DNA of 64,000 nucleotides, taken from assembly GCA_030681515.1 (NCBI GenBank), contig JAUXSE010000020.1, forward strand, positions 1 through 64,000, written 5' to 3'. Position numbers and translations under genes: made by a program. The notes under the pieces were generated by a model. It made no database searches. It worked only from the letters and a program-made list of their open reading frames with translations, and was not told the DNA's origin. This document shows, piece after piece, positions 1 to 64,000 of this stretch. The stretch is from Geothrix sp. Lineage in GTDB: Bacteria > Acidobacteriota > Holophagae > Holophagales > Holophagaceae. Position 1 is the stretch's first letter. The number at the start of each line of letters is the position of its first letter.

Positions 1-365
1 AAGCGTTGTTCCAGATGTGGAATGTAGGTCACGCCTTCAACTTCCATGGTTCCCATCAACACCGTGTAGGTTCCGGGGTTTTCGGGATGCAAGATGGCGC
101 TTTGGCCAAGCTTTTGGACTGGGTAGGTCGTTGGGTCCTGAACCGTGGCCAGCCGCAGCCCCACCAAGTGGAGTGAACTCGATGCCAGGGCCCCTGGACG
201 CAAAGGTGAAGCCGTGGCCGCGAGAGCGGCGAGCCGCACGGTAGACCATGTCGTGGGGGCAGGTACAGCCTTGCTAGCAGGGCGCGCGGTACCCGTGGCG
301 CTCATCAGAAGCGCCAAGAAGGTTGCCCAAAGCTTTGGGCCTGCCCACTTCCCGGTAATGTTCAA
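1..365 (-). CDS. Secreted protein of unknown function, N-terminal part (runs off window)
   Basis: An open frame runs from a TTG at 363-365 to the left edge of the window, 121 codons without a stop. It begins MNITGKWAGPKLW, continues into a hydrophobic stretch (ATFLALLMSATG) and then a second Ala-rich segment, like a signal peptide or membrane anchor. The rest (for example GTYTVLMGTMEVEGVTY) looks like an extracellular beta-rich domain. An AGGAT Shine-Dalgarno-like sequence lies about 5 nt before the TTG. There is no ATG start, so the exact start is uncertain, and I do not recognise the family. The remaining part lies outside the window. Confidence 0.45.
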   Translation of the reverse strand, partial: MNITGKWAGPKLWATFLALLMSATGTARPASKAVPAPTTWSTVRLAALAATASPLRPGALASSSLHLVGLRLATVQDPTTYPVQKLGQSAILHPENPGTYTVLMGTMEVEGVTYIPHLEQR

Positions 366-834
366 TTTATCCTGTAAAAAAATCGAGAGATTGACAAATT
401 CCTCTTTCACACTGGGTTTCCCACGGTCCTTCGCAGGGGGACAGACCGGGCCTAGCCATCGGGTAATGAGCGAATGGTAGGGGCGCCCAAAAAAAACGGA
501 GGCCTTCACCCTTCTTTCCCGCACAAACCATGTTGAAAGAGGGGTTAATCCTTCCAGGTCAGTCCATTCATTTGCAAGACGAAAATGACACGAATATCTA
601 CTATCCCATCAATATTAGTGTACAAAGCTCTTCTTAACATCTTTTAACATCGTCTCGCGTAATTGTTTCAACAGTTTTTTATAACCACATATATCGTAAC
701 TATTTATCGATATTTTTTATGCCACAATCGGGTAGCCGAGGCGAATGGAGCAGGGGGTCGTGTTTTCCGGATGTAACTGGGGCACCTGCTGGCGCTGCGC
801 GGGCGGAAGAATTCAGGTCGGGGTCAAGCCGGCC
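366..834. other. Non-coding, AT-rich interval
   Basis: 469 bases between the left-edge gene and the solute-binding-like gene. I see no convincing gene. Positions about 560-720 are far more AT-rich than the surroundings and contain several A/T runs, which suits a promoter or regulatory region. The 3' part (720-834) returns to high GC and holds the downstream flank of the minus-strand gene ending at 835. Confidence 0.5.
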
Positions 835-1701
835 TCACATCCCCAGGGGGTCGTACGGCAGGTCCATGGCGCCTTTCCACACGCCGAAGAGCCGGGTGCG
901 GGTCCAGTCGTCGGTGTCGGGGCGCAGGCGGCGCAGGCGGCGGGAAAGGAACCAGACGCTGCCGTCCTTCATGCGGAATTCATCGTAGGGCGCCAGTCGC
1001 ACCTTCGCCATGTCCTCAGGCGCCATGTGCCCGGGGAACACCGCCCAGGCCCAGCGGGCCGAGGCGAGCCCCTGGGCCCAGGCCCGGCTTTCCATGAGGG
1101 CCGGGTCCGTCGCGACCCGCAGACCGGCGAGACCCGTGCGCCCATGGATGAACCCTTTGAACCTGGAAAGCGCGTTCCCCTGGCGCAGGAAGGGGCCGCT
1201 GCCGGGCACGCGCCAGCGCGAAAGCAGGGCCGGAAGCCCTTCCTGGCGGGCCTTGAAGCGGAGTTCGAGGGTGGCCGGGTCCATCACGCGGGAGCCGCCT
1301 TCCAGCCGCGCAAGTTCCGGTACGATGGCCGTGGCGATCCGTCCCGCATCGAGCGGTGATCCGTCCTGCATCCGCCAATCGGGATGTACCGACAGACGCC
1401 AGCGGCGACCGTGGCGGCTGCCCTGAAGCCCCGCGAGCAGTTGGCCGGTCCAGCCGCCTTCCGGCCCCTTCTCCAGCAGGGTGAGGTCGGACTGGGCGGC
1501 GAGGAAGGCATCGAGTATCTCTCCGGCGGGCATCAGGGCCTCGATCACCGCCTCGTCCTCGCCGAACTCCGGCCGCGCGGGCACGAAGAGTGCCCGGCCA
1601 GGGGCCAGGGAAACCGGCACCAGGGTGTCCTGGTACAGCAGGTACCCGGCGATGCCTGCCGCGATCAACGCGAGGCTGGCGAAGAGGATGCGGCCCTTCA
1701 T
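835..1701 (-). CDS. Periplasmic solute-binding (family 5)-like protein, short
   Basis: 288-residue protein starting at the ATG at 1699-1701. It opens with a single N-terminal hydrophobic segment (residues about 5-20, ILFASLALIAAGIAGYLL), so it is exported or membrane anchored. The central part (WRLSVHPDWRMQDGSPLDAGRIATAI) matches the W-x-F-x-L-...-F-x-DG-x-P-x-TA signature of extracellular solute-binding proteins family 5 (oligopeptide/nickel binding). It is about half the usual length of that family and the second lobe is minimal, so ligand binding is doubtful. It begins 10 bases after the threonine aldolase stop on the same strand and is probably co-transcribed. No permease genes are adjacent. 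Family assignment is inferred from the motif alone. Confidence 0.65.
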   Translation of the reverse strand: MKGRILFASLALIAAGIAGYLLYQDTLVPVSLAPGRALFVPARPEFGEDEAVIEALMPAGEILDAFLAAQSDLTLLEKGPEGGWTGQLLAGLQGSRHGRRWRLSVHPDWRMQDGSPLDAGRIATAIVPELARLEGGSRVMDPATLELRFKARQEGLPALLSRWRVPGSGPFLRQGNALSRFKGFIHGRTGLAGLRVATDPALMESRAWAQGLASARWAWAVFPGHMAPEDMAKVRLAPYDEFRMKDGSVWFLSRRLRRLRPDTDDWTRTRLFGVWKGAMDLPYDPLGM

Positions 1702-1711
1702 GGTGTCTCCC

Positions 1712-2740
1712 TCAGATGGCGCGGAGCAGGTGGGCCAGCGGTTCGATGCGGCGCAGGGCTTCTTCGACATCGGCCATGGCCAGGTCCCGGTGGGGGATGA
1801 AGCGCAGGGCCGGCCCCACGATGGAGGCCCGCACGCCCGCGGCTTCGAGGGCCGCCGCAGCCACGCCCGCATCGGGCACGGGCACCAGCAGGATGTTCGT
1901 CTCCGGCAGGGGCGCGGCGATACCAAACCCGCGCAGGCCCTCGGCGAGGCGCCGGGTCTTGGCGTGGTCCTCGGGGATCCGCGGCAGGTAGTCCAGGGCC
2001 ACCAGGCCCGCCGCGCCCACGACCCCGCCCTGGCGGACGCCGCCGCCCAGCATCTTGCGCAGGCGCCGGGCCTCGGCCATGGCAGGTTTGGAGCCGCAGA
2101 CCAGCGACCCCATGGGGGCTCCCAGCCCCTTGCTGAGGCAGACCTGCACCGTGTCCACGCCTTCCGTCAGGGCCGAGGGCGGGAGCCCCAGGGCCGCGGC
2201 GGCGTGCCAGATGCGCGCGCCATCCAGGTGCACCGCCAGCTTCGCGGCCTTGGCGGCGGCCACCAGCGCGAGGTGCTCGGCCCGGGGCGTCACCGCGCCC
2301 CCCGCGAAATTGTGCGTGTTCTCCAGGCAGAGCAGCGTGGTGCGCAGCGTGTAGTAGGGCCCCTGCGATCCGGCGGCCTTGGTCACCTGGGCGGGCGTGG
2401 GCCGGCCAAGACCACCCTCCCAGGCCAGGGCTTCGGGCATGCCGCCGGCGAGCCAGGCCGCCGTGCCCAGTTCCGAGCCCAGCACATGGGCCTGGGCCGG
2501 CGCCAGGAACCGGTCGCCCCGCTTCAGATGGAGCATCAACGCGATCAGGTTGCCCATGCAGCCGCTGGGTACCCACAGGGCCGCCTCCAGGCCCAGCAGA
2601 TCCGCCACGCGCTCCTCCAGGCGGGCCAGGGTGGGATCGCGCTCCAGCACGTCATCTCCCACCTCCGCGGCCGCCATGGCGGCACGCATCTCCTTCGAGG
2701 GCTGAGTCACGGTGTCGGAGCGGAGGTCAATGGGTCGCAT
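1712..2740 (-). CDS. ltaE: Low-specificity L-threonine aldolase
   Basis: 342-residue PLP-dependent fold-type I enzyme, predicted to cleave L-threonine/allo-threonine to glycine and acetaldehyde in the cytoplasm. The N-terminus [12 protein letters not shown] is the family signature. The PLP lysine lies in [13 protein letters not shown], and [11 protein letters not shown] supplies the PLP-binding Asp. The length is normal. The start was chosen at the ATG 2738-2740 (MRPIDLRSD), although no strong Shine-Dalgarno precedes it; an upstream ATT four codons earlier is less likely. It is followed after 10 bases by the solute-binding-like gene and is divergent from the regulator at 2807. Confidence 0.93.
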
Positions 2741-2772
2741 GGGGAGATTCAATCATGGGAGTGAATGGATGG

Positions 2773-2801
2773 TTGACAAAACTAGTTTACGCTGCAAACT
2801 T
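2773..2801 (+). promoter_or_regulatory. Predicted sigma-70 promoter of regulator gene, near-leaderless
   Basis: A perfect TTGACA lies at 2773-2778, followed after 17 bases by AAACTT (2796-2801), a weak -10. With normal spacing the transcript would begin at about 2807-2808, at the ATG of the following gene, so the mRNA may be leaderless. No Shine-Dalgarno sequence lies upstream of that ATG, which agrees. The promoter is overlapped by the paired palindromes annotated separately. Confidence 0.5.
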
Positions 2802-2805
2802 GTTT
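2779..2805. promoter_or_regulatory. Tandem palindromic operator, two AAACNNGTTT sites
   Basis: AAACTAGTTT (2779-2788) and AAACTTGTTT (2796-2805) are two copies of the 10-bp dyad AAACNNGTTT, with starts 17 bases apart. The first sits between -35 and -10; the second covers the -10. A dimeric winged-helix protein encoded directly downstream is the obvious candidate to bind here and repress itself. The binding is inferred. Confidence 0.5.
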
Positions 2806-2806
2806 C

Positions 2807-3130
2807 ATGGGCAAAACCGAAACCAACCCCAAGACCATCCTCGACCTCGACCGCACCGTCCATGAACCCGCCCGGCTGGCCATCCTCACGGTGCTGGCCT
2901 CGGCCGAAGAGGTGGCCTTCCTCTTCCTCCAGCGGGTCACGGGCCTGAGCAAGGGCAACCTATCGAGCCATACGCAAAAGCTGGAGGCGGCGGGCTACCT
3001 GGACACGGTGAAGGTCTTCCAGGGCCGCATCCCGGTCACCAGCTTCCGCATCACGGAAGACGGGCGAACCGCCCTCCGCGCCTACCACCAGCAGCTCCGG
3101 GCCCTGCTCCCGAAGGAAGGAAAGCCATGA
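2807..3130 (+). CDS. Winged-helix transcriptional regulator (HTH_34/ArsR-MarR-like)
   Basis: 107-residue DNA-binding protein. It opens with a dimerisation helix region (DLDRTVHEPARLAILTVLA), then the helix-turn-helix (FLQRVTGLSKGNLSSHTQKLEAAGYL, residues about 44-69) and a wing ending in FRITEDGRTALRAY. This is the pattern of the small HTH_34 winged-helix family, whose members often sit directly before a membrane-protein gene. Its stop overlaps the next start (ATGA), so the two are translationally coupled. The upstream AAACNNGTTT pair suggests autoregulation. The effector is unknown. Confidence 0.85.
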   Translation: MGKTETNPKTILDLDRTVHEPARLAILTVLASAEEVAFLFLQRVTGLSKGNLSSHTQKLEAAGYLDTVKVFQGRIPVTSFRITEDGRTALRAYHQQLRALLPKEGKP

Positions 3131-3852
3131 CCACGCCGGATCTTGAAGCGCTCAGCGCCATGACGCGCGAGTACGCCGCCTTCCAGGCGCGGAAGAGTGG
3201 CCTGGCCACGGCTCTGGGAGGCCTGATGGCAGTGCTCTTCCTCACGGCCCCGATGTATGTGGATGCACTCGGCATCCGCCTGATGGGGCGCTATCTCCTC
3301 GAATACCTGCTGCTCGCGCCGTTCGTCTGGCTGGCCCTGAAAACCATCCTGGCCCGCGTCCTCTACCGGGATCTCGGGAAGGTCAAAGGCATCCCGGATG
3401 CCGCCTATGAGCGTCGGCGGTGGTTCTGGATCCTGGGCATCGCCCTGTTCATCGGTGCTTTCCTCGTCCTCTGCATCCTGGGGTTCGCCTCCGGGTTCCT
3501 GCACGCCATCCCGGCGGGCGCCTGCATGACCATGCCTTCGCTGGGCGCGCTCTGGCTTCCCCTGCTCTATATCGTGCCCACCCCCTGGCTGCTCCGCGGC
3601 ATCGAGGAAGCGCGGGCCTATGCCGTCCTGGTCGGCGAGTGCATGCTCTGGTTCCTGGCCTCGTTCCTGGCTTTCTGGAGCGTGCGCCCCTACGGCAGCC
3701 CCTCGATGGAAATCGCATCCACCGTCGTCCAAATCGTCCTGGTGCTCCTCCTGCTGGCCATCCTCATCTGGAGCGCCCTGGCCATGGTCCGGGGCTGGAA
3801 GGAACACCGCGAGTACCTGGCCCTTCTGCGCACTCTGCCCCGCGAATCCTGA
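3127..3852 (+). CDS. Integral membrane protein, unknown function
   Basis: 241-residue protein with about six hydrophobic segments (residues about 28-45, 55-72, 98-120, 135-150, 170-188, 198-218) and charged ends. It is coupled by a 4-base overlap to the winged-helix regulator, which probably controls it. No catalytic motif is visible. Pairs of a small winged-helix regulator and a multi-pass membrane protein are common in bacteria, but the function of the membrane partner is generally unknown. The uppP gene starts 37 bases later on the same strand. Confidence 0.75.
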   Translation: MTTPDLEALSAMTREYAAFQARKSGLATALGGLMAVLFLTAPMYVDALGIRLMGRYLLEYLLLAPFVWLALKTILARVLYRDLGKVKGIPDAAYERRRWFWILGIALFIGAFLVLCILGFASGFLHAIPAGACMTMPSLGALWLPLLYIVPTPWLLRGIEEARAYAVLVGECMLWFLASFLAFWSVRPYGSPSMEIASTVVQIVLVLLLLAILIWSALAMVRGWKEHREYLALLRTLPRES

Positions 3853-3889
3853 TCGCTCTGGCACACTGGTCGATTGTGTCGGAGACGGA

Positions 3890-4771
3890 ATGACCTTGTT
3901 GCACGCCATCCTCCTGGGCCTCGTCCAGGGCCTGACGGAATTCCTGCCGGTGTCCTCCACGGCGCACCTTACGCTGGTCGAGCACCTGATGTTCCGCGGG
4001 AAGCCCATGCCGCTGGCCTTCGACGTGCTGCTGCACGTGGGCACCCTCGGGGCCCTGATGGTCTATTTCCGGCGGGAGCTGGTCCAGCTGGTCATGGGCT
4101 GTGTCGGGCGCGACAAGGAAGGCCGGAAGCTGGCGATCTGGCTGTTCCTGGCGATGATCCCGACGGCCATCTTCGGCCTGGCCACCAAGGGCGTGAAAGA
4201 AGCGGCGAAGGAACATCTCTGGGTGTACGGCGTGGGCCTGCTCGTCACCGCCGCCCTGCTCTTCGTGGCGAACCGCCTGAGTCAGCAGCGGGTGAATTCG
4301 CAGGATGGGGAACTGACCGGACGGGACATCCAGGATCTGCGGGCGGTGGACGCCTTGGCCGTGGGCACCATCCAGGGCATCGGAGGCGGGTTCGGGCTAT
4401 CCCGCTCGGGGTCCACCATTTCCGTTGGCGTGTTCCGCGGCCTGAAGCTCCCCGCCTCGACGCGCTTCAGTTTCCTGCTGGGCATGCCCACCATCGCCGC
4501 CGCGGGCGTGGTCGAGCTGCGGGGGCTCCTGAAACCGATCCTGAACCACCAGCCCCTCCCGGCGGAATTGGCCTTCCCGCCGGGCTCCTCCGCGCCCATC
4601 CTCCTCTGCGTGACGGGCGTGATCGCGGCGGGCATCTCCGGCTACCTGGCCATCGGCCTGCTGGACCGCTTCACCCGCAGGCCCCGGCTGAACGGCTTCG
4701 CCGTCTACTGCCTGGTCATGGGACTGGTCATGCTCACCCTGGGGGCCACTGGCGTATTGGGGCACCCCTAG
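3890..4771 (+). CDS. uppP: Undecaprenyl-diphosphate phosphatase
   Basis: 293-residue polytopic enzyme that dephosphorylates undecaprenyl diphosphate, recycling the lipid carrier for peptidoglycan and other envelope polymers. Both family signatures are present: LTEFLPVSSTAHL (residues about 15-27), carrying the catalytic Glu region, and GLSRSGSTISVGVFRGL (about 167-183), carrying the phosphate-binding Arg/Ser. About eight hydrophobic segments and the normal family length agree. The ATG at 3890 was chosen because the family begins directly at this point (LLHAILLGLVQG). The gene may be co-transcribed with the preceding regulator/membrane pair. Confidence 0.95.
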   Translation: MTLLHAILLGLVQGLTEFLPVSSTAHLTLVEHLMFRGKPMPLAFDVLLHVGTLGALMVYFRRELVQLVMGCVGRDKEGRKLAIWLFLAMIPTAIFGLATKGVKEAAKEHLWVYGVGLLVTAALLFVANRLSQQRVNSQDGELTGRDIQDLRAVDALAVGTIQGIGGGFGLSRSGSTISVGVFRGLKLPASTRFSFLLGMPTIAAAGVVELRGLLKPILNHQPLPAELAFPPGSSAPILLCVTGVIAAGISGYLAIGLLDRFTRRPRLNGFAVYCLVMGLVMLTLGATGVLGHP

Positions 4772-5076
4772 AGGTTCCGAATTGCAGATTTAAAAGCGGA
4801 ACACAGAGGACACAGTGTTCTCGCAGAGGGGATCACAGAGGGAAACAGAAGGTCCCTTTTGTGTCAGTTCTCTGCGTCCTCTGTGCGGTGCGTAGCACCT
4901 TCTGTGTCTTCTGTGTTCCTGCTTTCCTGCTTTCCCTGAAACCCGGGGAATCCTTTCGGGTTGCCTCTTACTCCTCGGCCTGCGCCGTTCGCCGGTCCGC
5001 CGCCCCCGTTCACCGATGGGCTGGTCCGCCTCCCGGAAGGCAGCCTAGACTGGGGCCTTCCCATCCGGAGGTCGCG
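4772..5076. other. Intergenic region holding a dispersed hairpin repeat
   Basis: 305 bases between uppP and the ABC transporter operon. The first half is occupied by an ACACAGAGGACACAG-type inverted repeat (separate entry). The second half (4920-5066) holds no gene that I can support; the only clear signal is the GGAGG Shine-Dalgarno at 5067-5071 for the downstream GTG start. Confidence 0.6.
4798..4919. repeat. Inverted repeat of ACACAGAGGACACAG type
   Basis: The outer arms 4798-4815 and 4902-4919 pair at 17 of 18 positions (GGAACACAGAGGACACAG against its near reverse complement). Inner arms around 4823-4840 (CGCAGAGGGG, CACAGAGGG) pair with 4871-4886 (TCTGCGTCCTCTGTG). The arms are themselves built from direct repeats of CACAGAGG/ACACAG. 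Short elements of this look occur in intergenic DNA of many environmental bacteria, from general knowledge. No open frame is conserved across it. Confidence 0.7.
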
Positions 5077-5838
5077 GTGATCCACCTCAACGAGGTCCAC
5101 AAGTCCTTCACCGTGAAGGACCGCAAGACCCGAACCACCAAGCGCATTGACGCCGTGCGCGGCATCTCCCTCACCGTGAAGCCGGGCGAGATCTACGGAC
5201 TGCTGGGCCCCAACGGCGCCGGGAAATCCACCACCCTGCGGATGATCGCGGGCCTGATGGATCCCGATGCCGGATCCATCAACGTCTGCGGTTTTGATAC
5301 CCGGCAGAAGCCCGAATCCGTCCGTGGCTGCCTCGGCTACCTCAGCACCGACATGGGGGTCTACACCCGCTTCACCCCCCGCGAGCTCCTGCGGATCTTC
5401 GGGGAGTTCCAGGCCGTGGATCCCGCCATCGCCGAGCGCCGTGGCATGCACCTGCTGGAGAAACTCCATCTGGCGGATTTCGCTGATGTGAAGATGGAGG
5501 GGTTCTCCTCGGGCCAGAAGCAGAAGGTGAGCATCGCCAGGGCCCTGCTGCACGATCCCAAGGTGGTGATCTTCGACGAGCCCACCACCGGCCTGGACGT
5601 GCTCACCGCCAAGACCGTGCTGGATCTGCTGCGCATCATGCGGGAAGAGGGCCGCACGGTCATTGTTTCTACCCACGTCATGCCCATGGTCGAAGACATC
5701 TGCGATCGCGTGGGCATCATCTTCGACGGCAAGCTGCACGGCGACGCCCCTCCGGGGGACATTCTGCAAGCCCGGCGGGCCAAGACCCTGGATGAAGTCT
5801 TCTTCCAGCTCGCAGCTGAAGTCGAAGGGGGGAACTGA
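5077..5838 (+). CDS. ABC transporter ATP-binding protein (NatA/ABC-2 type)
   Basis: 253-residue ATPase. Walker A GPNGAGKST is at residues about 44-52, signature SSGQKQKVSIARAL at about 142-155, Walker B VVIFDEP followed by TTGLD at about 162-173, and the switch His in STHVMP at about 197. It resembles NatA-type subunits that drive ABC-2 permeases. The start is the GTG at 5077, five bases after a GGAGG Shine-Dalgarno; there is no ATG in the right place. The stop overlaps the permease start (TGATG), so the two form one exporter. The substrate is unknown; NatAB exports sodium, but related pairs export drugs or lipids. Confidence 0.92.
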   Translation: MIHLNEVHKSFTVKDRKTRTTKRIDAVRGISLTVKPGEIYGLLGPNGAGKSTTLRMIAGLMDPDAGSINVCGFDTRQKPESVRGCLGYLSTDMGVYTRFTPRELLRIFGEFQAVDPAIAERRGMHLLEKLHLADFADVKMEGFSSGQKQKVSIARALLHDPKVVIFDEPTTGLDVLTAKTVLDLLRIMREEGRTVIVSTHVMPMVEDICDRVGIIFDGKLHGDAPPGDILQARRAKTLDEVFFQLAAEVEGGN

Positions 5839-7028
5839 TGCGTGGCGCCCTGCTCATCGCCAAGAAGGAGTTCCTGGAACTCTCGAAGGACCGCAAGACG
5901 CTCTTCTTCGCCTTCGTGCTGCCCTTCCTGCTCTATCCCGCCATCTTCGGCATGATGGCGAAAATGGGGAAGCGCGACGCGGACCAGAACCGCAACAAGG
6001 CGAGCCGGGTCTACGTGTCCGACCCTTCCGGCACGCTGGCTTCCCTTCTGAAAGCCGATCCGAAGCAGTTTGAACTGGTGGCCAGACCCGAGGGGGACGT
6101 GAAGCAGGCCATCCGGGACCAGAAGCTGGAAATGGCCCTGGAGGCGGATCCCAACGCCACCCTCGCCCTGGAAAAACAGCAGACCTTCACGGTCACCGCC
6201 ACCATGGATGAGAGCGAACGGTCCTCGGAAATCGCCCTCAAGCGCCTGAAGGCCGTGCTTGCCACCCAGGAGAAGGCCTGGGTCCAGGGCCGCCTCCAGG
6301 CCCTCGGCGCCTCGTCCCAGTTGGCTGAGCCGGTGAAGCTGGAGGTGAAGGATGCGGCGGACACGACCCTGAAGGCGGGCAAGTTCATCGGCATGATGCT
6401 GCCCTACCTCTTGATGGTCATGATGTACACGGGCGCCATGCAGCACGGCATCTACGCCACCGCCGGCGAGAAGGAGCGGAACACCCTGCTCAGCCTCATG
6501 GCCACGCGGCTGCCGCGCAACCAGATCATCCTCGGCAAGCTGATCTACATCTTCAGCATGGGCGTCATCGCTGCCCTGCTGAACCTGCTGAGCATGGGGC
6601 TCTCCATCCCCTTCATGGGCGGCGGCTCCGCCAATTCCATGCAGGCCCTGGCCGCCATCGCCAACCCCCTGACCCTGGGCCTCACTTTCCTGATCATGGT
6701 GCCACTGGGCCTCTTCTTCGCGAACTTCATCCTGCTCATGGGCATCCAGGCCAAGAACACCATCGAGGCCGGCAGCGCCATCACGCCGGGCATCTTCCTG
6801 GTGGTGTTCCTCGGCGTCTTCACCATGATGCCGGGCGTGGACAAGATCGCCTTCCTTTCCTATGTGCCCGTGGTGAACGTCTGTCTGGCCCTGCGGAAAC
6901 TGTTCAGCCAGCAGTTCAGCTGGGTGGAGTACCTCGTGGCCTTCACCATGACCGTGGGTCTGGCGGGACTCATGACCCTGGTGTCCGTCCGGATCCTCAA
7001 TCAGGAGAAGGCGCTGTTCAAGGTGTGA
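5838..7028 (+). CDS. ABC-2 type transporter permease (NatB-like)
   Basis: 396-residue membrane subunit. One N-terminal transmembrane helix (about 24-42) is followed by a large soluble domain of about 130 residues that would face the periplasm, then six more hydrophobic segments from about residue 178 to 385. The N-terminus (LIAKKEFLELSKDRKTLFF) and GEKERNTLLSLMATRLPRNQIILGK are typical of NatB/CcmB-like ABC-2 permeases. It overlaps the ATPase gene by one base. Together they probably export an ion or small molecule; the sequence does not say which. Confidence 0.9.
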   Translation: MRGALLIAKKEFLELSKDRKTLFFAFVLPFLLYPAIFGMMAKMGKRDADQNRNKASRVYVSDPSGTLASLLKADPKQFELVARPEGDVKQAIRDQKLEMALEADPNATLALEKQQTFTVTATMDESERSSEIALKRLKAVLATQEKAWVQGRLQALGASSQLAEPVKLEVKDAADTTLKAGKFIGMMLPYLLMVMMYTGAMQHGIYATAGEKERNTLLSLMATRLPRNQIILGKLIYIFSMGVIAALLNLLSMGLSIPFMGGGSANSMQALAAIANPLTLGLTFLIMVPLGLFFANFILLMGIQAKNTIEAGSAITPGIFLVVFLGVFTMMPGVDKIAFLSYVPVVNVCLALRKLFSQQFSWVEYLVAFTMTVGLAGLMTLVSVRILNQEKALFKV

Positions 7029-7059
7029 TAATCGTCTTCGCCGCCATGCGGACCCGGAT

Positions 7060-7094
7060 TTGCCGGAGAAACCCTGTCACTCTATAGTTTCTCC
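7060..7094 (+). promoter_or_regulatory. Predicted promoter with overlapping dyad
   Basis: TTGCCG (7060-7065), a 17-base spacer and TATAGT (7083-7088) make a good sigma-70 promoter for the gene at 7116. A perfect 7-bp inverted repeat, GGAGAAA (7065-7071) and TTTCTCC (7088-7094), brackets the spacer and the -10, so it could be an operator. No regulator is identified. Confidence 0.6.
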
Positions 7095-7115
7095 AAGGCT
7101 TCCAGAGGATCCCGC

Positions 7116-7649
7116 ATGGCGACGAAGGCCAAGACCGAACCCGCTCTCAAGTCCGCACCGGTGCCCCCCCAGGCCGCGCCCTTCCCTCTTGCCGCCGCCT
7201 TCGCCAAGGCCATCAAGCTCGTGGATTCGGGCAAGCATGCCGAGGCCGTGAAGGCCCTGGAAACCATCGTGCATGATGCCCTGGCGGCGGATGATTGGGC
7301 CATGAAGCGCCGAGCCCAGATCTACCTCTCCCTGTCGGAAGCCAAGATCCACCCGGCCAAGGCGGCCGCCACGGACCCTGTCTCGGAGATCCAGGCCTGC
7401 CTCAACCGGCGGGACGCGGGTGAGGCCATCAAGCTCGCCGACAAGGCCATCAAGAGCCACCCGGCCGTGGGTTCCCTGCACTACCTCCGCGCCGTCGCCT
7501 TCGCCCAGTCCGAGAACACCGAAGCGGCCGCCGAAAGCCTGAAGAAGGCCATGGATCTGGATACCGACTTCGTCTTCCAGTGGCACATGGAACCCGACTT
7601 CAACCCCATCCGGAAGTCCCCTCTGTTCGCCTTCACCGAAGGCCGCTGA
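7116..7649 (+). CDS. TPR-repeat protein
   Basis: 177-residue, probably cytoplasmic protein (no signal peptide). After an Ala/Pro/Lys-rich N-terminus of about 25 residues it contains tetratricopeptide-like helix pairs: AFAKAIKLVDSGKHAEAVKALE (about 29-50) and two further units ending in HYLRAVAFAQSENTEAAAESLKKAMDLD. The C-terminus (DFNPIRKSPLFAF) matches the tail found after TPRs in small hypothetical proteins. TPRs mediate protein-protein contacts; the partner is unknown. The gene has its own good promoter and lies 16 bases before yvcK, so the two may be co-transcribed. Confidence 0.75.
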   Translation: MATKAKTEPALKSAPVPPQAAPFPLAAAFAKAIKLVDSGKHAEAVKALETIVHDALAADDWAMKRRAQIYLSLSEAKIHPAKAAATDPVSEIQACLNRRDAGEAIKLADKAIKSHPAVGSLHYLRAVAFAQSENTEAAAESLKKAMDLDTDFVFQWHMEPDFNPIRKSPLFAFTEGR

Positions 7650-7665
7650 GGCCAGGGCCAAGTCC

Positions 7666-8655
7666 ATGGCCGGTGCTCTGAAGCTCCATGCCGATCAACC
7701 CCTGCGGGTGGTCGCCCTGGGGGGCGGGACCGGCCTGGCCGCCCTCCTGCGGGCGCTGAAGCGCGAGGCGGGGCGAGGCCGCGACCCCTGGAAGCTCACC
7801 GGCATCGTCACCGTGTCCGACAATGGGGGTTCCTCGGGCCGGTTGCGGGATGAACTGGGCGGCATCCCTCCGGGGGATCTGCGCAACTGCCTGTCGGCCC
7901 TGACGCTGGAGGACTCCGCCCTGTCGGACCTGCTGAACTACCGGTTCCAGGGCGAGGGCAGCCTCTCGGGGCACTCGCTCGGCAATCTCATGCTGTGGGC
8001 CCTGGCGGACCTCACGGGCGATTGGGTGCGGGCCATCCGTCAGCTGTCGGGCGTCCTGGTCACCCTGGGGCGCCTGTTCCCCTCCACGGTGGTGCCCGTC
8101 ACCCTCTGCGCCGAGGACATGGCCGGAACCCGCTACATCGGTGAGACCGCCGTGGGATCCTGCCGCCCACCCCTTGCCCGCCTCTGGCTGGAGCCCCGGG
8201 AGGCCGAACCTCTGCCTGAGGCCGTCCTGGCCCTGCTCCGGTCCGATCTGGTGATCCTGTCCCCGGGCAGCCTCTATACCTCCACCATCTCGAACCTGCT
8301 GCTCCTGGAACTCCAGGAGGCCGTGGAGTTCTCCCGGGCCCCGATCATCTACGTGGCGAATCTCATGACCGAACCGGGGGAGACCGCCGGACTGGATCTG
8401 GAGACCCATGTGGCAGCCATCTCCGCCTTCGGCCGGACGAGGATCTCGGCCATCATCGCCAATGCCACCCCCCTCCAGGCAGACATGCTGGCGAGGTACC
8501 ACGAGGAGGGTGGCGAACCGCTCCTCACCGGGTCGGACCGCATCATGGGCATCCCGGTCTACCGGTTCCCCCTTCTGGATCCCGAGGCCCCCATGGCCCG
8601 TCATCACCCGGATCTGTTGAACCATGCCATCCGGGAAGTCCTGCCCCGGCTCTAG
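7666..8655 (+). CDS. yvcK: Gluconeogenesis factor YvcK family (CofD-like)
   Basis: 329-residue protein of the YvcK/CofD-like family. Visible motifs are VVALGGGTGLAALL (residues about 15-28), VTVSDNGGSSGRLRDELG (about 46-63), PPGDLRNCLSAL, and GSLYTSTISNLLL near the C-terminal third. Bacillus YvcK binds UDP-sugars and is needed for growth on gluconeogenic carbon sources and for cell-wall homeostasis. Length is normal. Unlike many Gram-positive relatives it is not next to rapZ or whiA here, so only the family-level role can be claimed. Confidence 0.93.
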   Translation: MAGALKLHADQPLRVVALGGGTGLAALLRALKREAGRGRDPWKLTGIVTVSDNGGSSGRLRDELGGIPPGDLRNCLSALTLEDSALSDLLNYRFQGEGSLSGHSLGNLMLWALADLTGDWVRAIRQLSGVLVTLGRLFPSTVVPVTLCAEDMAGTRYIGETAVGSCRPPLARLWLEPREAEPLPEAVLALLRSDLVILSPGSLYTSTISNLLLLELQEAVEFSRAPIIYVANLMTEPGETAGLDLETHVAAISAFGRTRISAIIANATPLQADMLARYHEEGGEPLLTGSDRIMGIPVYRFPLLDPEAPMARHHPDLLNHAIREVLPRL

Positions 8656-8724
8656 GACTCCCAGGGGGATCCCCTATCGGATCCCTCCCGGCTGCCGATA
8701 CCTAAATCAGGGCGTACTCCTTGG

Positions 8725-8754
8725 TTGTAAATTTCTCGATATTTTGTCTATATA
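8725..8754 (+). promoter_or_regulatory. Predicted promoter for DUF4388 gene
   Basis: TTGTAA (8725-8730) and TATATA (8749-8754) are separated by 18 bases in an AT-rich pocket of otherwise GC-rich DNA. They lie about 40 bases before the TTG start at 8795. Confidence 0.5.
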
Positions 8755-8794
8755 ACAAGGATCGGGGTAGGCTTGTCCTGGTGGGAGGCGGCAT

Positions 8795-9919
8795 TTGGCG
8801 CTGAACGGCGATCTGGCGACCATGGGCCTGGAGGATATCTTCCAGTGGCTTGCCGTGGGCAAGAAGACCGGCGTTCTCGAACTGAAGGGGCCGCTGCACA
8901 CCAAGCGGGTCGCTTTCCATGAGGGCCGCATCACCAGCATCTGGTCCTCCGACCCCCGGGAGTACCTCGGCCAGTACCTGCTCGCCTTCAACCGGATCAG
9001 CGAGGAACAGCTCCGCGACGCGCTCGCCACCCAGGAGGACGAACAGCAGCTCCTGGGGCGGATTCTCATCAACCGCCAGCTCGTCACCGAAGCCGAGATC
9101 CGGCGCATCGTTCAGCTGAAGGTCGAAGAGAGCATCTTCGACACCTTCCTCTGGCATGTGGGCAGCTTCGAGTTCCACGACGGCGCGGCCTCCCACCAGA
9201 AGTCCATGCTGCTCAGCCTGGATGTCACCGGCATCGTGATGGAAGGCGCCCGGCGCCTTGATGACTGGAAGCGGATCCGGAAGGTCATCAAGGGTGGTGA
9301 CGCCGTGCTTACGCCCATCTCGGAAGCCATCGCCGAGCGCCTTCCCCTCGCTCCCGAAGACGCGGATATCCTGGCGCGCCTCGACGGCAACAAGCGCGTG
9401 GACCAGCTCGTGCTCGAAATGCGGATGCCGGAGTACAAGATCAACAAGCTGCTCTTCGACCTCCACGAAAAGGGCCTCGTCCGCATCGCGGACTCCGGCG
9501 GAAACCTGGGCGAGAATCCCAGCCTGCAGCTTCAGCGCGCGCGGGCCCTGGTCGAGAAGCAGAAGCTCCAGGAGGCCCAGGAGGAGCTCCGGCGGATCCT
9601 CAAGGACCAGCCCAGGCACCTCGACGCCAACAAGATGATGGCGGTCGTCCAGGATCTGCTGGAGGTGAAGAAGCTGGACCTGGACCTCATCCCCGAACTC
9701 GCCGTGAGCCTGGACGAACTGATGACCACCAACCTCTGCCCCAACGAGGCCTTCCTCGCCAGCCGCGTGAACGGCCTCTGGTCCATCCGGGACATCTTCT
9801 CCATCGCGCCCTTCGAATCCGCCGAGTGCCTCGCCATCTTCTCCAAGCTCCTCAAGCGTGGGATTCTCAAGACCACCCAACCCGCCCAGGGAGGCGATCA
9901 GCCCGGAGCCACGCGCTGA
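8795..9919 (+). CDS. DUF4388 (PATAN-type) domain protein
   Basis: 374-residue cytoplasmic protein. The N-terminal about 100 residues (LNGDLATMGLEDIFQWLAVGKKTGVLEL ... KRVAFHEGRITSIWSSDPREYLGQYLL) match DUF4388/PATAN, a domain common in gliding and developmental regulators of delta-proteobacteria and Acidobacteria. A second, related region (residues about 85-145) and a helical C-terminus with a coiled-coil-like section (ARALVEKQKLQEAQEELRRIL) follow. The start is a TTG (8795) behind a strong GGGAGG Shine-Dalgarno; the next in-frame ATG would remove the conserved LNGDL start. The role is probably signalling or scaffolding. The gene is followed after 27 bases by a secreted coiled-coil protein. 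Confidence 0.8.
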   Translation: MALNGDLATMGLEDIFQWLAVGKKTGVLELKGPLHTKRVAFHEGRITSIWSSDPREYLGQYLLAFNRISEEQLRDALATQEDEQQLLGRILINRQLVTEAEIRRIVQLKVEESIFDTFLWHVGSFEFHDGAASHQKSMLLSLDVTGIVMEGARRLDDWKRIRKVIKGGDAVLTPISEAIAERLPLAPEDADILARLDGNKRVDQLVLEMRMPEYKINKLLFDLHEKGLVRIADSGGNLGENPSLQLQRARALVEKQKLQEAQEELRRILKDQPRHLDANKMMAVVQDLLEVKKLDLDLIPELAVSLDELMTTNLCPNEAFLASRVNGLWSIRDIFSIAPFESAECLAIFSKLLKRGILKTTQPAQGGDQPGATR

Positions 9920-9946
9920 GACACCTCCTGTATCCGGAGATCCTTC

Positions 9947-10654
9947 ATGCGCCTTGCCCTTTCCCTGCTGCTCATCGCCCTGCCCCTCGCGGCGGCGAAG
10001 AAACCCACGGCCGCCCAGCTGGCCTCCCAGGTGAAGCAGCTCACCGAAGAACGCGATGACCTGAAGCAGCGCCTGGCGGCCATGGAGGATCTTCAGCAGG
10101 AGCTCGCCGGGGCCAAGAAGGCCAGGGATCTCGCGCGGTCCGAGGGCGAGGCGGCCCGCAAAGCCACCGAGCTGCTGCGAGCCACCCTCAAGGAGAATCA
10201 GGGCGGCGGTGACGCCATCCTGAAAGATCTCCGGGATGCCAGGCAGACGGCCTCCGAGGCCAAGGCCGAGGCCGCGCGGCTGAAGGCCGAGAACGAGGAA
10301 CTCCAGCACAAGGCCAGCGCCATTCCCGGCGAAGGTGATCTCGTGCCGCTGGGTGAGGACATCCAGCCCGCGAGGCCCATCAACCTCAATCGCGCGACCC
10401 CCCGGCTCAAGTCCTCCGGATTCCTGGCCACCCGTCCCAAGGGCGTGGTGGTGGTCAACGTGCTGATCAGCGGAAAGGGTGATGTGCTCGCCGCCCGGCT
10501 CGTCCAGGGCCTTCCCGGCGATTCCCCCGAAGCCCGGGAAGCCGGGGAGGCCTGCGTGGAGGCGGCGAAAACCCTCGTGTTCGATCCCGCCGCCTCCAAG
10601 GACGGGAAGACCCGCTTCAAGGTGTGGCAGGGCGTCGGGTTCTATCTGGATTGA
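9947..10654 (+). CDS. Secreted coiled-coil protein with TonB C-terminal-like domain
   Basis: 235-residue protein with a clear signal peptide (MRLALSLLLIALPLAAA, cleavage near residue 17). A long coiled coil follows (about 25-125, heptads rich in Glu/Lys/Ala/Leu). The C-terminal domain (about 150-235) is of TonB-C/energy-transducer type: GVVVVNVLISGKGDVLAARLV, then AKTLVFDPAASKDGKTRF and WQGVGFYLD. There is no transmembrane anchor and no partner ExbB/ExbD nearby, so a TonB energy-coupling role is not supported. It may be a periplasmic structural or adaptor protein. Its last 13 bases overlap the convergent truA gene. Confidence 0.7.
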   Translation: MRLALSLLLIALPLAAAKKPTAAQLASQVKQLTEERDDLKQRLAAMEDLQQELAGAKKARDLARSEGEAARKATELLRATLKENQGGGDAILKDLRDARQTASEAKAEAARLKAENEELQHKASAIPGEGDLVPLGEDIQPARPINLNRATPRLKSSGFLATRPKGVVVVNVLISGKGDVLAARLVQGLPGDSPEAREAGEACVEAAKTLVFDPAASKDGKTRFKVWQGVGFYLD

Positions 10655-11448
10655 TCCATCCGCTCGCCGAAGGGGCTGGGCTCGCCCAGGCCCCACCGGG
10701 CCTCGTACCAGACTTTCTCCAGACACAGGCCCTGCGGCGGCGCGGTGAGGCCAGCATAGACCCGGTTCTTCGCCCTCAGAACTTCCGCGAGGGAATCCGC
10801 CCCCCGCCGCCCACGGCCCACCTCCACCAGGGTCCCGGTCATGATGCGCACCTGGTGCATGAGGAAGCTGCTGCCTTCGAAGACCAGTTCCGCGCCGCCC
10901 TCCACCGGCGCGATGCGGATGCCGTGCAGCGTGCGCACGGGGGTCTTCGCCCCACACTCGGCGCAACGGAAACTCGAGAAGTCGTGGGTTCCCAGCAGAG
11001 GGGGAACCGCGGAGGCCATGGCCGCCAGATCGAGGGGCGCCGCCTGATGGATATGCCACCGGAAGGCCGCCTGCAGCGGATCCTCCGCGGGACCGAGGCC
11101 CAGGCGGTAGACGTACCGCTTGGCCACCGCGTGGTGGCGCGGGAAGAAACCCTCCGGCGCGGGCTGGGCCGCCAGGACGCGGATGTCCTTCGGCAGATGC
11201 GCGTTCAAGGCCGTCAGCAGGCGATAGGGCTCCCAGGCGCGGGCCGCGTGGATCAGCACCCCCTGAGCCCTCGCGTGGACGCCCGAGTCCGTGCGCCCGG
11301 CGCCCTGGGGCATCGGCGCCCCGGGGTCGAAGCCCCGGAGAGCCCTCCAGAGATCCCCCTGGCCGCTCCGCAGGGAGCTCTGGATCTGCCAGCCGTGGAA
11401 TCCGGCCCCCGCGTAGGCCACTGTCAGGAAGTAGGGATAGGACATCAC
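10642..11448 (-). CDS. truA: tRNA pseudouridine(38-40) synthase
   Basis: 268-residue enzyme that converts uridines 38-40 in the tRNA anticodon arm to pseudouridine. The catalytic Asp (residue 54) is in GAGRTDSGVHARAQ. Other family motifs are YAGAGFHGWQ (about 12-21), KRYVYRL and FLMHQVRIMTGTLVEVGRGR (about 194-213). Two ATG codons stand in tandem at 11448 and 11445; either could be used. The gene converges on, and overlaps by 13 bases, the coiled-coil gene ending at 10654. Confidence 0.95.
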   Translation of the reverse strand: MMSYPYFLTVAYAGAGFHGWQIQSSLRSGQGDLWRALRGFDPGAPMPQGAGRTDSGVHARAQGVLIHAARAWEPYRLLTALNAHLPKDIRVLAAQPAPEGFFPRHHAVAKRYVYRLGLGPAEDPLQAAFRWHIHQAAPLDLAAMASAVPPLLGTHDFSSFRCAECGAKTPVRTLHGIRIAPVEGGAELVFEGSSFLMHQVRIMTGTLVEVGRGRRGADSLAEVLRAKNRVYAGLTAPPQGLCLEKVWYEARWGLGEPSPFGERMDQSR

Positions 11449-11796
11449 CCCATGATAGGCCTGGATGGGGCTTCAGCGGTCCCCTGCGTGTCCAGTGGCC
11501 CGTTCTACGGGGATCTGCGAGATACATGGGACTTACACACGAGCATTTCCGGCCCCTTCGATGTTCCATGGATCTCCAGATCCCCCAGGAGTGCCGATCT
11601 CCGATTTTTTCAGAAAGAAAATCCTTGACCATGCTGTGTCTGCGGCGTAGCTTCTTGGCAGTTTAGGAAATACAGGATTCATCGGCCTTTCCGGGCCCTT
11701 GATATTCGAAAACCCAATAGGCACGGTCGTCTCCCATCGGAGCCGATTTCGTTTTCTTCAACCCGGGGACACAGCTCCCCAATTTCGGAGGTTCTC
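11449..11796. other. Intergenic region upstream of HU gene
   Basis: 348 bases between the divergent truA and HU genes, more AT-rich than the flanks. It holds the HU promoter (separate entry) and A/T runs (GATTTTTTCAGAAAGAAAATC near 11602). I see no gene in it. Confidence 0.55.
11625..11653 (+). promoter_or_regulatory. Predicted promoter for HU gene
   Basis: TTGACC (11625-11630), a 17-base spacer and TAGCTT (11648-11653) form a reasonable sigma-70 promoter. The implied leader is about 135 bases and ends in a GGAGG Shine-Dalgarno just before the HU ATG. Confidence 0.5.
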
Positions 11797-12093
11797 ATGA
11801 ACAAGGCTGAACTGGTCAGCGCCGTCGCCGACAAGGCCGGCATCACCAAGGCGCAGGCCGCTGCCGCCCTGGATCAGGTTCTCGGTGGCGTCGCCAGCGC
11901 CCTGCGCGCGGGCGACAAGGTCACCCTCGTGGGCTTCGGCACCTTCTCCGTCGCCAACCGCGGCGCCCGCACCGGTCGCAACCCCCGCGACAACAAGCCC
12001 ATCAAGATCGCTGCCAAGAAGGTTGCCAAGTTCAAGCCCGGCAAGAAGCTCGCTGACGAAGTCAACGGCAAGGGCGGCAAGAAGCGCAAGTAG
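11797..12093 (+). CDS. hup: HU family nucleoid-associated protein
   Basis: 98-residue histone-like DNA-bending protein. It begins MNKAELVSAVADKAGITK, has the GFGTFSVANRGARTGRNP beta-arm signature (residues about 47-64) and ends in a Lys/Gly-rich tail (GKGGKKRK) a few residues longer than usual. HU dimers compact and bend DNA without strict sequence preference. The strong leader, Shine-Dalgarno and own terminator fit a highly expressed single-gene unit. Confidence 0.96.
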   Translation: MNKAELVSAVADKAGITKAQAAAALDQVLGGVASALRAGDKVTLVGFGTFSVANRGARTGRNPRDNKPIKIAAKKVAKFKPGKKLADEVNGKGGKKRK

Positions 12094-12133
12094 GATCTAA
12101 CCATCCGGCGATCTGCCGGATTCCAGGATCGGC

Positions 12134-12165
12134 GGGGCCTGTTTCGACAGGCCCCGTTTCATTTC
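12134..12165 (+). terminator. Rho-independent terminator after HU gene
   Basis: GGGGCCTG (12134-12141) pairs perfectly with CAGGCCCC (12148-12155) around a 6-base loop, followed by a T-rich tail GTTTCATTTC. Confidence 0.75.
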
Positions 12166-12356
12166 AGCACTGTTTTTTTGATGATTAGCCTCTGATGGCG
12201 CATTGAACCCGCAGCATTGGGCTATCAGCGTGGCTGCGCCTGGACCGACCCGGAAAATCGCCGTTCCATTGAGCAATGGCCGGACGCCGGACGCGCCTGC
12301 CGCAATTCAGGCCGCTGCGAGGACCGTCCGATGAAGGGTCATCCGGCGAGGTTCCC

Positions 12357-13004
12357 ATGTCCGAAGAAGCGGTTGGCCCCAAGAAGAGCCCCATGAAGCT
12401 GATCATCATCATCGTGGCCGCCCTGGCGGTGCTCGGTGGCGGTGGGTTCGGGGCCATGCTGTTCATGAAGAAGCGGGCGGCCGCCAAGGCGGCGATGGCC
12501 GAGCAGGCCAAGGCCCAGGAAACCCAGGGCCAGGAGACGCCCACCGGGGACACCTCATCCCACGGGGACGATGACTCCGAGGGCTGTGGTGACGCCGGCG
12601 ATCCGAAGGAGGGTGGCGGACACGGCGGCGCGGAGGCCTCGCCGGTGATGGTGCTGACCCGCACCGTGAACCTGACCGGTCCCCGGCGGAACGCATTCCT
12701 GCGCTGCGAGCTGAACATCCTGTTCTGCGACACCGAGCTGGGCAAGCTCGTGGCCGGCGACAAACCCTCCCCCGAAAAGAGCCTCATCCAGTCCATCGTG
12801 CTGGCCTCCCTGTCGGGCAAGAGCGTGGAGGAGGCCTCCGATGCCGAGTCCCGCGAATCGCTGCAGAAGGAGATCAAGGACAAGCTGAACGAGGAGTTCA
12901 AGCCGCATCCGCCCAGGGCCGGGGAGAAGGCGGATCCCAAGCACAAGAAACCGAAGCGGCCCATCAAGAACGTGCTGATCGTGGATTGGGCGATCCAGCA
13001 GTGA
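12357..13004 (+). CDS. fliL: Flagellar basal-body-associated protein FliL
   Basis: 215-residue inner-membrane protein. A short cytoplasmic N-terminus precedes one transmembrane helix (KLIIIIVAALAVLGGGG, about 13-32), an Ala/Lys then Gly/His/Asp-rich linker (about 33-95) and a C-terminal domain (NLTGPRRNAFLRCELNILFC ... NVLIVDWAIQQ) with the FliL pattern. FliL surrounds stator units and modulates flagellar motor torque. The ATG at 12357 was chosen because it begins the FliL-like cytoplasmic tail; upstream in-frame codons add an unrelated Arg-rich segment. fliN follows after 67 bases. No other flagellar genes are in the window. Confidence 0.8.
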   Translation: MSEEAVGPKKSPMKLIIIIVAALAVLGGGGFGAMLFMKKRAAAKAAMAEQAKAQETQGQETPTGDTSSHGDDDSEGCGDAGDPKEGGGHGGAEASPVMVLTRTVNLTGPRRNAFLRCELNILFCDTELGKLVAGDKPSPEKSLIQSIVLASLSGKSVEEASDAESRESLQKEIKDKLNEEFKPHPPRAGEKADPKHKKPKRPIKNVLIVDWAIQQ

Positions 13005-13071
13005 CCTCTGGCACAGCCGTTGCGGTGGTCCGGGTGTGGGTCCATGCTTTGACAGGACTGGCGGGAGAGAC

Positions 13072-13377
13072 ATGATCAAGCGGGGGGATCGGATTGACGG
13101 CGATCGCGTGCTCAGCTTCGAGCAGGTGGTGGCCGAGGTCATGCCCTTCATTGATACGCCGCTCAGGCTGGAGATCCAGCTGGGACGGGCCCGCCTGACC
13201 ATCCGCGAGCTGCTGGACCTCGAACCCGGCTCCCTGGTGGAGCTCAAGAAGAGCGCGGGCGAGCCCATGGATGTGCTCTGCAAGGAGCGCGTGCTCCTCC
13301 GCGGCGAGGTGACGGTGCTGGAAGACAGCCTCGGGCTGCGGGTCACCGAGATCGTGGACTCCAGTCGGAAGGTGTAG
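13072..13377 (+). CDS. fliN: Flagellar motor switch protein FliN (SpoA domain)
   Basis: 101-residue protein made almost entirely of one SpoA/surface-presentation domain: DTPLRLEIQLGRARLTIRELLDLEPGSLVELKK (residues about 25-57) and VLLRGEVTVLEDSLGLRVTEIV (about 72-93). FliN forms the C-ring lower part and binds CheY-type signals. The ATG at 13072 sits 5 bases after GGGAGAG; the GTG 12 codons upstream has no ribosome site. Its position after fliL supports a flagellar role rather than a type III secretion homologue. Confidence 0.88.
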   Translation: MIKRGDRIDGDRVLSFEQVVAEVMPFIDTPLRLEIQLGRARLTIRELLDLEPGSLVELKKSAGEPMDVLCKERVLLRGEVTVLEDSLGLRVTEIVDSSRKV

Positions 13378-13420
13378 ATCGAGCTGTAGCGGCCATCCTG
13401 TGTCATCCTGGGACTTCGCC

Positions 13421-14254
13421 ATGGATGCCCACCGCCCCAGCACCCCGCCGGTCGCCCTTTGTCTGGGCGGGATGGATCCGTCCGGCGGGGCGGGTCTGCT
13501 CCGGGACGCCATCACCCTGGCGGAGCTCGGCTGCCAGCCCATGGCGGTGAGCCTGGCGGAGACCCTTCAGAATGGCCTGGGGTGCAGCCGCATCGAGCCT
13601 CCCACCCTGGACCCGGTCCAGCGCCTCGAATCCCTCGCCCCGCACCTGGCGGGCCGCTGGGGGCTCAAGCTCAGCCTCTGCGCCCTCGAAGCCACGGACT
13701 TCCGCCGGCTCTGCGCCACCCTGCAGCACCTGGCGCCGCCCCTCCGCATCTGGGACCCCATCCTCGCGCCCAGCGCGGGCGTGGGCCTGCATGACGGCGC
13801 CGGCCTCCGCCGCATGGCCGCGGATCTCCTGCCCATGGGCGGCTGGGTGGTGTGCCCCAACCGCGGAGAGGCCGCCGCCTTCGCGGGCCTGCCCCCCCAG
13901 GCCATCCGCGACGCCCCGATCGCCGCCCTCGCCACCCCATGGCTGGAAGCCGGAGCCGGAGCCGTCTGGCTCAAGGGCGGCCACGGGGAGGGGGACCCGG
14001 TGCAGGATCTCTGGATCACCCGGGAAGGCGTCCAGCCCCTGGACCCCGCCCCACGACTGACCGGTGAGCGCCGGGGTACCGGCTGCCTCCTGTCGGCCAC
14101 CTGGCTGGGCCTGGGGCTTCAGGGAATGCCGGCGGTGGAGGCCGCCCGCCACGCGGCCCGCCGCCTCCGCGACCGCTGGGATCGGGCCTTCGCACCGGGA
14201 GAGGTGGGCCGGATGATGTTCGGACCCGCTTCCCGCCCTGGGGAGGTCCCGTGA
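13421..14254 (+). CDS. thiD: Hydroxymethylpyrimidine/phosphomethylpyrimidine kinase-like protein (ThiD family)
   Basis: 277-residue ribokinase-fold kinase. The N-terminal CLGGMDPSGGAGLLRD (residues about 10-25) is the ThiD substrate/phosphate signature, and GERRGTGCLLSATWL (about 218-232) carries the GTGC anion hole and catalytic region. ThiD phosphorylates HMP and HMP-P in thiamine synthesis. The middle of the protein is divergent (proline/alanine rich), so substrate specificity is not certain. Two starts are possible: GTG 13400 and ATG 13421; neither has a strong Shine-Dalgarno, and the ATG is closer to the domain. Its stop overlaps the next start (GTGA), coupling it to an unknown protein. 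No other thi genes are nearby. Confidence 0.75.
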   Translation: MDAHRPSTPPVALCLGGMDPSGGAGLLRDAITLAELGCQPMAVSLAETLQNGLGCSRIEPPTLDPVQRLESLAPHLAGRWGLKLSLCALEATDFRRLCATLQHLAPPLRIWDPILAPSAGVGLHDGAGLRRMAADLLPMGGWVVCPNRGEAAAFAGLPPQAIRDAPIAALATPWLEAGAGAVWLKGGHGEGDPVQDLWITREGVQPLDPAPRLTGERRGTGCLLSATWLGLGLQGMPAVEAARHAARRLRDRWDRAFAPGEVGRMMFGPASRPGEVP

Positions 14255-15438
14255 CCGGGACCGAAGGACGGGGATTCCTGCTGCGCGCCGCTCCCGACGC
14301 CCCCTGGGCCGGCTGGGCGGGCTCCCGGTTCCTGGAAGAGGGGCTCGCCTCCGTCCATGCCGCGCCCGGCCGGGCCCTGGCCCGCCTGATGAACCTGGCC
14401 CACCTCCTCCCCGGCGGCTTCGGGCTCGTGTGGGACCATCCGCCCGCCTGGATGGAGGCCCTGCCCCCGGAATCCCGCCAGGGTTGGTGGGAGGCCATCT
14501 CCGCGATCCCCGGGCTGACCCTGCACCTCGGACCGGAGGCCGCCCCGCATCTGCCCGGGGGGGCCTTCCGGGGCTGGGTGCATGCCCCGGAGGCGCCCGA
14601 GGGGGCGGCCGGAGACCACTGGCGGCAGGGCGTGCTGGGTTGGGTGCCCCGGCCCGATGGTGCCTGGCGCCTGCCGGGCCACGGCACCACGAGCGCCGGG
14701 GATGAAGTGCCTCCCGGCTGGCTGTGGGGCGATGTGACGCTGCCCCTCGGGGCCCTCCCCGCCCTGGCTTCCGGCGAAGCCCTGGTGGCCGCCATGTCCG
14801 AGTCCCAGGGCGCCTCCGAGCGCGGCCTGGCCCAGCGCCTCGCCGCGGGCGCCTGGGTGGATCTGCCCTTTTCCCGGCGGGCCGTGGGATGGCGGCTGTC
14901 GCTTGTGGGCGGCGTGGAATTCCAGCGGGCCGGCGGCACCTGGCCCGCGGCCTTCGGGCAGTTGCGGGCCCTCAAGGCCCTGCTCCAGGAGCGCCTGCGC
15001 ACGCCCATCCACCTGGGGGCCTGCGACGATCCCCGGATCGGGGCCCTCCTGGGCCGCCAGGCCCTTCGCGAAGGTCTCCCCTGGCGCGCCAGCCTGCCCC
15101 TCCCGCCCGCGCCCGGCGCCTTCACACCAGGACTCGTCGCGGATCCCCGGGATCCCGCCCCGCTGGAAGCCCGGTCCGTGCAGCCCGGGGCCTGGTCCGG
15201 CACCCTGGATCATCCCCCCGTCGCCCTGCTGCGGGTGCCTGCCGTACCGCCGGAAGCGGGGGTCCAGGCCCTGCTGGCCCAGATCCAGCCACCGGCCGCC
15301 CTGCGCTGGATTCCGCCGGACCTGCCTCCGCCCGGCCCCTTCGACCCGGATCGCCCCTGGGCGCCGGCGGCGGTCTTCCCCTTCCCGGCGGACCCCGGCA
15401 GCGGCGTCCAGCGCGGATTGTTCGAGGGGTTCGAGTAG
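14251..15438 (+). CDS. Hypothetical protein coupled to ThiD-like kinase
   Basis: 395-residue protein starting at GTG 14251, four bases after GGGAGG, and overlapping the ThiD-like gene by four bases. No signal peptide, transmembrane helix or recognisable motif is visible. It is rich in Ala, Pro, Gly and Trp, with repeated W-containing patches (GWWEAISAIPGLTLHLG, GWLWGDVTLPLGAL). The segment RRAVGWRLSLVGGVEFQRAGG is followed by QLRALKALLQERLRTPIHLGACDDP, which looks like an ordered alpha/beta domain. I cannot assign a family. Tight coupling suggests that it acts with the kinase or is a lineage-specific enzyme of the same pathway. Confidence 0.7.
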   Translation: MTGTEGRGFLLRAAPDAPWAGWAGSRFLEEGLASVHAAPGRALARLMNLAHLLPGGFGLVWDHPPAWMEALPPESRQGWWEAISAIPGLTLHLGPEAAPHLPGGAFRGWVHAPEAPEGAAGDHWRQGVLGWVPRPDGAWRLPGHGTTSAGDEVPPGWLWGDVTLPLGALPALASGEALVAAMSESQGASERGLAQRLAAGAWVDLPFSRRAVGWRLSLVGGVEFQRAGGTWPAAFGQLRALKALLQERLRTPIHLGACDDPRIGALLGRQALREGLPWRASLPLPPAPGAFTPGLVADPRDPAPLEARSVQPGAWSGTLDHPPVALLRVPAVPPEAGVQALLAQIQPPAALRWIPPDLPPPGPFDPDRPWAPAAVFPFPADPGSGVQRGLFEGFE

Positions 15439-15489
15439 GAAAGCGGAAAAGCTCTCCACCCCGCTGGTACCGTGGAACCCGGAGCCCCC

Positions 15490-16479
15490 ATGTCCGCTGA
15501 ACACGCCGAGCAGAGAACCAGGATCCGCATCGCGCTCCTCTCCATCGTCGCGGGTCTCTGCGTCCTCGGGTTGAAGTACCTCTCCTATGTCCTGACGGGG
15601 TCGGTGGCTCTGAAATCCGATGCCATTGAAAGCATCGTGAATGTGGTCGCGGCGGTCTTCGCGCTGGGCGCCATCACCTTCGCCGGCAAGCCCGCCGACA
15701 AGGAGCACCCCTACGGCCACGGCAAGATCGAGCACTTCAGCGCCGCCTTCGAAGGCGGGCTCATCTCCCTGGCCGCCGTGTTCATCCTGCTCGAAGCCGC
15801 CAAGGGCCTCATCTACGGGGTCGAGCTGAAGGATCTGGGCCGAGGCCTCGCCGTGAACCTGCTGGCTGGCGCGATCAACGGCCTGCTGGGCTGGTTCCTC
15901 CTGACCCAGGGCCGCAGGATGCGGTCCAGGGCCCTGGAGGCCGATGGCCACCACATCCTGTCGGATTTCTGGACCACCGTGGGCATCGCTTCGGGCCTGC
16001 TGGCGGTGAAGCTCACGGGCCTCCAGTGGCTGGATCCCCTCCTGGCCATGATCGTGGGACTGCTCCTGGCCCGCACGGGCTTCCGGCTGGTGAAGGAATC
16101 CTCCCAGGCCCTGCTGGACATGGAGGATCCCGAGGTCCTCGGCAAGGTGCTGGCAGCCATGAACCGGACCCGGACCTGGGACATCCTCGCCGTCCACGAG
16201 ATGCGCACCTTCCGCTCCGGCCGCTACACCCATGTGGATGTCCACATGGTGGTGCCCGAGTACTACCCCGTGCGCCAGGCCCATGATCTCTGCGAGCACT
16301 TTGGAATGAGGGCCCTCAAGGAGGGGAACATCGAGGGGGAGATGCACACGCACGTGGATCCCTGTGGCCGGCTGTACTGCGACCGCTGCCCCGCGGAAGG
16401 CTGCACCATCCGGGAGGCCCCCAAGACCGCCGACGCCGCCTTCACCCTGGAAGAGGCCACCTCGGCGGGGCCGAACTGA
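15490..16479 (+). CDS. Cation diffusion facilitator (CDF) metal exporter
   Basis: 329-residue inner-membrane proton/divalent-metal antiporter. It has six hydrophobic segments within residues about 15-205. The metal-binding residues of CDF proteins are visible in ALKSDAIESIVNV (helix 2, D) and EADGHHILSDFWTTVG (helix 5, HxxxD). HPYGHGKIEHFSA lies in the loop. The C-terminal cytoplasmic domain carries HVDVHMVVPEYYPV and an unusual tail, HTHVDPCGRLYCDRCPAEGC, with four Cys and two His that could bind zinc or iron. The metal (Zn, Fe, Mn, Co) cannot be told. The ATG at 15490 aligns with the family start. Confidence 0.9.
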   Translation: MSAEHAEQRTRIRIALLSIVAGLCVLGLKYLSYVLTGSVALKSDAIESIVNVVAAVFALGAITFAGKPADKEHPYGHGKIEHFSAAFEGGLISLAAVFILLEAAKGLIYGVELKDLGRGLAVNLLAGAINGLLGWFLLTQGRRMRSRALEADGHHILSDFWTTVGIASGLLAVKLTGLQWLDPLLAMIVGLLLARTGFRLVKESSQALLDMEDPEVLGKVLAAMNRTRTWDILAVHEMRTFRSGRYTHVDVHMVVPEYYPVRQAHDLCEHFGMRALKEGNIEGEMHTHVDPCGRLYCDRCPAEGCTIREAPKTADAAFTLEEATSAGPN

Positions 16480-16985
16480 CGTCTAATACTGATTTGCATT
16501 CAAAGAATAAGGAACACCACCAAGATCCCATGCCGGGTGACTCGGCGCCTGGGTTGGGATGAAAAAGAAGAAATGCATTTAGCCGGTGATAGACGGCGAT
16601 TCACGGTGATGGGGCCGTTTGCCACGCAGCACGGGCTCCACCCAGGGGCGGGCCCATGCGGGATACATCGCTTCTTTATCACCGTCACCACCGTAGATCA
16701 CCGGCTTCATTCTTTTGCTTTGTTGCCCAGGATGGAGGGACGGATTTTCAGGAGAGACACCAAGACACCAAGAACAGCAAAAGCCAGCACCCACGGCTTT
16801 CTTGGTGCCCTTGGTGCCTTGGTGGTGAGAAGTCATTTTCTGTTGCCTTGAATGCTTATTGGTATAAGAAAACCAAGAGCTACTACCACGAAGACGGGAA
16901 GACCACGAAGGGAAGCTTGTTCTTCTTCGTCGTCGTCGTCGTCTTGTCTTCGTGGTGATTTTTTTAGTTGATCAATGGCAGGCGC
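16480..16985. repeat. Repeat-filled intergenic region with three long hairpins
   Basis: About 506 bases with no supported gene. Three imperfect inverted repeats follow one another. (1) Arms 16581-16610 and 16678-16706, built on AGCCGGTGAT...CACGGTGAT. (2) Arms about 16757-16772 (ACACCAAGACACCAAG) and 16798-16820 (TTCTTGGTGCCCTTGGTG). (3) Arms 16885-16895 (ACCACGAAGAC) and 16946-16956, with a GTC triplet run between (16929-16943) and a T7 tail that could terminate transcription. The region is less GC-rich than the genes. A frame of about 100 codons crosses the repeats but has no coding signature and is not counted. Confidence 0.7.
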
Positions 16986-16988
16986 AGA

Positions 16989-17972
16989 TCAGGCGGCGCC
17001 CTGGTGCCTCAATGCGTCAATGGCGGCCATGAGGGACTGGGCATCGCTGGCGGCGTGCAGGTTCTGGCGGAAGCCGTGGCCGCCGGGCACGCCCTTGGTG
17101 AACCAGGCGCCGATCTTCTTGATCTTGTGCAGCGCCTCGCGGGGCTCCAGCAGGTCCAGCAGGATCTGGAAGAGCCGCAGCGTGGCGTCTATGCGCATCT
17201 CCGTGGTCACCCCGAATCCGGGATCCAGGATCTGCCGGAAGAGGAAGGGGTTGTAGAGGGCGCCCCGGCCGATCATCACCGCCGCGCAGCCGGTTTCCTC
17301 GACCATGCGGAAGGCGTCGGCGGCCGCGTTCACATCGCCGTTGCCGATGATCGGGTACGAGGTGCCCGCGTCCACGGCCCGGGCGATGATGCTCCAGTCC
17401 GCGTGGCCCTCGTACTGCTGGGCGCGGGTGCGGGGGTGGATGGCCAGGGCCTGCACGCCCGCCGCTTCGAACATATGGAGGAAGTCCAGGAACTCGCCAC
17501 GATCCTTCTGCGTTGCATCCCAGCCCGCGCGCATCTTCACCGTCACCGGCACCTTCACGGCCTTCACCATGGCCGTGACGCAGCGCTCCGCCAGACGGAT
17601 GTCCCGCAGCAGCGCCGACCCCGCGCCACCCTTGGTCACGTTGCTGGCCGGGCAGCCCATGTTCAGGTCCACCAGATCCGCGCCCGCGGCCTCGCACAGC
17701 ACCGCGCCCTCCGCCAGGGCCTCGGGCCGCCCGCCCGATATCTGCATGGACAGCGGCCGCTCCCCCGTGGCCGCCATCATCCGCTCCGCCTTCACCGCAT
17801 GCCGGATCAGCGCCTCGCTGCTGATCATCTCCGACACCGTGAGCCCCACCCCGCCGATCTCCCGGATGAACTTGCGGAAGGGCTGATCGGTGATCTCGTG
17901 CAATGGCGCCATCACGAGGCGATTGGACACCTCAACGGGACCGATGTGGAATGGGGAATGCGGGAAGGTCAC
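16989..17972 (-). CDS. dusB: tRNA-dihydrouridine synthase (DusB-like)
   Basis: 327-residue FMN enzyme that reduces uridines in the tRNA D-loop. Motifs: NRLVMAPLHEITDQPFRKF (about 17-35), the catalytic Cys in DLNMGCPASNVTKGGAG (about 98-114), VTVKMRAGWD, and IGNGDVNAA with MIGRGALYNPFLF near the C-terminal barrel. Length fits DusB. The start is GTG 17970-17972 (MTFPHSPFHIGP). In many proteobacteria dusB pairs with fis; here the upstream side carries an RT cassette and rho instead. Confidence 0.94.
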   Translation of the reverse strand: MTFPHSPFHIGPVEVSNRLVMAPLHEITDQPFRKFIREIGGVGLTVSEMISSEALIRHAVKAERMMAATGERPLSMQISGGRPEALAEGAVLCEAAGADLVDLNMGCPASNVTKGGAGSALLRDIRLAERCVTAMVKAVKVPVTVKMRAGWDATQKDRGEFLDFLHMFEAAGVQALAIHPRTRAQQYEGHADWSIIARAVDAGTSYPIIGNGDVNAAADAFRMVEETGCAAVMIGRGALYNPFLFRQILDPGFGVTTEMRIDATLRLFQILLDLLEPREALHKIKKIGAWFTKGVPGGHGFRQNLHAASDAQSLMAAIDALRHQGAA

Positions 17973-18009
17973 TGTTGCTCTCGCTTGCGACCTTTCAGTC
18001 TAGCGTGTG

Positions 18010-18040
18010 CTCTGAATTTGGCCTGCGGCCAAATTCAGAG
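18010..18040. repeat. Perfect 14-bp hairpin, left flank of RT gene
   Basis: CTCTGAATTTGGCC (18010-18023), loop TGC, then the exact reverse complement (18027-18040). It closely resembles the hairpin at 19743-19771 on the other side of the reverse transcriptase gene. There is no T-run, so it is not a classical terminator. A second small hairpin, GGAGGC/GCCTCC, follows at 18045-18060. Confidence 0.85.
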
Positions 18041-18150
18041 GTGGGGAGGCTGGCGCCTCCTAATATGAGGAGAGGATGTTACCTAGGTGTTTTCCCTTCG
18101 GAGAAGGCCATCTCACCACGCGTTAGTACCCAGGCCAATTTCCGAAAATG

Positions 18151-19719
18151 TTAGATGAGCTTTTCAATAGCGCCACTAATACCGTTGGCAAGCTTCCAAT
18201 GCTTGCGTTCGTCGACGCCAAGCTTTCGACTCGCAAAGAGGATTGCAAGCCGCAACAATGGTGAAGCTCCCACATAGTCATCCTTTATGGCAACAGCCTC
18301 AGAACGATTGCCAGATGAATGTAATGCAAGTGCAGCGTGGCGCTTGACTACCTCAGATGTGGACTCGGAATAAAGCGAGACAATATCTCCCGCGTGATTC
18401 CATACAGACCCTGACGCAAAAATATGGAGGATCCACATGGCGTAGTACGGGGGCGGTGGATTTCTCTTGCTCTTAAGTGGACTAAGGAGTTTTGTCGAAA
18501 CCCTTCTCTGTTCGGCGCGTGTCAGGTCTTCAAACGACAAGACATACTTAGCCATTTGTTCGGCTAAAGGATAGAGGAGTTCTGCATTTTCAATAACAAG
18601 ATCAAGGACCTCGCGCTTGAGTGTAGGTGGTGCCCCAGGGATACGTGGAAGCTTCGTGAGGGCGTATACAACGGCTTCGTAGTCGACAAGCGAAGTGTCA
18701 GCAAGAGATGCTTCGAGCATGCCCTTGAGGTCAGTACCTTGGAGCACCGCCAGAGCTTCCTGGACCTCCGATTCGTTGGGTTCGCCTTCTTCTCCATTTT
18801 CGTACCCGATACTAAAATCACGGAACATGTTTACAACAGTGTCACGGTCGGTGAGTTGCTCTTCATGTCGAGACAAGACCTCAATCTTGTACACATCGAT
18901 CGGAAGTATCTTTGTCTTCGCTGACTGAAGAGTCAATCCGTGATTGGAATAGAGCCATTCGCCAAGACCAAAAAGTACGGACTGCGCTTCGTACTCGGAT
19001 TTGCAAAAGATGTTGTAGTCATCGACCCATCGGACAAAGTTGATGCCTTTGCTCTGCAAGGTGGCATCGACATCGATCAGAATGGCTTCGCCGAGCAAAC
19101 GAGATGCATACGGCCCAACAGGAATGCCATAACTGTTTCGTTCCATTAGATTGCCAATGAGCTTTCGTACCAGCACACGTGCAACGTCCCGGACTCGCTG
19201 ACTTGTCGCCACAGTCTCGATGACATTCTCTAATCGATGCTGGTATATGCGTGGATAGAAATCTGCGATATCAGCCATCGCCACGAATTTTACTTGTGCC
19301 GTTTCGGCCTTAGCGTCTAACTGTTGTCGGTAAGCTTCGTATGATCCTTTTGATCCGTAAATTACTTGTGGCTTAGTAATGTCAGCTCTGTAAGAAAATA
19401 CGCGCTTCGCCTTTATCCCTACGCGATTCGCTTCGATATCGTTCTTTGTGATCAGCACCAAGGCCGTATAGAGCAACAAGTCCTGTGGGTGAAGCAGGTG
19501 CACCACCCGAATATTTGCGCGGCTCTTCGGTGCAAACACCTTCATCACTTTGAATGGTTCATAGGTGTCCAAGTCGATCTTTTCTAGGACATTTCTGACA
19601 GCTGGCCAATTGTTGGCTACGACATCCCACTCAGGTGGATCTGGAAGCATCGTGCTATAGCCATGATGAGCTATGGCAGCGAATGCATTGTCGAGTTCAA
19701 CACCTGTCAACGTAAACAC
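18151..19719 (-). CDS. Reverse transcriptase, UG/Abi (defence-associated) type
   Basis: 522-residue protein from GTG 19717-19719 (GAGG Shine-Dalgarno 8 bases upstream). RT blocks are visible: PKSRANIRVVHLLHPQD (residues 64-80), catalytic block A AMADIADFYPRIY (147-159, Asp150), block B SYGIPVGPYASRLLGE (196-211), catalytic FVRWVDDYNIF (228-238, VDD in place of YADD) and GLTLQSAKTKIL (261-272). There is no maturase, endonuclease or group II intron signature. The C-terminal about 240 residues are alpha-helical and HEAT-like (VVKRHAALALHSSG), the architecture of AbiA/AbiK and several UG reverse transcriptases involved in phage defence. The gene is visibly AT-richer than rho and dusB on either side and is bracketed by related hairpins. 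The defence role is inferred from the family. Confidence 0.85.
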   Translation of the reverse strand: MFTLTGVELDNAFAAIAHHGYSTMLPDPPEWDVVANNWPAVRNVLEKIDLDTYEPFKVMKVFAPKSRANIRVVHLLHPQDLLLYTALVLITKNDIEANRVGIKAKRVFSYRADITKPQVIYGSKGSYEAYRQQLDAKAETAQVKFVAMADIADFYPRIYQHRLENVIETVATSQRVRDVARVLVRKLIGNLMERNSYGIPVGPYASRLLGEAILIDVDATLQSKGINFVRWVDDYNIFCKSEYEAQSVLFGLGEWLYSNHGLTLQSAKTKILPIDVYKIEVLSRHEEQLTDRDTVVNMFRDFSIGYENGEEGEPNESEVQEALAVLQGTDLKGMLEASLADTSLVDYEAVVYALTKLPRIPGAPPTLKREVLDLVIENAELLYPLAEQMAKYVLSFEDLTRAEQRRVSTKLLSPLKSKRNPPPPYYAMWILHIFASGSVWNHAGDIVSLYSESTSEVVKRHAALALHSSGNRSEAVAIKDDYVGASPLLRLAILFASRKLGVDERKHWKLANGISGAIEKLI

Positions 19720-19742
19720 GGGGTGAACCTCATTTCGTTTAA

Positions 19743-19771
19743 CTCGGAATTTGGCGCAGCCAAATTCCGAG
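19743..19771. repeat. Perfect 13-bp hairpin, right flank of RT gene
   Basis: CTCGGAATTTGGC (19743-19755), loop GCA, then the exact reverse complement (19759-19771). It differs from the left-flank hairpin by one compensated base pair (T-A against G-C at arm position 4) and one fewer C-G pair next to the loop. It sits between the RT start and the rho stop. By the loop sequence the two copies are in opposite orientation. Confidence 0.85.
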
Positions 19772-19779
19772 CGAAGCCA

Positions 19780-21072
19780 CTACCTACGAGCCGGCGGCTC
19801 CTGCAGGTTCGCCAAAAACTCATCGTTCGTCTTCGATTTCCCCAGCCGGTCCAGGAGCAGCTCCATGCTTTCGCTGGGGCCGCTGGCGCTGAGGATCTTG
19901 CGGAGCACCCAGATCTTGGCGAGCTTGGCGGCATCGATGAGCAGGTCTTCCTTGCGGGTGCCGGATTTCTGGATGTCCATGGACGGGAAGATGCGCTTGT
20001 CGCTGAGCTTGCGATCGAGCACGATCTCGCTGTTGCCGGTGCCCTTGAATTCCTCGAAGATCACGTCGTCCATGCGGCTGCCGGTCTCGATGAGGGCCGT
20101 GGCGATGATGGTGAGGCTGCCACCGGCTTCGATGTTGCGGGCCGCGCCGAAGAAGCGCTTCGGCCTTTGCAGCGCATTGGAGTCCACGCCGCCGCTGAGC
20201 ACCTTGCCGCTGGGGGGTACCACGGTGTTGTAGGCCCGGCCCAGGCGGGTGATGGAATCCAGCAGGATCACCACGTCCTTCTTGTGCTCCACGAGACGCT
20301 TGGCCTTCTCTATGACCATCTCGGCCACCTGGACGTGGCGGGTGGCGGGCTCGTCGAAGGTGCTGGACACCACCTCGCCCTTCACGCTGCGCTCCATGTC
20401 GGTGACTTCCTCGGGCCGCTCGTCGATGAGCAGCACGATGAGGAAGACCTCCGGGTGGTTGGCGGTGATGGAATTGGCGATGTTCTGCAGCAGCACGGTC
20501 TTGCCGGTGCGCGGCGGGGCCACGATGAGCGCCCGCTGGCCCTTGCCCAGCGGCGTCATCAGGTCCATGACGCGGGTGCTCAGCTCCTGGGGATCCCGTT
20601 CCATGCGCAGGTGATGCTTGGGGTAGAGGGGCACCAGGTCGTCGAAATGCACCCGTTCCTTCGCGTTTTCCGGTGGGTCGAAGTTCACGGCATCCACCCG
20701 CAGCATGGCGAAGAACTTTTCGCCCTCCTTGGGTGCGCGGATCATGCCGGACAGCGTATCGCCGGTGCGCAGGTTGAACTTGCGGATCTGGCTGGGCGAG
20801 ATGTAGATGTCCTCGGGCCCGGCGAGGTAGTTCTGATCGGGGCTGCGCAGGAAGCCGAAACCCTCCGGCAGCACCTCCAGCACGCCCTCGGAGAAGAACT
20901 GCCCTTCGGCCTCGGCCTGGGCCTGGAGCACCCGGAACACCAGCTCCTGCTTGCGCATGGCCAGCGGATTCTCGATCTCCAGATCCTTCGACAGTTCGGC
21001 GAGCTTGCCGATGGAGAGTTCCTTGAGCGCTTGCAGGCTCAGGACGGTCGGGGGCTGAGAAGGGGTGGCCAT
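19780..21072 (-). CDS. rho: Transcription termination factor Rho
   Basis: 430-residue hexameric RNA helicase. An N-terminal Rho-N helical domain (about 10-50) precedes an S1/CSD-like RNA-binding domain ([23 protein letters not shown], about 69-91). The ATPase core has Walker A APPRTGKT (about 182-189), Walker [18 protein letters not shown] and the Q/R-loop region [20 protein letters not shown]. Length is normal. A GAGG Shine-Dalgarno precedes the ATG at 21072. Confidence 0.98.
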
Positions 21073-21129
21073 AGGTCACCTCGGCGGTAGAGTGAGTCAG
21101 GAGTGGCTCGGGAATGCTGACAGGATAGG

Positions 21130-21975
21130 TCAGTTTTGCGTATCGGCCAAACCCGGTCCCACTTCAAGCATGAAATCCCGCACCCGGGCCACGAAGCCCT
21201 TGGGATCCTCCACGGGATAGGCATGGCCGATGCCGGGCACCACCTCGAAGCGGCTATGCGGAATCCGGTGGGCTGTCTCCTGGCACTTCCAGGGCGGGGT
21301 CAGCAGATCCTCGGCGCCGCTGAGCAGCAGCACGGGGGCCTGGATGCGGTCCAGCCGGTCCCGGATGTCCCAGCCCAGGGTGCCGCGAATCTGGTGCAGA
21401 TTCCCGTGCTGGGGCCGACCGGCGCCGCCGGTCACCACTTGATGGTAGGCGCGAAGGACGCCATGCCGGGCCTCCAGGAAGGCGTCGCCCCACAGGAAGG
21501 GCGCCACGGCGTCGAACTGCATGAGCGGCCCGCCCACCTCCAGGCAGCGGGCCCAGTGCTCAGTCTTGAGGCTCATGGCGAAGTCGGAACGGGGCATGGC
21601 GCTGGTGAGTACCCCTCCGGCGAAGGCCCAGGGATGGGTGGTGAGCAGTTCGAGACTCATGGCGCTGCCGTTGGACAGCCCGATCAGCCAGGGCCGCAGG
21701 ACGCCCAGGGCCTGGAACAATTCCCAGGCCTCGGAAGCCAGCAGGGCCGTGGGATAGGGGCCTTCCAGGGGCGCGTCGGACTTCCCCTGCCCCCGGCTGT
21801 CGAAGGTGAGGATGCGGTGGCGATCCGCCAGTCCCGGCAGCACGCCGGCCCACATGGTGGTGTCCGACAGCAGGCCGTTCAGCAGCACCAGCCAGGGGCC
21901 GGCCGGGTTGCCCTGGACTCGGTAGTGGAGCTTCAGGCCCGACGGGAGCGTGGCGAAGGTCGGCTGGAGCCTCAC
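21130..21975 (-). CDS. Alpha/beta-fold hydrolase
   Basis: 281-residue hydrolase with the classic order of motifs: oxyanion strand LLNGLLSDTTMW (about 31-42), FDSRGQGKSDAP (about 58-69), nucleophile Ser in LIGLSNGSAMSLE (about 97-109), acid in LLLSGAEDLLTPP (about 225-237) and catalytic His in PGIGHAYPVEDP (about 256-267). There is no signal peptide. The substrate cannot be inferred; esterase, lactonase or BioH/PcaD-like roles are possible. GTG start, one base after the SixA stop on the same strand, so the two form an operon. Confidence 0.88.
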   Translation of the reverse strand: MRLQPTFATLPSGLKLHYRVQGNPAGPWLVLLNGLLSDTTMWAGVLPGLADRHRILTFDSRGQGKSDAPLEGPYPTALLASEAWELFQALGVLRPWLIGLSNGSAMSLELLTTHPWAFAGGVLTSAMPRSDFAMSLKTEHWARCLEVGGPLMQFDAVAPFLWGDAFLEARHGVLRAYHQVVTGGAGRPQHGNLHQIRGTLGWDIRDRLDRIQAPVLLLSGAEDLLTPPWKCQETAHRIPHSRFEVVPGIGHAYPVEDPKGFVARVRDFMLEVGPGLADTQN

Positions 21976-21976
21976 A

Positions 21977-22453
21977 TCAGTCCCTGAGTTCCGCGGGCTG
22001 GAAATGCCGCTCGAAGCGCCAGGTGCCGTTCTTCCACCTGATGACTGTGCAGCTGGCCTTCTTCATGTCCAGGACCTGGCCCGTGAGATGGAAGAGCAGA
22101 TCGCTGAGGAAGGGCTGGTGGCTGATGAGGGCCAGCACCTCGCCGGTCCCCGCCTCGGCCATGAGACCCCGCAACCAGAGATCCACCTGGGGCGGGTGTC
22201 CATCCGGCCTGAGATCGGCACAGGGTTCCATCGGGAAGGCGCCCGCCGCCTCCTGGAGGCAGGTCATGGTTTCCGCCGCTCGCCGGTAGGGGCTGTTGTA
22301 GCCCCGGGTGGGGGCGTAGCCCAGTGAGACCAGGCCCCGCATGGCCGCACGGGTCTTGATCCAGCCCTCCCCGGTCAAGGCGCGATCCGCGTCCCTCTGA
22401 CCGGTGTGGGGGTCCTCGGCGATGCCGTGGCGGATGAGCAGGAGGGTCGTCAC
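21977..22453 (-). CDS. sixA: Phosphohistidine phosphatase SixA-like (histidine phosphatase superfamily)
   Basis: 158-residue phosphatase. Catalytic RHG motif in TLLLIRHGIAED (residues about 3-14), the Arg region in YNSPYRRAAET and the second His in LISHQPFLSDL, in the order and length of SixA, which removes phosphate from HPt domains such as ArcB. The GTG at 22451-22453 was chosen because TLLLIRHG should be at the N-terminus and an AGGAA ribosome site precedes it; that site sits in a hairpin loop (separate entry). A longer in-frame start exists but adds a charged, non-conserved tail. Confidence 0.85.
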   Translation of the reverse strand: MTTLLLIRHGIAEDPHTGQRDADRALTGEGWIKTRAAMRGLVSLGYAPTRGYNSPYRRAAETMTCLQEAAGAFPMEPCADLRPDGHPPQVDLWLRGLMAEAGTGEVLALISHQPFLSDLLFHLTGQVLDMKKASCTVIRWKNGTWRFERHFQPAELRD

Positions 22454-22472
22454 GCGGCACTTCCTGTGCCGC
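22454..22472 (-). promoter_or_regulatory. Hairpin presenting the sixA ribosome-binding site
   Basis: On the minus strand GCGGCAC, AGGAA, GTGCCGC form a perfect 7-bp stem with the Shine-Dalgarno AGGAA exactly in the loop; the GTG start codon follows the stem with no gap. A folded stem would crowd the initiation region while exposing the Shine-Dalgarno, which suggests translational control. Confidence 0.5.
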
Positions 22473-22593
22473 GCCCTCCGGGCTTCGGCTTCGCCAAAGT
22501 GGCCCTCCATCGATCGGGCGCCGTGCGCCCTCCCGCTCGCCGGGGCTCGCGGTGATGGAGCCTCTGCTCCTGCTGCGTGCTCATGCCACCATC

Positions 22594-23685
22594 CTACCGC
22601 TTTCGCGTGGCTTTCCAGGCCAGCTGTGCAGCGTGCCGGCGGTGGGCCGCCAGGTACCGCGCATCCTCGGCGTACGTGGTGGGATAGATGGCCGGCACGG
22701 GCTGGGGCTTCAGTTCCTCGTCCACGTTCGCGAAGGTGAAGATGCAGCTGTTGGAGAGGTTCGTCTGGGTCCGGTCCCGGCTCACCCGGATGATATCGGT
22801 CTCCACGCAGACGCTGGTGCGACCTGAATAGACGGCCCGGCTCAGGAACTGCAGCTTGTCGCCCATGCGAACGGGCTGGACGAAATTGATGCGGTTCACG
22901 GCCACGATCACCGGACGGTTCGGAGCCACCTGCTCCGCGCAGATGGCCGACTGTTCGTAGGCCCGCCGGATCAGGTGCCCGCCGAAAATTTTGCTGGGCA
23001 CGTTCTCATGCTCAGGATAGGTGCGTTCCCATCCGCTGGTAACGCAGTCCGCCACCAGCAGATCCCGGAATCCCGGCCCGTCCTGGGCCGTATGCAGAGC
23101 GGCCAGGAGGGCGTATTCCTCCCGGCTCGGTGGTTCCAGGGCCAGGTCCATCTGCTGGCGGTAGCCCTCCCGGCGCGCGATGGCGCGCTCCCAGCGCCGC
23201 ACCGCCAGGGCGTCAGCGGGTTCAAAGGCCGGGAGCCTGAGGCTCTCCGCGCCCCCTCCCGCGGTGCTTCGAGCCACCATCGTGAAGTAGCAGGATGCGA
23301 TGTGGGCCGGTGGACGGTCGCCGGGGCCGGCCGGGTGCTCGACGCGGATCCCCACTTCGAGGCTCGTGCGCCCCACGAAATTGACCCGGGCCCTGAACAC
23401 CAGGTCGCGGTTCACATCCGCGGCGCTGCGGACGTAGATATTGTCAATGGCCGCCGTCACCACGCGGGCCTGGGGATGGGCGCTGCAGACGTAGTCGAGG
23501 GCGCACTCCTCCGCCAGCTTGTCGAGGACTTCCAGGATCAGTCCGAAGCGGACATTGGCCGGAAGATCCTCGTCGAGCAGCATGTAGCGCCGCCGGAGGG
23601 AGGGATCGGAAGCAAGGGGGAGCGTGAGGACGCGATCATCGGGGAGGGCCATGGCTGAGTGTGGCGTATTCCTCATGTTTTTCAT
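22594..23685 (-). CDS. Acyl-CoA thioesterase/hydrolase with two hotdog domains
   Basis: 363-residue protein with tandem hotdog folds, as in ACOT9-like acyl-CoA hydrolases. Domain 1 (about 40-150) includes RYMLLDEDLPANVRFGLILEVLD and FRARVNFVGRTSLEVGIRVEHP. Domain 2 (about 215-340) includes SKIFGGHLIRRAYEQS and FVQPVRMGDKLQFLSRAVYSGRTSVCVE, the usual hotdog helix and strand pattern. It should cleave acyl-CoA to free acid and CoA. Start codons: ATG 23685 has GGAAG just upstream; ATGs 12 and 36 bases further in, and a GTG at 23742, are alternatives. Divergent from the DEAD-box helicase gene. Confidence 0.85.
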   Translation of the reverse strand: MKNMRNTPHSAMALPDDRVLTLPLASDPSLRRRYMLLDEDLPANVRFGLILEVLDKLAEECALDYVCSAHPQARVVTAAIDNIYVRSAADVNRDLVFRARVNFVGRTSLEVGIRVEHPAGPGDRPPAHIASCYFTMVARSTAGGGAESLRLPAFEPADALAVRRWERAIARREGYRQQMDLALEPPSREEYALLAALHTAQDGPGFRDLLVADCVTSGWERTYPEHENVPSKIFGGHLIRRAYEQSAICAEQVAPNRPVIVAVNRINFVQPVRMGDKLQFLSRAVYSGRTSVCVETDIIRVSRDRTQTNLSNSCIFTFANVDEELKPQPVPAIYPTTYAEDARYLAAHRRHAAQLAWKATRKR

Positions 23686-23793
23686 GGAACTTCCGTGAGA
23701 TACTAAGCGTTTGGGCCCCTCCCGGCTGGCGCTGTCCGCCACTAGAGATTGCCAGTCGGCACACTCGCGCAGGGATAGCCCCGGGAGATACCA

Positions 23794-25452
23794 GTGAGTG
23801 ATACGACCTTTGCAGCCCTCGGCTGCAGCGAAGCCCTGCTGGCCGCCCTGGCCAAGCGCGGCTTCGTGACCCCCATGCCCGTGCAGGCGCAGACCATCCA
23901 GCCGGGCCTCGAAGGCCGCGACCTGCTGGTGCAGAGCCGCACCGGTTCAGGCAAGACCCTGGCCTACGGCCTGCCCCTGTTGCAGCGCCTGTCGGAAGAC
24001 CGCCATACCCAGGCTCTGGTTCTCCTGCCCACGCGGGAACTGGCCCAGCAGGTGGGTGCCGAGCTGCACACCCTCGTGCCCAAGCTGCCCATCGCCAACC
24101 TGGTTGGCGGCGTGGCCTACCAGCCCCAGCTCCGGTCCCTGCAGATGGGCGCGCCCGTGGTCGTGGGCACGCCGGGCCGCGTGATGGACCACCTGAATCG
24201 CGGCACCCTGGACCTGAGCCGCGTGACCATGATCGTCCTCGACGAGTGCGACGAGATGCTCAACATGGGCTTCCTCGAAGATGTGGAAACCATCCTCGCC
24301 AAGGTGCCCGCAGGCCCACAGACCTTCCTGTTCTCGGCCACCCTGCCCGCCCCCATCGCGAAGCTCGCCAAGCGGTTCCTCAAGGACCCCGTCCAGATCC
24401 AGTTGGCCGAGGCCGGTGAGCACGCCGTGCACGCCGACATCGCCCACACGCCGGTACTGGCGCCCGATCATCAGCATGTGCGCGCCCTCGTGAACCTGCT
24501 GCTCAAGGATCAGCCCAGCGCCGCGCTGATCTTCACCAAGACCAAGGCCCAGACCGAGGAAGTCGCGGAGGAACTGACGGTCTCAGGCCTGCCCGCGGCC
24601 TTCCTGCACGGCGATCTGGCCCAGGCCACCCGCACCCGCATCCTCGGCCAGTTCAAGGACGGCAAGCTGCGCTACCTGGTGGCCACGGACGTGGCGGCCC
24701 GCGGCCTGGACATCGAGGGTCTCCCCCTCGTCGTGCACATGGGCATCCCCACCCAGCTCGAAAACTACATCCACCGCAGCGGGCGCACGGGCCGCGCCGG
24801 CGCCAAGGGCACCAGCATGGCCCTGGTGGGCTTCAAGGAGAGCCGCATCCTGCTGGCCTGGAGCCGCCGAGGCGGCCTCACCCTCGACTGGCGCGCCGTA
24901 CCCACGCCGGCGGAGATCCGCGAAGCCCAGGCCGCCAAGCTCCTGGACGGCGTCAAGGGCGCCGCCAGCGCCGCCCTGCTCAATCAGGCCACCCAGATGC
25001 TGAAGGACGCCGATCCCGTGCGCCTCGTGGCGGGCCTCCTGGGCCTCGTCCAGGCCGATCAGGCCGCCGGTTTCGACCTGCCCAACGAACCCGAACGCAA
25101 GACCAAGTCCCGCTTCGAGGCCGCCCGCGAACGCAAGGACGGCGGCCCCCGCCCCCAGCGGACCTACGCCGAACGCACCGCCGCCCGTGGTGATTCGCCC
25201 CGCCCCGATTCTGCCTTCTCCAAGACCCGCCCCGACGGCAGCTTCAAGCCCCGGAGCGAGTCCGACGACAAGCCCCGGCCCTACAAGCCCAGGACCGATA
25301 CCCCGGCCCCACCCAAGAAGGTCTGGGAGGACCGCCCCGGCTCCAAGGCCGCCACCGCCGATACCCCGCGCCCCTGGAAGCCCAGCACCACCAAGAAGCC
25401 CGCGGCGAAGTTCGCGGATGATCGCCCCGCGAAGCCCTGGAAGAAGAAATAG
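23794..25452 (+). CDS. DEAD-box (DECD) RNA helicase with basic C-terminal tail
   Basis: 552-residue helicase: Q-motif region FAALGCSEALLAALAKRGFVTPMPVQ, motif I SRTGSGKT (about 49-56), Ia PTRELAQQ, Ib TPGRVMDH, motif II DECDEM (DECD instead of DEAD), motif III FSATLP, motif VI HRSGRTGRAG (about 327-336). After about residue 425 comes a low-complexity tail rich in Arg, Lys, Pro and Asp (KPRPYKPRTDTPAPPKK), likely to bind RNA. Roles of relatives: ribosome assembly, mRNA decay, cold adaptation. GTG start behind GGGAGA. A 19-bp hairpin ends the gene. Confidence 0.94.
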   Translation: MSDTTFAALGCSEALLAALAKRGFVTPMPVQAQTIQPGLEGRDLLVQSRTGSGKTLAYGLPLLQRLSEDRHTQALVLLPTRELAQQVGAELHTLVPKLPIANLVGGVAYQPQLRSLQMGAPVVVGTPGRVMDHLNRGTLDLSRVTMIVLDECDEMLNMGFLEDVETILAKVPAGPQTFLFSATLPAPIAKLAKRFLKDPVQIQLAEAGEHAVHADIAHTPVLAPDHQHVRALVNLLLKDQPSAALIFTKTKAQTEEVAEELTVSGLPAAFLHGDLAQATRTRILGQFKDGKLRYLVATDVAARGLDIEGLPLVVHMGIPTQLENYIHRSGRTGRAGAKGTSMALVGFKESRILLAWSRRGGLTLDWRAVPTPAEIREAQAAKLLDGVKGAASAALLNQATQMLKDADPVRLVAGLLGLVQADQAAGFDLPNEPERKTKSRFEAARERKDGGPRPQRTYAERTAARGDSPRPDSAFSKTRPDGSFKPRSESDDKPRPYKPRTDTPAPPKKVWEDRPGSKAATADTPRPWKPSTTKKPAAKFADDRPAKPWKKK

Positions 25453-25469
25453 GGTTCTTCTCTTTCTAT

Positions 25470-25511
25470 CTCCAAAACGAAGGGCGCCGCTTGGCGCCCT
25501 TCGTTTTGGAG
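25470..25511. terminator. Bidirectional terminator, 19-bp perfect stem
   Basis: Arms 25470-25488 and 25493-25511 are exact reverse complements around loop GCTT. The stem has GGGCGCC at the loop and AAAACG/CGTTTT at the base, so it gives a T-tract on both strands. It lies between the convergent helicase and PBP1A genes and can terminate both. Confidence 0.9.
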
Positions 25512-25526
25512 CAAGCGTAAGCCCCC

Positions 25527-28010
25527 TTACCCGTTCGGATCCGTAGCATTCAAATCCACCGGCTTGGCTTCCTCCACCACCGGGGGCCTCCCCCACACGC
25601 GGTTCTCCACGGGCTGGGTGTTGGCCTTGTCCCGGGCTTCTTTCACCTTCTGGATGGCTTCGGCATCGCTGCCGGATTTGGGCACGGTGCCGGGCTTGAA
25701 GGCGAGGTGCAGCACCCGGTCCGTGGTGGCGGAGGTGGCCAGCAGGCCTGTGTAGCGGTCAATGTCCGCCCACTCCATGCCCTCGGGAGGCTGGAACTCC
25801 TCCCGCGGGGTCGTGGGCAGGGCGGCCTTCATGAAATCAATCCAGATGGGCAGGGCCACCTTGGCGCCATCCGCGCCCTTGAAGATGGTCTTCTTTTCGT
25901 CAAGACCCACCCACACGCCGCAGACGATGCGCGTGGAGAAGCCGATGAACCAGGCGTCGGTGTGATCGTCCGTGGTGCCGGTCTTGCCCGCGATGGGCCA
26001 CTGCAGCTCCGCGCCCGCCCGGGCGCCGGTGCCCGCGTAGGCGACACCCTGCAGGCACTGGATGAGCTGGAAGGTGCTCTGGGGATCCAGCACCTGCTCG
26101 GTGGCGGCGCCCCCGTGGCTTTCCAGCACGCGGCCGTTGCGGTCCGCCACCTTCTTGATGAAGAAGGGCGGGGGCGACTGGAGCCCGCCGTTGGCGAGGG
26201 TGGCGTAGCCCCGCACCATCTCCTTCAGCGTCAGATCGGCGGAGCCCAGGGCCATGCTGGGGTACGGCGGGATGCTCCCGGTGATGCCGCACTTCCGGGC
26301 GAAATCAATGACGTTCATGACGCCCGTCTCTTCGAGGGTGCGCACGGCCGGGACATTGCGCGAATCCCGCAGGGCCTCCCAGATGGGGATGGGGCCCCAG
26401 AAATCGCGCTCGTAGTTCTTGGGCTCGTAGGGCTTCACTCCGGACCTGAGCGGCTTGAAGTCGGAGGTGCCGTCCGGGTACGTGACCGTGAGGAAGTCCA
26501 CGGTGTCCAGGAACCGCGTCGGCACGTCCTCGACCAGGGTGGCGGGCGTCTTCCCGGCGGTGAAGGCGGCGCCGTAGACATAGGCCTTCATGGTGGATCC
26601 CACCTGGCGCAGGGCCTGGGTGGCGCGGTTGAACTTGGACCGGTTGAAGTCGTAGCCGCCCACCATGGCGCGGATCTCGCCGGACTTCGGATCCACGGCC
26701 ATCAGGGCCCCCTCCACCTGGGGATCCTGATCCAGCTCCAGGGTCTTCGGCGTGCCGTCCTCCGCGGTCTTCACGGTGAACAGGGGCGCCGCGCCGCGCG
26801 GAAGCAGCTTCTGGATGCCTCTTCCCGCCCAGGCGAAGGCGATTTCGGGCACCTCCAGCTGCACCTTGCCGATGCGCACCAGAGCCTTGCCGCCCTTCCA
26901 TCCGAGGATCACGCCGCGCACGCTGTCGCCGATTTCGAAGTAGCGCTTCCACCCGTTCAGCTGGGTCGTTTCGGGATCCGTCACGAACTGCACCGCCTCC
27001 TTGCGGAAGCCCCGCCGGCGGTCCACGGTCTTGAGGCCGGCGCGGACCGCGTCGTTGGCGGCCTCCTGCCAGAAGCTGTCCACGGTGGTGGTGACCACCA
27101 GCCCCCCGTTCAGCACCTGTTCGCGGCCGTACTTTTCATAGAGGTACTTCCGCACCTCCTCCACCACATAGGGCGCCACGGCCTCTTCGCGGGCATTCTC
27201 GCGGGCCAGACGGATGGGCTTTTCGATCAGGAGGCTGGCCTCCTGGGGCTTCAGGTAGTCCTCCTTGACCATCCGGATCAGGACATGGTTCCGCCGCGAC
27301 TTCGCCGCGGCGCGGGACTTGGGATCAGGATTGTAGGGGTTGTACCAGTTCGGGCTCTGGACCAGGCCCGCCAGCAGGGCGCACTCCTCGGGCAGCAGTT
27401 GGGGCGCGCTCTTCCCGAAGTAGAACTCCGCCGCGGCCTCGATGCCGTAGCGTCCACCGCCGAAGTACACCTCGTTCGCGTACATCTCCATGATCTGCTT
27501 CTTGGAGTAGGCCTTCTCCAGCTTGCGGGCGAGGATGATCTCCTTCAGCTTCCGGTCGAGGCGTATCTGCCGCTTGGCCGTCACCGTCCGGATGAGCTGC
27601 ATGGTGAGCGTGGACGCGCCTTCGCGGCGGCGGCCGAGACTGGTGACGAAATTCCAGCCCGAGCGGGCGACGCCGCGGGCCGAGATGCCGCTGTGGTTCC
27701 AGAAATCCGTATCCTCCGTGGCCACCAGGGCATTGACGAAGGCCCTGGGGATATCGCCGTAGGGAATCACGACGCGGTGTTCCTCGGCGAAGATGCCGAT
27801 GACGTTGCCACTCTGATCCAGCACCTTGGTGATGGTCTTGGGCACGCGGAGGGCGAACAGCGTGAGGAAGCCGTCGGCATCGCGGGACATGATGGACCAG
27901 GACACGGCGAGGGTGATGGCCCCCGCGGTGGCGAGCGCCGCGAAGGCCAGGAGGGCGCGCCGGATCCAATATCGGGTGCGCGAAGAAGGGGAACTCAGCA
28001 TGGAAGCCAT
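25527..28010 (-). CDS. mrcA: Penicillin-binding protein 1A (bifunctional transglycosylase/transpeptidase)
   Basis: 827-residue class A PBP that polymerises and cross-links peptidoglycan in the periplasm. It has an N-terminal transmembrane anchor (about 18-38). In the GT51 domain, the catalytic Glu is in NALVATEDTDFWNHSGI (about 92-108), with GASTLTMQLIR and KLEKAYSKKQIMEMY following. The transpeptidase domain carries the Ser in VGSTMKAYVYGAAF (SxxK), SRN, and KTGTT near residue 675. An OB-like insert lies between the two. The C-terminus has a Pro/Lys-rich end. ATG 28010 or 27999 may be used. Divergent from nadK with 28 bases between. Confidence 0.95.
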   Translation of the reverse strand: MASMLSSPSSRTRYWIRRALLAFAALATAGAITLAVSWSIMSRDADGFLTLFALRVPKTITKVLDQSGNVIGIFAEEHRVVIPYGDIPRAFVNALVATEDTDFWNHSGISARGVARSGWNFVTSLGRRREGASTLTMQLIRTVTAKRQIRLDRKLKEIILARKLEKAYSKKQIMEMYANEVYFGGGRYGIEAAAEFYFGKSAPQLLPEECALLAGLVQSPNWYNPYNPDPKSRAAAKSRRNHVLIRMVKEDYLKPQEASLLIEKPIRLARENAREEAVAPYVVEEVRKYLYEKYGREQVLNGGLVVTTTVDSFWQEAANDAVRAGLKTVDRRRGFRKEAVQFVTDPETTQLNGWKRYFEIGDSVRGVILGWKGGKALVRIGKVQLEVPEIAFAWAGRGIQKLLPRGAAPLFTVKTAEDGTPKTLELDQDPQVEGALMAVDPKSGEIRAMVGGYDFNRSKFNRATQALRQVGSTMKAYVYGAAFTAGKTPATLVEDVPTRFLDTVDFLTVTYPDGTSDFKPLRSGVKPYEPKNYERDFWGPIPIWEALRDSRNVPAVRTLEETGVMNVIDFARKCGITGSIPPYPSMALGSADLTLKEMVRGYATLANGGLQSPPPFFIKKVADRNGRVLESHGGAATEQVLDPQSTFQLIQCLQGVAYAGTGARAGAELQWPIAGKTGTTDDHTDAWFIGFSTRIVCGVWVGLDEKKTIFKGADGAKVALPIWIDFMKAALPTTPREEFQPPEGMEWADIDRYTGLLATSATTDRVLHLAFKPGTVPKSGSDAEAIQKVKEARDKANTQPVENRVWGRPPVVEEAKPVDLNATDPNG

Positions 28011-28038
28011 CGGCCAAGGATAGCGTTAGAGTTATCCC

Positions 28039-28917
28039 ATGTCTCAGCGCCTGATCCTCGTGGCCAAGGTCAAGTCCCCGCACCTGGGTTCCACCCTGCG
28101 CGAAGCATTGCCGGTGTTCCTGGACCGCGGCTGGACCGTCACGGCGGAACCCGGCCTCGAAGAGGCCTGGGATCAGGCGGGGCTCGATCCAGGGCGGCTG
28201 GACATTGATCTGAACCTGGGCACCAGCGAGGCGCCGGCCGACCTCTGCCTGGTGCTCGGAGGGGACGGCACCCTGCTCTACGCGGCCCGCCGGGTGGGCC
28301 TGCGTGGCACGCCCATCCTGGGCATCAACCTGGGCTCCCTGGGCTTCCTCACGGCCCACCCCGTCTCCGGGGCCCACGCAGCCGTGGAGGCCTTCCTCAC
28401 CGGAACCCTGGTCCCGGATGTGCGCCCCATGCTGGAGGCCGAGCTCTGGCGCCAGGGTTTTCTCCTGGCCCGTCACACCGTGCTGAACGACGCCGTCCTC
28501 GCCAAGGGCGCCATGGCCCGCATCATGGACATGCGCCTGAGGGTGGGGGACCAGGATGCCGGGCCCATGAAGGCGGACGGGCTCATCGTGGCCACCCCCA
28601 CCGGGTCCACGGCCTACGCCCTGTCCGCGGGGGGGCCCATCGTGCACCCCAGCCTCGAAGCCTTCGTCATCGCCCCCATCTGCCCCCACACCCTCACCCT
28701 GCGCCCCTCGGTGGTGCCCTCTTCGCGCCCCATCACCATCACCCTGGTGGACGCCGAGGACGCCTATCTCACGCTGGACGGCCAGGTGGGCCACCGGGTG
28801 CTGCCCGGCGACCAGGTGCGGCTCAGCCAGGCCGAGGCCCGGATCACCCTGCTCCAGCGGCCCGGAATGGATTTCTTCGCCCTGCTGCAGCAGAAGCTGC
28901 ACTGGGGGGATCGGTAG
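28039..28917 (+). CDS. nadK: NAD kinase
   Basis: 292-residue enzyme that makes NADP+ from NAD+ and ATP. Family motifs: LVLGGDGTLLYAARR (about 73-87), GINLGSLGFLT (about 95-105), HTVLNDAVLAKG (about 150-161), VATPTGSTAYALSAGGPIVHP (about 189-209) with the NAD-binding region, and LDGQVGH near the C-terminus. Length is normal. It precedes the oxoacid oxidoreductase operon by 147 bases with no gene between. Confidence 0.96.
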   Translation: MSQRLILVAKVKSPHLGSTLREALPVFLDRGWTVTAEPGLEEAWDQAGLDPGRLDIDLNLGTSEAPADLCLVLGGDGTLLYAARRVGLRGTPILGINLGSLGFLTAHPVSGAHAAVEAFLTGTLVPDVRPMLEAELWRQGFLLARHTVLNDAVLAKGAMARIMDMRLRVGDQDAGPMKADGLIVATPTGSTAYALSAGGPIVHPSLEAFVIAPICPHTLTLRPSVVPSSRPITITLVDAEDAYLTLDGQVGHRVLPGDQVRLSQAEARITLLQRPGMDFFALLQQKLHWGDR

Positions 28918-29064
28918 TCTGACCATAGACCGCCGGGCCTGTGTGTCGTTCCGGGCCATCTGGTCGGCGGTGGTCTGCACCAGTCTCCGCATGTGACCCC
29001 AGGCACACGGGGCCAGGGGGACACTTCACCCCAGGTAGGACCTGCGTCCCTGCATGGAGGCCCC

Positions 29065-30465
29065 ATGGCCCTCAAAGAACGACCGAAACCCTTCCTTCTT
29101 CCCGAGTACTGCAAGGGCTGCGGCCGGTGTCTCGACGCCTGCGCCAAGGATTGCATCACGCTCAGTGATCAGATCAATCCGCTGACGGGTCTGGTGCCCG
29201 TGGAACTGGACCTGACCAACTGCAATGCCTGCGGCCTGTGCATGGATGCCTGCCCCGAGCCCTACGGCCTGCGCCCGGCCCACGAGGGCGAGATCCAGGA
29301 CTTCGAGCTGGAGGATCCCGCCAAGCTCTTCGGCGTGAAGCCCAGCGACGCCCCCGTGCCCGTGGACATCCCCAACGAAATCCTGCCCCTGCCCCGCACG
29401 GAGCCTCTGGTCATCAAGGGCACCTACGCCTCGGCCCTGGGCGCCCTGCTGGCGGGCTGCCGCCATGTCTATGGCTACCCCATCACGCCCTCCACCGAAG
29501 GCGCCGAGCTGATGGCGAAGTTCCTGCCCAAGCTGGATGGCACCTTCATCCAGGCCGTGAGCGAAGTGGCCACGGTGAACATGATGTACGGCACCGCGGG
29601 CGCGGGCCTGCCCACCATGACCTTCACCTCGTCCCCGGGCTTCAGCCTGATGCTGGAGGGCGTCTCCTACATGATCGGCGCCGAGCTGCCGGGCGTCTTC
29701 GTGGACATCATGCGCGGCGGACCGGGCCTCGGCAACATCGCCCCCGAGCAGTCCGATATCAAGCTGGCCTGCCACGGACTGGGCCATGGAAACACGCAGG
29801 CCCTGGTGCTGGCGCCTTCCACCCCGCAGGAAATGCTGGACCTCACCATCCTGGCCTTCGAGCTGAGCTTCAAATACCGCAACCCGGTGGTCATCCTCGG
29901 GGACGGCTACCTGGGCCAGATGACCGGCAAGGTCCAGCTGCCGGATTCCATGATCAAGCCCGGCATCCCCAAGTGGGCGGTCTACGGTGATGCCATGCAC
30001 CGCAGGAACCTCATCACCTCGATCTTCCTCACGGAGGCGGATCTCGAGGCCCACAATGTCCACCTCAACGCCAAGTACGCCGCCATGCAGGTGGAGGCCC
30101 GGTCCGAGTCCTACCTCTGCGACGATGCCGAGGTGGTGCTCATCGCCTGCAATACCCCGGCCCGCACGGCCAAGGGCGCCGTGCAGGAGCTTCGGCAGCA
30201 GGGCATCAAGGCCGGCCTCTTCCGGCCCATCACCCTTTGGCCCTTCCCGGTGGAGGATCTGAAGGAGGCCATCCGCGGCGCCGAGCGCATGGTGGTGGTC
30301 GAGGCCAGTGCCGGCCAGCTGGAGGACGAGGTCCGCCTCGCCCTCAGCAAGGCGGGGGTCCGTGTGTTCCCCGAATTCGAATCCGTCCGCCGCATGGGCG
30401 GCATCCTGCCCCAGCAGAGCGAAATCATGGCCCAGGTGCTGGGAAAGAAGGAGGTCCGCGCATGA
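29065..30465 (+). CDS. vorB: 2-oxoacid:ferredoxin oxidoreductase, fused ferredoxin (delta) and alpha subunit (VorB/KorA type)
   Basis: 466-residue fusion. Residues about 10-65 are a two-cluster ferredoxin: CKGCGRCLDACAKDC and CNACGLCMDACPEPYG; the second motif has Glu-Pro-Tyr where a Cys-Pro often stands. Residues about 110-460 are the pyrimidine-binding alpha chain (VYGYPITPSTEGAE, SGEV-like AVSEVATVNMMYGTAGAG, RGGPGLGNIAPEQSD). With the next gene it oxidises a 2-oxoacid (branched-chain 2-oxoacid, 2-oxoglutarate or similar) to acyl-CoA, reducing ferredoxin. ATG 29065 lies five bases after GGAGG. It overlaps the next gene by four bases. Confidence 0.9.
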   Translation: MALKERPKPFLLPEYCKGCGRCLDACAKDCITLSDQINPLTGLVPVELDLTNCNACGLCMDACPEPYGLRPAHEGEIQDFELEDPAKLFGVKPSDAPVPVDIPNEILPLPRTEPLVIKGTYASALGALLAGCRHVYGYPITPSTEGAELMAKFLPKLDGTFIQAVSEVATVNMMYGTAGAGLPTMTFTSSPGFSLMLEGVSYMIGAELPGVFVDIMRGGPGLGNIAPEQSDIKLACHGLGHGNTQALVLAPSTPQEMLDLTILAFELSFKYRNPVVILGDGYLGQMTGKVQLPDSMIKPGIPKWAVYGDAMHRRNLITSIFLTEADLEAHNVHLNAKYAAMQVEARSESYLCDDAEVVLIACNTPARTAKGAVQELRQQGIKAGLFRPITLWPFPVEDLKEAIRGAERMVVVEASAGQLEDEVRLALSKAGVRVFPEFESVRRMGGILPQQSEIMAQVLGKKEVRA

Positions 30466-31892
30466 GCAAGGCCAGCGTCTTCTACGACAAGTTCGAGCGC
30501 CACTCCCACGGAGAGGGCCTCAAGGGCCACGCCACCCACTACTGCCCCGGCTGCGGCCACGGCCTCGCCCACAAGTACCTGGCCGATGCCATTGACGAGC
30601 TGGGCATCCAGGACCGCACCGTGGCCATCAGCCCCGTGGGCTGCTCCGTATTCCTCTACTACTACTTTGATGTGGGCAACAGCCAGGCCGCCCACGGCCG
30701 TGCCTCCGTGGTCGCTCTCGGCCACAAGTTCGCCAACCCCGAAAGCGTCGTCATCAGCTACCAGGGCGACGGCGACCTGGCCTCCATCGGTCTCGCCGAA
30801 ACCATCGCCACGGCCCAGCTCGGCGCTCCCATCACCGTCATCTTCATCAACAACGCCATCTACGGCATGACCGGCGGCCAGATGGCCCCCACCACGCTGA
30901 TGGGCCAGACCAGTTCCACCAGCCCCGCGGGCCGGAATCAGTACAACGGCCAGCCCATGAAGATGGCCGAGATCATCGCCGGCCTCGATGGCCCCGTCTA
31001 TGTGGAGCGGGTGGCCCTCTACGACGCCAAACAGCGCATCAAGGCCAAGAAGGCCATCCAGAAGGGCCTCAAGCTCCAGATGGAAGGGCGTGGCTACTCC
31101 TTCATCGAGGTGCTGGCCGAATGCCCCACCCACCTGAAGATGAGCCCTGAAGAGACCGAGAAGTGGGTCAAGGAGAGCATGGAGCCGGTCTACCCCCTCG
31201 GCGTGAAGAAGGACCTCACCGTGGATCCCTGGTTCAAGCTGAACCCTCCCTCCTTCCAGGGCGAAAAGCTGCTCAGCCTGGCTGGCGCGACCTATGAACA
31301 CCCCGTGCGCGCCTGCGAAGGCTTCCCCACGCACCTCGCGCCCCATGACATCTCGCTGAAGCTCGCGGGCTCCGGCGGCGATGGCGCCCAGACCGCGGCC
31401 ATGCTCATCGCCCGCGCGGCCATCAACGAGGGCTTCGACGCCACCCACATCCCCAGCTACGGCCCCGAAAGCCGCGGCGGCACCTCCTACGCCGACGTGC
31501 ATGTGGCCGAGGACGAGGTGCTCAATCCCGGATCCCCCGATCCGCAGGTGCTCATCGCCTTCAATGCCCCCAGCCTCGCCAAGTTCGGTCCCACGGTCCG
31601 CAAGGGCGGCTACGTGATCTACGACAGCTCCGTGGTGACCGACCCCCCCGTGCTGGATCCCAGCATCCAGGTCTTCCCCGTGCCCTTCACGGGCATCGCC
31701 ACCGACCTGGGCAAGGCCGTGGTGAAGAACATCGTGGCCCTGGGGGCCCTCCAGGCCGCCACGAACATCTTCCCCAAGGACACCTTTCTCACGGCCATCC
31801 GCGTGGCCCTGAAGGACAAGTGCGCCCTGATCCCCCTCAACGAAGAAGCCTTCGCCTGGGGCATCAAGTCCGTGGAAGCCCTCTCAAACTGA
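30462..31892 (+). CDS. vorA: 2-oxoacid:ferredoxin oxidoreductase, fused beta (TPP) and gamma subunits
   Basis: 476-residue fusion. Residues about 1-265 are the thiamine-diphosphate beta subunit: HYCPGCGHGLAHKYLA (about 27-42), the TPP/Mg motif region ISYQGDGDLASIGLAET (about 98-114) and NNAIYGMTGGQMAPTT. Residues about 285-476 are the gamma subunit: LAGSGGDGAQTAAMLIARAA and PSYGPESRGGTSYADVHV. Separate genes encode these parts in many organisms; here two fused genes make the whole enzyme. The beta chain lacks extra cluster cysteines, so electrons must leave through the ferredoxin domain of the partner. The exact 2-oxoacid is not determined by sequence. Confidence 0.9.
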   Translation: MSKASVFYDKFERHSHGEGLKGHATHYCPGCGHGLAHKYLADAIDELGIQDRTVAISPVGCSVFLYYYFDVGNSQAAHGRASVVALGHKFANPESVVISYQGDGDLASIGLAETIATAQLGAPITVIFINNAIYGMTGGQMAPTTLMGQTSSTSPAGRNQYNGQPMKMAEIIAGLDGPVYVERVALYDAKQRIKAKKAIQKGLKLQMEGRGYSFIEVLAECPTHLKMSPEETEKWVKESMEPVYPLGVKKDLTVDPWFKLNPPSFQGEKLLSLAGATYEHPVRACEGFPTHLAPHDISLKLAGSGGDGAQTAAMLIARAAINEGFDATHIPSYGPESRGGTSYADVHVAEDEVLNPGSPDPQVLIAFNAPSLAKFGPTVRKGGYVIYDSSVVTDPPVLDPSIQVFPVPFTGIATDLGKAVVKNIVALGALQAATNIFPKDTFLTAIRVALKDKCALIPLNEEAFAWGIKSVEALSN

Positions 31893-31909
31893 TTCACCAC
31901 GGAGTAACC

Positions 31910-32173
31910 ATGACGGATACCGCCATCCAGACCACCCTCAACCACGAGGAATGGAAGATCGTCATGGCCCTCCGGGAGATTCCGGACAGCCCCCTCCGCA
32001 CGAAAGTCTCCGGCCTCCTGGCCGAGCTGGTGCGCTTCATCCAGCAGCCCCGCTGCCTGGGGATGCAGAGCGATGGCTTCCCCTGCGGCACCCCCCACAC
32101 CAGCTGCGAAGAATGCCAGCACATGCTGAAAGTGCTCGATGATCTCGCGGCGAGAGTGCCAGTTCAGGACTAG
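31910..32173 (+). CDS. Small Cys-rich protein in the oxidoreductase operon
   Basis: 87-residue soluble protein, ATG 31910 preceded by GGAG. The C-terminal half has C-x9-C-x6-C-x2-C-x2-H (CLGMQSDGFPCGTPHTSCEEC, residues about 50-70), a possible metal site. The N-terminal half is helical (HEEWKIVMALREIPDSPLRTKVSGLLAELVRFI). It lies 17 bases after the oxidoreductase beta/gamma gene and is probably co-transcribed. I do not recognise the family. A metallochaperone, cluster-assembly helper or small regulator of the enzyme is possible but unproven. Confidence 0.7.
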   Translation: MTDTAIQTTLNHEEWKIVMALREIPDSPLRTKVSGLLAELVRFIQQPRCLGMQSDGFPCGTPHTSCEECQHMLKVLDDLAARVPVQD

Positions 32174-32239
32174 GCCTCCGGAAGCCAGCCAGGCTAGGAT
32201 GGGGTTTTTCGGTTCACCGACTCCCAGAGAGGCCGCCCC

Positions 32240-33016
32240 ATGAGCTGGATGACCAGTCCCGAGGCCTGGATTGCCCTTTTGACGCTGACGGTCCTCGAGA
32301 TCGTCCTGGGCATCGACAACATCATCTTCATCTCGATCCTGGCCGGGAGGCTCCCCGCAGAGAAGCAGGCGAAGGCCCGGCAGACTGGCCTGCTGCTCGC
32401 GATGGGCATGCGCATCCTGCTGCTCATATCCATCGCATGGATCGTGAGGCTCACGAATCCCCTGTTCCAGATCCTGGGGCACGGCTTCTCGGGGCGGGAT
32501 CTCATCCTGCTCGGCGGCGGACTCTTCCTGATCGCCAAGGCGACGCATGAGATCCACCACAAACTCGAGGGCATCGAAGGCGAATCCGTGAAGAAGATCG
32601 CCCCGTCGTTCTCCGGAGTGTTGATCCAGATCATGCTGCTCGACATCGTCTTCTCCCTGGATTCAGTGATCACCGCCGTCGGCATGGCCCGGGACCTGGG
32701 AGTCATGGTCACCGCGGTCATCATCTCCGTCGGTGTGATGATGCTGGCCGCCAAGCCCATCGGCGATTTCGTCGAGACCCACCCGACGCTGAAGATCCTC
32801 GCCCTCAGCTTCCTGCTCCTCATCGGCACCACGCTCGTGGGTGAGGGGACCGGAATGCACATCCCCAAGGGCTATGTCTACTTCGCGATGGCCTTCTCCC
32901 TGCTGGTCGAGATGCTGAACCTGCGGCTGAGGGCCGAGACGAAACCGGTCCACCTGCACTCCGAGTGGATCGAAGCGCCCGGCAAGACCACGCCCCCCTC
33001 TGAAAGCAGGCCCTAG
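32240..33016 (+). CDS. terC: TerC family integral membrane protein
   Basis: 258-residue polytopic protein with about seven hydrophobic segments. The family signature VLEIVLGIDNIIFISILAGRLP (about 18-39) and the internal repeat LLDIVFSLDSVITAVGMA (about 133-150) carry the conserved Asp residues in membrane. TerC/Alx/MeeY-type proteins are linked to manganese export and metal handling around secretion, and to tellurite resistance. The stop codon TAG (33014-33016) lies inside the CTAG that begins the structured element. No other ter genes are near. Confidence 0.92.
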   Translation: MSWMTSPEAWIALLTLTVLEIVLGIDNIIFISILAGRLPAEKQAKARQTGLLLAMGMRILLLISIAWIVRLTNPLFQILGHGFSGRDLILLGGGLFLIAKATHEIHHKLEGIEGESVKKIAPSFSGVLIQIMLLDIVFSLDSVITAVGMARDLGVMVTAVIISVGVMMLAAKPIGDFVETHPTLKILALSFLLLIGTTLVGEGTGMHIPKGYVYFAMAFSLLVEMLNLRLRAETKPVHLHSEWIEAPGKTTPPSESRP

Positions 33017-33256
33017 AGCGACATCCCCTAAGTTCCTTGAATTAACTTTTTGCTGGGGATGTCGCACTTCCCCTGACCAACGCGTGCGTTGGCCAGGATC
33101 TATGGACATGGGGGCAAGCCCCCTTTGGTGCCCGAAAAGCCATGCTTTTCGGGCTGTCACCCCTCGGGGGCGCCATGCCGCGCCCCCGAACCCCCGGCAA
33201 GTGGCGCGTCTCGGAGTGCCGAAACTATTCAAGACACTTCGGGGACGCGCCACTAG
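33013..33256 (+). mobile_element. CTAG-bounded structured non-coding element, copy 1 (244 bp)
   Basis: Six successive perfect hairpins fill the whole interval: 33018-33028/33055-33065 (11 bp, 26-base loop), 33077-33083/33086-33092, 33110-33115/33118-33123, 33131-33140/33144-33153, 33164-33173/33180-33189, and 33200-33210/33244-33254 (11 bp, 33-base loop). CTAG stands at both outer ends (33013-33016, 33253-33256), and these supply the TAG stop codons of terC and of truB. The interior contains GGGCTGTCACCCC (33151-33163), shared exactly with copy 2 at 54062-54265. There is no open frame of note. Confidence 0.85.
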
Positions 33257-34164
33257 AGCCCGCCCCGCAGATTGGCGAAGGTGCGTAGGCCTTCCTCGGC
33301 AGGTTTGAGCAGGGCCACCAGCCGGCCCCCATGCATCGCCCGCAGGGGGGCGCCGGGGTCGGGAAAGCCTGCGGGCATGGCCCAGGTCGCGGGAAGAGCC
33401 TCGCCCACGGGGATGGCGCGGCCGTGGCTCAGGTGATCGGCCTCTTCATCTGACAGCAGGCGCGACGGGCACCAGGGCAGCAGATCCATTCCGGTGAGCA
33501 GCCGTTCCAGGCCTTCGCCGGGATCCGTCCAGGGGCCTATGGCCGTACGGCGCAGCGCCGTCAGATGGGCGCCGCAGCCCAGGGCGCGGCCCAGCTCCCG
33601 GGCCAGGCTCCGCACGTAGTAGCCGCCCCGGCAGGTGAGTTCGAGGGTGCTGCGCCGGGGCAGATCGTGGGCGAGCCACCGGGCCGACAGCAGGAACACG
33701 CGGCAGGGCTTCATGATCACTGCCTCGCCCCGATGGGCCTTCTTGTAGGCCGCCTCGCCGTCAATCTTCTTGGCGCTGGTGGCGGGGGGGATCTGCTCCG
33801 TCCAGCCCAGGAAGGGCGCCAGGGCCGCGTCCAATGCCCCCGGCGCGAGATGGGCTGCCCCAGCCTCCGACACGGGCGTTCCCTGGAGATCGCAGGTATC
33901 CGTCTCCACGCCCCAGGCCACCTCCGCCACGTAGGTCTTCGGCAGCGGATGCATCAGTTCCATCAGCCGCGTGGCCTGGCCCGCCAGCACCAGCAGCAGG
34001 CCGTCCGCGAAGGGATCCAGCGTGCCCCCATGCCCCAGGGCCAGCGTCTTCTGCCCCGCCTCGAAGGCCCGGCGCTTGAACCCCCGGATCACATCAAAGC
34101 TGCTCTGCCCCACGGTCTTGTGGACGAGGTGGATGCCGGGGGTGGGTGCTTCATGTGGTGCCAT
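33253..34164 (-). CDS. truB: tRNA pseudouridine(55) synthase
   Basis: 303-residue enzyme that makes pseudouridine 55 in the T-loop of tRNAs. The catalytic Asp is in GHGGTLDPFADGLLLVLAG (about 44-62). Other motifs: KTYVAEVAWGVETDTCD, CRGGYYVRSLARELGRALG (about 181-199). The start was set at ATG 34164 (AGGA five bases upstream); a further ATG 14 codons upstream overlaps the dprA-like gene. In most bacteria truB directly follows rbfA; here a two-gene cassette separates them. Its stop codon is formed by the CTAG end of the adjacent element. Confidence 0.95.
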   Translation of the reverse strand: MAPHEAPTPGIHLVHKTVGQSSFDVIRGFKRRAFEAGQKTLALGHGGTLDPFADGLLLVLAGQATRLMELMHPLPKTYVAEVAWGVETDTCDLQGTPVSEAGAAHLAPGALDAALAPFLGWTEQIPPATSAKKIDGEAAYKKAHRGEAVIMKPCRVFLLSARWLAHDLPRRSTLELTCRGGYYVRSLARELGRALGCGAHLTALRRTAIGPWTDPGEGLERLLTGMDLLPWCPSRLLSDEEADHLSHGRAIPVGEALPATWAMPAGFPDPGAPLRAMHGGRLVALLKPAEEGLRTFANLRGGL

Positions 34165-34189
34165 CAGGATCCTGCCCAGAAGCCGTTCA

Positions 34190-35503
34190 TCACTGAAAAA
34201 AACCATGCTGCTTGACTACCCAGCCAGCTGGACGATTCTGTTTTTCCACCACGCCTTCCTCAACCAATCGCTGCAACCACATCCTGATTTGCTGAGTGGA
34301 AACGCCGAGCTCGGCAGATAACTCGGCGTCCTTCATAGGGGTTTCCAGGATCCGGAGGAGGATGATTCTTGCTGTGGCAAAAAGTTCCTCCCCAGGACCA
34401 AGAACACATGGATGCCCCGATTCGTGCCTATCATCGAGACTTGCCATGCCATCCGGCGGATCTAAAAAGAGGCTTTCTGAGGCTCGATCTCCCTTGGCCT
34501 CCTCTTTTTCTTGAGCAAACAGTGGCATATCCAGCCGAGGATCATCTCCGGTCGCTCCCGGCAGCTTGGACTCGAACACCGACATGAATGCCGCCGCATC
34601 CTGCGGATCGGGCCACGGCAGGGCACCCTTGCCGCGCAGAGCCTTCACACCTTTGCTTGTTTCGCCCGTGGACCGGACATACACAGGCACGAAATGGAGT
34701 TTGTCCAATTGCTCAGCCGCGCCCGCCCAGGTTCCGCCTTTGTTGAAATCAGAGTTGACCACCATAGAGGCATCGGCCAGGGCGTAGATGTATTTATTTC
34801 GCTGCATGGCATTGCCAACGCTGAATCCCGCTTTGGGGTCATAGGGCGAGACCAGTACGAGCGTGCCGTCCATCAGCAGATTCCTATGCTCGCGATCCAT
34901 GGCTGTCCTCTCCAGGCTGTCCGAGAGAACGCCGATGGCCTTGCCGCCTGTTTCCAGCGCACCTCGCATGGCCGCCTGGTCAATGCCCTTCGCCCCGCCT
35001 GAAACGATGGTTTTGCCTGCATTGGCTGCGAGTCGGCCAAGGGCCATCGCGTAGTCGATCAGCCCCTGATCCACTTGACGCGATCCAACCACAGCGAGTC
35101 CGCCGGTCTCCAGCAGACGGATATCCCCGCAGCCATACAGGACCGCAGGCGCGTCTTCCCGCAATCGCGCCTTCATGCGCCGCGGGTACTCCGAATCGGC
35201 GCGACTGACCACCCAGATGGCGCGGGCTTGCCAATGCTCGATGACCTGGCTCAACAGGAAGCCGCGTCCCAGGAGACGCTGCAGACGGCTTTCATCAACG
35301 ACCGGGCGGCAGGCAGACAGCAAATCTGAGGTCCCTGGAGACAGCAAATCCGCCGGCTGGTTCTGCATATCTCGCAGGTGGCGGGCAAGGCGCTTGTACT
35401 CCCCGGGGGACAGCAACTCTGCGGACTGGTCATCCCGTCCGGTGATCAACGGCGCCGTGAGTAGCAGGATCGCTCGAGTGTTGAGAGATAGGACTGGTGT
35501 CAT
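34190..35503 (-). CDS. DprA/Smf-like SLOG-domain protein with C-terminal winged helix
   Basis: 437-residue protein. The Rossmann DprA core is at residues about 140-330: [45 protein letters not shown], and a divergent end ([27 protein letters not shown]) in place of the usual RN-x-IIA and SGSL-x-TA motifs. The C-terminus (about 385-432) is a winged helix ([29 protein letters not shown]). DprA binds single-stranded DNA and loads RecA in transformation. This one is divergent and coupled by ATGA to a RecQ-PRTase gene, so a specialised role is likely. The gene is less GC-rich than truB and rbfA. Confidence 0.85.
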
Positions 35504-37578
35504 CGGTCGTGCCCCGTTTGGGAGAGCGCCATTGGCCAAACCTCGCCGCTGCCATTCTTGCGCAAGAGCCACGCGGACATGGTCAGTGTCCACCGTGAAT
35601 CCACCATGTCGTCGACCAGCAACACTGGATCATGAGAGATGGGCTTCCCGCTAAGAGCAAGCGAACCATCGATGTTCCGCGCCTGTTGCGCGCTGTTCGC
35701 CATCGTCTTCTGCTCGGGCCTGTTGTCTGTCTTTTCGATGACTGGATGGAACGGTAGTCCCAACGCGGCTGCCAGGCGCCACGCGAAATCCGGCACAAGG
35801 CTGGGGTGACGAAGCGAAGGAACGCAGGTCACCCAGGTAGGTGCGGGTTTTGGGTCCCACTCGTGAATCATCTTCACGCAAGCCGCGACCAGGTCGTCGG
35901 CAAAGTGGCCGTCCTGGTACTTGCCTTGCCGGACGAGACCACCCCATCCGGAATCACCCCAGATGCAAAGGGCTTTCCCGGGTTCCGCTTGCATATTTTC
36001 CGGAATCCTTCCGGTCAGGCCGTACTCCGGCATGCCGCCAGCGGGCCATTGAAGCCGGGGCTCGATCGGAAGGCTCATGCGGCGCAGGAAAGCGACCGCT
36101 TCCCGGACAATCCCCGCGTCAACCTGGGTCGGCAAGGGGGAAAGCACAGGCGGGCTGACGGCACTTGGACCGCCATCAAGCGCCCTGATGAGAAACCCCA
36201 TATGTTCGCCAAAGGGCAGGCTGGCGTACGCCTGCATTTGCTGATGCTCGGCTCGCCGCAAGGTGGTGAGGCGCTCGGCACGCTCCCAGAACCTCTCACT
36301 CAGGGTTGCGGCCGTGAGCTGCCACTTGCTTCCTTGCTTGGCGATGGGCGCGGGCGATTCGAGAGAGAGAAGCGCGATTGTCTTTTCGATGCGCCCTTTG
36401 CTCAGATTCACCCGACCGAGAAGTTCGGGAACCGAAAGCCCACTTGGCGCCTTTTCAAGCTCATCCAGAACGTGAGCAACCTCCTGCCGTGTGGGGAAGG
36501 CGCTTCTGATGAACCAGTCCGCGATGTCCGCATCTTCTTCCCCACTCAGAAGGACGCCGTAGGCGTGGTCCAAAGCCCGTCCTGCCCGGCCCACCTGCTG
36601 GTAGTAGGCGACGACCGAACCTGGCATCTGGTAATGAATCACAAAGGCCAGATCCGGCTTGTCATAGCCCATGCCCAGGGCCGTGGTGGCGATGAGTGCC
36701 TTGACCCGGTTTTGGAGCAGTGCCTGCTCCAATTCTTCCCGCCGGTCACCTGTTTCGCCCGTGTAGGCTTCGACATTGAAGCCCCTGGACTTCAGCCAGT
36801 CGGCAACCTGGTATGCGTCACGCACGGTCAGTGTGTAGATGATGCCGTGGCCTTGAAGCTCGGCAAGCCGTTCTGCCAACCAAGCCAGGCGTTCGGATTG
36901 GCTGGGCAAACGCAGGGTTTGTAGCGACAGCGAAGGACGGTCCAGGCCGCCACGCGATACCTCCAGGTCAGGACCCAGCACCACCGCCAGATCCTCCATC
37001 ACGCGGTTGTTCGCGGTGGCCGTGGTAGCCAGAAGCCGAAGATTGGGCGGCAAGGTCCGGACAATCCGCTCCAGCAACCGATAGTGGGGACGGAAGTCGT
37101 GGCCCCAGTCTGAAATGCAGTGTGCTTCATCGACCACCAGCAATGAAATCCGCGCGGCGATGCCAGCAAGAACATGTGTGCGGAATCGTTCGTTCGCAAG
37201 CCGCTCAGGTGAGATCAACAGGATGTCGATCTCATCACGGCTGAGCTTGGCCTCGACTTCACTCCATTCGTCCTGGTTGTCGGAGTTGATCGTGGCGGCC
37301 CGCGCCCCCATGCGTTCCGCCGCCGAAATCTGATTCCGCATCAGGGCTAGAAGCGGAGAGATCAGCAGAGTCGGGCCATTACCTCCTTCACGAAGCAATT
37401 TGGTGGCGATGAAGTAGACGAAGCTCTTTCCCCAGCCGGTCTTCTGTACGACCAGCAGGCGGCCTCTGCCTTCGACGATGTGGCGGATCGCTTCCTCTTG
37501 TCCATCACGGAAGGTGGCTCCGTCCCATCCTGCACCGGCCCGAAGCAGTCCTTGCGCCCTTTGGTGGTCGAAATTCAC
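35500..37578 (-). CDS. RecQ-like DNA helicase fused to a phosphoribosyltransferase-like domain
   Basis: 692-residue protein. RecQ helicase core: [16 protein letters not shown] (Q-motif, about 23-38), Walker [11 protein letters not shown] (about 43-52), [17 protein letters not shown] (DEAH, about 148-164), LLATTATAN, and [17 protein letters not shown] (motif VI, about 325-341). There is no RecQ-type zinc-binding Cys set and no HRDC. The C-terminus (about 600-690) has [21 protein letters not shown], the PRPP-loop pattern of ComF-like type I phosphoribosyltransferases. GTG start at 37578 behind GGAGGG. The architecture and coupled DprA-like gene suggest a DNA-processing or anti-phage system; that is inference. 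Confidence 0.88.
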
Positions 37579-37620
37579 TAGCCCTCCCGGCCACCCGAAG
37601 CAACCCGATATGAACCCGTT

Positions 37621-38022
37621 TCAGTTCCCATCTCCAGATTCCGCCAAGGAATCTGGAGGCCTGGCCGCCCGCTCCTTCTCGATCTCCGACAGGAGTGTCT
37701 CCAGGTGATTGCCTTCTTCCAGTTTGCCGTCCGGGAAGAAGCGCAGTTCGGGCACCCGCTTCATCTTGAGGCGCGTGGCCAGCTGGCTGCGCAGGAAGCC
37801 CGCCGCCCGGCCCAGGGCCTTGCGGGTGAACCCATCCTGGGCCTCCTGATCGCCGCCGTTGGCGGGCAGCACGGTGAAATACACCTTGGCCACGCTGCGG
37901 TCCGGCGAGAGACGGACCGCCGTGAGCGTCACGAAGCCCAGCTCCGGATCCCGGAGTTCACGCTGCACGAGGGTGGAGAGGAGGAAGTGGACCTGGTCTT
38001 CAAGGCGTTCGGGGCGTTGCAT
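37621..38022 (-). CDS. rbfA: Ribosome-binding factor A
   Basis: 133-residue KH-fold protein that binds the 30S subunit during 16S rRNA maturation. Features: RLEDQVHFLLSTLVQRELRDPELGFVTLTAVRLSPD (about 4-39), AKVYFTVL, then ATRLKMKRVPELRFFPD (about 87-103). ATG 38022 has AAGGAAAA upstream; earlier in-frame ATGs add a Lys/Arg-rich tail and are less likely. The usual downstream neighbour truB now lies 3.4 kb away, behind the RecQ/DprA cassette. Confidence 0.93.
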   Translation of the reverse strand: MQRPERLEDQVHFLLSTLVQRELRDPELGFVTLTAVRLSPDRSVAKVYFTVLPANGGDQEAQDGFTRKALGRAAGFLRSQLATRLKMKRVPELRFFPDGKLEEGNHLETLLSEIEKERAARPPDSLAESGDGN

Positions 38023-38128
38023 GGTTTTCCTTTGCGATCCCCATTGTATCCGACCCCGCTTTTTCTCCTTCTCCATGGAGCCTGCCACCCGGGCCCCGGA
38101 TACTCTGGGCTTTTCAAAGGGCGCTGCC

Positions 38129-38854
38129 TTGGCCGAGTGGTTCGAAGAGTGGTTTGACGAGGATTACGCCCTTCTCTACGCCCACCGGGACGCGGAGGAG
38201 GCCCGCGTGGCCGTGGGCAGGGCCCTGCGCGTGGCGCCGGAACTGGCCGAAGGCCCCGTGCTCGATCTCGCCTGCGGTACCGGACGGCACCTGGAGATCC
38301 TGCGACGCGCGAACCCCCTGGCCTTCGGCATGGACCTCTCCCGGTTCCTGCTCGGCATGGCTCCGGGTGGTTTGCGGCCCTGGCTCGTCCGCGCCGACAT
38401 GCGGCAGCTGCCGGTGAAAGAGGGCGTCCTCCGCGGCATCTGCCTCTGGTTCACGCCCTTTGGCTATTTTTCGGATGCCGAGAACCGCGCCCTGATGCTG
38501 CGTCTCGGCGCCCTGCTCGAGCCCAAGGGCGTGTTGGTGATGGATTACCTCAATGCCGACCTGGTGGCCCGGACGCTGGTTCCCGAAGACACCGTGGAGC
38601 GCGGTGGCGTGCGTGCCAAGAGCCGCCGTTCGCTCGAAGGCGAGCGCCTGGTGAAGCGCATGGTGCTCACGCGCCTGGATACGGGCGAGGTGCGCGATGT
38701 CATGGAAAGCGTGCGCCTCTACCACCCCACCGGCCTCCAGGAGATGGCTGTCCGCGCCGGTCTCCGTCTCCGCCGCGTCATGGGCACCTATTCCGGCGAA
38801 GCCTTCACCGAGGACAGCCCCCGGTGGATCGGCATCTTCGAGAAGGCGTGGTAG
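38129..38854 (+). CDS. Class I SAM-dependent methyltransferase
   Basis: 241-residue enzyme. It starts AEWFEEWFDEDYALLYAHRDAEEA; motif I VLDLACGTGRHLEIL (about 46-60) binds SAM, and motif IV region GICLWFTPFGYFSDAENRALM and post-motif strands follow. The substrate is unknown. Start: a TTG at 38129 with AAAGG upstream puts the family start at residue 1-2; an in-frame ATG at 38075 would add 18 residues without a ribosome site. Divergent from rbfA. Confidence 0.85.
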   Translation: MAEWFEEWFDEDYALLYAHRDAEEARVAVGRALRVAPELAEGPVLDLACGTGRHLEILRRANPLAFGMDLSRFLLGMAPGGLRPWLVRADMRQLPVKEGVLRGICLWFTPFGYFSDAENRALMLRLGALLEPKGVLVMDYLNADLVARTLVPEDTVERGGVRAKSRRSLEGERLVKRMVLTRLDTGEVRDVMESVRLYHPTGLQEMAVRAGLRLRRVMGTYSGEAFTEDSPRWIGIFEKAW

Positions 38855-38858
38855 GGAA

Positions 38859-38893
38859 GGCTTCAGGCTTCAGGCTCCAGGCTTCAGGCTCCA
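38859..38893. repeat. Heptanucleotide tandem array GGCTYCA, 5 units
   Basis: Five head-to-tail copies of GGCTTCA or GGCTCCA directly after the methyltransferase stop. The same heptamer array occurs at 59205-59302 with 14 units. Confidence 0.9.
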
Positions 38894-38962
38894 GGGGACC
38901 GCAGATAGCCGACTACGCCCACTTCCGTCAGAATGGACTTTTCCATATTGCAAGGAGCAGCC

Positions 38963-40159
38963 ATGGGCTTCCAGTCGGTGCGGGATCTCGATGTGAAGGG
39001 CCACCGGGTCTTCCTGCGGGCGGATCTGAATGTGCCGCTGAAGGAGGGCCGGATCAGCGACGCCACCCGCATCCAGGAGACCCTGCCCACGCTGAAGCGT
39101 CTGCTGGAGGGCGGCGCCTCCGTGGTGCTGGCCTCGCACCTGGGACGGCCCGAGGGCAAGGGCTTCGAGGCCGCCTACAGCGCCGCGCCCGTGGCCGCCT
39201 GGCTGAGGTCGCAGGGTTTCGACTGCAAGCTGGCCACCTATGTGAATGGCGAAGCCGTGGAGGCCGAGGCCGCGGCGCTAAAGCCGGGCCAGGTGCTCCT
39301 GCTGGAGAACCTGCGCTTCGAAAAGGGTGAGACCAGGAACACGGAAGACTTCGCCGCCAGCCTGGCCAAGTTGGCCGACACCTACGTGAACGATGCCTTC
39401 GGCTCCGCCCACCGGGCCCACGCCTCCGTCAGCGGCATGGTCGCCCACTTCCCCAGCGATCGCGTGGCCGCGGGCTTCCTCATGGAGAAGGAATTGAAGG
39501 CCCTGGGGAAGGTCACCGATAACCCCGACAAGCCGCTGGTGGTGATCTTCGGCGGCGCCAAGGTGAGCGACAAGATCGAGCTCATCCAGAACTTCCTCGG
39601 CCGGGCCGACGCCATCCTCATCGGCGGCGCCATGAGCTACACCTTCCTCAAGGCCCAGGGCTTCGAGATCGGCAAGAGCCTTTGCGAAGACGACAAGCGG
39701 GAGCTGGCCCTGGACCTCCTCAAGCGGGCCGAAGCCAAGGGCACCCGCCTGCTGCTGCCCCTGGACCATGTGGCCGCCACGGAGTTCAGGGAGGACGCTG
39801 ACTGCGCCATCACCGTGGACCAGAACATCCCCGCCGACCGCATGGCCCTGGACATCGGCCCCGAGACCATCGCCGCCTACGCCGCCGAGATCCGCGCCGC
39901 GAAGACCCTGCTCTGGAACGGCCCCATGGGCGTCTTCGAAATGGCCCCCTACGCCAGTGGAACCTTGACGGTGGCCGAGGAGCTGGCCGAAGCCGCGGAC
40001 CGCGGCGCCTTCGTGCTGGTGGGCGGCGGCGACAGCGTGGCCGCCGTGAACCAGGCCGGTGTGGCCTCCCGCATGTCCCATGTCTCCACCGGGGGCGGCG
40101 CCAGCCTCGAATTCCTCAGCGGACTCGAACTCCCGGGCGTCGCCGCCCTTGCGAAATGA
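38963..40159 (+). CDS. pgk: Phosphoglycerate kinase
   Basis: 398-residue glycolytic enzyme (1,3-bisphosphoglycerate + ADP to 3-phosphoglycerate + ATP). Motifs: [21 protein letters not shown] (about 12-32), [40 protein letters not shown] (about 151-167), [44 protein letters not shown] 38963 has AAGGAG upstream. It is followed immediately by tpiA, so the two form a glycolytic operon. Confidence 0.98.
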
Positions 40160-40167
40160 GGCCACCC

Positions 40168-40905
40168 ATGCGCTGCGTCGTCGCCAACTGGAAGATGAAC
40201 CTTGTGTCAGATGAGGCCCGGGCCTTCTGCGAGGACTTGCTCGGGCGCGTTGCGCCCGAGAGAGGAACTGAAGTCGGGATTGCTCCCCCATTCACCTTGC
40301 TGCACCTGGTGAGTGACCTGGTGCGGCCCAGGGGCCTCCAGGTCTTCGGCCAGAATGGCCACGCCGAGGCCAAGGGCGCCTTCACGGGCGAGGTCTCCAT
40401 GCCCCAGCTGCGGGATGCCGGCTGCTCCGGCGTCATCCTGGGCCACAGCGAGCGCCGGCAGTTCTTCGGCGAGACCGACGCGGCCCTGGCGAAGAAGATC
40501 AGGGCCGCTTGGCAGTGGGATCTGCTGCCCCTGCTCTGCATCGGGGAAACCCTGGCCCAGCGCGATGCGGGCCAGACCCTGGCAGTGCTTGGACAGCAGT
40601 TGTCTATTCTCTCCGAGACCGGCCCCGGCCCCCTCTGGGTGGCCTACGAGCCCGTCTGGGCCATCGGCACCGGCCGTCGCGCCGAGGCCGCCCAGGTGCG
40701 CGAAGCCCACGCCTTCATCCGCGCCGAATTGAAGCGACATCTGCCCGGCGCCGAGGCCCAAGTGCCCATCCTCTACGGCGGCAGCGTCACCCCCGAGAGC
40801 TTCCCCGAACTGCTCAACATCCCCGAAGTGGCCGGCGGCCTGGTCGGCGGTGCCAGCCTGGATCCGGCAAAGTTCGCGGAGCTGGTGCGGCAGACCTCAA
40901 TCTGA
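40168..40905 (+). CDS. tpiA: Triosephosphate isomerase
   Basis: 245-residue TIM barrel that interconverts DHAP and glyceraldehyde-3-phosphate. Catalytic residues: Lys in VVANWKMN (about 4-11), His in [12 protein letters not shown] (about 91-102), Glu in [15 protein letters not shown] (about 157-171), and the phosphate-gripping GGSV near 205. ATG 40168 (GAGG 6 bases upstream) was preferred to ATG 40156, which overlaps the pgk stop; both are possible. Confidence 0.97.
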
Positions 40906-40920
40906 GGCCTGCCGTTCAGG

Positions 40921-41982
40921 CTATTTCTTTGCCGTCTTTTCCTTTGGCCCGTTCTGCTCGAGAAGCGGTCGAAGAGGGACAGGTTGACTCTGGCTGTTCA
41001 GCCAGACAGGCAGTTTCAGAGTTGGACTTTCTTCCACAGGTTCGATGCTGTTCTCGACCAGGTTCCATCGGAACTGGTGGACATAGTTCTTCTCGGTGTG
41101 GCGCGTCTGGGTGATCTTCGGCCTTCCATCCGCGCCCCGTGCCTGGCTGGCATCCATGGTGACAATTTGGAAGGCGACAACGGCATTCGGACCCTCGGCG
41201 GGCAGAATCTGAACGCATTGCTTCCCTGGGAATCCATTGAGCACGATGATGCCCTTCTCCCTAGCCATGGCCTTGGCCGTAGCTGGATCGAAGGGCTTCC
41301 ACGGGGTACTGGCCTCCCTGAGGGAACGGCTGTGAGTGTTGTACTGGAACAACCGGCCACAGCCCGGGGCATAGATGATCAAGTATTCATCCTGTGCGGA
41401 GGTCACGAATTCGTCCCAGTAGAACCCTAGGAGTTCCCTGGTCGCAGGATCGGTTGCAACCTTTGGATAGGGCTCGGTAGCCAGGGGCTCCTTGGCTCCC
41501 GGTTCATAGACTTCAATCAGGTTCTTCTCGGTGCCGACCAGAACCACCCGGCCATCGAACCCCAGGTCGAAAGTGGAGAAATCCACGCCTGCCTGAAGAG
41601 CTGTCCACCATTTCTTCAACGATTCATCGTAACGGAGGACGAGATTACCCCTCCGCCGCCAGAATTGCCGGTCGCGGTACTTGATGATATCCAGCGGCCC
41701 ATCGGGATCGGAAACGCCTGGAACTCCCTTCGCTCGAACAAAATGGTGTCCCCGGTCTGTCTGGATCCAGGAAAATACCTCCTGGTTTTTCAAGAGAAAC
41801 ACCTTGCCACCAGAGGCTTTGGAAGCATCGAAACTCAGCGGCGATTCACGAGCCTCCTGGAAGGATTTCACATCTCCACAGAACGGGGAGAGCGCACCCA
41901 CCGGCAGCGGCTGTGATTGAGCCACTAGAGGAATGACACCCAGCGCCATACACAGGGATTGAACAAGAACATTCACTCGCAT
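40921..41982 (-). CDS. Secreted protein of unknown function
   Basis: 353-residue protein with a signal peptide (MRVNVLVQSLCMALGVIPLVA, cleavage near QSQ). The mature part is rich in Trp, Tyr and charged residues, with short repeats of the type seen in beta-propellers (VFLLKNQEVFSWIQTDRGHHFV; GNLVLRYDESLKKWWTAL; VVLVGTEKNLIEVYEPG). It ends in a basic tail (LLEQNGPKEKTAKK). No enzyme motif is visible. It lies 4 bases after a small Cys-rich secreted protein on the same strand and shares its promoter. Base composition is less GC-rich than neighbours. Confidence 0.75.
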   Translation of the reverse strand: MRVNVLVQSLCMALGVIPLVAQSQPLPVGALSPFCGDVKSFQEARESPLSFDASKASGGKVFLLKNQEVFSWIQTDRGHHFVRAKGVPGVSDPDGPLDIIKYRDRQFWRRRGNLVLRYDESLKKWWTALQAGVDFSTFDLGFDGRVVLVGTEKNLIEVYEPGAKEPLATEPYPKVATDPATRELLGFYWDEFVTSAQDEYLIIYAPGCGRLFQYNTHSRSLREASTPWKPFDPATAKAMAREKGIIVLNGFPGKQCVQILPAEGPNAVVAFQIVTMDASQARGADGRPKITQTRHTEKNYVHQFRWNLVENSIEPVEESPTLKLPVWLNSQSQPVPLRPLLEQNGPKEKTAKK

Positions 41983-41986
41983 CTCC

Positions 41987-42193
41987 TCAAGGAAGTTTCT
42001 GTCGGATCACCTTCACCGTGCCGTAATCGTAGTAGCAGGTAAGGGTATCGGCAGTTGCGATACATCCCCACGCGTCAGAGGTGCAATCCGCGCAAGTGTA
42101 GGCCTGAAGGGCCTGAGCCCCAAATGCGCTAACTGCTAATAGTAGGGCGATGCCGCAGATTCGGCGAAGGCTCAACTCGTGCTTTTTAGACAT
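41987..42193 (-). CDS. Small secreted Cys-containing peptide
   Basis: 68-residue protein: Lys/Arg N-terminus, hydrophobic core (CGIALLLAVSAFGAQALQA) and a probable signal-peptidase site near residue 31. The mature peptide of about 37 residues has four Cys (YTCADCTSDAWGCIATADTLTC), consistent with two disulfides. ATG 42193 has GGAGAG upstream. The function is unknown; a secreted peptide or effector is possible. Expressed with the downstream secreted protein; the promoter contains a homopolymer tract. Confidence 0.65.
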   Translation of the reverse strand: MSKKHELSLRRICGIALLLAVSAFGAQALQAYTCADCTSDAWGCIATADTLTCYYDYGTVKVIRQKLP

Positions 42194-42220
42194 CGAACTC
42201 TCCTTGGAAATGGTAGGTCG

Positions 42221-42247
42221 AGGCTACCCCCCCCCTTTTTTTGTCAA
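42221..42247 (-). promoter_or_regulatory. Promoter with C9/T7 (G9/A7) spacer tract
   Basis: On the minus strand a perfect TTGACA (42242-42247) is followed by A6 G9 and then TAGCCT (42221-42226). The spacer is only 15 bases and is entirely homopolymeric. Slippage in the G or A tract would change the spacer toward the optimum of 17, a known phase-variation layout. The only perfect -35 nearby is this one. Confidence 0.5.
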
Positions 42248-42313
42248 GACAGCGATTTCCCAAAAATGACGTTCAATAGCATTCATCGATTCCAATCGAA
42301 TGAAGCCTGCCCC

Positions 42314-43054
42314 TCATTCCCCGTCTAGAAGGAAATGGGCTGTCTCCACGGCCAGCGCCACCAGCCCCACGGAGGTGAGCCAGTGCCCCGAGGCGTTCAT
42401 CTGCTGATTGAACTCGAAGGACGATGCCGGATGCTGGGGGATCTGGACGGCGGCCCGCTTGGCGTCTTTCAGTTCCTCGATCTCCCGCTCCCGGGCGCGG
42501 TCCAGGCCGCCGCCGGCGACGAAGGCCAGCACGCGGCGCAGCTCGTCCGGGTCGAACCAGAGGCCGTGGGCCTTGCAGACATCCAGCACCACGCCGGAGC
42601 GCCTGGCGTAGTTCACGCGGTTCATGCGCTGGGCGCAGGCGGGACAGGGGCGGTACCGCACCGGTTCCAGCAGGGCCACGGGCGGCTCGGCGGGGGAAGG
42701 CAGCGCGCCGAGCACGGCCCCCTGGCGCTCACGGCTGGTACCCAGCTGCTCGAATACGGCGCGATCCAGCCAGAGACCGCCGCAGGCCCGGCAGGCCTGG
42801 ACCTCGAGTTCCCCGATCCTGGAACTGGCCAGGGGCTTCGCGCAGGCGGGACAGGGGGCGCCATCCTGCGCCGCGACTTCGCGCGGGGCCATCGCCGCAC
42901 CGCAGCCCGGGCAGTGCCCGGCGGACAGCGGCACCAGGGCGAAGCAGGCGGAGCAGGCCACGGTGGCGAGCTGGGCCTGGCAATAGGGGCACTGCGGAGC
43001 GTCCGGCGGCACCGAGGCGCCGCAGCCGGAACAGCGGAGGACGCGGGCCTCCAT
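42314..43054 (-). CDS. Zinc-ribbon (zf-TFIIB-like) protein
   Basis: 246-residue protein. The N-terminal half has rubredoxin-like CxxC knuckles (CSGCGASVPPDAPQCPYC, ACSACF...HCPGCG). Two zf-TFIIB-type units follow: CPACAKPL...CRACGGLWLDRAVFEQL (about 68-105) and CPACAQRMNR...CKAHGLWFDPDELRRVL (about 137-171), the second with His replacing one Cys. The C-terminus is helical with a weak hydrophobic segment (LTSVGLVALAVETAHFLL). Such proteins bind zinc but have no known activity. It overlaps the lipoprotein gene by one base (TGATG). Confidence 0.85.
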   Translation of the reverse strand: MEARVLRCSGCGASVPPDAPQCPYCQAQLATVACSACFALVPLSAGHCPGCGAAMAPREVAAQDGAPCPACAKPLASSRIGELEVQACRACGGLWLDRAVFEQLGTSRERQGAVLGALPSPAEPPVALLEPVRYRPCPACAQRMNRVNYARRSGVVLDVCKAHGLWFDPDELRRVLAFVAGGGLDRAREREIEELKDAKRAAVQIPQHPASSFEFNQQMNASGHWLTSVGLVALAVETAHFLLDGE

Positions 43055-43836
43055 CAGTCTTTCTTTGGTTCGGCGGGGGGTTCCGGCTTCGGCACAGGCG
43101 TCAGATCCGCTGGCTTCGGAACGGGGGGCGGGTCATTCCGGGTCGCGGGATCCTCATAGAAGCGCTGCTCCGTGAAGCGCGTCCACTGGAAGGTGGCGGA
43201 CAGTTTCTGTACCACCACCCGGGCGAAGCCCTTGGCCTCCTCCTCGCGGATCCGGCCATCGTCATCTCTGGAGCCCCGAGGAAGGGGATCCATGGCCTCC
43301 ACCACCTCGACCGGCTCGATGGATTCGACCCACAGGGGCTCGGGATTCCCCGGCTGCATGAGGCGCACCTGGGCCCTCACCACCTGGGGCCGGTAGCCCA
43401 GGCGATCCTGGACGCGCTCCCGATGCATCGCCGCGTGGCTGCCGGCCCACAGGCCCCAGAACAGGCCATCGAATACGCCCCACCCCCGGTTGCCCGAGGC
43501 GGCGCTGAGTACGCCCACGGTGACGCCGGTGGCGACGCCGATGGCCGCGGGGCTGGCCTGGCCAGGAGCCGGGGAAATGTCCCGGATGTCCACCTGGAGT
43601 TCCACGGCCCCCACGGGCGGCGGCACGCCCTCGGGCACCACCACCACGCGGGTGGCGAGCCGGGCCCGCAGGGCGGAGGCGTACTCCTGCTGGAAGCCGT
43701 CCCTGTCCGCAAGGCTGGACGGCAGGCTCACGGTGACGCGGACCGGCGTGGGCCGCTGCCGGAAGGCCTCGACCTCGGGCCGGGTGCAGCCGAACGCGAA
43801 CAGGATGGGGATGAACAGCCAGGGAGCGCGCCGCAT
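43054..43836 (-). CDS. Lipoprotein, unknown function
   Basis: 260-residue lipoprotein: MRRAPWLFIPILFAFGCTRPE, with the lipobox Cys at residue 17 (FAFGC). The mature part has a strand-rich domain (TPVRVTVSLPSS ... VVVVPEGVPPPVGAVELQVDIRDI), a Gly/Ala segment that looks like a hydrophobic hairpin (AAIGVATGVTVGVLSAASG) and a Pro/Lys-rich C-terminus. ATG 43836 was chosen for GGAGG upstream and for the lipoprotein signal. It forms an operon with the zinc-ribbon gene. The family is not recognised. Confidence 0.75.
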   Translation of the reverse strand: MRRAPWLFIPILFAFGCTRPEVEAFRQRPTPVRVTVSLPSSLADRDGFQQEYASALRARLATRVVVVPEGVPPPVGAVELQVDIRDISPAPGQASPAAIGVATGVTVGVLSAASGNRGWGVFDGLFWGLWAGSHAAMHRERVQDRLGYRPQVVRAQVRLMQPGNPEPLWVESIEPVEVVEAMDPLPRGSRDDDGRIREEEAKGFARVVVQKLSATFQWTRFTEQRFYEDPATRNDPPPVPKPADLTPVPKPEPPAEPKKD

Positions 43837-43922
43837 GGGAGACCTCCGCCCCCAGTGTGCGGCCGGGGTGCGGAGGTGTCCAGGAGCCCGGTAGAATGGG
43901 CCTTCATCGAGAGGCGCCACGA

Positions 43923-44954
43923 ATGCTCATTCTTATGGAACCCAGCGCCACGCCTGACCAGGTAAAGGAGGTGCTGTCGCTGCTGGAAGCCTCGGGCATC
44001 CGCTGCCAGGTGAACGAGACGCCGGAATCGCTGAGCATCGTGGCGCCGAATGCCTCCAGGGCCCTGAAGCCCGACCGCATCGAGCCCATGGCCGGCGTGC
44101 GCCGGGTGGTGCCCATCACCAGCCCCTACAAGCTGGCCAGCGCCGATGCCGTGGCGGGGCGCACGGTGGTGGACGTGCGCGGCGTGAGGATCGGCGGCCC
44201 GGAGCTGGCCCTGGTGGGCGGCCCCTGCGGCGTGGAAAGCCGCGAGCAGCTGTTCACGGTGGCGCGCTATGTGGCCGAGGCCGGGGTGAAGCTGCTGCGG
44301 GCGGGCGCCTTCAAGCCCCGCACGAGCCCCTACGCCTTCCAGGGGCTGGGGCTCGAAGGCCTGCGGATGCTGGAGGAGGCCCGCGCCGAGTTCGACCTGG
44401 GCATCGTCACCGAGGCCACCGAAGTGGAGACCTTCGATGCCGTGGAGCGCAGCGCCGACATGGTGCAGATCGGCGCCCGCAACATGCAGAATTTCGCCCT
44501 GCTCCGGCGCGCGGGCCGCTGCGGCAAACCCGTGCTGCTCAAGCGCGGGCCGTCCGCGACACTGGAAGAATGGCTCTACGCCGCCGAATACGTGCTGGGC
44601 GAGGGCAACCGCGATGTGGTGCTGTGCGAACGCGGCATCCGCACCTGGTCCGATCACGCCCGCAACACACTGGACGTGAGCGTGGTGCCGGCGGCCAAGG
44701 CCCTCACCCACCTGCCGGTCATGGTGGATCCCAGCCACGCCACGGGCCGCCGCGATCTGGTGATCCCCTGCGGGCTGGCGGGCGTCGCCGCGGGGGCCGA
44801 TGGCCTGCTGGTGGAGACCCATTGCCATCCAGAAAAGGCCCTCAGCGATGGCCCGCAGGCCCTCCTGCCTTCGGATTTCATCCGGCTGGTGGAGCAGGCC
44901 CAGGCCATCCACCGGGTGCTCCAGGCCCCCAGCCTCACTGGGCTCTGGATGTAG
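43923..44954 (+). CDS. aroF: 3-deoxy-7-phosphoheptulonate (DAHP) synthase
   Basis: 343-residue enzyme that condenses PEP and erythrose-4-phosphate, the first step of aromatic amino acid synthesis. The N-terminal about 75 residues are a ferredoxin/ACT-like regulatory fold (MLILMEPSATPDQVKEVLSLLE). The catalytic barrel has ALVGGPCGVESREQLF (about 97-112), LRAGAFKPRTSPYAFQGLG, MVQIGARNMQNFALL, LLKRGPSATLEEWL and VMVDPSHATGRRD (about 263-275). This is the type I-beta (AroF/KDO8P-like) class. Start ATG 43923 is the conserved MLI. Divergent from the lipoprotein gene. Confidence 0.95.
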   Translation: MLILMEPSATPDQVKEVLSLLEASGIRCQVNETPESLSIVAPNASRALKPDRIEPMAGVRRVVPITSPYKLASADAVAGRTVVDVRGVRIGGPELALVGGPCGVESREQLFTVARYVAEAGVKLLRAGAFKPRTSPYAFQGLGLEGLRMLEEARAEFDLGIVTEATEVETFDAVERSADMVQIGARNMQNFALLRRAGRCGKPVLLKRGPSATLEEWLYAAEYVLGEGNRDVVLCERGIRTWSDHARNTLDVSVVPAAKALTHLPVMVDPSHATGRRDLVIPCGLAGVAAGADGLLVETHCHPEKALSDGPQALLPSDFIRLVEQAQAIHRVLQAPSLTGLWM

Positions 44955-44991
44955 GCGACCGACCATGACACACTAGGTGGTTGGAGTTTCC

Positions 44992-45330
44992 ATGAACGGC
45001 CTCGCCCTCGCGCTTCTCATCCTATTCGGCGTCCTCCTCATCGGGACGATCCTGCTGCAGCCCGGCACCAAGGGCGGCCTTGGGGCCTCCTTCGGCGGCG
45101 GCGGCGCCAACTCCGCCTTCGGCGCCCAGGGCGCCACGCCCTTCCTCTCCAAGGCCACCTACTGGCTGGCGGCGGGCTTCCTGGCCACCACCCTGTTCAT
45201 CGAAGTCCTGATCATCCGGGAGAACCGCTCGGTGCTGGACAAGACCGCCGACAAGCCCACGGCCGCGGCACCCGCCCCCGTGGTTCCCGTTCCGGCCCCG
45301 GCCCCCGCTCCCATCCCCGCGAAGAAATAG
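44992..45330 (+). CDS. secG: Preprotein translocase subunit SecG
   Basis: 112-residue small membrane protein of the SecYEG channel. Two transmembrane helices (about 3-22, 53-72) flank the conserved loop LLQPGTKGGLGASFGGGG. The C-terminus is an Ala/Pro-rich tail (PAPVVPVPAPAPAPIPAKK), longer than in Escherichia coli. The start ATG 44992 has GGAG upstream. tRNA-Leu follows after 69 bases. Confidence 0.94.
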   Translation: MNGLALALLILFGVLLIGTILLQPGTKGGLGASFGGGGANSAFGAQGATPFLSKATYWLAAGFLATTLFIEVLIIRENRSVLDKTADKPTAAAPAPVVPVPAPAPAPIPAKK

Positions 45331-45356
45331 CCTCTGGCTGGCCGCGAAACGGCTCA

Positions 45357-45385
45357 TTGACCGCATCCGCGCTTTGAGAGACACT
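45357..45385 (+). promoter_or_regulatory. Predicted promoter of tRNA-Leu
   Basis: TTGACC (45357-45362), 17 bases, GACACT (45380-45385). Transcription would begin a few bases before the tRNA 5' end at 45400. The -35 is good; the -10 is weak. Confidence 0.4.
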
Positions 45386-45399
45386 TGATCTTCCGCGTT

Positions 45400-45485
45400 G
45401 CCCGCGTGGTGAAATTGGTAGACACGCCATCTTGAGGGGGTGGTGGCCACAAGCCGTAGCAGTTCGAGTCTGCTCGCGGGCACCA
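45400..45485 (+). tRNA. tRNA-Leu(GAG)
   Basis: 86-base gene including encoded CCA. Acceptor stem GCCCGCG (45400-45406) pairs with CGCGGGC (45475-45481). The anticodon arm CCATC-TTGAGGG-GGTGG places anticodon GAG at 45434-45436. A long class II variable arm follows. T-arm GTTCGAGTC is normal. Reads CUC/CUU leucine codons. Confidence 0.96.
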
Positions 45486-45490
45486 AGTAG

Positions 45491-45522
45491 AGAGCGCCGC
45501 TTGCGGCGCTCTTCTTCATTTA
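45491..45522 (+). terminator. Terminator after tRNA-Leu
   Basis: AGAGCGCCGC (45491-45500), loop TT, then GCGGCGCTCT (45503-45512), a perfect 10-bp stem, followed by T-rich TCTTCATTT. Confidence 0.8.
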
Positions 45523-45603
45523 CCGTAGGCCATTCACTTCGCGCAGAAATCCGGCCCAGCCGGGTTTCTGCGCCATGGCAACAAGAGCTGATAGGTTCAG
45601 ACC

Positions 45604-46704
45604 ATGTCCTGGCCTCCGTCTCCCGACCTCCTCGCGCCCCTGGCGCCCTGGTTCGACCAGATGCGGCGCGCCCTGCCCTGGCGAGCCACGAATCTGGATG
45701 CGCCGCACCCGGATCCCTATGCGGTGCTGGTCTCGGAGCTGATGCTTCAGCAGACCCAGGTGGCGACCGTGGTGCCGTACTTCACCCGCTGGATGGACCG
45801 CTTCCCCACGCCGCGGGCCCTCGCGGAGACCGATGAGGACACGGTCCACAAGGCCTGGGAGGGCCTGGGCTATTACCGCCGCGCGCGGTTCCTGAAGGCC
45901 GCCGCGGGTTCCATCGCCGCCGAGGGCTGGCCCGGCGATCTGGATGGCCTGGCGGAACTGCCCGGCCTCGGGCCCTACAGCGCGGCGGCCATGGGCGCCA
46001 TCGCCTTCCAGTGGGCCACCCCCGCCCTGGATGGCAACGCCTTCCGCGTGCTGGCCCGGCTGCTGCTGATCGCGGGTGATCCCAAGGTCCGGGCCGCGGA
46101 GCTGCGGACCTGGCTTGCCCCCGCGCTGGAGGCCCACGGCCCCTCCCGCATGACCCAGGCGATCATGGAACTGGGTGCCACGGCCTGCACACCGGCCCCC
46201 GCCTGCGGGACCTGTCCCCTGGCTGATCGCTGCGGAGCGCATCGCGCGGGGCGCACCGGAGACATCCCGCCCATCGCGAAGCGGGCGAAGGCGAAGGAAT
46301 CCGCCCTCTGGCTCGTGGCCCTCGAAGCGGAGGGCCAGGTCTTGCTGCACCCACCCTCCGCCAAGGGCCTGCTTGCCGGCCTCTGGCGCTGGCCGGCCCT
46401 GGACGCCACGGCCCTGACCCCACAGCTCACGGCCCAAAGCCCACGGCCCATCATCGCCTGGCCAGGCTGGACCCAGGTGTATACCCACCGTCGCGAGGCC
46501 GTGAGCCCCCTCCACATCCGCCTGGATGCGCGGTTCAAGCCCGCCGGGGGCCTGCGCTGGGTGCTCCGCGAGGGCCTCGCGGATCTGCCCCTGGGAAGGC
46601 GGGATCAGCGCCTTCGGGACCTGCTGCCCACCCCGGGACAGACCCCCCTATCGGCGCCGGATCCGCGGGCACTCGTCAAAGCCTGTGCAGCCCCTTCGGA
46701 GTGA
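45604..46704 (+). CDS. mutY: A/G-specific adenine glycosylase
   Basis: 366-residue base-excision repair enzyme that removes adenine paired with 8-oxoguanine. Catalytic Glu in SELMLQQTQVATVVPYF (about 39-55). Helix-hairpin-helix LPGLGPYSAAAMGAIAF (about 119-135), catalytic Asp in PALDGNAFRVLARL (about 140-153). Iron-sulfur motif C-x5-C-x2-C-x5-C (CTPAPACGTCPLADRC, about 197-212), one residue shorter than the usual C-x6-C. The C-terminal NUDIX-like domain (about 228-345) recognises 8-oxoG. It overlaps the convergent sugar-kinase gene by 29 bases. Confidence 0.95.
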   Translation: MSWPPSPDLLAPLAPWFDQMRRALPWRATNLDAPHPDPYAVLVSELMLQQTQVATVVPYFTRWMDRFPTPRALAETDEDTVHKAWEGLGYYRRARFLKAAAGSIAAEGWPGDLDGLAELPGLGPYSAAAMGAIAFQWATPALDGNAFRVLARLLLIAGDPKVRAAELRTWLAPALEAHGPSRMTQAIMELGATACTPAPACGTCPLADRCGAHRAGRTGDIPPIAKRAKAKESALWLVALEAEGQVLLHPPSAKGLLAGLWRWPALDATALTPQLTAQSPRPIIAWPGWTQVYTHRREAVSPLHIRLDARFKPAGGLRWVLREGLADLPLGRRDQRLRDLLPTPGQTPLSAPDPRALVKACAAPSE

Positions 46705-47662
46705 TCCGCAGGTCCAGGGGGGGCAGGCCCATGTCCCGCAACGCGGCCTCGGCGGCCTCGCGCCGGCCATCCTTCACCACCAGCAGGCAGCAGCCGCCAC
46801 CGCCCGCGCCGCAGGGCTTCATGCCGGCGTACCAGCCATCGCGACGGCCCCGATCCCGCACCGCGCGCATGGCGTCGGTCTCCACGGCGGGGGATAGCCG
46901 CACCCGGGCCCGGCCTTCCCGTTCCAGGAGATCCGCCACCGCGGACGGGTCGGAGGGCAGCGCCAGGGCCATGTCGTGGGCGATCTCCCGGATATCCGAC
47001 AGGGATTGTCGCGTCTGGGCGTCGCCTTCAATGAACCGCTTGTAGGCCTCCCAGTTCGTCAGGCCGGAGTGATGGGGCTTGCCGGTGTAGAACACCACCA
47101 GATCCGCCAGCAGGCCCGGGTGGGGATCGAGCCGTTCCCAGCGCGGCGTGGCCTGGTCCCAATGGAGGGCCAACGCCCCGCCCAGCGCCGCCGGAAAGTA
47201 GTCCTGCCAGCCCGTGGGGGTCTGAAGTTCCCGACTTTCCAAGTCACGCAGAACCCCGATCTTGGACGCAAGACCTGCACCGGCTTCTTCGCCCAGGGCC
47301 GCGCCCAGCAGTCCCACGCCCAGACAGGAGGACACCCCCAGGCCCGAGCCCTGGGGTACGGGGCTGTGGATGGACACCGCTGCCGGAGGTGCTCCCGAGG
47401 CATCGAGGGCCCGCCATACCCAGGAGAGCTCCCGGGGCGGTTCCGTGGGCCAGGTCCCGAACGAAAGGTCCATCCCCAGGTCCCGGCTGGTGATCCGGTG
47501 GCCGGGGCCGCCCCGCGACACCTCCAGCTCGATCCACAGATCCACGGCGGCGTTCACGGTGAGGCAGCCGCCCATCATGGCGTAGATGGGCCACAGGTCC
47601 AGCGTCCCTCCCGCGAAATCCACCCGGACGGGAACGCGCCAGATCTCGGGATCCATGGCCAC
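46676..47662 (-). CDS. GHMP-family sugar kinase
   Basis: 328-residue kinase. N-terminal VPVRVDFAGGTLDLWPIY (about 10-27) is the GHMP substrate motif, and VPQGSGLGVSSCLGVGLLGA (about 103-122) the ATP-binding loop. A C-terminal GHMP motif follows (GMKPCGAGGGGCCLLVV, about 280-296). The pattern is closest to heptose-7-phosphate or fucokinase/galactokinase-like GHMP members, so the substrate is a sugar or sugar phosphate. Start at 47662 or ATG 47656. It starts 4 bases after the cpoB stop, on the same strand as cpoB-pal-tolB. Confidence 0.8.
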   Translation of the reverse strand: MAMDPEIWRVPVRVDFAGGTLDLWPIYAMMGGCLTVNAAVDLWIELEVSRGGPGHRITSRDLGMDLSFGTWPTEPPRELSWVWRALDASGAPPAAVSIHSPVPQGSGLGVSSCLGVGLLGAALGEEAGAGLASKIGVLRDLESRELQTPTGWQDYFPAALGGALALHWDQATPRWERLDPHPGLLADLVVFYTGKPHHSGLTNWEAYKRFIEGDAQTRQSLSDIREIAHDMALALPSDPSAVADLLEREGRARVRLSPAVETDAMRAVRDRGRRDGWYAGMKPCGAGGGGCCLLVVKDGRREAAEAALRDMGLPPLDLRITPKGLHRL

Positions 47663-47666
47663 CGGC

Positions 47667-48386
47667 TCAGAGACCGAGGTCGCTCAGTTCCTGCTGCGCG
47701 GTGCGGGCCTCGGGGCTGCCGGAGAATCCGTCCACCAGATCCCGGAAGGCCTTCACGGCCGCGGGCTTCAGCCCCTGCTTGAGCAGAGACTGGGCGCGCT
47801 TGAGCTTCGCGGGCAGGAACTGGGGGGAGGCGGCGTGATCCTTGATGATGCGGTCGAAGGCCATCTGGGCCCTGTCGTAGACGCGCTGGTTGTAGTGGCA
47901 GAGGCCCAGGAAGAAGAGGGCTTCGGGCCGCTTGGAGCTCTGGGGATAGGTTTTCAGGAAGAGATCCAGCCCCTCGGCCGCCAGGGGATAGTTGCCCCGG
48001 TTGTAGTCCAGCACGGCGGCGTTGAAGGCGCGCTCATCCTCGGCGGCGGTCGCGGCGACGGGCTGGTGGGCATCGCCGGCGGGCCGGCTGCCGCCCCTGG
48101 CCTGGCTGTTGAGGCGGTTGTTCAGCACCCGGGTGGTGTCCTGCACCTGGCGCAGGCTCTCCTGGAGATCCGCCTGGAAGCGGCGGTCCTGGCCGCGGGC
48201 CTCGGTCGAGGCCTGCTGGTCCGCCTGGGCCCGCTTGTTGCCCTCCTCCACCGTCTGGCGGAGCTTGAAGACCTCCAGCTTGAGATCCCCCACCTCCTGC
48301 TCCACGCGGCGGAGCTGGTCCTCGGAACCGCACCCGATGGCAAGCAGCGCGGCCAGGGCGGGAAGCATCATCGTGCGGAGGGTCAT
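47667..48386 (-). CDS. cpoB: Cell division coordinator CpoB (YbgF), lipoprotein form
   Basis: 239-residue periplasmic protein. Lipoprotein-type signal (PALAALLAIGCGSE, Cys at residue 19). A coiled-coil trimerisation region (about 25-95, VEQEVGDLKLEVFKLRQTVEE) precedes three TPRs (about 115-235: FNAAVLDYNRGNYPLAAEGLDLFLKTYP, LFFLGLCHYNQRVYDRAQMAFDRII). It coordinates peptidoglycan synthesis with Tol-driven constriction. Escherichia coli CpoB is soluble; a lipid anchor is seen in some other phyla. Confidence 0.88.
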   Translation of the reverse strand: MTLRTMMLPALAALLAIGCGSEDQLRRVEQEVGDLKLEVFKLRQTVEEGNKRAQADQQASTEARGQDRRFQADLQESLRQVQDTTRVLNNRLNSQARGGSRPAGDAHQPVAATAAEDERAFNAAVLDYNRGNYPLAAEGLDLFLKTYPQSSKRPEALFFLGLCHYNQRVYDRAQMAFDRIIKDHAASPQFLPAKLKRAQSLLKQGLKPAAVKAFRDLVDGFSGSPEARTAQQELSDLGL

Positions 48387-48418
48387 GGGATCTCCAGAAT
48401 CGCTTTCAATCCTAGACG

Positions 48419-48450
48419 AAAAAAGCGGGGGCGATCGCCCCCGCTTTTTT
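48419..48450 (-). terminator. Terminator between pal and cpoB
   Basis: A perfect dyad: A6, then GCGGGGGCGATCGCCCCCGC, then T6. It has no separate loop, so the innermost pairs would open to form a 4-base loop. It can terminate on both strands and would separate pal from cpoB transcripts, at least in part. Confidence 0.85.
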
Positions 48451-48464
48451 CGCGCTGGAAATGT

Positions 48465-49196
48465 CTACTTCAGCTTGAACTCGCCGCGGCGGTTCTGGCT
48501 CCAGCAGGCTTCCTTCGCCTCGGTGCAGAGGGGCTTCTCCTTGCCATAGCTGATGGTGGTGAAGCGGGCCTCATCCACGCCCAGGGTCTTGAGGTAGGCC
48601 AGGGCGGCGGCGGCGCGCTTGTTGCCTAGGGCGAGGTTGTACTCGTTGGTGCCGCGCTCGTCACAGTGGCCTTCGATCTCGAGCTTGGCCGCGGGGAAGG
48701 CCTTCATGAAATCGCTGATGCCCTGAAGGATGGCGCGGTCCTTCTCCTTGATCTCGGACTTGTCGTAGTCGAAGTGGATGGACACGAGGGCTGCATCGGC
48801 GGCCTTCCTGAAGGCGGCGGCCTTCTCGGCCTCGGCGGCCTTGCGGGCGGCTTCCTCGGCGGCGGCCTTGGCGTCGGCGGCGGCCTTGGCCTCGGCGGCG
48901 GCCCTGTCGGCGGCGGCCTGATCGGCGGCAGCCTTATCGGCGGCAGCCTTGTCGGCGGCGCCCTTGTCCCAACCATCGTTCCAGCCCTGGATCTTGTGGG
49001 GGATCGCCTTGGCGTCCTTGGCGGTGGCGTAGGGATTGGTCTCGCGGGCCTTCCCGTCCTTGAAGGCCTGGAGGCCCTCGTTGAACGCGGCCTGGGTCTC
49101 CGCCTTGATTTCCTCGGCGGTCTTGGGGGGCTTGCAGGCCAGGCTGCCAAGGGTGAGTACGATGGCCGCGGGGACGAGGTAGATTCCGTATCGCAT
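48465..49196 (-). CDS. pal: Peptidoglycan-associated lipoprotein Pal (OmpA-like)
   Basis: 243-residue outer-membrane lipoprotein. Lipobox LTLGSLAC (Cys at about 20). A long Ala/Lys/Asp linker (about 80-145) is built of near-repeats such as AAADKAAADQAAADR and likely forms a rigid helix. The OmpA-like peptidoglycan-binding domain (about 150-240) carries SIHFDYDKSEIKEKD, LEIEGHCDERGTNEYN and LALGNKRAAAALAYLKTLGV, including the diaminopimelate-binding Asp and Arg. Pal ties the outer membrane to the cell wall and works with TolB, encoded upstream. ATG 49196 was chosen for the lipoprotein signal and an AGGAGG site. Confidence 0.93.
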   Translation of the reverse strand: MRYGIYLVPAAIVLTLGSLACKPPKTAEEIKAETQAAFNEGLQAFKDGKARETNPYATAKDAKAIPHKIQGWNDGWDKGAADKAAADKAAADQAAADRAAAEAKAAADAKAAAEEAARKAAEAEKAAAFRKAADAALVSIHFDYDKSEIKEKDRAILQGISDFMKAFPAAKLEIEGHCDERGTNEYNLALGNKRAAAALAYLKTLGVDEARFTTISYGKEKPLCTEAKEACWSQNRRGEFKLK

Positions 49197-49261
49197 AGGG
49201 TTGTTCCTCCTGGATGAGCCTGAGTATAGATGGAGGGTACTCAGGAAATCGTCATTATTTT

Positions 49262-50542
49262 TCACCTGCCGCGGAGCCAGCGGGGGCTTTGGCAGGCCGA
49301 AAGCTCGGTCAAACGCACGATCTGGCGGCCCGAAAGGTCCGTGGTGAACAACTGGGACGAGCCGAACCGGTTGCTGGTGAACACAAGCCGGCGCTCGTCC
49401 GGGGACCAGGCGGGCGACTCCGACGTGCTCACTCCCGTGGTGATCTGGTAGGCCTTTCCTTCGCCCAGCTTATAGACAAAAAGATCGAACTTGCCTTCGA
49501 ACCGGGAGACATAGGCCACCATGGCGCCGTTTGGACTCCAGGCGGGGCTGGCGTTGTAGAGCCCTTCGCCGGTGAGGCGGCGGAGATTCGAGCCGTCGTC
49601 CTGCATGAGGAAGACCTGCGGCCCGCCTTCGCGGTCCGAGGTGAAGGCGATCTGGGTTCCCTGCGGGTTCCAGCTGGGCTCGGTGCTGATGCCGTTGCCA
49701 TCGGTCAGCCGCCGGGCCCGGCCCGTCAGGAGGTCCAGAACCATGATGTCGCTGTTGCCCCGGCGGTCGCCCTGCACGAAGGCCAGGCGCTTGCCGTCCG
49801 GGGACCACACCGGCGTGGATACCATGCCCCCGGCGCCGGTGAGCGGGTAGAACTTTTCATGGGGGCCGTCCTTGCGGCGCTGGCCCCAGATCTCCGGCGC
49901 GCCACCCTTGTAGGTGACGTAGGCCAGGCGGCCGTCCGGGGCCACCGTGGGCGAGAGGGTGAGGCTGCCGTGCCGGGTGAGCTGCACCAGGCCCGCGCCA
50001 TCCCGGTCCACCTGGAAAATCTCCTTCACGCCCGGCGACAGCTGGCGGACGAAGACGATGCGGCTGGAGGCCACGCCCTTCTCGCCCGTCAAGCGCCCCA
50101 CGAGGTCATCCGCCAGGTAGTGGGCGAGGTGGCGCAGGGGCACGATCCGGTTGGCGTTGTAGGTGCGCGTGAAGACGCCCTTCTCCGCGGCCGTGTCCAG
50201 GGCCGAGGCCTCCAGCTGGAGATCGCCGTTGGCGGCCCGCGAAAAGCGCGTGCTCAGCAGCCACTGGGCCCCGGCCTCCTTCCATGCCTTCACGGGCGCC
50301 GCATCCGCGGGAAGCCCTTCCTGCAGCATGGCGATGACGCCGGTCTCATCCAGATCCCGCTTGAGGACCGCCGTGAACTCCGTGCCCACTTTGGCCTCGT
50401 CCAGGCCCGTGACCTTGGGCGAGGTCATGGCCAGCACCAGCTTCGCGCTGCTGGTGGCGCTCAGCACCACCTCTGTCTGCTGGGCGAAGAGGCCCGGGAC
50501 GGCGAGGGCGCAGAGGAAGGTCCGAATGAGGAATCGCGACAT
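49262..50542 (-). CDS. tolB: Tol-Pal system protein TolB
   Basis: 426-residue periplasmic protein: signal peptide (MSRFLIRTFLCALAVPGLFA), an N-terminal alpha/beta domain (about 25-155) and a six-bladed beta-propeller of repeats of the type SPDGKRLAFVQG / NPQGTQIAFTSDREGG / SPNGAMVAYVS / SPDERRLVFTSNR. TolB binds Pal and TolA and links inner-membrane energy to outer-membrane constriction. ATG 50542 has GGAG upstream. TolQ, TolR and TolA are not in the window. Confidence 0.93.
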   Translation of the reverse strand: MSRFLIRTFLCALAVPGLFAQQTEVVLSATSSAKLVLAMTSPKVTGLDEAKVGTEFTAVLKRDLDETGVIAMLQEGLPADAAPVKAWKEAGAQWLLSTRFSRAANGDLQLEASALDTAAEKGVFTRTYNANRIVPLRHLAHYLADDLVGRLTGEKGVASSRIVFVRQLSPGVKEIFQVDRDGAGLVQLTRHGSLTLSPTVAPDGRLAYVTYKGGAPEIWGQRRKDGPHEKFYPLTGAGGMVSTPVWSPDGKRLAFVQGDRRGNSDIMVLDLLTGRARRLTDGNGISTEPSWNPQGTQIAFTSDREGGPQVFLMQDDGSNLRRLTGEGLYNASPAWSPNGAMVAYVSRFEGKFDLFVYKLGEGKAYQITTGVSTSESPAWSPDERRLVFTSNRFGSSQLFTTDLSGRQIVRLTELSACQSPRWLRGR

Positions 50543-50574
50543 GGAATCTCCGGGCCTGGGCATTCCCCAGCCTA

Positions 50575-50967
50575 TCAGATCGGAGGAATGGATCCGGGCC
50601 GTGCACCTTCACCCTGGGCCATCAGGCCTATCAATGCGGCATTCCGCGGCGGGAAGGGGAGCCGGAGCATCTCCTCCGCCGTGAACCAGCCCCAGGCCAG
50701 ATCCGTCCGGGGATCCCCTTCCGCATCCACCAGGAAAGGGCATAGGCGCACCCCTCCCCCAAGGTCCGGCATCCGCCGCGCCTCGACGGCCACCAGGCCC
50801 ACTTCCTCCCACAGTTCCCGGCGGAGGGCCGCCTCATGGGTCTCACCGGGTTCAACCTTTCCACCAGGGAATTCCCATAGCCCCGGCAGCACGGGATTGG
50901 CTGGGGCGCGGCGCTGAAGAAACCAGCGTCCATCCCGCCGGATCAATGCCAGGACGATATCCATCAT
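50575..50967 (-). CDS. Nudix hydrolase (MutT-like)
   Basis: 130-residue hydrolase. The Nudix box GKVEPGETHEAALRRELWEEVGL (residues 36-58, GX5EX7REXXEEXG) is complete. The start (DIVLALIRRDGRWFLQRRAPANPVLPGLWEFPGG) resembles MutT/8-oxo-dGTPase. Two ATGs in tandem (50967, 50964) overlap the rnhB stop. The pair with rnhB and mutY nearby fits a nucleotide-quality or repair role, but Nudix specificity is not predictable. Confidence 0.9.
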   Translation of the reverse strand: MMDIVLALIRRDGRWFLQRRAPANPVLPGLWEFPGGKVEPGETHEAALRRELWEEVGLVAVEARRMPDLGGGVRLCPFLVDAEGDPRTDLAWGWFTAEEMLRLPFPPRNAALIGLMAQGEGARPGSIPPI

Positions 50968-51785
50968 CCACCTTCTCCGGGCAGGCCCTCGGCGGCTGCC
51001 AGCTGGGCCAGGCGATCCGCGTAGCGCCGCCGGAGCGTCTCCACCCACGCCCGTTTCAGGCGGCCATAGGCGGGCCGGAGATCCGAGTCCACCCAGGCCC
51101 GGAGCGCGGCCGCCGAGGCGCAGCGGTCCAGGCTGAGGTGCAGCCCGTCGCGCAGTTCCTCGTCCACCCGCTGCAGTGCCGCCACCGGCGCATAGCTGAC
51201 GCGGTGGACCGGACTCGCGCCCAGCTCCCGCAGCCGCGCCCGGTGCAGGGCCGTGCCGTAGCCCTTGTGCTGGCCGAATCCGTAGCCCGGATGGAGATCC
51301 TCCATCGCGATCATCAGGGCGTCCCGATGGGCCTTGGCCAGGATGCTGGCGGCGCCGATGGCGCAGCTGAGGGCGTCGCCGTCCACCACCAGCCGCTCGG
51401 GCAGGCCCGTCCGCGGCCCGCGATCGCCATCCACGAACAGGATCCGCGGCCGCAGGATCAGATCCGCCACGCACTGTCGCATGGCCATCATGGTGGCTTC
51501 GAGGATGTTCTCCCGGTCAATGGCCATGGGATCCATCTCCGCGATGCCGTAGGCCGGAAGGATCGCCTTCAACTCCGCCGCCAGCACCTCGCGCCGCTCG
51601 GGGGCCAGCTTCTTGCTATCCCGCACGCCCCGCAGCACGTGGCCCCACTTGTGCGCCGTCTCCGCATCCAGCACCGCGCAGGCCGCCACCACCGGCCCCG
51701 CCCAGGCGCCCCGCCCCGCCTCGTCCACGCCGCCCCAGGCCACACCCGGTGGCACATTGCCGAGATCCCAGTCGAGGGGATTCAC
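50964..51785 (-). CDS. rnhB: Ribonuclease HII
   Basis: 273-residue endonuclease that cuts RNA in RNA-DNA hybrids and at misincorporated ribonucleotides. Catalytic motifs GVDEAGRGAWAGP (about 19-31, Asp/Glu), the second Asp in ILFVDGD (about 114-120), and AIGAASILAKAHRD (about 140-153). The C-terminal region (about 195-273) is longer than in Escherichia coli and helical. Overlaps the Nudix gene. Confidence 0.95.
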   Translation of the reverse strand: MNPLDWDLGNVPPGVAWGGVDEAGRGAWAGPVVAACAVLDAETAHKWGHVLRGVRDSKKLAPERREVLAAELKAILPAYGIAEMDPMAIDRENILEATMMAMRQCVADLILRPRILFVDGDRGPRTGLPERLVVDGDALSCAIGAASILAKAHRDALMIAMEDLHPGYGFGQHKGYGTALHRARLRELGASPVHRVSYAPVAALQRVDEELRDGLHLSLDRCASAAALRAWVDSDLRPAYGRLKRAWVETLRRRYADRLAQLAAAEGLPGEGG

Positions 51786-52012
51786 CGGAGCACCAGCCGG
51801 GCAGACAGAGCTGCCACCGGGGTGTGGGGAAGCTGGCGGGATCTGGGACTGAAGCTATCCATGCGCCTAAGGTACCGTGAATCCCGCGAGGCCCAAACCC
51901 GGCCCGCAGGTCCCGTTCGGGTTACACTGCGGGCTTTCACGAACCGATGGTTTTGGCGTCTCGCGCAAAGGCCGGACGAAGGCACGACCTCACTCTCTTC
52001 CAGGGATGCCCC

Positions 52013-54055
52013 ATGAGATTCCCCGTCGCCCTCCTCCTCCCGGCGCTGCTCCTCGGCCCGGTCCTTCGCGCCCAGGAGACCTCCCTCGCCCCGGGCATCA
52101 AGGCCCGGGTCACGGACGCCAGCTTCGAGGTGGTGGTCCTGCGGCCGGATCCGGCCAAGGATCCCGTCTCCTACGATAAGGAACTGCCCTGGGACCTGGT
52201 CCCCTTCAACGTCCGCAATGACCGCTACAACTCCATCGGCACGGCCTTCGCCATCTCGAAGACGGAACTGGTGACCGCGCACCACGTCTTCCAGCCAGTC
52301 CACGCCTCCATGGGCTTCCAGACCTGCTTCATTCGGGACGCCAACCAGAATGTCTGGGAGGTGGACCAGATCCTCGCGCTGGACGAGCAGCGGGACGTGA
52401 TCCGGTTCACGGTCAAGGGCCGGACTTTCGATCAGTGGCTGGAGCTTCGCCCAGGATTCAAGGTCAACGAGACCGTGTTCACCGTGGGAAACGCCTACGG
52501 TGAAGGACTGGTGATCCGCCCCGGTGAGGTGATCGGCACGCTGCCGGAGCCCCTGCGCGGGGCGTGGAACCTCCTCAAGAGCAGCACTGGCGTGAATCCC
52601 GGGAACTCGGGTGGCCCCCTGGTGGATCCGCAGGGCCGCGTGGTGGGTGTGGTCCTGGGGAAGAAGGACAACATCTGCTACTCCCTGCCCACCGAGGAGT
52701 TGAAGGCCGTGAAGGCGGGCACGGCGGCCTTCTTCAGCAAGATGGGCTTCTCCTTCGCGCTGTTCCCGGAGAAGTCGAAGGCCCTGGACCGGGTTTTCGA
52801 CCTCCCCCTGCCGCGCCCCTACACCGAGCTTCGCAAGGAACTGGCGGCCCGGGATGCGGTGTTCTACACCCAGTCCATGGACAGCCTCTTCAGCAGCCTG
52901 GGCACCGAGCTGTTCCCGGCCGGCGAAGCCAGCGAAGAGGCCATCGGGGAGATCCCCACCAGCGCCAACCCTGAAGTCATCTTCCGCGACAAGACCACCA
53001 AGATCTGGAGCATCTCCGGCCTGGAGTACAAGAGCAACGACCTGCCGAAGAATGGCCGGATCCATTACGCCCAGGCGAACGGGGTATACCTCTTCAAGAT
53101 CCGCTGCCCCGATGGCGTCGCCATCGGCAACCTCCTGGCGAACCCCAGGCTCTCCATGGACCTCCTGCTGAAGGGCGCCAGCGTCACCCGCACCGTTGGC
53201 GGGCAGGATATCCGCGTGACCTCCTTTGGCGACCCCTACCAGATCAAGCCCCACACGGACCGCTTCGGCCGGCCCTGGCAGCAGGCCATCTGGTTCACCC
53301 CCTATGATGATGGCGCGGTCCTGACCTATGCCACCCTCGTCCCCTCGGGCCTGGTGATGGCGGTCAAGTTCGTGAATTCTTCCTCCCTCATACCCTGGCT
53401 CTACGACCTGCCGAAGTTCCTGGACTACACCTATGTCCCCTACGGCGGCAAGCTCACGGAGTGGGTGGCGTTTCTCAAGCACCGCGACCGGCTCCCCGAC
53501 GCACTGCGGGCCATGGCCTTTGAGTTCAAGGAGGGCAAATCTCTGCGCCTCCAGGCCCTCTGGGCGAAGCTGGACCTGGATTCCTCCCACGTGGACCTGT
53601 CGCCCAAGGCCTTCCTCATCCTGAACATGGGCTTTTCCCGGAAGGGCCAGGAGGTGGTCTGGGATCTGCGCCGCGTGAGCATCTCGGAGGACGAGGAGGA
53701 CAACTATTTCGTCCTGCTCAAGCACCTCCATCCCACGCCAGCCATGCCTGAGGCGAATCAGAAGCGGTGGAAGGAGATCGCCAGGCAGAAACACCCGTAC
53801 ACCATGCGGACCTACGAGGAGGACGGCGCCAGCCGGATCGCGACGGTCCATGCCGGGTTCCTTCATGCGGGGACACCCCCGGCCGAGGGTGCCGAACTCG
53901 TCACCCTCTACATGGCCCGCGTGGGGAAGGAGCGTGACGGCGACATGCAGAAGCGCCTCCAGGCCCTTCTCCGCGCCATCGCGCCCGCCCCCCAGGGATC
54001 TGCCATCCGGCTGGTACAGGCCCACGTCCCGGGGGCCACGGCTGGCCCGCACTGA
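52013..54055 (+). CDS. Large secreted trypsin-like serine protease
   Basis: 680-residue protein with signal peptide (FPVALLLPALLLGPVLRAQ). Trypsin-like catalytic triad in the N-terminal domain: His in GTAFAISKTELVTAHHVFQ (about 76-94), Asp in LDEQRDVIRFTVKG (about 123-136), Ser in NPGNSGGPLVDPQGRVVGVVLG (about 197-218). The remaining about 440 residues have no PDZ domain that I can see and no known motif; they contain beta-rich segments (NGRIHYAQANGVYLFKIRC, GSVLTYATLV-like). HtrA-like proteases normally have one or two PDZ domains, so this is an unusual architecture. Start ATG 52013 chosen for the signal peptide. Confidence 0.8.
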   Translation: MRFPVALLLPALLLGPVLRAQETSLAPGIKARVTDASFEVVVLRPDPAKDPVSYDKELPWDLVPFNVRNDRYNSIGTAFAISKTELVTAHHVFQPVHASMGFQTCFIRDANQNVWEVDQILALDEQRDVIRFTVKGRTFDQWLELRPGFKVNETVFTVGNAYGEGLVIRPGEVIGTLPEPLRGAWNLLKSSTGVNPGNSGGPLVDPQGRVVGVVLGKKDNICYSLPTEELKAVKAGTAAFFSKMGFSFALFPEKSKALDRVFDLPLPRPYTELRKELAARDAVFYTQSMDSLFSSLGTELFPAGEASEEAIGEIPTSANPEVIFRDKTTKIWSISGLEYKSNDLPKNGRIHYAQANGVYLFKIRCPDGVAIGNLLANPRLSMDLLLKGASVTRTVGGQDIRVTSFGDPYQIKPHTDRFGRPWQQAIWFTPYDDGAVLTYATLVPSGLVMAVKFVNSSSLIPWLYDLPKFLDYTYVPYGGKLTEWVAFLKHRDRLPDALRAMAFEFKEGKSLRLQALWAKLDLDSSHVDLSPKAFLILNMGFSRKGQEVVWDLRRVSISEDEEDNYFVLLKHLHPTPAMPEANQKRWKEIARQKHPYTMRTYEEDGASRIATVHAGFLHAGTPPAEGAELVTLYMARVGKERDGDMQKRLQALLRAIAPAPQGSAIRLVQAHVPGATAGPH

Positions 54056-54061
54056 AGCCAG

Positions 54062-54265
54062 CTAGTGGTGCCCGCTCGAAATAGCTGGATCATCCTGCCC
54101 ACTCCCGGGCACCACGTGGCGGGGGTCTGGGGGCACGGCGGTGCCCCCAGCGGGGTGACAGCCCCAGCGCGCCTGCGCGATGGGGCGCCAGAGGGGCCAT
54201 GCCCCGATGGAAGTGCACCTCGCCATCACACCGTTGATCCAGGTATTTCAGGCGAGGTGCACTAG
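54062..54265 (-). mobile_element. CTAG-bounded structured non-coding element, copy 2 (204 bp)
   Basis: Outer hairpins: 54065-54074/54106-54115 (10 bp, long loop) and 54212-54224/54251-54263 (13 bp, 26-base loop). Inner hairpins: 54127-54136/54141-54150 and 54162-54186. CTAG lies at both ends (54062-54065, 54262-54265). Read on the minus strand it aligns end to end with the copy at 33013-33256: same order of hairpins, same 26-base first loop with 15 of 26 identical bases, and the shared GGGCTGTCACCCC (54152-54164). The stems differ in sequence yet still pair. Confidence 0.85.
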
Positions 54266-54272
54266 CACTCCA

Positions 54273-54370
54273 CGACTCCCAGGCGATGAGCCAGGTCAAC
54301 CCGGATCTGGACCGAACTTGGCGCTGCGGGGCAGCGTCAAGTGACAAGGCCAGACCGGGTTGAAGCCAGC
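54273..54370 (-). pseudogene. Duplicated 3' end of the glycosyltransferase gene
   Basis: Bases 54273-54296 are identical to 54383-54406, inside the glycosyltransferase gene, and read TWLIAWES in the same frame. The downstream flanks also correspond: TGAAGCCAGCT occurs at 54053-54063 and 54361-54371. So the end of the gene and its flank were copied once, and the structured element then entered the CTAG of the outer copy. The rest of the 315-base interval between 54056 and 54370 holds nothing that I recognise. Confidence 0.6.
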
Positions 54371-55042
54371 TCAACATTTGAGCGACTCCCAGGCGATGAG
54401 CCAGGTGTCCATCACCCCTCTAAAATGGCTCCTCGGCGGCCCCGGCTGGTAGATGGCCTGGATGGGGATGTGGGCCCACCGCAGCTTCCAGTCGGCGGCC
54501 TTCATGGCGATCTCCATCTCGATGGCGAAGCCGGTGGCGCGCAGTTCGAGGCGATCCAGCACCTTCTTGCGGATCATGCGGAAGCCGCTCTGGCTGTCCT
54601 CCCAGGTCACGCCCGCGATGCGGCCCAGGGTCCAGGTTCCCAGCGCGTTGGTCCGCCACCGCTTGGCCGGGATCTTCGCCCGGTCCAGGAGACGCGATCC
54701 GATGAGGAAATCCGCCTCCGGATGCACCGCGAGATGGTCGAGGAACCGCCGGAGATCCGCGGGATCGTGCTGGCCATCCGCATCCAGGAAGAGGTAGAAA
54801 TCGAAGGCGTCCCGCCGGAGATGCGCGATGCCCGCGCGCAGGGCATGGCCCTTTCCCCCACCTCGGCCCGGCTCGATCCTCAGCACCTCCGCGCCCGCGG
54901 CGGCGGCCACGGCGCCGGTGCCGTCGGTGGATCCGTCGTCCACCACCAGCACGCGGTAGAGTCCGAAGGGCTTGAGGCCCTCCAGCACCGCCGCGATGCG
55001 GTCTGCCTCGTCATGGGCGGCGAGGATCGCGGCGAGTTTCAC
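54371..55042 (-). CDS. Family 2 glycosyltransferase (dolichyl-phosphate mannosyltransferase-like)
   Basis: 223-residue GT-A enzyme. Nucleotide-sugar binding motif RVLVVDDGSTDGTGAV (about 30-45) and the DXD region FYLFLDADGQHDPAD (about 82-96), with SQSGFRMIRKKVLD (about 150-163) in the acceptor part. There is no transmembrane segment. Relatives move a sugar onto a polyprenyl phosphate or other acceptor. GTG start overlaps the stop of the upstream M61 peptidase (GTGA). The last codons are duplicated downstream. Confidence 0.9.
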   Translation of the reverse strand: MKLAAILAAHDEADRIAAVLEGLKPFGLYRVLVVDDGSTDGTGAVAAAAGAEVLRIEPGRGGGKGHALRAGIAHLRRDAFDFYLFLDADGQHDPADLRRFLDHLAVHPEADFLIGSRLLDRAKIPAKRWRTNALGTWTLGRIAGVTWEDSQSGFRMIRKKVLDRLELRATGFAIEMEIAMKAADWKLRWAHIPIQAIYQPGPPRSHFRGVMDTWLIAWESLKC

Positions 55043-56850
55043 TTGCGCGTCCCGCGCTTCTTCGGGGCCGCGGGGAAGGCCTGCCCGTAGGCGGCCTGGA
55101 AGGAGGCCCGCTGGGCGGCGGTGGCCCTGGGATCGGGAACCAGCCGATGGATGCGCTCCGGGTTCTCGGCCACCGGCACCGTGGCTTCAAGGATCCGCCC
55201 GCGGTCCGCGGCCAGCACGAGGGCCGTTCCGCCAGGGCCCGGCTGGGCGAGGCATCGCTGCGCCTCGGCCGTGGCCGTGGTGCGCCAGCCGTCCACCGCC
55301 AGGATCTCCATGCCGAAGCTGAGGCCAGCGACCGCTGCCGGGCTGCCGGGGATCACGTTCTGCACGGTGGGCCCGTTGGCCGCCAGCACGAGCCCCGTCC
55401 AGGACCGGGCGCGGCGGAGGGCGGCGGGATCCTTCTGCTCCTCCGGGGACAACCCTTCCCAGGGGGCGCGGGCCTCCATCGCCAGGCCGAAGGCCCGCCG
55501 CAGTGGCGCGGGATCCAGCTCGGCGCGGCCGGAGATGTAGGCGTCCCAGAAGGGCGCGGGATCCTTCCCGGAGAGATCCCGGAAGGCTTCGCGGATATCG
55601 GCATCGGTCACGCCCTGTTCGCCATGCCGTGTCCAGAGCATCGCGAAGAGGTCCGCCATTCCCGCCTTGCCATGGCTGCCCCCGCGGATCGCCGCGTCCA
55701 TGAGCCAGGCCACCATCCCGCCCTTCTCGTAGTAGCTGACGGAGCTGTTGGGGCTGAACTCGTGCGGCTTGTACAGGCGGATCCATGCGTCCCAGCTGGA
55801 TTCCTCCAGGCTCTGTTCGAGGCGCCCCGGACGCTGCACCTGCTCACTCCAGCAGCGGGCCAGTTCCCTGGCCGCGTGGCTCCAGGGCACGACGCCGGCC
55901 CGCAGGACGATCACGTGCTCCATGTAGGACGTGAGGCCTTCATGGAACCACAGGGCCTTCGTGGGGTTCTCGCGGCTGTAGTCGAAGGGGCCCAGCGCCG
56001 GGTCGTGGAGGCGCTTCACGTTCCACGCATGGAAGAACTCGTGGGCCACCAGCTGGTAGAGGGCGTGGTAGCCCTCGGGCTTGTCGAAGGCATGGCAATC
56101 GGAGATGAGGCTGGTGCAATCCCGGTGTTCCAGGCCGCCGCGCAGCTTGGGGGCGAAGGTGAACAGGAACACGTAGCGCTTGAAGGGAAACCCGTCGAAG
56201 ATCGCGCCGGCGGCCTCCACGATCTTCCGCGTGGCCTCCGTGATGAGGGCTTCGTCCCCGTTGTGGCTGCCCGTGAAGATCAGCTCGAAGGCCGTGCCGC
56301 CGGTCTTGAATCCACGCGTCCGGAAGGCGCCCAGCTCGAACGGTGAATCCACCAGCGTGTCGAAGTCCGGGGCGAGGTAGACACTCTGCTTCATGGGCAG
56401 GGACGAGGCCACCTTCCACGCCGCCGGGAAGCCCTGGAAGCGGACCTGCACGGGGCGGTCCAGCTGCCCTTCCAGGTAGAGGAAGGTCGCCGCGGGGATG
56501 ATCTGGGCGTGAGTGGGGTCCACATGGTTGGTGCGCACGGTGAGATCGTTGCCATAGACGCGGTAGCGGACCGTGAGATCCCGCTTCGAGGCGGGCAGCC
56601 GCCAGCGCTGCTTGTCGAGCTTCTCCAGGGGCCGTTCCTCCCGGCCCGCCTGGATCCGCACGCGATCCACGAATCGCGCGTAGTCGCGCACCAGGTACGA
56701 TCCCGGCGTCCAGGCCGGCATCGCCGCGACCGCGCCCTGGACCACGGCCTCGGCCGGAATCGCCAGCTCCACCTCGAACAGGTGCTGGGCCAGGTCCAGG
56801 GGACGCAGGATGGCCTGAATCGGGGCAAGCTCCACCAGGGACTCCTTCAC
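55039..56850 (-). CDS. M61 family (glycyl aminopeptidase-like) metalloprotease with PDZ domain
   Basis: 603-residue protein. Zinc motif HEFFHAW (about 278-284) with the distant Glu in LWFHEGLTSYMEH (about 308-320). The N-terminal beta domain (about 15-160) has DLAQHLFEVELAIPAE, as in M61. The C-terminal PDZ (about 475-565) has GPTVQNVIPGSPAAVAGLSFGMEILAVDGW. No signal peptide is visible, so it may be cytoplasmic or non-classically placed. It overlaps TetR (GTGA) and the glycosyltransferase (GTGA), making a three-gene operon. Start GTG 56850. Confidence 0.9.
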   Translation of the reverse strand: MKESLVELAPIQAILRPLDLAQHLFEVELAIPAEAVVQGAVAAMPAWTPGSYLVRDYARFVDRVRIQAGREERPLEKLDKQRWRLPASKRDLTVRYRVYGNDLTVRTNHVDPTHAQIIPAATFLYLEGQLDRPVQVRFQGFPAAWKVASSLPMKQSVYLAPDFDTLVDSPFELGAFRTRGFKTGGTAFELIFTGSHNGDEALITEATRKIVEAAGAIFDGFPFKRYVFLFTFAPKLRGGLEHRDCTSLISDCHAFDKPEGYHALYQLVAHEFFHAWNVKRLHDPALGPFDYSRENPTKALWFHEGLTSYMEHVIVLRAGVVPWSHAARELARCWSEQVQRPGRLEQSLEESSWDAWIRLYKPHEFSPNSSVSYYEKGGMVAWLMDAAIRGGSHGKAGMADLFAMLWTRHGEQGVTDADIREAFRDLSGKDPAPFWDAYISGRAELDPAPLRRAFGLAMEARAPWEGLSPEEQKDPAALRRARSWTGLVLAANGPTVQNVIPGSPAAVAGLSFGMEILAVDGWRTTATAEAQRCLAQPGPGGTALVLAADRGRILEATVPVAENPERIHRLVPDPRATAAQRASFQAAYGQAFPAAPKKRGTRK

Positions 56851-57548
56851 CCCACGACGCCGCGCAGCCAGCGGCGCGTGGCCCACTGGATCTCGTCCTC
56901 GGTGATCTGGTAGTGGGGATCGCGCAGCTTCTCCTCGATGAGCGATCCCGTCAGCGAGGTGAAGAACAGCACCTCCCTGCGGGCCTGCTCCAGACTGATG
57001 CCGAACACGTGGTGCATGAAGAGGCCCAGGGGGCTCAGGCCCCGCTCCACCAGGGGCATCAGGTCCCGGAATCCGGAATCCGGCGAGGGCACCGCGATGG
57101 AGCGGAGGATGAACCCGGTGAATTCCTGGCTTTCGAGCAGCAGGTCCAGGTAGGCCCGGGTGAGCTTCAGGCAGGCCGCTTCCACGGCCGGGGTGCCCTT
57201 GATGGGCGCGGCCAGGAAGGGTTCCACCATGGCCTGGATGCGCACGGTCGTGCTGGCCAGCGATACGAGGCAAAGCTGGCGGAAGAGGCCTTCCTTGCTG
57301 CCGAAGTGGTAGTAGAGCGTGGGCTTGGACACCCCGGCCTCCTCGGCCACCTCCTTCACCTGCACGCCGTCGTAGCCCTTGGCGGCGAAATGCGAAAGGG
57401 CCGAGAGCAGCAGGCGGGCCTTGAGATCGCCCTCCCCGCTGAGGCGTTCGAGGGCCGCGTGGAAGCTGCCGTGGGCCCCCACGCCCAGGGCAGCCGGCCC
57501 GAAGACCGGTACCATCTCTTTGAGACCATGGTCGGGAACGGTGGACAT
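56847..57548 (-). CDS. TetR/AcrR family transcriptional regulator
   Basis: 233-residue regulator. HTH LLLSALSHFAAKGYDGVQVKEVAEEAGVSKPTLYYHFGSKEGLFRQL (residues about 43-89) is the classic TetR N-terminal domain. A 40-residue N-terminal extension (VPVFGPAALGVGAHGSFHAALERL) precedes it. The C-terminal ligand-binding half is helical. It heads the M61/GT2 operon and probably controls it or the divergent transporter. Ligand unknown. Confidence 0.88.
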   Translation of the reverse strand: MSTVPDHGLKEMVPVFGPAALGVGAHGSFHAALERLSGEGDLKARLLLSALSHFAAKGYDGVQVKEVAEEAGVSKPTLYYHFGSKEGLFRQLCLVSLASTTVRIQAMVEPFLAAPIKGTPAVEAACLKLTRAYLDLLLESQEFTGFILRSIAVPSPDSGFRDLMPLVERGLSPLGLFMHHVFGISLEQARREVLFFTSLTGSLIEEKLRDPHYQITEDEIQWATRRWLRGVVG

Positions 57549-57633
57549 GGGCCGCCTCGGAAGAAAGTCCAGGATGCCACGAACGGCCTTACTGGGGGTA
57601 AAGAGCGCCCCGGGGACTGGGGCCGCCACAGGA

Positions 57634-58503
57634 TCAGGGCCCCTCCGGCCCCGAACCCCGCCGTGCCACCGCCGCGCCATTCAGTCCGAGGGCGCAGGCG
57701 ATGACGGCCCCGCCAGCGGCCAGCCTGGGCCAGTCCACGGGCTCGCGGAAGATGAGGCCCGAGGCCAGGATGGCCAGGGGGATCTTCATGTTGTTGAAGA
57801 TGGCCAGGGTGCCGATGTCCGTCCGGCGGGCGCCGGCATTGAAGAGGAAGAACCCCAGCCCCGAGGCCATCAGGCCCAGGTAGAGCAGCACCACCCCCTG
57901 GCGCAGGTCCATGCCGAGCACTCTGTCCCACTGGATCGCCGGCGCGGCCATGGCCACGGCCACGGCGGCAGCCCCCAGGTAGAGCACGCCCATGAGATCC
58001 CGGTCCCGCTTGCCCGAGGCCGGGGCCGCGCGGCGGTAGAGCACCTGGCCCAGGGCGAAGCACAGGTTCGCTCCCTGCATCAGCAGGAATCCCCGGAGCA
58101 TCCCAGCGCGCCCCAGGCCGGACCAGACACAGATGCCCGTGCCGGCCACGGCGAGCGCCGCGACGAGCAGGGTCTTCCAGGCGACGCGCCCCGCGAAAAG
58201 GTCGCTCACCAGCGTCACGAACAGGGGGGTAAAGATGGTGAACAGCGCCACCTCGGAGGGCCGCAGCCAGCGGAAGGACTCGATGTAGAGCAGGTACATG
58301 AATCCGAACTGCAGGGCCCCGATGCCGGCGAAAGCCAGCACCCGCCTTGGCGACAGGCCCTTCACGTCCAGGAAGGGGAGGAACACCAGGGCCGCCAGGA
58401 CGGTCCGGGCCGCGGTCACGAAAGGCGCCCCCAGGCCGGCTACCTGGGCCGTGAGGCCGAAGGACAGGGCCCAGATGATCGAGACGGCGAGCAGCAGGTA
58501 CAT
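57634..58503 (-). CDS. EamA/DMT family transporter
   Basis: 289-residue membrane protein with ten hydrophobic segments in two EamA repeats (about 1-140 and 150-280; for example SEVALFTIFTPLFVTLVSDL and GTLAIFNNMKIPLAILASGLIF). Members export amino acids, metabolites or drugs. Substrate unknown. The start is at ATG 58503 because the first helix begins at once (LLLAVSIIWALSFGL). Confidence 0.85.
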   Translation of the reverse strand: MYLLLAVSIIWALSFGLTAQVAGLGAPFVTAARTVLAALVFLPFLDVKGLSPRRVLAFAGIGALQFGFMYLLYIESFRWLRPSEVALFTIFTPLFVTLVSDLFAGRVAWKTLLVAALAVAGTGICVWSGLGRAGMLRGFLLMQGANLCFALGQVLYRRAAPASGKRDRDLMGVLYLGAAAVAVAMAAPAIQWDRVLGMDLRQGVVLLYLGLMASGLGFFLFNAGARRTDIGTLAIFNNMKIPLAILASGLIFREPVDWPRLAAGGAVIACALGLNGAAVARRGSGPEGP

Positions 58504-58539
58504 GGCACTCCTGGAAGGGGAAAACGGCTTCGTCGAGGC

Positions 58540-59175
58540 TCAGTCGAGGCTTCGCCCCAGCTTCAGGAAGATCTCGCGCCAGGCCTCCGGAAGCGCTGCC
58601 GCGTCCCGGGCGATGGTGGCCTCGTCGCCCCGGGCGAAGGGCCCCGTGCGTCCCGCGGCGCCGCGATCCGCCACATTGCGCAGGGTGGCTTCCGCCAGCG
58701 GCAGCAGGCCCCGGCCGGGCAGGGCCACGCCCTGGGCGCGCAGCAGGGCCTCAGCCCCCAGCCACAGGGTGGCCGCGTGGCCCGACGCCAGCACCGCCGC
58801 CGCGTGGTAGAGGGGCTTCAGTTCCCCGGGCAGATCAAAGGCCGCGAAACCCAGGTCGCCGAAGGCCCGGCGCAGGCCGTCCGGCACGGCGCCGGTGATG
58901 GCGATGGGCGTGCCGGTCCAGTCCCGGGCCCGGCCGTCGAAACTGGTCAGCGGATGGGCGCAGGGCACGCCCTCCAGATGCAGGCTGCCCGCCAGATGCA
59001 CGCAGCGGCCGGGGAAGCGCGCCGCGAGTCCGGATACCGCCCGGTCCGGCACCGCCAGCAGCACCAGCCCCTCCGGCTGGGCCCCGTGATCCAGTAGCAT
59101 CGCCCGCGGGCCCCAGGCCTCCGCCAGCGCGCGCCCCGCGCGGCCCCGGCCCAGGATGGTGAATTCGATCGGCAT
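58540..59175 (-). CDS. Rossmann-like/DUF2520 domain protein
   Basis: 211-residue protein. N-terminal nucleotide-binding Rossmann fold (EFTILGRGRAGRALAEAWG, residues about 4-22, GxGxxG) and a C-terminal helical DUF2520 domain (KPLYHAAAVLASGHAATLWLGAEALL). The family resembles oxidoreductases such as ketopantoate reductase and pyrroline-5-carboxylate reductase; no substrate is known. Co-oriented with EamA. Confidence 0.88.
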   Translation of the reverse strand: MPIEFTILGRGRAGRALAEAWGPRAMLLDHGAQPEGLVLLAVPDRAVSGLAARFPGRCVHLAGSLHLEGVPCAHPLTSFDGRARDWTGTPIAITGAVPDGLRRAFGDLGFAAFDLPGELKPLYHAAAVLASGHAATLWLGAEALLRAQGVALPGRGLLPLAEATLRNVADRGAAGRTGPFARGDEATIARDAAALPEAWREIFLKLGRSLD

Positions 59176-59204
59176 GGGGATAGTGTGGCGGAAAACGGTC
59201 TTCA

Positions 59205-59302
59205 GGCTCCATGCTTCAGGCTTCAGGCTCCAGGCTTCAGGCTCCTGGCTCCTGGCTCCAGGCTTCAGGCTTCAGGCTCCAGGCTCCAGGCTCCAGGCTC
59301 TA
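59205..59302. repeat. Heptanucleotide tandem array GGCTYCA, 14 units
   Basis: Fourteen consecutive heptamers at 59205-59302, mostly GGCTTCA and GGCTCCA, with TGCTTCA, GGCTCCT (twice) and GGCTCTA variants. It fills the gap between the DUF2520 gene and the gene starting at 59313. Same unit as the array at 38859-38893. Confidence 0.95.
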
Positions 59303-59312
59303 CACTCTCCCC

Positions 59313-60017
59313 ATGCCCCGCCCTTCCCCCACCTCCTGGGCGCTTCCGCCCGACGTGCCGTGGCCGCGGTTCCTGCGGCTGCTGCGGCATCCGGATCCGC
59401 CGCGGGGATGGCTCGAATCCGCCGCGGAACTGCCGGAGCTGAAGAAGCGGCCCCTGCTGCTGCGCTGGATCGCCCAGCACCCCAAGGCCTCGGCCCATCT
59501 CCGGTCCCGCCTCATGGCCCGCCTGCCCTGGCGGGGCCTGGCGGCGGTGGCGGCGGACCCGGCGGCCCATCCCCAGGCCCGGCAACAGGCCACGGAAAAA
59601 CTGCAGCAGCTCTGGCCGATCCTGACCACTGGCGAACGGCGCAGCCTGGCCCTCCATGCGCCGCGTCCGCTCTGGGCGCTGGTCTGGCGCACCCCCGCGA
59701 TCAGCGTGCTGGCGGCCTTTCTCCAGCATCCGAAGCTCGGGCTGGAAGCCTTGACTGCCCTCATCCAGCCGCCGCTCCGCCCCCCGCAGGCCGAGGCCCT
59801 GGCGGCCTCGCGCTGGCGCGAATGCGGGCCCGTGGCGGAGCAGGTGCTCCAGGCCCTCGACCGCAGCCTTGCCCTGCCCGATTCCGGCCTCGCCCTGGGC
59901 CACGCCGCGCCCTGGATCAAGGCTCTGGACGAAGACACCCGCCTCCTCGCCGCCAGCCGCATCGTCACACCCACACTGCGGCGGATGGTGCATCCGCGGC
60001 GGTTGGACACGGACTGA
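59313..60017 (+). CDS. Hypothetical alpha-helical protein (HEAT-like)
   Basis: 234-residue protein, Arg/Leu/Ala/Pro rich, no signal peptide. Pairs of amphipathic helices recur (WIAQHPKASAHLRSRLMARLPW; VAADPAAHPQARQQATEKLQQLWPIL; LTALIQPPLRPPQAEALAASRW), like degenerate HEAT/ARM repeats. I do not recognise it. Start ATG 59313 lies directly after the heptamer array; earlier in-frame codons come from the array itself and are discounted. Ends at 60017. Confidence 0.65.
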   Translation: MPRPSPTSWALPPDVPWPRFLRLLRHPDPPRGWLESAAELPELKKRPLLLRWIAQHPKASAHLRSRLMARLPWRGLAAVAADPAAHPQARQQATEKLQQLWPILTTGERRSLALHAPRPLWALVWRTPAISVLAAFLQHPKLGLEALTALIQPPLRPPQAEALAASRWRECGPVAEQVLQALDRSLALPDSGLALGHAAPWIKALDEDTRLLAASRIVTPTLRRMVHPRRLDTD

Positions 60018-60106
60018 CGGCCCGCCTCGGCTACGCTGAAATCCATAACCCCCAAACTTCGCTTTGTCGCAAAGTGGCCCAAACCTGGGTCAAATATTGC
60101 GAAAAT

Positions 60107-60135
60107 TTGGCGAAAACGAATTAAAAACTTATACT
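60107..60135 (+). promoter_or_regulatory. Predicted promoter of the DUF5131-TcmP operon
   Basis: TTGGCG (60107-60112), 17 bases, TATACT (60130-60135), within an AT-rich 165-base gap. Transcription would start near 60142, about 40 bases before the ATG at 60184. Confidence 0.6.
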
Positions 60136-60183
60136 TCCCCATAGCTCGATTGCAGGGTTCAAAACCAAGTCCGGGAGAAAAAA

Positions 60184-60927
60184 ATGAGCGACCACAGCGC
60201 CATCGAGTGGACAGACGCCACCTGGAATCCCGTGCGCGGGTGCTCGAAAATCAGCCCAGGCTGTGCCCATTGCTATGCCGAACTGTTTGCCGAGCGGTGG
60301 CGGGGGATTCCCGGGCATCCCTACGAGCAAGGGTTCGACCTCCGCCTTGTCCCCGGAAAACTCAAGGAGCCGCTTGGCTGGAAGAGGCCCCGCCGCGTGT
60401 TCGTGAATTCCATGAGCGACCTCTTCCAGGACGGAGTTCCCGTCGACTTCATCAAGACCGTCTTCAAGACCATGCGAGAGGCCGACTGGCACACCTACCA
60501 GATTCTTACAAAACGCCACGAGCGCATGAAGATCGTCGTCAACACGCATCTTTCTTGGGCCGAGAGCCATGAACACATCTGGCTGGGGGTCAGTGTGGAG
60601 GATCGAAAGCACGGCCTTCCGCGCATCAATTCCCTGAGGGACACCAAGGCGAGTCTCCGCTTCCTATCCATTGAACCATTGCTGGAGGATCTTGGGAGTA
60701 TCGACCTTTCTGGCATCGACTGGGTCATCGTCGGAGGGGAAAGCGGGCCAGGCGCCAGGGTGATGGAACCCGCGTGGGTTATGTCGATCAAGGATCAATG
60801 CCAGGCCAATGGGGTTCCGTTCTTCTTCAAGCAATGGGGCGGCGTTCAAAAGAAGTCCGCCGGCCGACTGCTTCAGGGCCGGACCTTCGATGAGTTTCCG
60901 GCGGGCCGATTGGAGGTCGCGCTGTGA
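60184..60927 (+). CDS. DUF5131 (phage Gp37/Gp68) three-Cys-motif protein
   Basis: 247-residue protein. N-terminal C-x6-C-x2-C (RGCSKISPGCAHCYAE, residues about 19-34) is the radical-SAM-like cysteine motif of the DUF5131/Gp37-Gp68 family; a TIM-barrel-like body follows (RRVFVNSMSDLFQDGVP; ADWHTYQILTKRHERM; HIWLGVSVEDRKHG; DWVIVGGESGPGARVM). The name comes from phage-encoded relatives; no function is established. Its stop overlaps TcmP by four bases. The pair is less GC-rich than neighbours and has its own promoter, so it was probably acquired. Confidence 0.9.
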   Translation: MSDHSAIEWTDATWNPVRGCSKISPGCAHCYAELFAERWRGIPGHPYEQGFDLRLVPGKLKEPLGWKRPRRVFVNSMSDLFQDGVPVDFIKTVFKTMREADWHTYQILTKRHERMKIVVNTHLSWAESHEHIWLGVSVEDRKHGLPRINSLRDTKASLRFLSIEPLLEDLGSIDLSGIDWVIVGGESGPGARVMEPAWVMSIKDQCQANGVPFFFKQWGGVQKKSAGRLLQGRTFDEFPAGRLEVAL

Positions 60928-61811
60928 CCATCGAAGGGAGAGGTGGATACAAACCGACCTATATCGCAAAGTCCGAGCGGGTGCCACGCGAAAATGGCCT
61001 TTATGCCAAAACGAAGATCGAGGCCTTCCTTCGGTATTGCAAGGCTGCTGAAAAGGTCTTCAAGGGACAAAAGACGATTGGAAAGATCCAGCACATCGTG
61101 CATTTCGAGCCCTTCTGTGGCCCTGGCTGGAACCAGACCAAAGATGGTGCCAGCCGTTTCCCGGGCACGCCGCTCAGGGCCGTGCAGGAACTGAAACACT
61201 ACGATACTTTCATATTCAACGACTACGACCAAAGCATCATGGATTGCCTGTATAGCGAACTCATAGACCTCGGGCTCGAAGGCAATCCTGACGTGCAAGT
61301 TCTCCTGACGGTTCAAGACGCAAATCGGATCGTCCAGAACATTGAGTCGTTCCTGCCTCGACGAACTGGAAAAGCGTTTCCGTTCTTGGGTACCGCGATA
61401 GTCGACCCAGAGGATCTCCGGTTCTCGTGGGAATCCACCGAAATCCTGGCCAAGAAACGGCTCGATCTGCTGGAAATGGTCCCGACCAACATCGACCTCG
61501 CCAGGAACATCAAGAATCCGGGCGCCCAGAACTATGTCGGCAACTGGCTCGGTGATACCCCAGTGTCTGATGACCTTTCAGAGGTGCTGGGTCAATACGA
61601 GGAGAAATTGCGGAAGATCTACACCTGGGTGCATGGAGTAAGCACAAGCCCGCTTCCAGAAAGCCACTACATCTGGATCCCGAACCGATACCACCTTATT
61701 TCCGCCTCGCATTGTCCGAATGATGTCGCATCAAAAATATGGACCGGCGAGGTGCTCAGAACGATCAAAAGCACAAGAGGGACACCCCTGTTTGAAGGGC
61801 TTGACGACTAG
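60924..61811 (+). CDS. tcmP: Three-Cys-motif partner protein TcmP
   Basis: 295-residue protein of the TcmP family, defined by its repeated adjacency to three-Cys-motif proteins such as DUF5131. EPFCGPGWNQT (residues about 61-71) looks like methyltransferase motif I. FPGTPLRAVQEL and DTFIFNDYDQSIMD continue a Rossmann-like order, and AIVDPEDLRFSW stands where motif IV (DPxY-like) would be. SAM binding and methyl transfer are therefore plausible but unproven. GTG start overlaps the DUF5131 stop (GTGA); 4-base coupling suggests a complex. Confidence 0.88.
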   Translation: MTIEGRGGYKPTYIAKSERVPRENGLYAKTKIEAFLRYCKAAEKVFKGQKTIGKIQHIVHFEPFCGPGWNQTKDGASRFPGTPLRAVQELKHYDTFIFNDYDQSIMDCLYSELIDLGLEGNPDVQVLLTVQDANRIVQNIESFLPRRTGKAFPFLGTAIVDPEDLRFSWESTEILAKKRLDLLEMVPTNIDLARNIKNPGAQNYVGNWLGDTPVSDDLSEVLGQYEEKLRKIYTWVHGVSTSPLPESHYIWIPNRYHLISASHCPNDVASKIWTGEVLRTIKSTRGTPLFEGLDD

Positions 61812-61847
61812 GCGGCAATCTCGCCAGGGGTCTGCCTTCATAGGTTT

Positions 61848-62525
61848 CTAGGCCCGCTTCAGCACCTCTGCCACGCAGCGCTCGATGCCCACGAACACAT
61901 CGCTCAGCCGCGCATCGTCGAACATGTAGGCGGGGGTGGTGATGAGTTGGTGGGCCTCATCCACGACGATCTCGCGGGCGCTGGGAGTGTCCTTGTGATG
62001 CTGGCCCAGTTGGGTCACGGCGGCGGCGACCCCGGGGTCGTTGCCCAGGGTCAGCGTAGCGGATTCCTTGCCCGCCAGCGTCAGGGCCACCAGGGCCGGC
62101 GCGATGCAGATGGCGCCCACGGGTTTCTTCGCGTCGAAGAAGCCGCGCACGAAGGCGGCCACATCGGGCCGCACCTCGGCGTCGGCGCCCTTGAAGGCGA
62201 AGGAACAGTGGTTCTTGGCCACGCCGTAGCCGCCGGGCATGACCAGGGCGTCGTAGTCCTCCACGCGGGCCTGCGCCAGGTCCAGGCACTGGCCCACGCG
62301 GGCGATGCGGCTGGATTCCTCCAGGATGTTGCGGACGGCGCCAGGCACGGGCTGGCCCGTGGCGTGGTTGATGACGTGATACTGATCGGCGTTGGGTGCG
62401 ATGCACTGGAAGGCCGCGCCGTGCTGGTCCAGGGCCAGCAGCGCGAGCACCGCCTCCCGTACCTCCGCGCCATCCAGATGGCCGCAACCCGCCAGCAGCA
62501 CCGCGACCTTGGGCGTCTTCGCCAT
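61848..62525 (-). CDS. elbB: Isoprenoid biosynthesis glyoxalase ElbB (DJ-1/PfpI-like)
   Basis: 225-residue GATase1/DJ-1-fold protein. Family start KVAVLLAGCGHLDGAEVREA (about 6-25) and LVMPGGYGVAKNHCSFAFKG (about 94-113). The nucleophilic Cys is in GAICIAPALVALTLAG (about 138-153). ElbB relatives have glyoxalase (methylglyoxal) activity and are linked to isoprenoid synthesis in Escherichia coli. ATG 62525 with GGAGG upstream was chosen over the extended frame. Confidence 0.92.
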   Translation of the reverse strand: MAKTPKVAVLLAGCGHLDGAEVREAVLALLALDQHGAAFQCIAPNADQYHVINHATGQPVPGAVRNILEESSRIARVGQCLDLAQARVEDYDALVMPGGYGVAKNHCSFAFKGADAEVRPDVAAFVRGFFDAKKPVGAICIAPALVALTLAGKESATLTLGNDPGVAAAVTQLGQHHKDTPSAREIVVDEAHQLITTPAYMFDDARLSDVFVGIERCVAEVLKRA

Positions 62526-62595
62526 GGGAGCCTCCTGAGGAACGGCTCGATTATCCACCGAATGGGAAGGCCCGGCATTCGTCTACCCTGGTCCT

Positions 62596-63753
62596 ATGCG
62601 CCTCTCCGCCCGCCTGCCGCACAGCTTCGAGCCCAACGCACTGTCGGCGGCGCTGGCGCGGCTGCGGGCGGAAGGGCGGGAGATCCTGGATCTCACGGTG
62701 TCGAACCCCACCCGGTGCGGATTCGACTACCCGGAGGCGGATATCCGCGCGGCGCTGTCCGTGCCGGCGGTGCTGGACTACGACCCCGACCCGCTGGGGT
62801 CCCGGACCGCCCGCGAAGCCATCGCCACCCACCATGGCCATGGCCTCCGGGCGGAGGATCTGCTGCTCACGGCGTCCACCAGCGAGGGCTACGGCCTGCT
62901 GTTCAAGCTGCTGGGCGACCCCGGGGACGAAGTGCTGGTGCCGAGCCCGGGCTACCCGCTGTTCGATTGGCTGGCACGGCTCGAAGGCCTGCACGCCCGC
63001 GCCGTCCCCTCCTACTTCCACGAGCGCTGGCACCTGGACCTCGGCGCCCTCGAAGCGGCGGTCTCGCCCCGGACCCGGGCCATCGTCGTCGTGAACCCGA
63101 ACAACCCGACCGGACATTTCCTGTCGAAAACCGAGTGGCATGGGCTCACCGCCCTCTGCGCCCGGCATGACCTTGCCCTTCTGGTGGATGAGGTCTTCGC
63201 GGACTACGCCCTGGAGCCCCCTTCCGACCGCCTGGAGACGGCCCTGGCCGATCCTGATCCGCCCTGCCCCGTCTTCCTCCTGTCGGGCCTCAGCAAGGTG
63301 GCGGCCCTGCCGCAACTCAAGCTGGGCTGGATCGCGGTGCGCGGCCCCGGCGCGGGGAACCACCGGTCGGCCCTGGCCTTCCTGGCGGATCAGTACCTGT
63401 CCGTCTCCTCGCCCGTGCAGGCCGCGGCATCCACCCTGCTGGCGCTGGCACCCGGCATCCGGAACCAGGTGCGGAAACGCCTCCGGGCCAACCTCGCGGC
63501 CCTGGATGCGGCGGTGGCGGCCCATCCCCACCTCACCCGGTTGTCCGTGGAAGGCGGCTGGTCGGTCCTGCTGCGCCGCCCGGCCGTGGATGCCGACGAC
63601 GCCTGCGCCCTGCGCTTGCTGGAGTCCACCGCGACCCTCGTCCACCCCGGTTCCTTTTTCGATCTCCAGGGGGACGGCCATCTGGTCCTCAGTCTGCTGG
63701 TCCCGGAAACGCCATTCCGCCATGGGATGGGCCGCATCTTCCCCTTGATCTGA
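62596..63753 (+). CDS. Pyridoxal-phosphate aminotransferase, class I/II
   Basis: 385-residue fold-type I aminotransferase. Motifs: LDLTVSNPTRCGFDYP, GYPLFDWLARLEGLHA, VVVNPNNPTGHFLSKTEW (about 158-175), LLVDEVFADY (about 193-202) and the PLP Lys in LLSGLSKVAALPQLKLGWIAV (about 231-251). Length and order match aspartate/alanine/tyrosine-type aminotransferases. The amino-donor specificity is unknown. Confidence 0.9.
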   Translation: MRLSARLPHSFEPNALSAALARLRAEGREILDLTVSNPTRCGFDYPEADIRAALSVPAVLDYDPDPLGSRTAREAIATHHGHGLRAEDLLLTASTSEGYGLLFKLLGDPGDEVLVPSPGYPLFDWLARLEGLHARAVPSYFHERWHLDLGALEAAVSPRTRAIVVVNPNNPTGHFLSKTEWHGLTALCARHDLALLVDEVFADYALEPPSDRLETALADPDPPCPVFLLSGLSKVAALPQLKLGWIAVRGPGAGNHRSALAFLADQYLSVSSPVQAAASTLLALAPGIRNQVRKRLRANLAALDAAVAAHPHLTRLSVEGGWSVLLRRPAVDADDACALRLLESTATLVHPGSFFDLQGDGHLVLSLLVPETPFRHGMGRIFPLI

Positions 63754-63772
63754 CGCATACTCACCGGATCCC

Positions 63773-64000
63773 ATGAGCCCCCTCGCCTCCTGCCCCAGCT
63801 GTGGTGCCGCCCTGAGCTTCCGGCCCGGGACGATGGTGGCCGTCTGCGGGTACTGCAAGGCCCTGGCGGCCCGGAAGGACCGGGATCCCGAGCTGCTTGG
63901 CAAGGTGGCCGATCTGGTGGATACGGGCTCACCCCTGGGGCTGGGCGCCTCGGGAACCTACACGGGCCGGGCGTTCACGCTGGCGGGCCGGGTCCAGCTG
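63773..64000 (+). CDS. Zinc-ribbon/DUF4178 protein, N-terminal part (runs off window)
   Basis: Opens at ATG 63773 and continues to the right edge without a stop (76 codons). MSPLASCPSCGAALSFRPG and VAVCGYCKALAARK give two CxxC knuckles of a zinc ribbon; GLGASGTYTGRAFTLAGRVQL is the beginning of a DUF4178 beta domain. Such proteins often lie near membrane or stress genes; function unknown. The gene is truncated by the window end. Confidence 0.7.
   Translation, partial: MSPLASCPSCGAALSFRPGTMVAVCGYCKALAARKDRDPELLGKVADLVDTGSPLGLGASGTYTGRAFTLAGRVQL

Follow-up and report, generated by a model that had tools for sequence, protein, structure and literature searches.

The Class 1 DRT reverse transcriptases (RTs) studied so far use no nucleic acid template, and an alphaRep domain is typical of them (PMC13174585). 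DRT4, a single-gene system, makes random ssDNA (PMC13213688). DRT8 has been described with a PD-(D/E)XK domain (PMC12596737), and is one of a small number of DRT types for which the mechanism has yet to be resolved (PMC13213688, PMC13314766). The stretch of Geothrix sp. DNA analysed here, 64,000 nucleotides in length and referred to as the window, contains an RT gene located between two host genes, rho upstream and a dusB-like gene downstream (Table 1). Its product is a Class 1 UG/Abi-type enzyme. We assign a probability of roughly 0.7 to the reading that it is a stand-alone Class 1 UG/Abi abortive-infection polymerase, which would produce DNA without an RNA template and would have been acquired horizontally between rho and dusB.

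Table 1. Positions in the window of the RT gene, its neighbours and the flanking elements
Feature	Position	Strand	Description
dusB-like gene	16989..17972	(-)	tRNA dihydrouridine synthase, host gene, downstream neighbour of the RT gene; Pfam Dus
dusB-proximal hairpin	18010-18040		14-bp perfect stem; part of the ancestral rho-dusB spacer of the host
Short region 3' of the RT gene	18041..18150	(-)	without attC; fold z -0.74, not significant
RT gene	18151..19719	(-)	522 aa; helices at the N-terminus, followed by an RT palm reaching about residue 290 and by an alpha-repeat C-terminus made entirely of helices at about residues 290-522 (predicted)
rho-proximal hairpin	19743-19771		13-bp perfect stem; ancestral host feature just past the rho stop codon
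rho	19780..21072	(-)	host gene, upstream neighbour of the RT gene; Pfam Rho

The RT, its predicted structure and its family

The RT open reading frame starts with a GTG codon preceded by GAGG, and its homologues begin at the same residue as the 522-residue protein. Pfam analysis reports an RVT_1 match (1.2e-10), the palm motifs being DIADFY and RWVDDY. The catalytic residues D150, D233, D234 and K268 are intact and do not vary among the 23 rows of an alignment, which bears out the sequence-only reading of a 522-residue RT with an intact active site. The AT-richer island between dusB and rho reported by the same reading is confirmed as well, with the RT gene at a GC content of 0.488 and the remainder of the window at 0.666, and a GC3 of 0.505 versus 0.90-0.92 in rho and dusB. 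The distance from the rho stop codon to the RT start is 60 nt, about half of which is filled by the host hairpin. At the other extremity, the 3' flank ends with a GGAGGC/GCCTCC hairpin that is also present in congeners.

The AlphaFold model calculated with 23 alignment rows has a pLDDT of 91.7 and a pTM of 0.89, while an earlier model with 11 rows exhibited a poor RT domain (pLDDT 62.6). Residues 316-521 of the model are all helical. VIA-align analysis of the model reports matches with DRT6 (Z 23.1, 452 residues, rmsd 4.0), DRT4 (Z 20.8, 447 residues, rmsd 4.3), the UG15 crystal structure (Z 18.3, 447 residues, rmsd 4.5), AbiK (Z 17.8, 453 residues, rmsd 4.0) and Abi-P2 (Z 17.6, 409 residues, rmsd 5.1), and all five alignments extend to RT residue 522, in agreement with the helical C-terminus noted earlier. 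Group II intron and DGR RTs return similar Z scores, but mainly over the RT half of the model; the viral fold library returned RT-domain matches only, and no chain labelled DRT8 was listed in the solved-structure searches. As in Class 1 UG/Abi enzymes, the predicted layout is an RT followed by an alphaRep domain. DRT4 (UG15) and DRT6 (UG12) are, like the window RT, single-gene systems and match its full-length fold with Z scores of 20-23, although they share 14-17% identity with it over the structural alignments. AbiK and Abi-P2, both Class 1 abortive infection polymerases, also match over the full length (Z 17-18) despite 12-17% identity. No position of the RT could be mapped to the AbiK priming residue Y44; tyrosines that do not vary within the clade of the RT include Y21, Y53, Y84, Y159, Y425 and Y426. 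The ncRNA-templated Class 2 enzymes DRT2 and DRT9 share the RT fold, but they match the window RT mainly over the RT domain, and an ncRNA was not detected for the latter.

Among PADLOC families, Drt8 is the best match (E=1.5e-123, 411 bits, residues 8-510), UG20 comes second (1.2e-45), and Drt4 is about 320 bits weaker than Drt8. From the PADLOC order, we take UG7 to be DRT8. No NCBIfam equivalog, the group II maturase and retron models included, scores over its cutoff. A group II intron RT, an affiliation that the sequence-only reading had named as one that would refute it, is rejected, the maturase model TIGR04416 reaching 66 bits versus a cutoff of 300 and the group II-like rows being separate from the RT clade in the trees. 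The Drt8 profile, the trees and the fold matches with DRT6, DRT4, AbiK and Abi-P2 all agree with the earlier view of a UG/Abi-type RT akin to the DRT and Abi defence RTs, and place it in Class 1.

The clade of the RT and its genomic surroundings

Relatives were sought in 84,980 species genomes and in IMG/VR. Ten of them match RT residues 1-522 with 58-90% identity (mean column identity 74%). Five of the ten come from a same-genus acidobacterial MAG, a MAG labelled Rhizobium, Rugamonas, Luteimonas and an Escarpia endosymbiont, and the other five from a viral contig and from MAGs of two cyanobacteria, a deltaproteobacterium and a member of the Nitrospirae. IMG/VR contributed one clade member (L061), the phage collection returned one weak match, and the plasmid search yielded just relatives of 21-34% identity among the matches listed. 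Together with its ten relatives the window RT forms an 11-member clade, hereafter the solo clade, with a support of 100/99 in the RT-domain tree and 99/99 in the full-length tree. The latter places it as sister to five other Drt8 proteins (82/89), whereas the RT-domain tree leaves this order open. Judged by these trees, the window RT is a member of a clade that is sister to, and not inside, the compared Drt8 proteins. It resembles DRT8 in having Drt8 as its best full-length profile and in the RT plus helical layout common to both, but identity between the solo clade and the compared Drt8 proteins is 25-27%. Moreover, the window RT exhibits an N-terminal HHGYS motif and RWVDDYNIF where the compared Drt8 proteins have D and mostly RYxDD, and it is devoid of their short C-terminal extension.

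A further difference from DRT8 is the lack of a PD-(D/E)XK partner. In G140, a genome of the same phylum that served as positive control, the RTasPDDEXK gene is located directly downstream of the drt8 gene. In contrast, the RTasPDDEXK family has no match anywhere in ten solo-clade genomes, that of the window included. Since the solo clade is separate and well supported, this absence looks like a rule of the clade and not like a single loss. The family is also absent from G263 and from the congener G037, whose Drt8 proteins belong to the other group (that of G037, encoded elsewhere in its genome, is 26% identical to the window RT), and therefore the partner is not universal in the other Drt8 group either. 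In G263 (L102:5717-8386), the drt8 gene adjoins, instead of a PD-(D/E)XK partner, a gene for a 332-residue protein that weakly matches nucleoside deoxyribosyltransferase and 8xMP.

The surroundings of the relatives are varied. The RT gene adjoins GajA/GajB (Gabija) in L057 and an SIR2-nSTAND protein gene in L060, and lies near a PDC-S06-like ATPase gene in L054. In L053, the nearest relative outside the genus, its neighbours are a tyrosine integrase gene and one for a phage replication gene A protein. In L055 (Luteimonas terrae), five attC-like repeats stand at cassette spacing, with the RT gene between two of them, and within this cassette array (L055:4171-8515) a TIR effector (PDC-S35) and the RT are neighbouring cassettes; no integron integrase scored over cutoff in this genome. 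In L059, sites of the GCATAAC...GTTATG type frame the RT gene, and integron integrases score over cutoff in the same genome. These attC readings in L055 and L059 rest on the repeats and on reading of the sequence, the strict attC pattern script returning 0 hits in both. The RT is horizontally mobile in other hosts, so that the mobility proposed by the sequence-only reading is borne out for the relatives, by the integrase neighbour and the integron attC-like sites. In the genome of the window, the RT gene stands alone between housekeeping genes, outside any defence island.

The rho-dusB spacer and its hairpins

Distribution of the RT gene is patchy (2 of 47 genus genomes). Between the window and the other RT-bearing congener, G010 (L052), DNA identity is 84.4% for the RT gene, 88.3% for rho and 87.5% for dusB, and the sequence from the rho-side hairpin to the RT start is alike in both. 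This similarity is consistent with an insertion before the two species separated. A single inherited insertion with later losses cannot be distinguished from movement of the entire spot between species, because the two RT-bearing congeners do not group together in the rho tree, yet the deep forks of this tree are weak. The other open reading frames found in the spacer of congeners, named by eye from their translations and not by profile search, resemble genes for a methyltransferase, for MgsA, for an alcohol dehydrogenase, for sensor kinases or for small membrane proteins. This mixture points to a variable spot and not to a defence island, and rho-dusB as a defence hotspot is rejected on this ground. 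Variable open reading frames occur at L027, L031, L033, L035, L037, L065-L067 and L070; those of L067 are AT-rich and form a pair for small membrane-like proteins. Elsewhere in the genome of the window, an integron (G000:C11:1-7420, L117) comprises an integrase (458 bits, cutoff 265) and ten 126-nt attC-like repeats, 87-95% alike and spaced by 436-813 nt; its cassettes are mostly without a Pfam match, except for one weak BrnT and one DUF4440. No attC-like sequence was found near the RT gene in the window or in L052, and none resembling the attC of this integron at the window RT gene.

The perfect, nearly identical hairpins that the sequence-only reading reported on both sides of the RT gene are genuine and above chance. 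Their stem motif occurs 4 times versus 0.4 expected, and the window has 4 perfect stems of at least 12 bp, whereas five Markov shuffles contained 0; the two flanking hairpins are the only ones with this stem found across the 3.2-Mb genome. They had been placed immediately outside the gene and in inverse orientation: outside they are, but the lower one lies 110 nt from the RT stop codon, and orientation means little for palindromes. The gap between rho and dusB measures about 200-255 nt in many RT-less congeners, and a good part of these possess the two hairpins in matching order, the first right after the rho stop codon and the second before dusB. In the congener G004 the two hairpins frame another open reading frame (MgsA-like, by eye), and no such hairpins were found beside the distant RT relatives. 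Across species, 97.8% of the cells are paired in the dusB-side hairpin, with 13 double-sided changes, and 95.1% in the rho-side hairpin, with 12, and 0 of 500 shuffles equalled either hairpin in paired percentage or in covariation score; the sequences were picked out of the gaps by eye, a choice biased towards good pairs. The terminator scan calls neither hairpin. As they occupy orthologous sites in RT-less congeners and are absent beside distant RTs, the hairpins are old host parts of the spacer, without visible link to the RT, between which the RT gene was inserted. The concern that they might be common in the genome and unlinked to the RT proved half right: they are not common, but no link is apparent. 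Striking matched hairpins beside a gene can hence be plain host features. In much of the genus (L024, L029, L036, L043-L045) the covarying pair persists in the rho-dusB spacer, whatever the cargo, and two further long perfect hairpins occur in the window at 25470-25511 and 48417-48452, with stems of 19 and 16 bp, respectively.

Proposed function and alternatives

From its fold and family, the RT is most likely an anti-phage enzyme. Acquired horizontally, it would have settled in the variable spot between rho and dusB. It may form an oligomer via its alpha-repeat C-terminus, possibly a hexamer as DRT4, DRT6 and AbiK do. In the uninfected cell the RT would be inactive, or its product turned over; phage infection would then trigger DNA synthesis without an external RNA template, possibly by protein priming, and the accumulating DNA would block phage growth, probably at a cost to the cell. 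As the clade is about 26% identical to the compared Drt8 proteins, its trigger and product may differ from theirs.

Two alternatives involve the hairpins. In the mobile unit proposed by the sequence-only reading, they would be the ends of an element comprising the RT gene, as their near-identity on both sides and their uniqueness in the genome could suggest. This is extremely improbable, given that the same hairpins frame the short spacer of RT-less congeners and another open reading frame in G004, that their stems vary among species with compensatory changes, and that distant RTs have none. A DRT templated by RNA, like DRT2, DRT9 and DRT10, with its template encoded in or next to the gene, might employ these structured, covarying elements, but their occurrence without RT in congeners and absence beside the other RTs of the clade argue against them being RNA parts used by the enzyme. 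The distance of just 60 nt from the rho stop codon to the RT start, about half of it host hairpin, likewise speaks against such a template, as do the Class 1 fold and family. The search for a template ncRNA by flank comparison and a synonymous-site scan detected none in 11 sequences, among which a fast-evolving RNA could be missed: convincing alignments of the flanks of the clade RTs are limited to two pairs, that of the congeners and that of the cyanobacteria, and fourfold-site identity is flat, at about 0.30, along the RT gene, indicating no synonymous-site constraint. Rfam returned 0 matches in the window, and folding of the 3' flank gave no improvement over shuffled sequences. With flanks unconserved outside very close pairs and no constraint at synonymous sites, a cis-encoded template RNA appears unlikely, and an RNA-templated system as a whole very improbable.

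The remaining alternatives concern the partner, the role and the entry route. A true two-gene DRT8 that lost its PD-(D/E)XK nuclease, or keeps it elsewhere, would agree with Drt8 being the closest family and with the gene order in G140; it is improbable, as the nuclease family is unmatched in the own genome and nine other genomes of a separate, well-supported clade, where its absence looks like the rule. We give similarly little credence to the RT being a housekeeping or degenerate enzyme that plays no part in defence: the solitary position between core genes would suit it, but not the patchy distribution, the intact catalytic residues, the 0.49 GC in a 0.67 GC window, the high conservation across phyla and the defence neighbours of the relatives. 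Entry into the chromosome as an integron cassette that then lost its attC, a route compatible with the proposed function, is brought to mind by the relatives in L055 and L059 and by the integron of the own genome; it seems rather unlikely, because neither the window nor L052 has an attC-like sequence near the RT gene, and L053 has a tyrosine integrase neighbour instead.

Returning to the stand-alone polymerase, it is possible, though we propose this tentatively, that the solo clade represents a separate DRT type, hitherto undescribed, which consists of one protein spread over several phyla on integrons and integrase islands, with its own DNA product (random, homopolymer or patterned) and with neither an RNA template nor the DRT8 nuclease. 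Such a compact, comparable, single-gene sister clade of DRT8, partly borne by integrons, would offer a simple route to the DNA product of this branch, and could help explain why some members need a nuclease. Another gene arrangement is seen on an Aminobacter plasmid (L110:5001-8686), where the gene for a Drt8 protein is directly followed by a second RT gene.

Follow-up and report, generated by a model that had tools for sequence, protein, structure and literature searches.

A PsyrTA (RqlHI)-family gene pair between rbfA and truB in Geothrix sp., probably in place of a restriction-modification cassette

Why do a RecQ-type helicase fused to a phosphoribosyltransferase (PRTase) and a DprA-like protein lie between rbfA and truB in a Geothrix genome, and do they serve DNA uptake or conflict with invading DNA? 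A sequence-only reading of the window (the whole 64,000-nucleotide stretch of contig JAUXSE010000020.1 analysed here) had described two overlapping genes of lowered G+C content and proposed a dedicated DNA-sensing or anti-phage system. The features concerned are as follows.

37621-38022, minus strand: rbfA, upstream of psyrT
35500-37578, minus strand: psyrT (rqlH), 692 aa, GTG start; RecQ-like helicase with a C-terminal ComF/ShosT-like PRTase
35500-35503, minus strand: ATGA overlap of the psyrT stop and the psyrA start, from the sequence
34190-35503, minus strand: psyrA (rqlI), 437 aa, start at ATG 35503; DprA-like SLOG/Rossmann protein with a C-terminal winged helix
34164-34190, minus strand: linker between psyrA and truB, 27 nt, with the frame MNGFWAGS and a stop
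33253-34164, minus strand: truB, start at ATG 34164, downstream of psyrA

Open reading frames, coordinates and profile matches agree that rbfA and truB are separated by a RecQ-PRTase gene and a DprA-like gene, in the minus-strand order rbfA, psyrT, psyrA, truB, and the ATGA overlap is exact. The start of psyrA was moved to ATG 35503 (437 aa); the mechanical ORF of 467 aa had begun at a GTG further upstream. The lower G+C content was also borne out (60% versus 66% elsewhere in the window): the value for the cassette is 0.603 against 0.664, at the 5th percentile of 3.4-kb windows, and GC3 is 0.70 and 0.66 in the cassette genes versus 0.81-0.91 in rbfA, pgk, tpiA, terC and the kor genes. This shift in composition is real but mild. 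On the minus strand of the cassette, a consensus scan, which is weak evidence, detected neither a sigma-70-type promoter nor an intrinsic terminator.

PsyrT matches the PADLOC PsyrT profile over almost its full length (E-value: 5e-276, residues 1-690 versus profile positions 1-686 of 689). Its helicase part contains the Pfam DEAD and Helicase_C domains, scores above the cut-off with NCBIfam recQ_fam (231.7 bits) and resembles RecQ structures in structure comparison. The motifs include a Walker A sequence TGWGKS (K51), DEAHCISDW (D150) and a motif VI QVGRAGR; all of 76 full-length PsyrT sequences share the Walker A lysine K51, the DEAH box (D150) and the arginines of motif VI. The C-terminal PRTase is detected only weakly by Pfam (E-value: 0.21, below the cut-off) and its PRPP loop (DSRWT) is non-canonical, yet this loop is conserved throughout the family, with the acidic residues D656, D657 and D660 kept in 76, 74 and 68 of the 76 sequences, respectively. 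The C-terminal 213 residues have a predicted fold with a pLDDT of 90. Its best structural match is Helicobacter pylori ComF (VIA Z 15.4, 178 residues, 5.5 A), followed by the toxin ShosT with PRPP (Z 12.4, 165 residues, 3.3 A), and both rank above adenine PRTases. The earlier description of this C-terminus as ComF-like was thus correct.

PsyrA matches the PADLOC PsyrA profile (E-value: 8e-137, profile positions 3-394 of 398) and Pfam PF02481 (DNA_processg_A; E-value: 1.9e-36), and its C-terminal winged-helix stretch gives weak HTH matches at about residues 380-425; the sequence-only reading had described the second gene as a DprA/SLOG protein with a winged helix. Nearly all of 53 sequences retain the DprA Rossmann-fold motifs GSR and SGGA(R/K)G, and the relatives with solved structures are DprA and ShosA. 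The score with the canonical DprA model TIGR00732 is about 91-93 bits and does not reach the cut-off of 191. Because PsyrT and PsyrA both have full-length PADLOC matches, the pair is identified from sequence as an intact copy of the described PsyrTA (RqlH-RqlI) toxin-antitoxin/anti-phage family and not as a new system. As expected for PsyrTA/RqlHI, the helicase motifs are intact, the PRTase has an acidic PRPP loop and the winged-helix DprA-like partner lies directly downstream.

Relatives at 82-48% identity are spread over many phyla, the nearest being from Solimonas (82%), Mesorhizobium (78%), Chlorobiaceae (76%) and Pseudomonas syringae and Yersinia (both 75%). In 73 of 80 loci a PsyrA partner follows closely downstream, and in most cases the two genes overlap slightly (1-4 bases, -4 in many). 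Within the genus, the pair is absent from all 46 other genomes; relatives carrying these genes at this site would have counted against the sequence-only reading, and there are none. The sole other copy in the family (in G063) is 67% identical and located elsewhere in a genome whose rbfA-truB junction is empty. This pattern points to horizontal transfer, because the closest relatives belong to distant taxa and the only other family copy is both divergent and differently placed. PsyrT relatives were found on 13 plasmid records and on IMG/VR contigs, and there was no match at an E-value of 1e-60 in a deposited phage genome collection.

The genes surrounding PsyrTA elsewhere include other defence types. 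The 89 genes adjoining the pair in 23 other loci comprise 4 REase_I, 3 MTase_I and 3 type II MTase genes, as well as single genes matching Hma and BrxL-like families and DpdF-type matches. As a control, the 42 other genes of the Geothrix window gave one generic RNA helicase; this control is modest, being drawn from one window only. In the Geothrix genome the pair is not part of a multi-system island: the inserted cassette consists of these two genes, and the other defence-type genes of the window are 15-25 kb away.

Several other features of the window were recorded. A 522-aa reverse transcriptase of about 50% G+C (18151-19719, minus strand) lies between a dusB-like gene and rho; it matches PADLOC Drt8 (E-value: 1.5e-123) and is a probable defence-associated reverse transcriptase. 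A low-G+C pair at 60184-61811 (plus strand) consists of a DUF5131 gene (PF07505, E-value: 1.2e-99; PADLOC PDC-M30B/M41B, 2.5e-104) and, after a 4-base overlap, a PDC-M41A-like gene (3.3e-15), and makes a third defence-candidate insert. A 353-aa ORF (40921-41982, minus strand) lies in a stretch of reduced G+C (about 56%) and has no Pfam or PADLOC match. Short repeats of the CAGGCTTCAGG / CAGGCTCC type occur twice in the window near gene starts (about 38840-38880 and 59211-59260); they translate as RLQASGFRLQ and are possibly an intergenic repeat family.

The comparison of the rbfA-truB junction took in every genome of the genus (47), and both genes were found in 44 of them. They are adjacent in 40 of these (aligned segments 2-54 bp apart), 3.4 kb apart in the present genome, where they hold PsyrTA, and about 2.5 kb apart in the remaining three (G007, G025 and G030). 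The intact junctions indicate that the cassette is an insertion. The latter three genomes have here a type II restriction-modification (R-M) system of two genes, one encoding an Eco57I-like methylase of 491 aa and the other an endonuclease of the BsuBI/PstI type (PF06616, E-value: 3e-59); the PADLOC matches are MTase_II and REase_II. A fifth occupied site belongs to another genus (G055), with the endonuclease directly before truB and the methylase directly after rbfA on a different contig. All four R-M copies found by an endonuclease search among 77 family genomes occupy the rbfA-truB site (loci L117, L118, L119, L131 and L165; four species, two genera). No integrase gene was seen in the cassettes at this site. 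Other genera have 22 junctions that could be measured within a single contig, and rbfA and truB are adjacent in 21 of them. Separately, in G069 (contig C149, L163-L164) rbfA and truB are 22.9 kb apart with type VI secretion-like genes between them, as judged by eye from translations; this contig has a short N run, so the join may stem from scaffolding. In an rpoB tree the present genome groups with G034 (empty site) and G030 (R-M), while G007 (R-M) is placed elsewhere; this is consistent with cassettes having been gained, lost or exchanged at the site more than once.

The five occupied sites have a left boundary in common:

37632-37658, no strand: 27-bp palindrome CTCCAGATTCC-N5-GGAATCTGGAG, within the 3' end of rbfA

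At all five sites the last rbfA codons contain the segment GGCCTCCAGATTCC-N5-GGAATCTGGAGA...TGAAAC, an 11-bp perfect inverted repeat with an invariant stem and a variable loop. Of 41 genomes searched, only the four with an occupied site contain the palindrome, each of them once, and it is also present in G055; it had no match on viral contigs. The last ~12 codons of rbfA (PPDSLAESGDGN) are of a type seen solely at occupied sites. Transcribed into RNA, the palindrome should fold into a strong hairpin (computed at about -19 to -21 kcal/mol) at the stop codon of rbfA, and one possibility is that this hairpin affects read-through or message stability. On the other side of the cassette, the TruB N-terminus MAPHEAPTPGIH is an extended start, as at the sites with the R-M cassette (APTPGIH or similar); the extension is common to most occupied sites, while most empty sites have the start M(V/I)E(S/A)GIH without it.

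Because these R-M-type flanks (the palindrome and the extended truB start) remain around the pair, PsyrTA probably took the place of a BsuBI/PstI R-M pair by exchange in the flanks. When the linker at 34164-34190 was aligned with four endonuclease ends, one gave a P of about 0.01 (a single-comparison value, four comparisons having been made); that the linker may be a 3' remnant of a restriction-endonuclease gene is therefore only suggestive. It is also conceivable, though unlikely, that PsyrTA and the R-M pairs entered a permissive spot in independent events with no exchange of cassettes. The weakness of this truB-side remnant is consistent with such independent insertions, as is the empty site of the closest rpoB relative, G034. 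Replacement rather than independent insertion is favoured mainly by the shared left end: the present site and G025 are identical over 44 nt (the palindrome and ATGGGAACTGAAAC) despite R-M cassettes that are only 72-76% identical between species, and searches of the genomes turned up the palindrome at no other place. We lean towards the view that, in this family, the junction between rbfA and truB is dedicated to defence and takes a single cassette: a short palindrome-bounded unit carries either R-M or PsyrTA, is exchanged through recombination in the flanks with no integrase involved, and has its defence genes driven by the transcript of the core translation operon.

How the pair might work can be proposed from its homologues. 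In E. coli, RqlI binds RqlH and suppresses a PRTase-dependent genotoxicity, and RqlH without RqlI leads to SOS induction, filamentation and mutation (PMC4670107). The PRTase mutation D663A removes most of these genotoxic effects, whereas the helicase mutations K49A and D148A do not (PMC4670107). We take K49, D148 and D663 of RqlH to correspond to K51, D150 and D660 of PsyrT, all of which are intact. The related toxin ShosT is reviewed as a PRTase and pyrophosphatase that disturbs purine nucleotide pools and damages DNA, and ShosA as a DNA-binding protein (PMC12593503). Rousset et al. named DprA homologues as the antitoxins of such pairs and suggested phage-DNA sensing (PMC9122126). By analogy, the RecQ-like motor of PsyrT would bind DNA and translocate, and its PRPP-binding PRTase would alter nucleotides or nucleobases on or near the DNA, resulting in DNA damage. 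PsyrA would bind PsyrT, as RqlI does RqlH, and restrain the PRTase, and may itself sense single-stranded or aberrant DNA. Phage or plasmid DNA would titrate or disable PsyrA so that PsyrT halts growth before the invader spreads; DNA stress or aberrant DNA would likewise release PsyrT. In one native host, a PsyrTA had no protective activity under the conditions used (PMC12409345). The locus can thus be read as a horizontally acquired PsyrTA (RqlHI) toxin-antitoxin or abortive-defence pair in an rbfA-truB defence-cassette site, a reading to which we assign a probability of about 0.8, its probable mode of action and the replacement of an R-M pair included.

Two other functions were considered. 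Russell and Mulvey propose that the two proteins cooperate on DNA, and RqlH is present without RqlI in most Gram-positives; the pair could on these grounds be a DNA-repair or genome-maintenance unit that benefits the host, with toxicity a by-product of PsyrA loss. This is improbable given how patchily the pair is scattered across phyla (its nearest relatives, 82-76% identical, belong to Solimonas, Mesorhizobium and Chlorobiaceae), the R-M genes among PsyrTA neighbours (type I systems included) and the R-M content of the rbfA-truB site in other genomes. A competence or DNA-uptake module, in which ComF, DprA and helicase activities process incoming DNA, has in its favour the PRTase fold nearest to ComF, the membership of PsyrA in the DprA family and a link to uptake discussed by the RqlHI authors, but it was rejected as very improbable, as the genome has its own separate DprA-like (contig C1) and ComF-like (C59) genes, the pair is missing from all other congeners, unlike a core competence function, and the homologous E. 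coli pair behaves as a toxin-antitoxin (PMC4670107). The earlier proposal of an inserted, dedicated conflict- or defence-type unit is upheld both by the congeners' junctions, which show the insertion, and by these separate genes, which speak against a competence operon.

While the family is known, the novel part is an rbfA-truB site that swaps defence types, a modest extra. A non-exhaustive literature search found no description of the exchange site or the palindrome. The site adds a new example to an established theme, that of defence hotspots and replacement, a comparable case being the reported replacement of R-M by Ssp in Acinetobacter baumannii (PMC12421847). It offers a natural case of one defence type substituting for another at a fixed core-operon position with a conserved DNA boundary, and the contents of the rbfA-truB junction in other genomes could reveal further defence modules.

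Among known systems, DpdF of the Dpd 7-deazaguanine DNA modification system has profiles in common with the helicase and part of the C-terminal domain of PsyrT. Membership was rejected based on an NCBIfam DpdF score of 169.6 of 550 bits, under the cut-off, and the lack of other dpd genes. ShosTA (PDB 8zvb, 8zvc and 9vzo) is alike in its PRTase fold and DprA-like partner (the PADLOC ShosA profile scores 90.7 bits with PsyrA), but it is a separate family: ShosT has no fused RecQ helicase, and the RecQ-type helicase domains fused to the PRTase of PsyrT rule out ShosTA membership. RqlH-RqlI of extraintestinal E. coli (PMC4670107) has the same architecture and gene order, with K49, D148 and D663 conserved in PsyrT, although the sequences are far apart, with 47% identity for a plasmid-borne E. 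coli relative. The closest system is PsyrTA of P. syringae (PADLOC PDLC03928/PDLC03927), with full-length likeness of both proteins, identical gene order and a short overlap. In the P. syringae relative L068, PsyrT is 75% identical and PsyrA is more divergent (57%). Unlike PsyrTA of P. syringae, the Geothrix pair sits between rbfA and truB.
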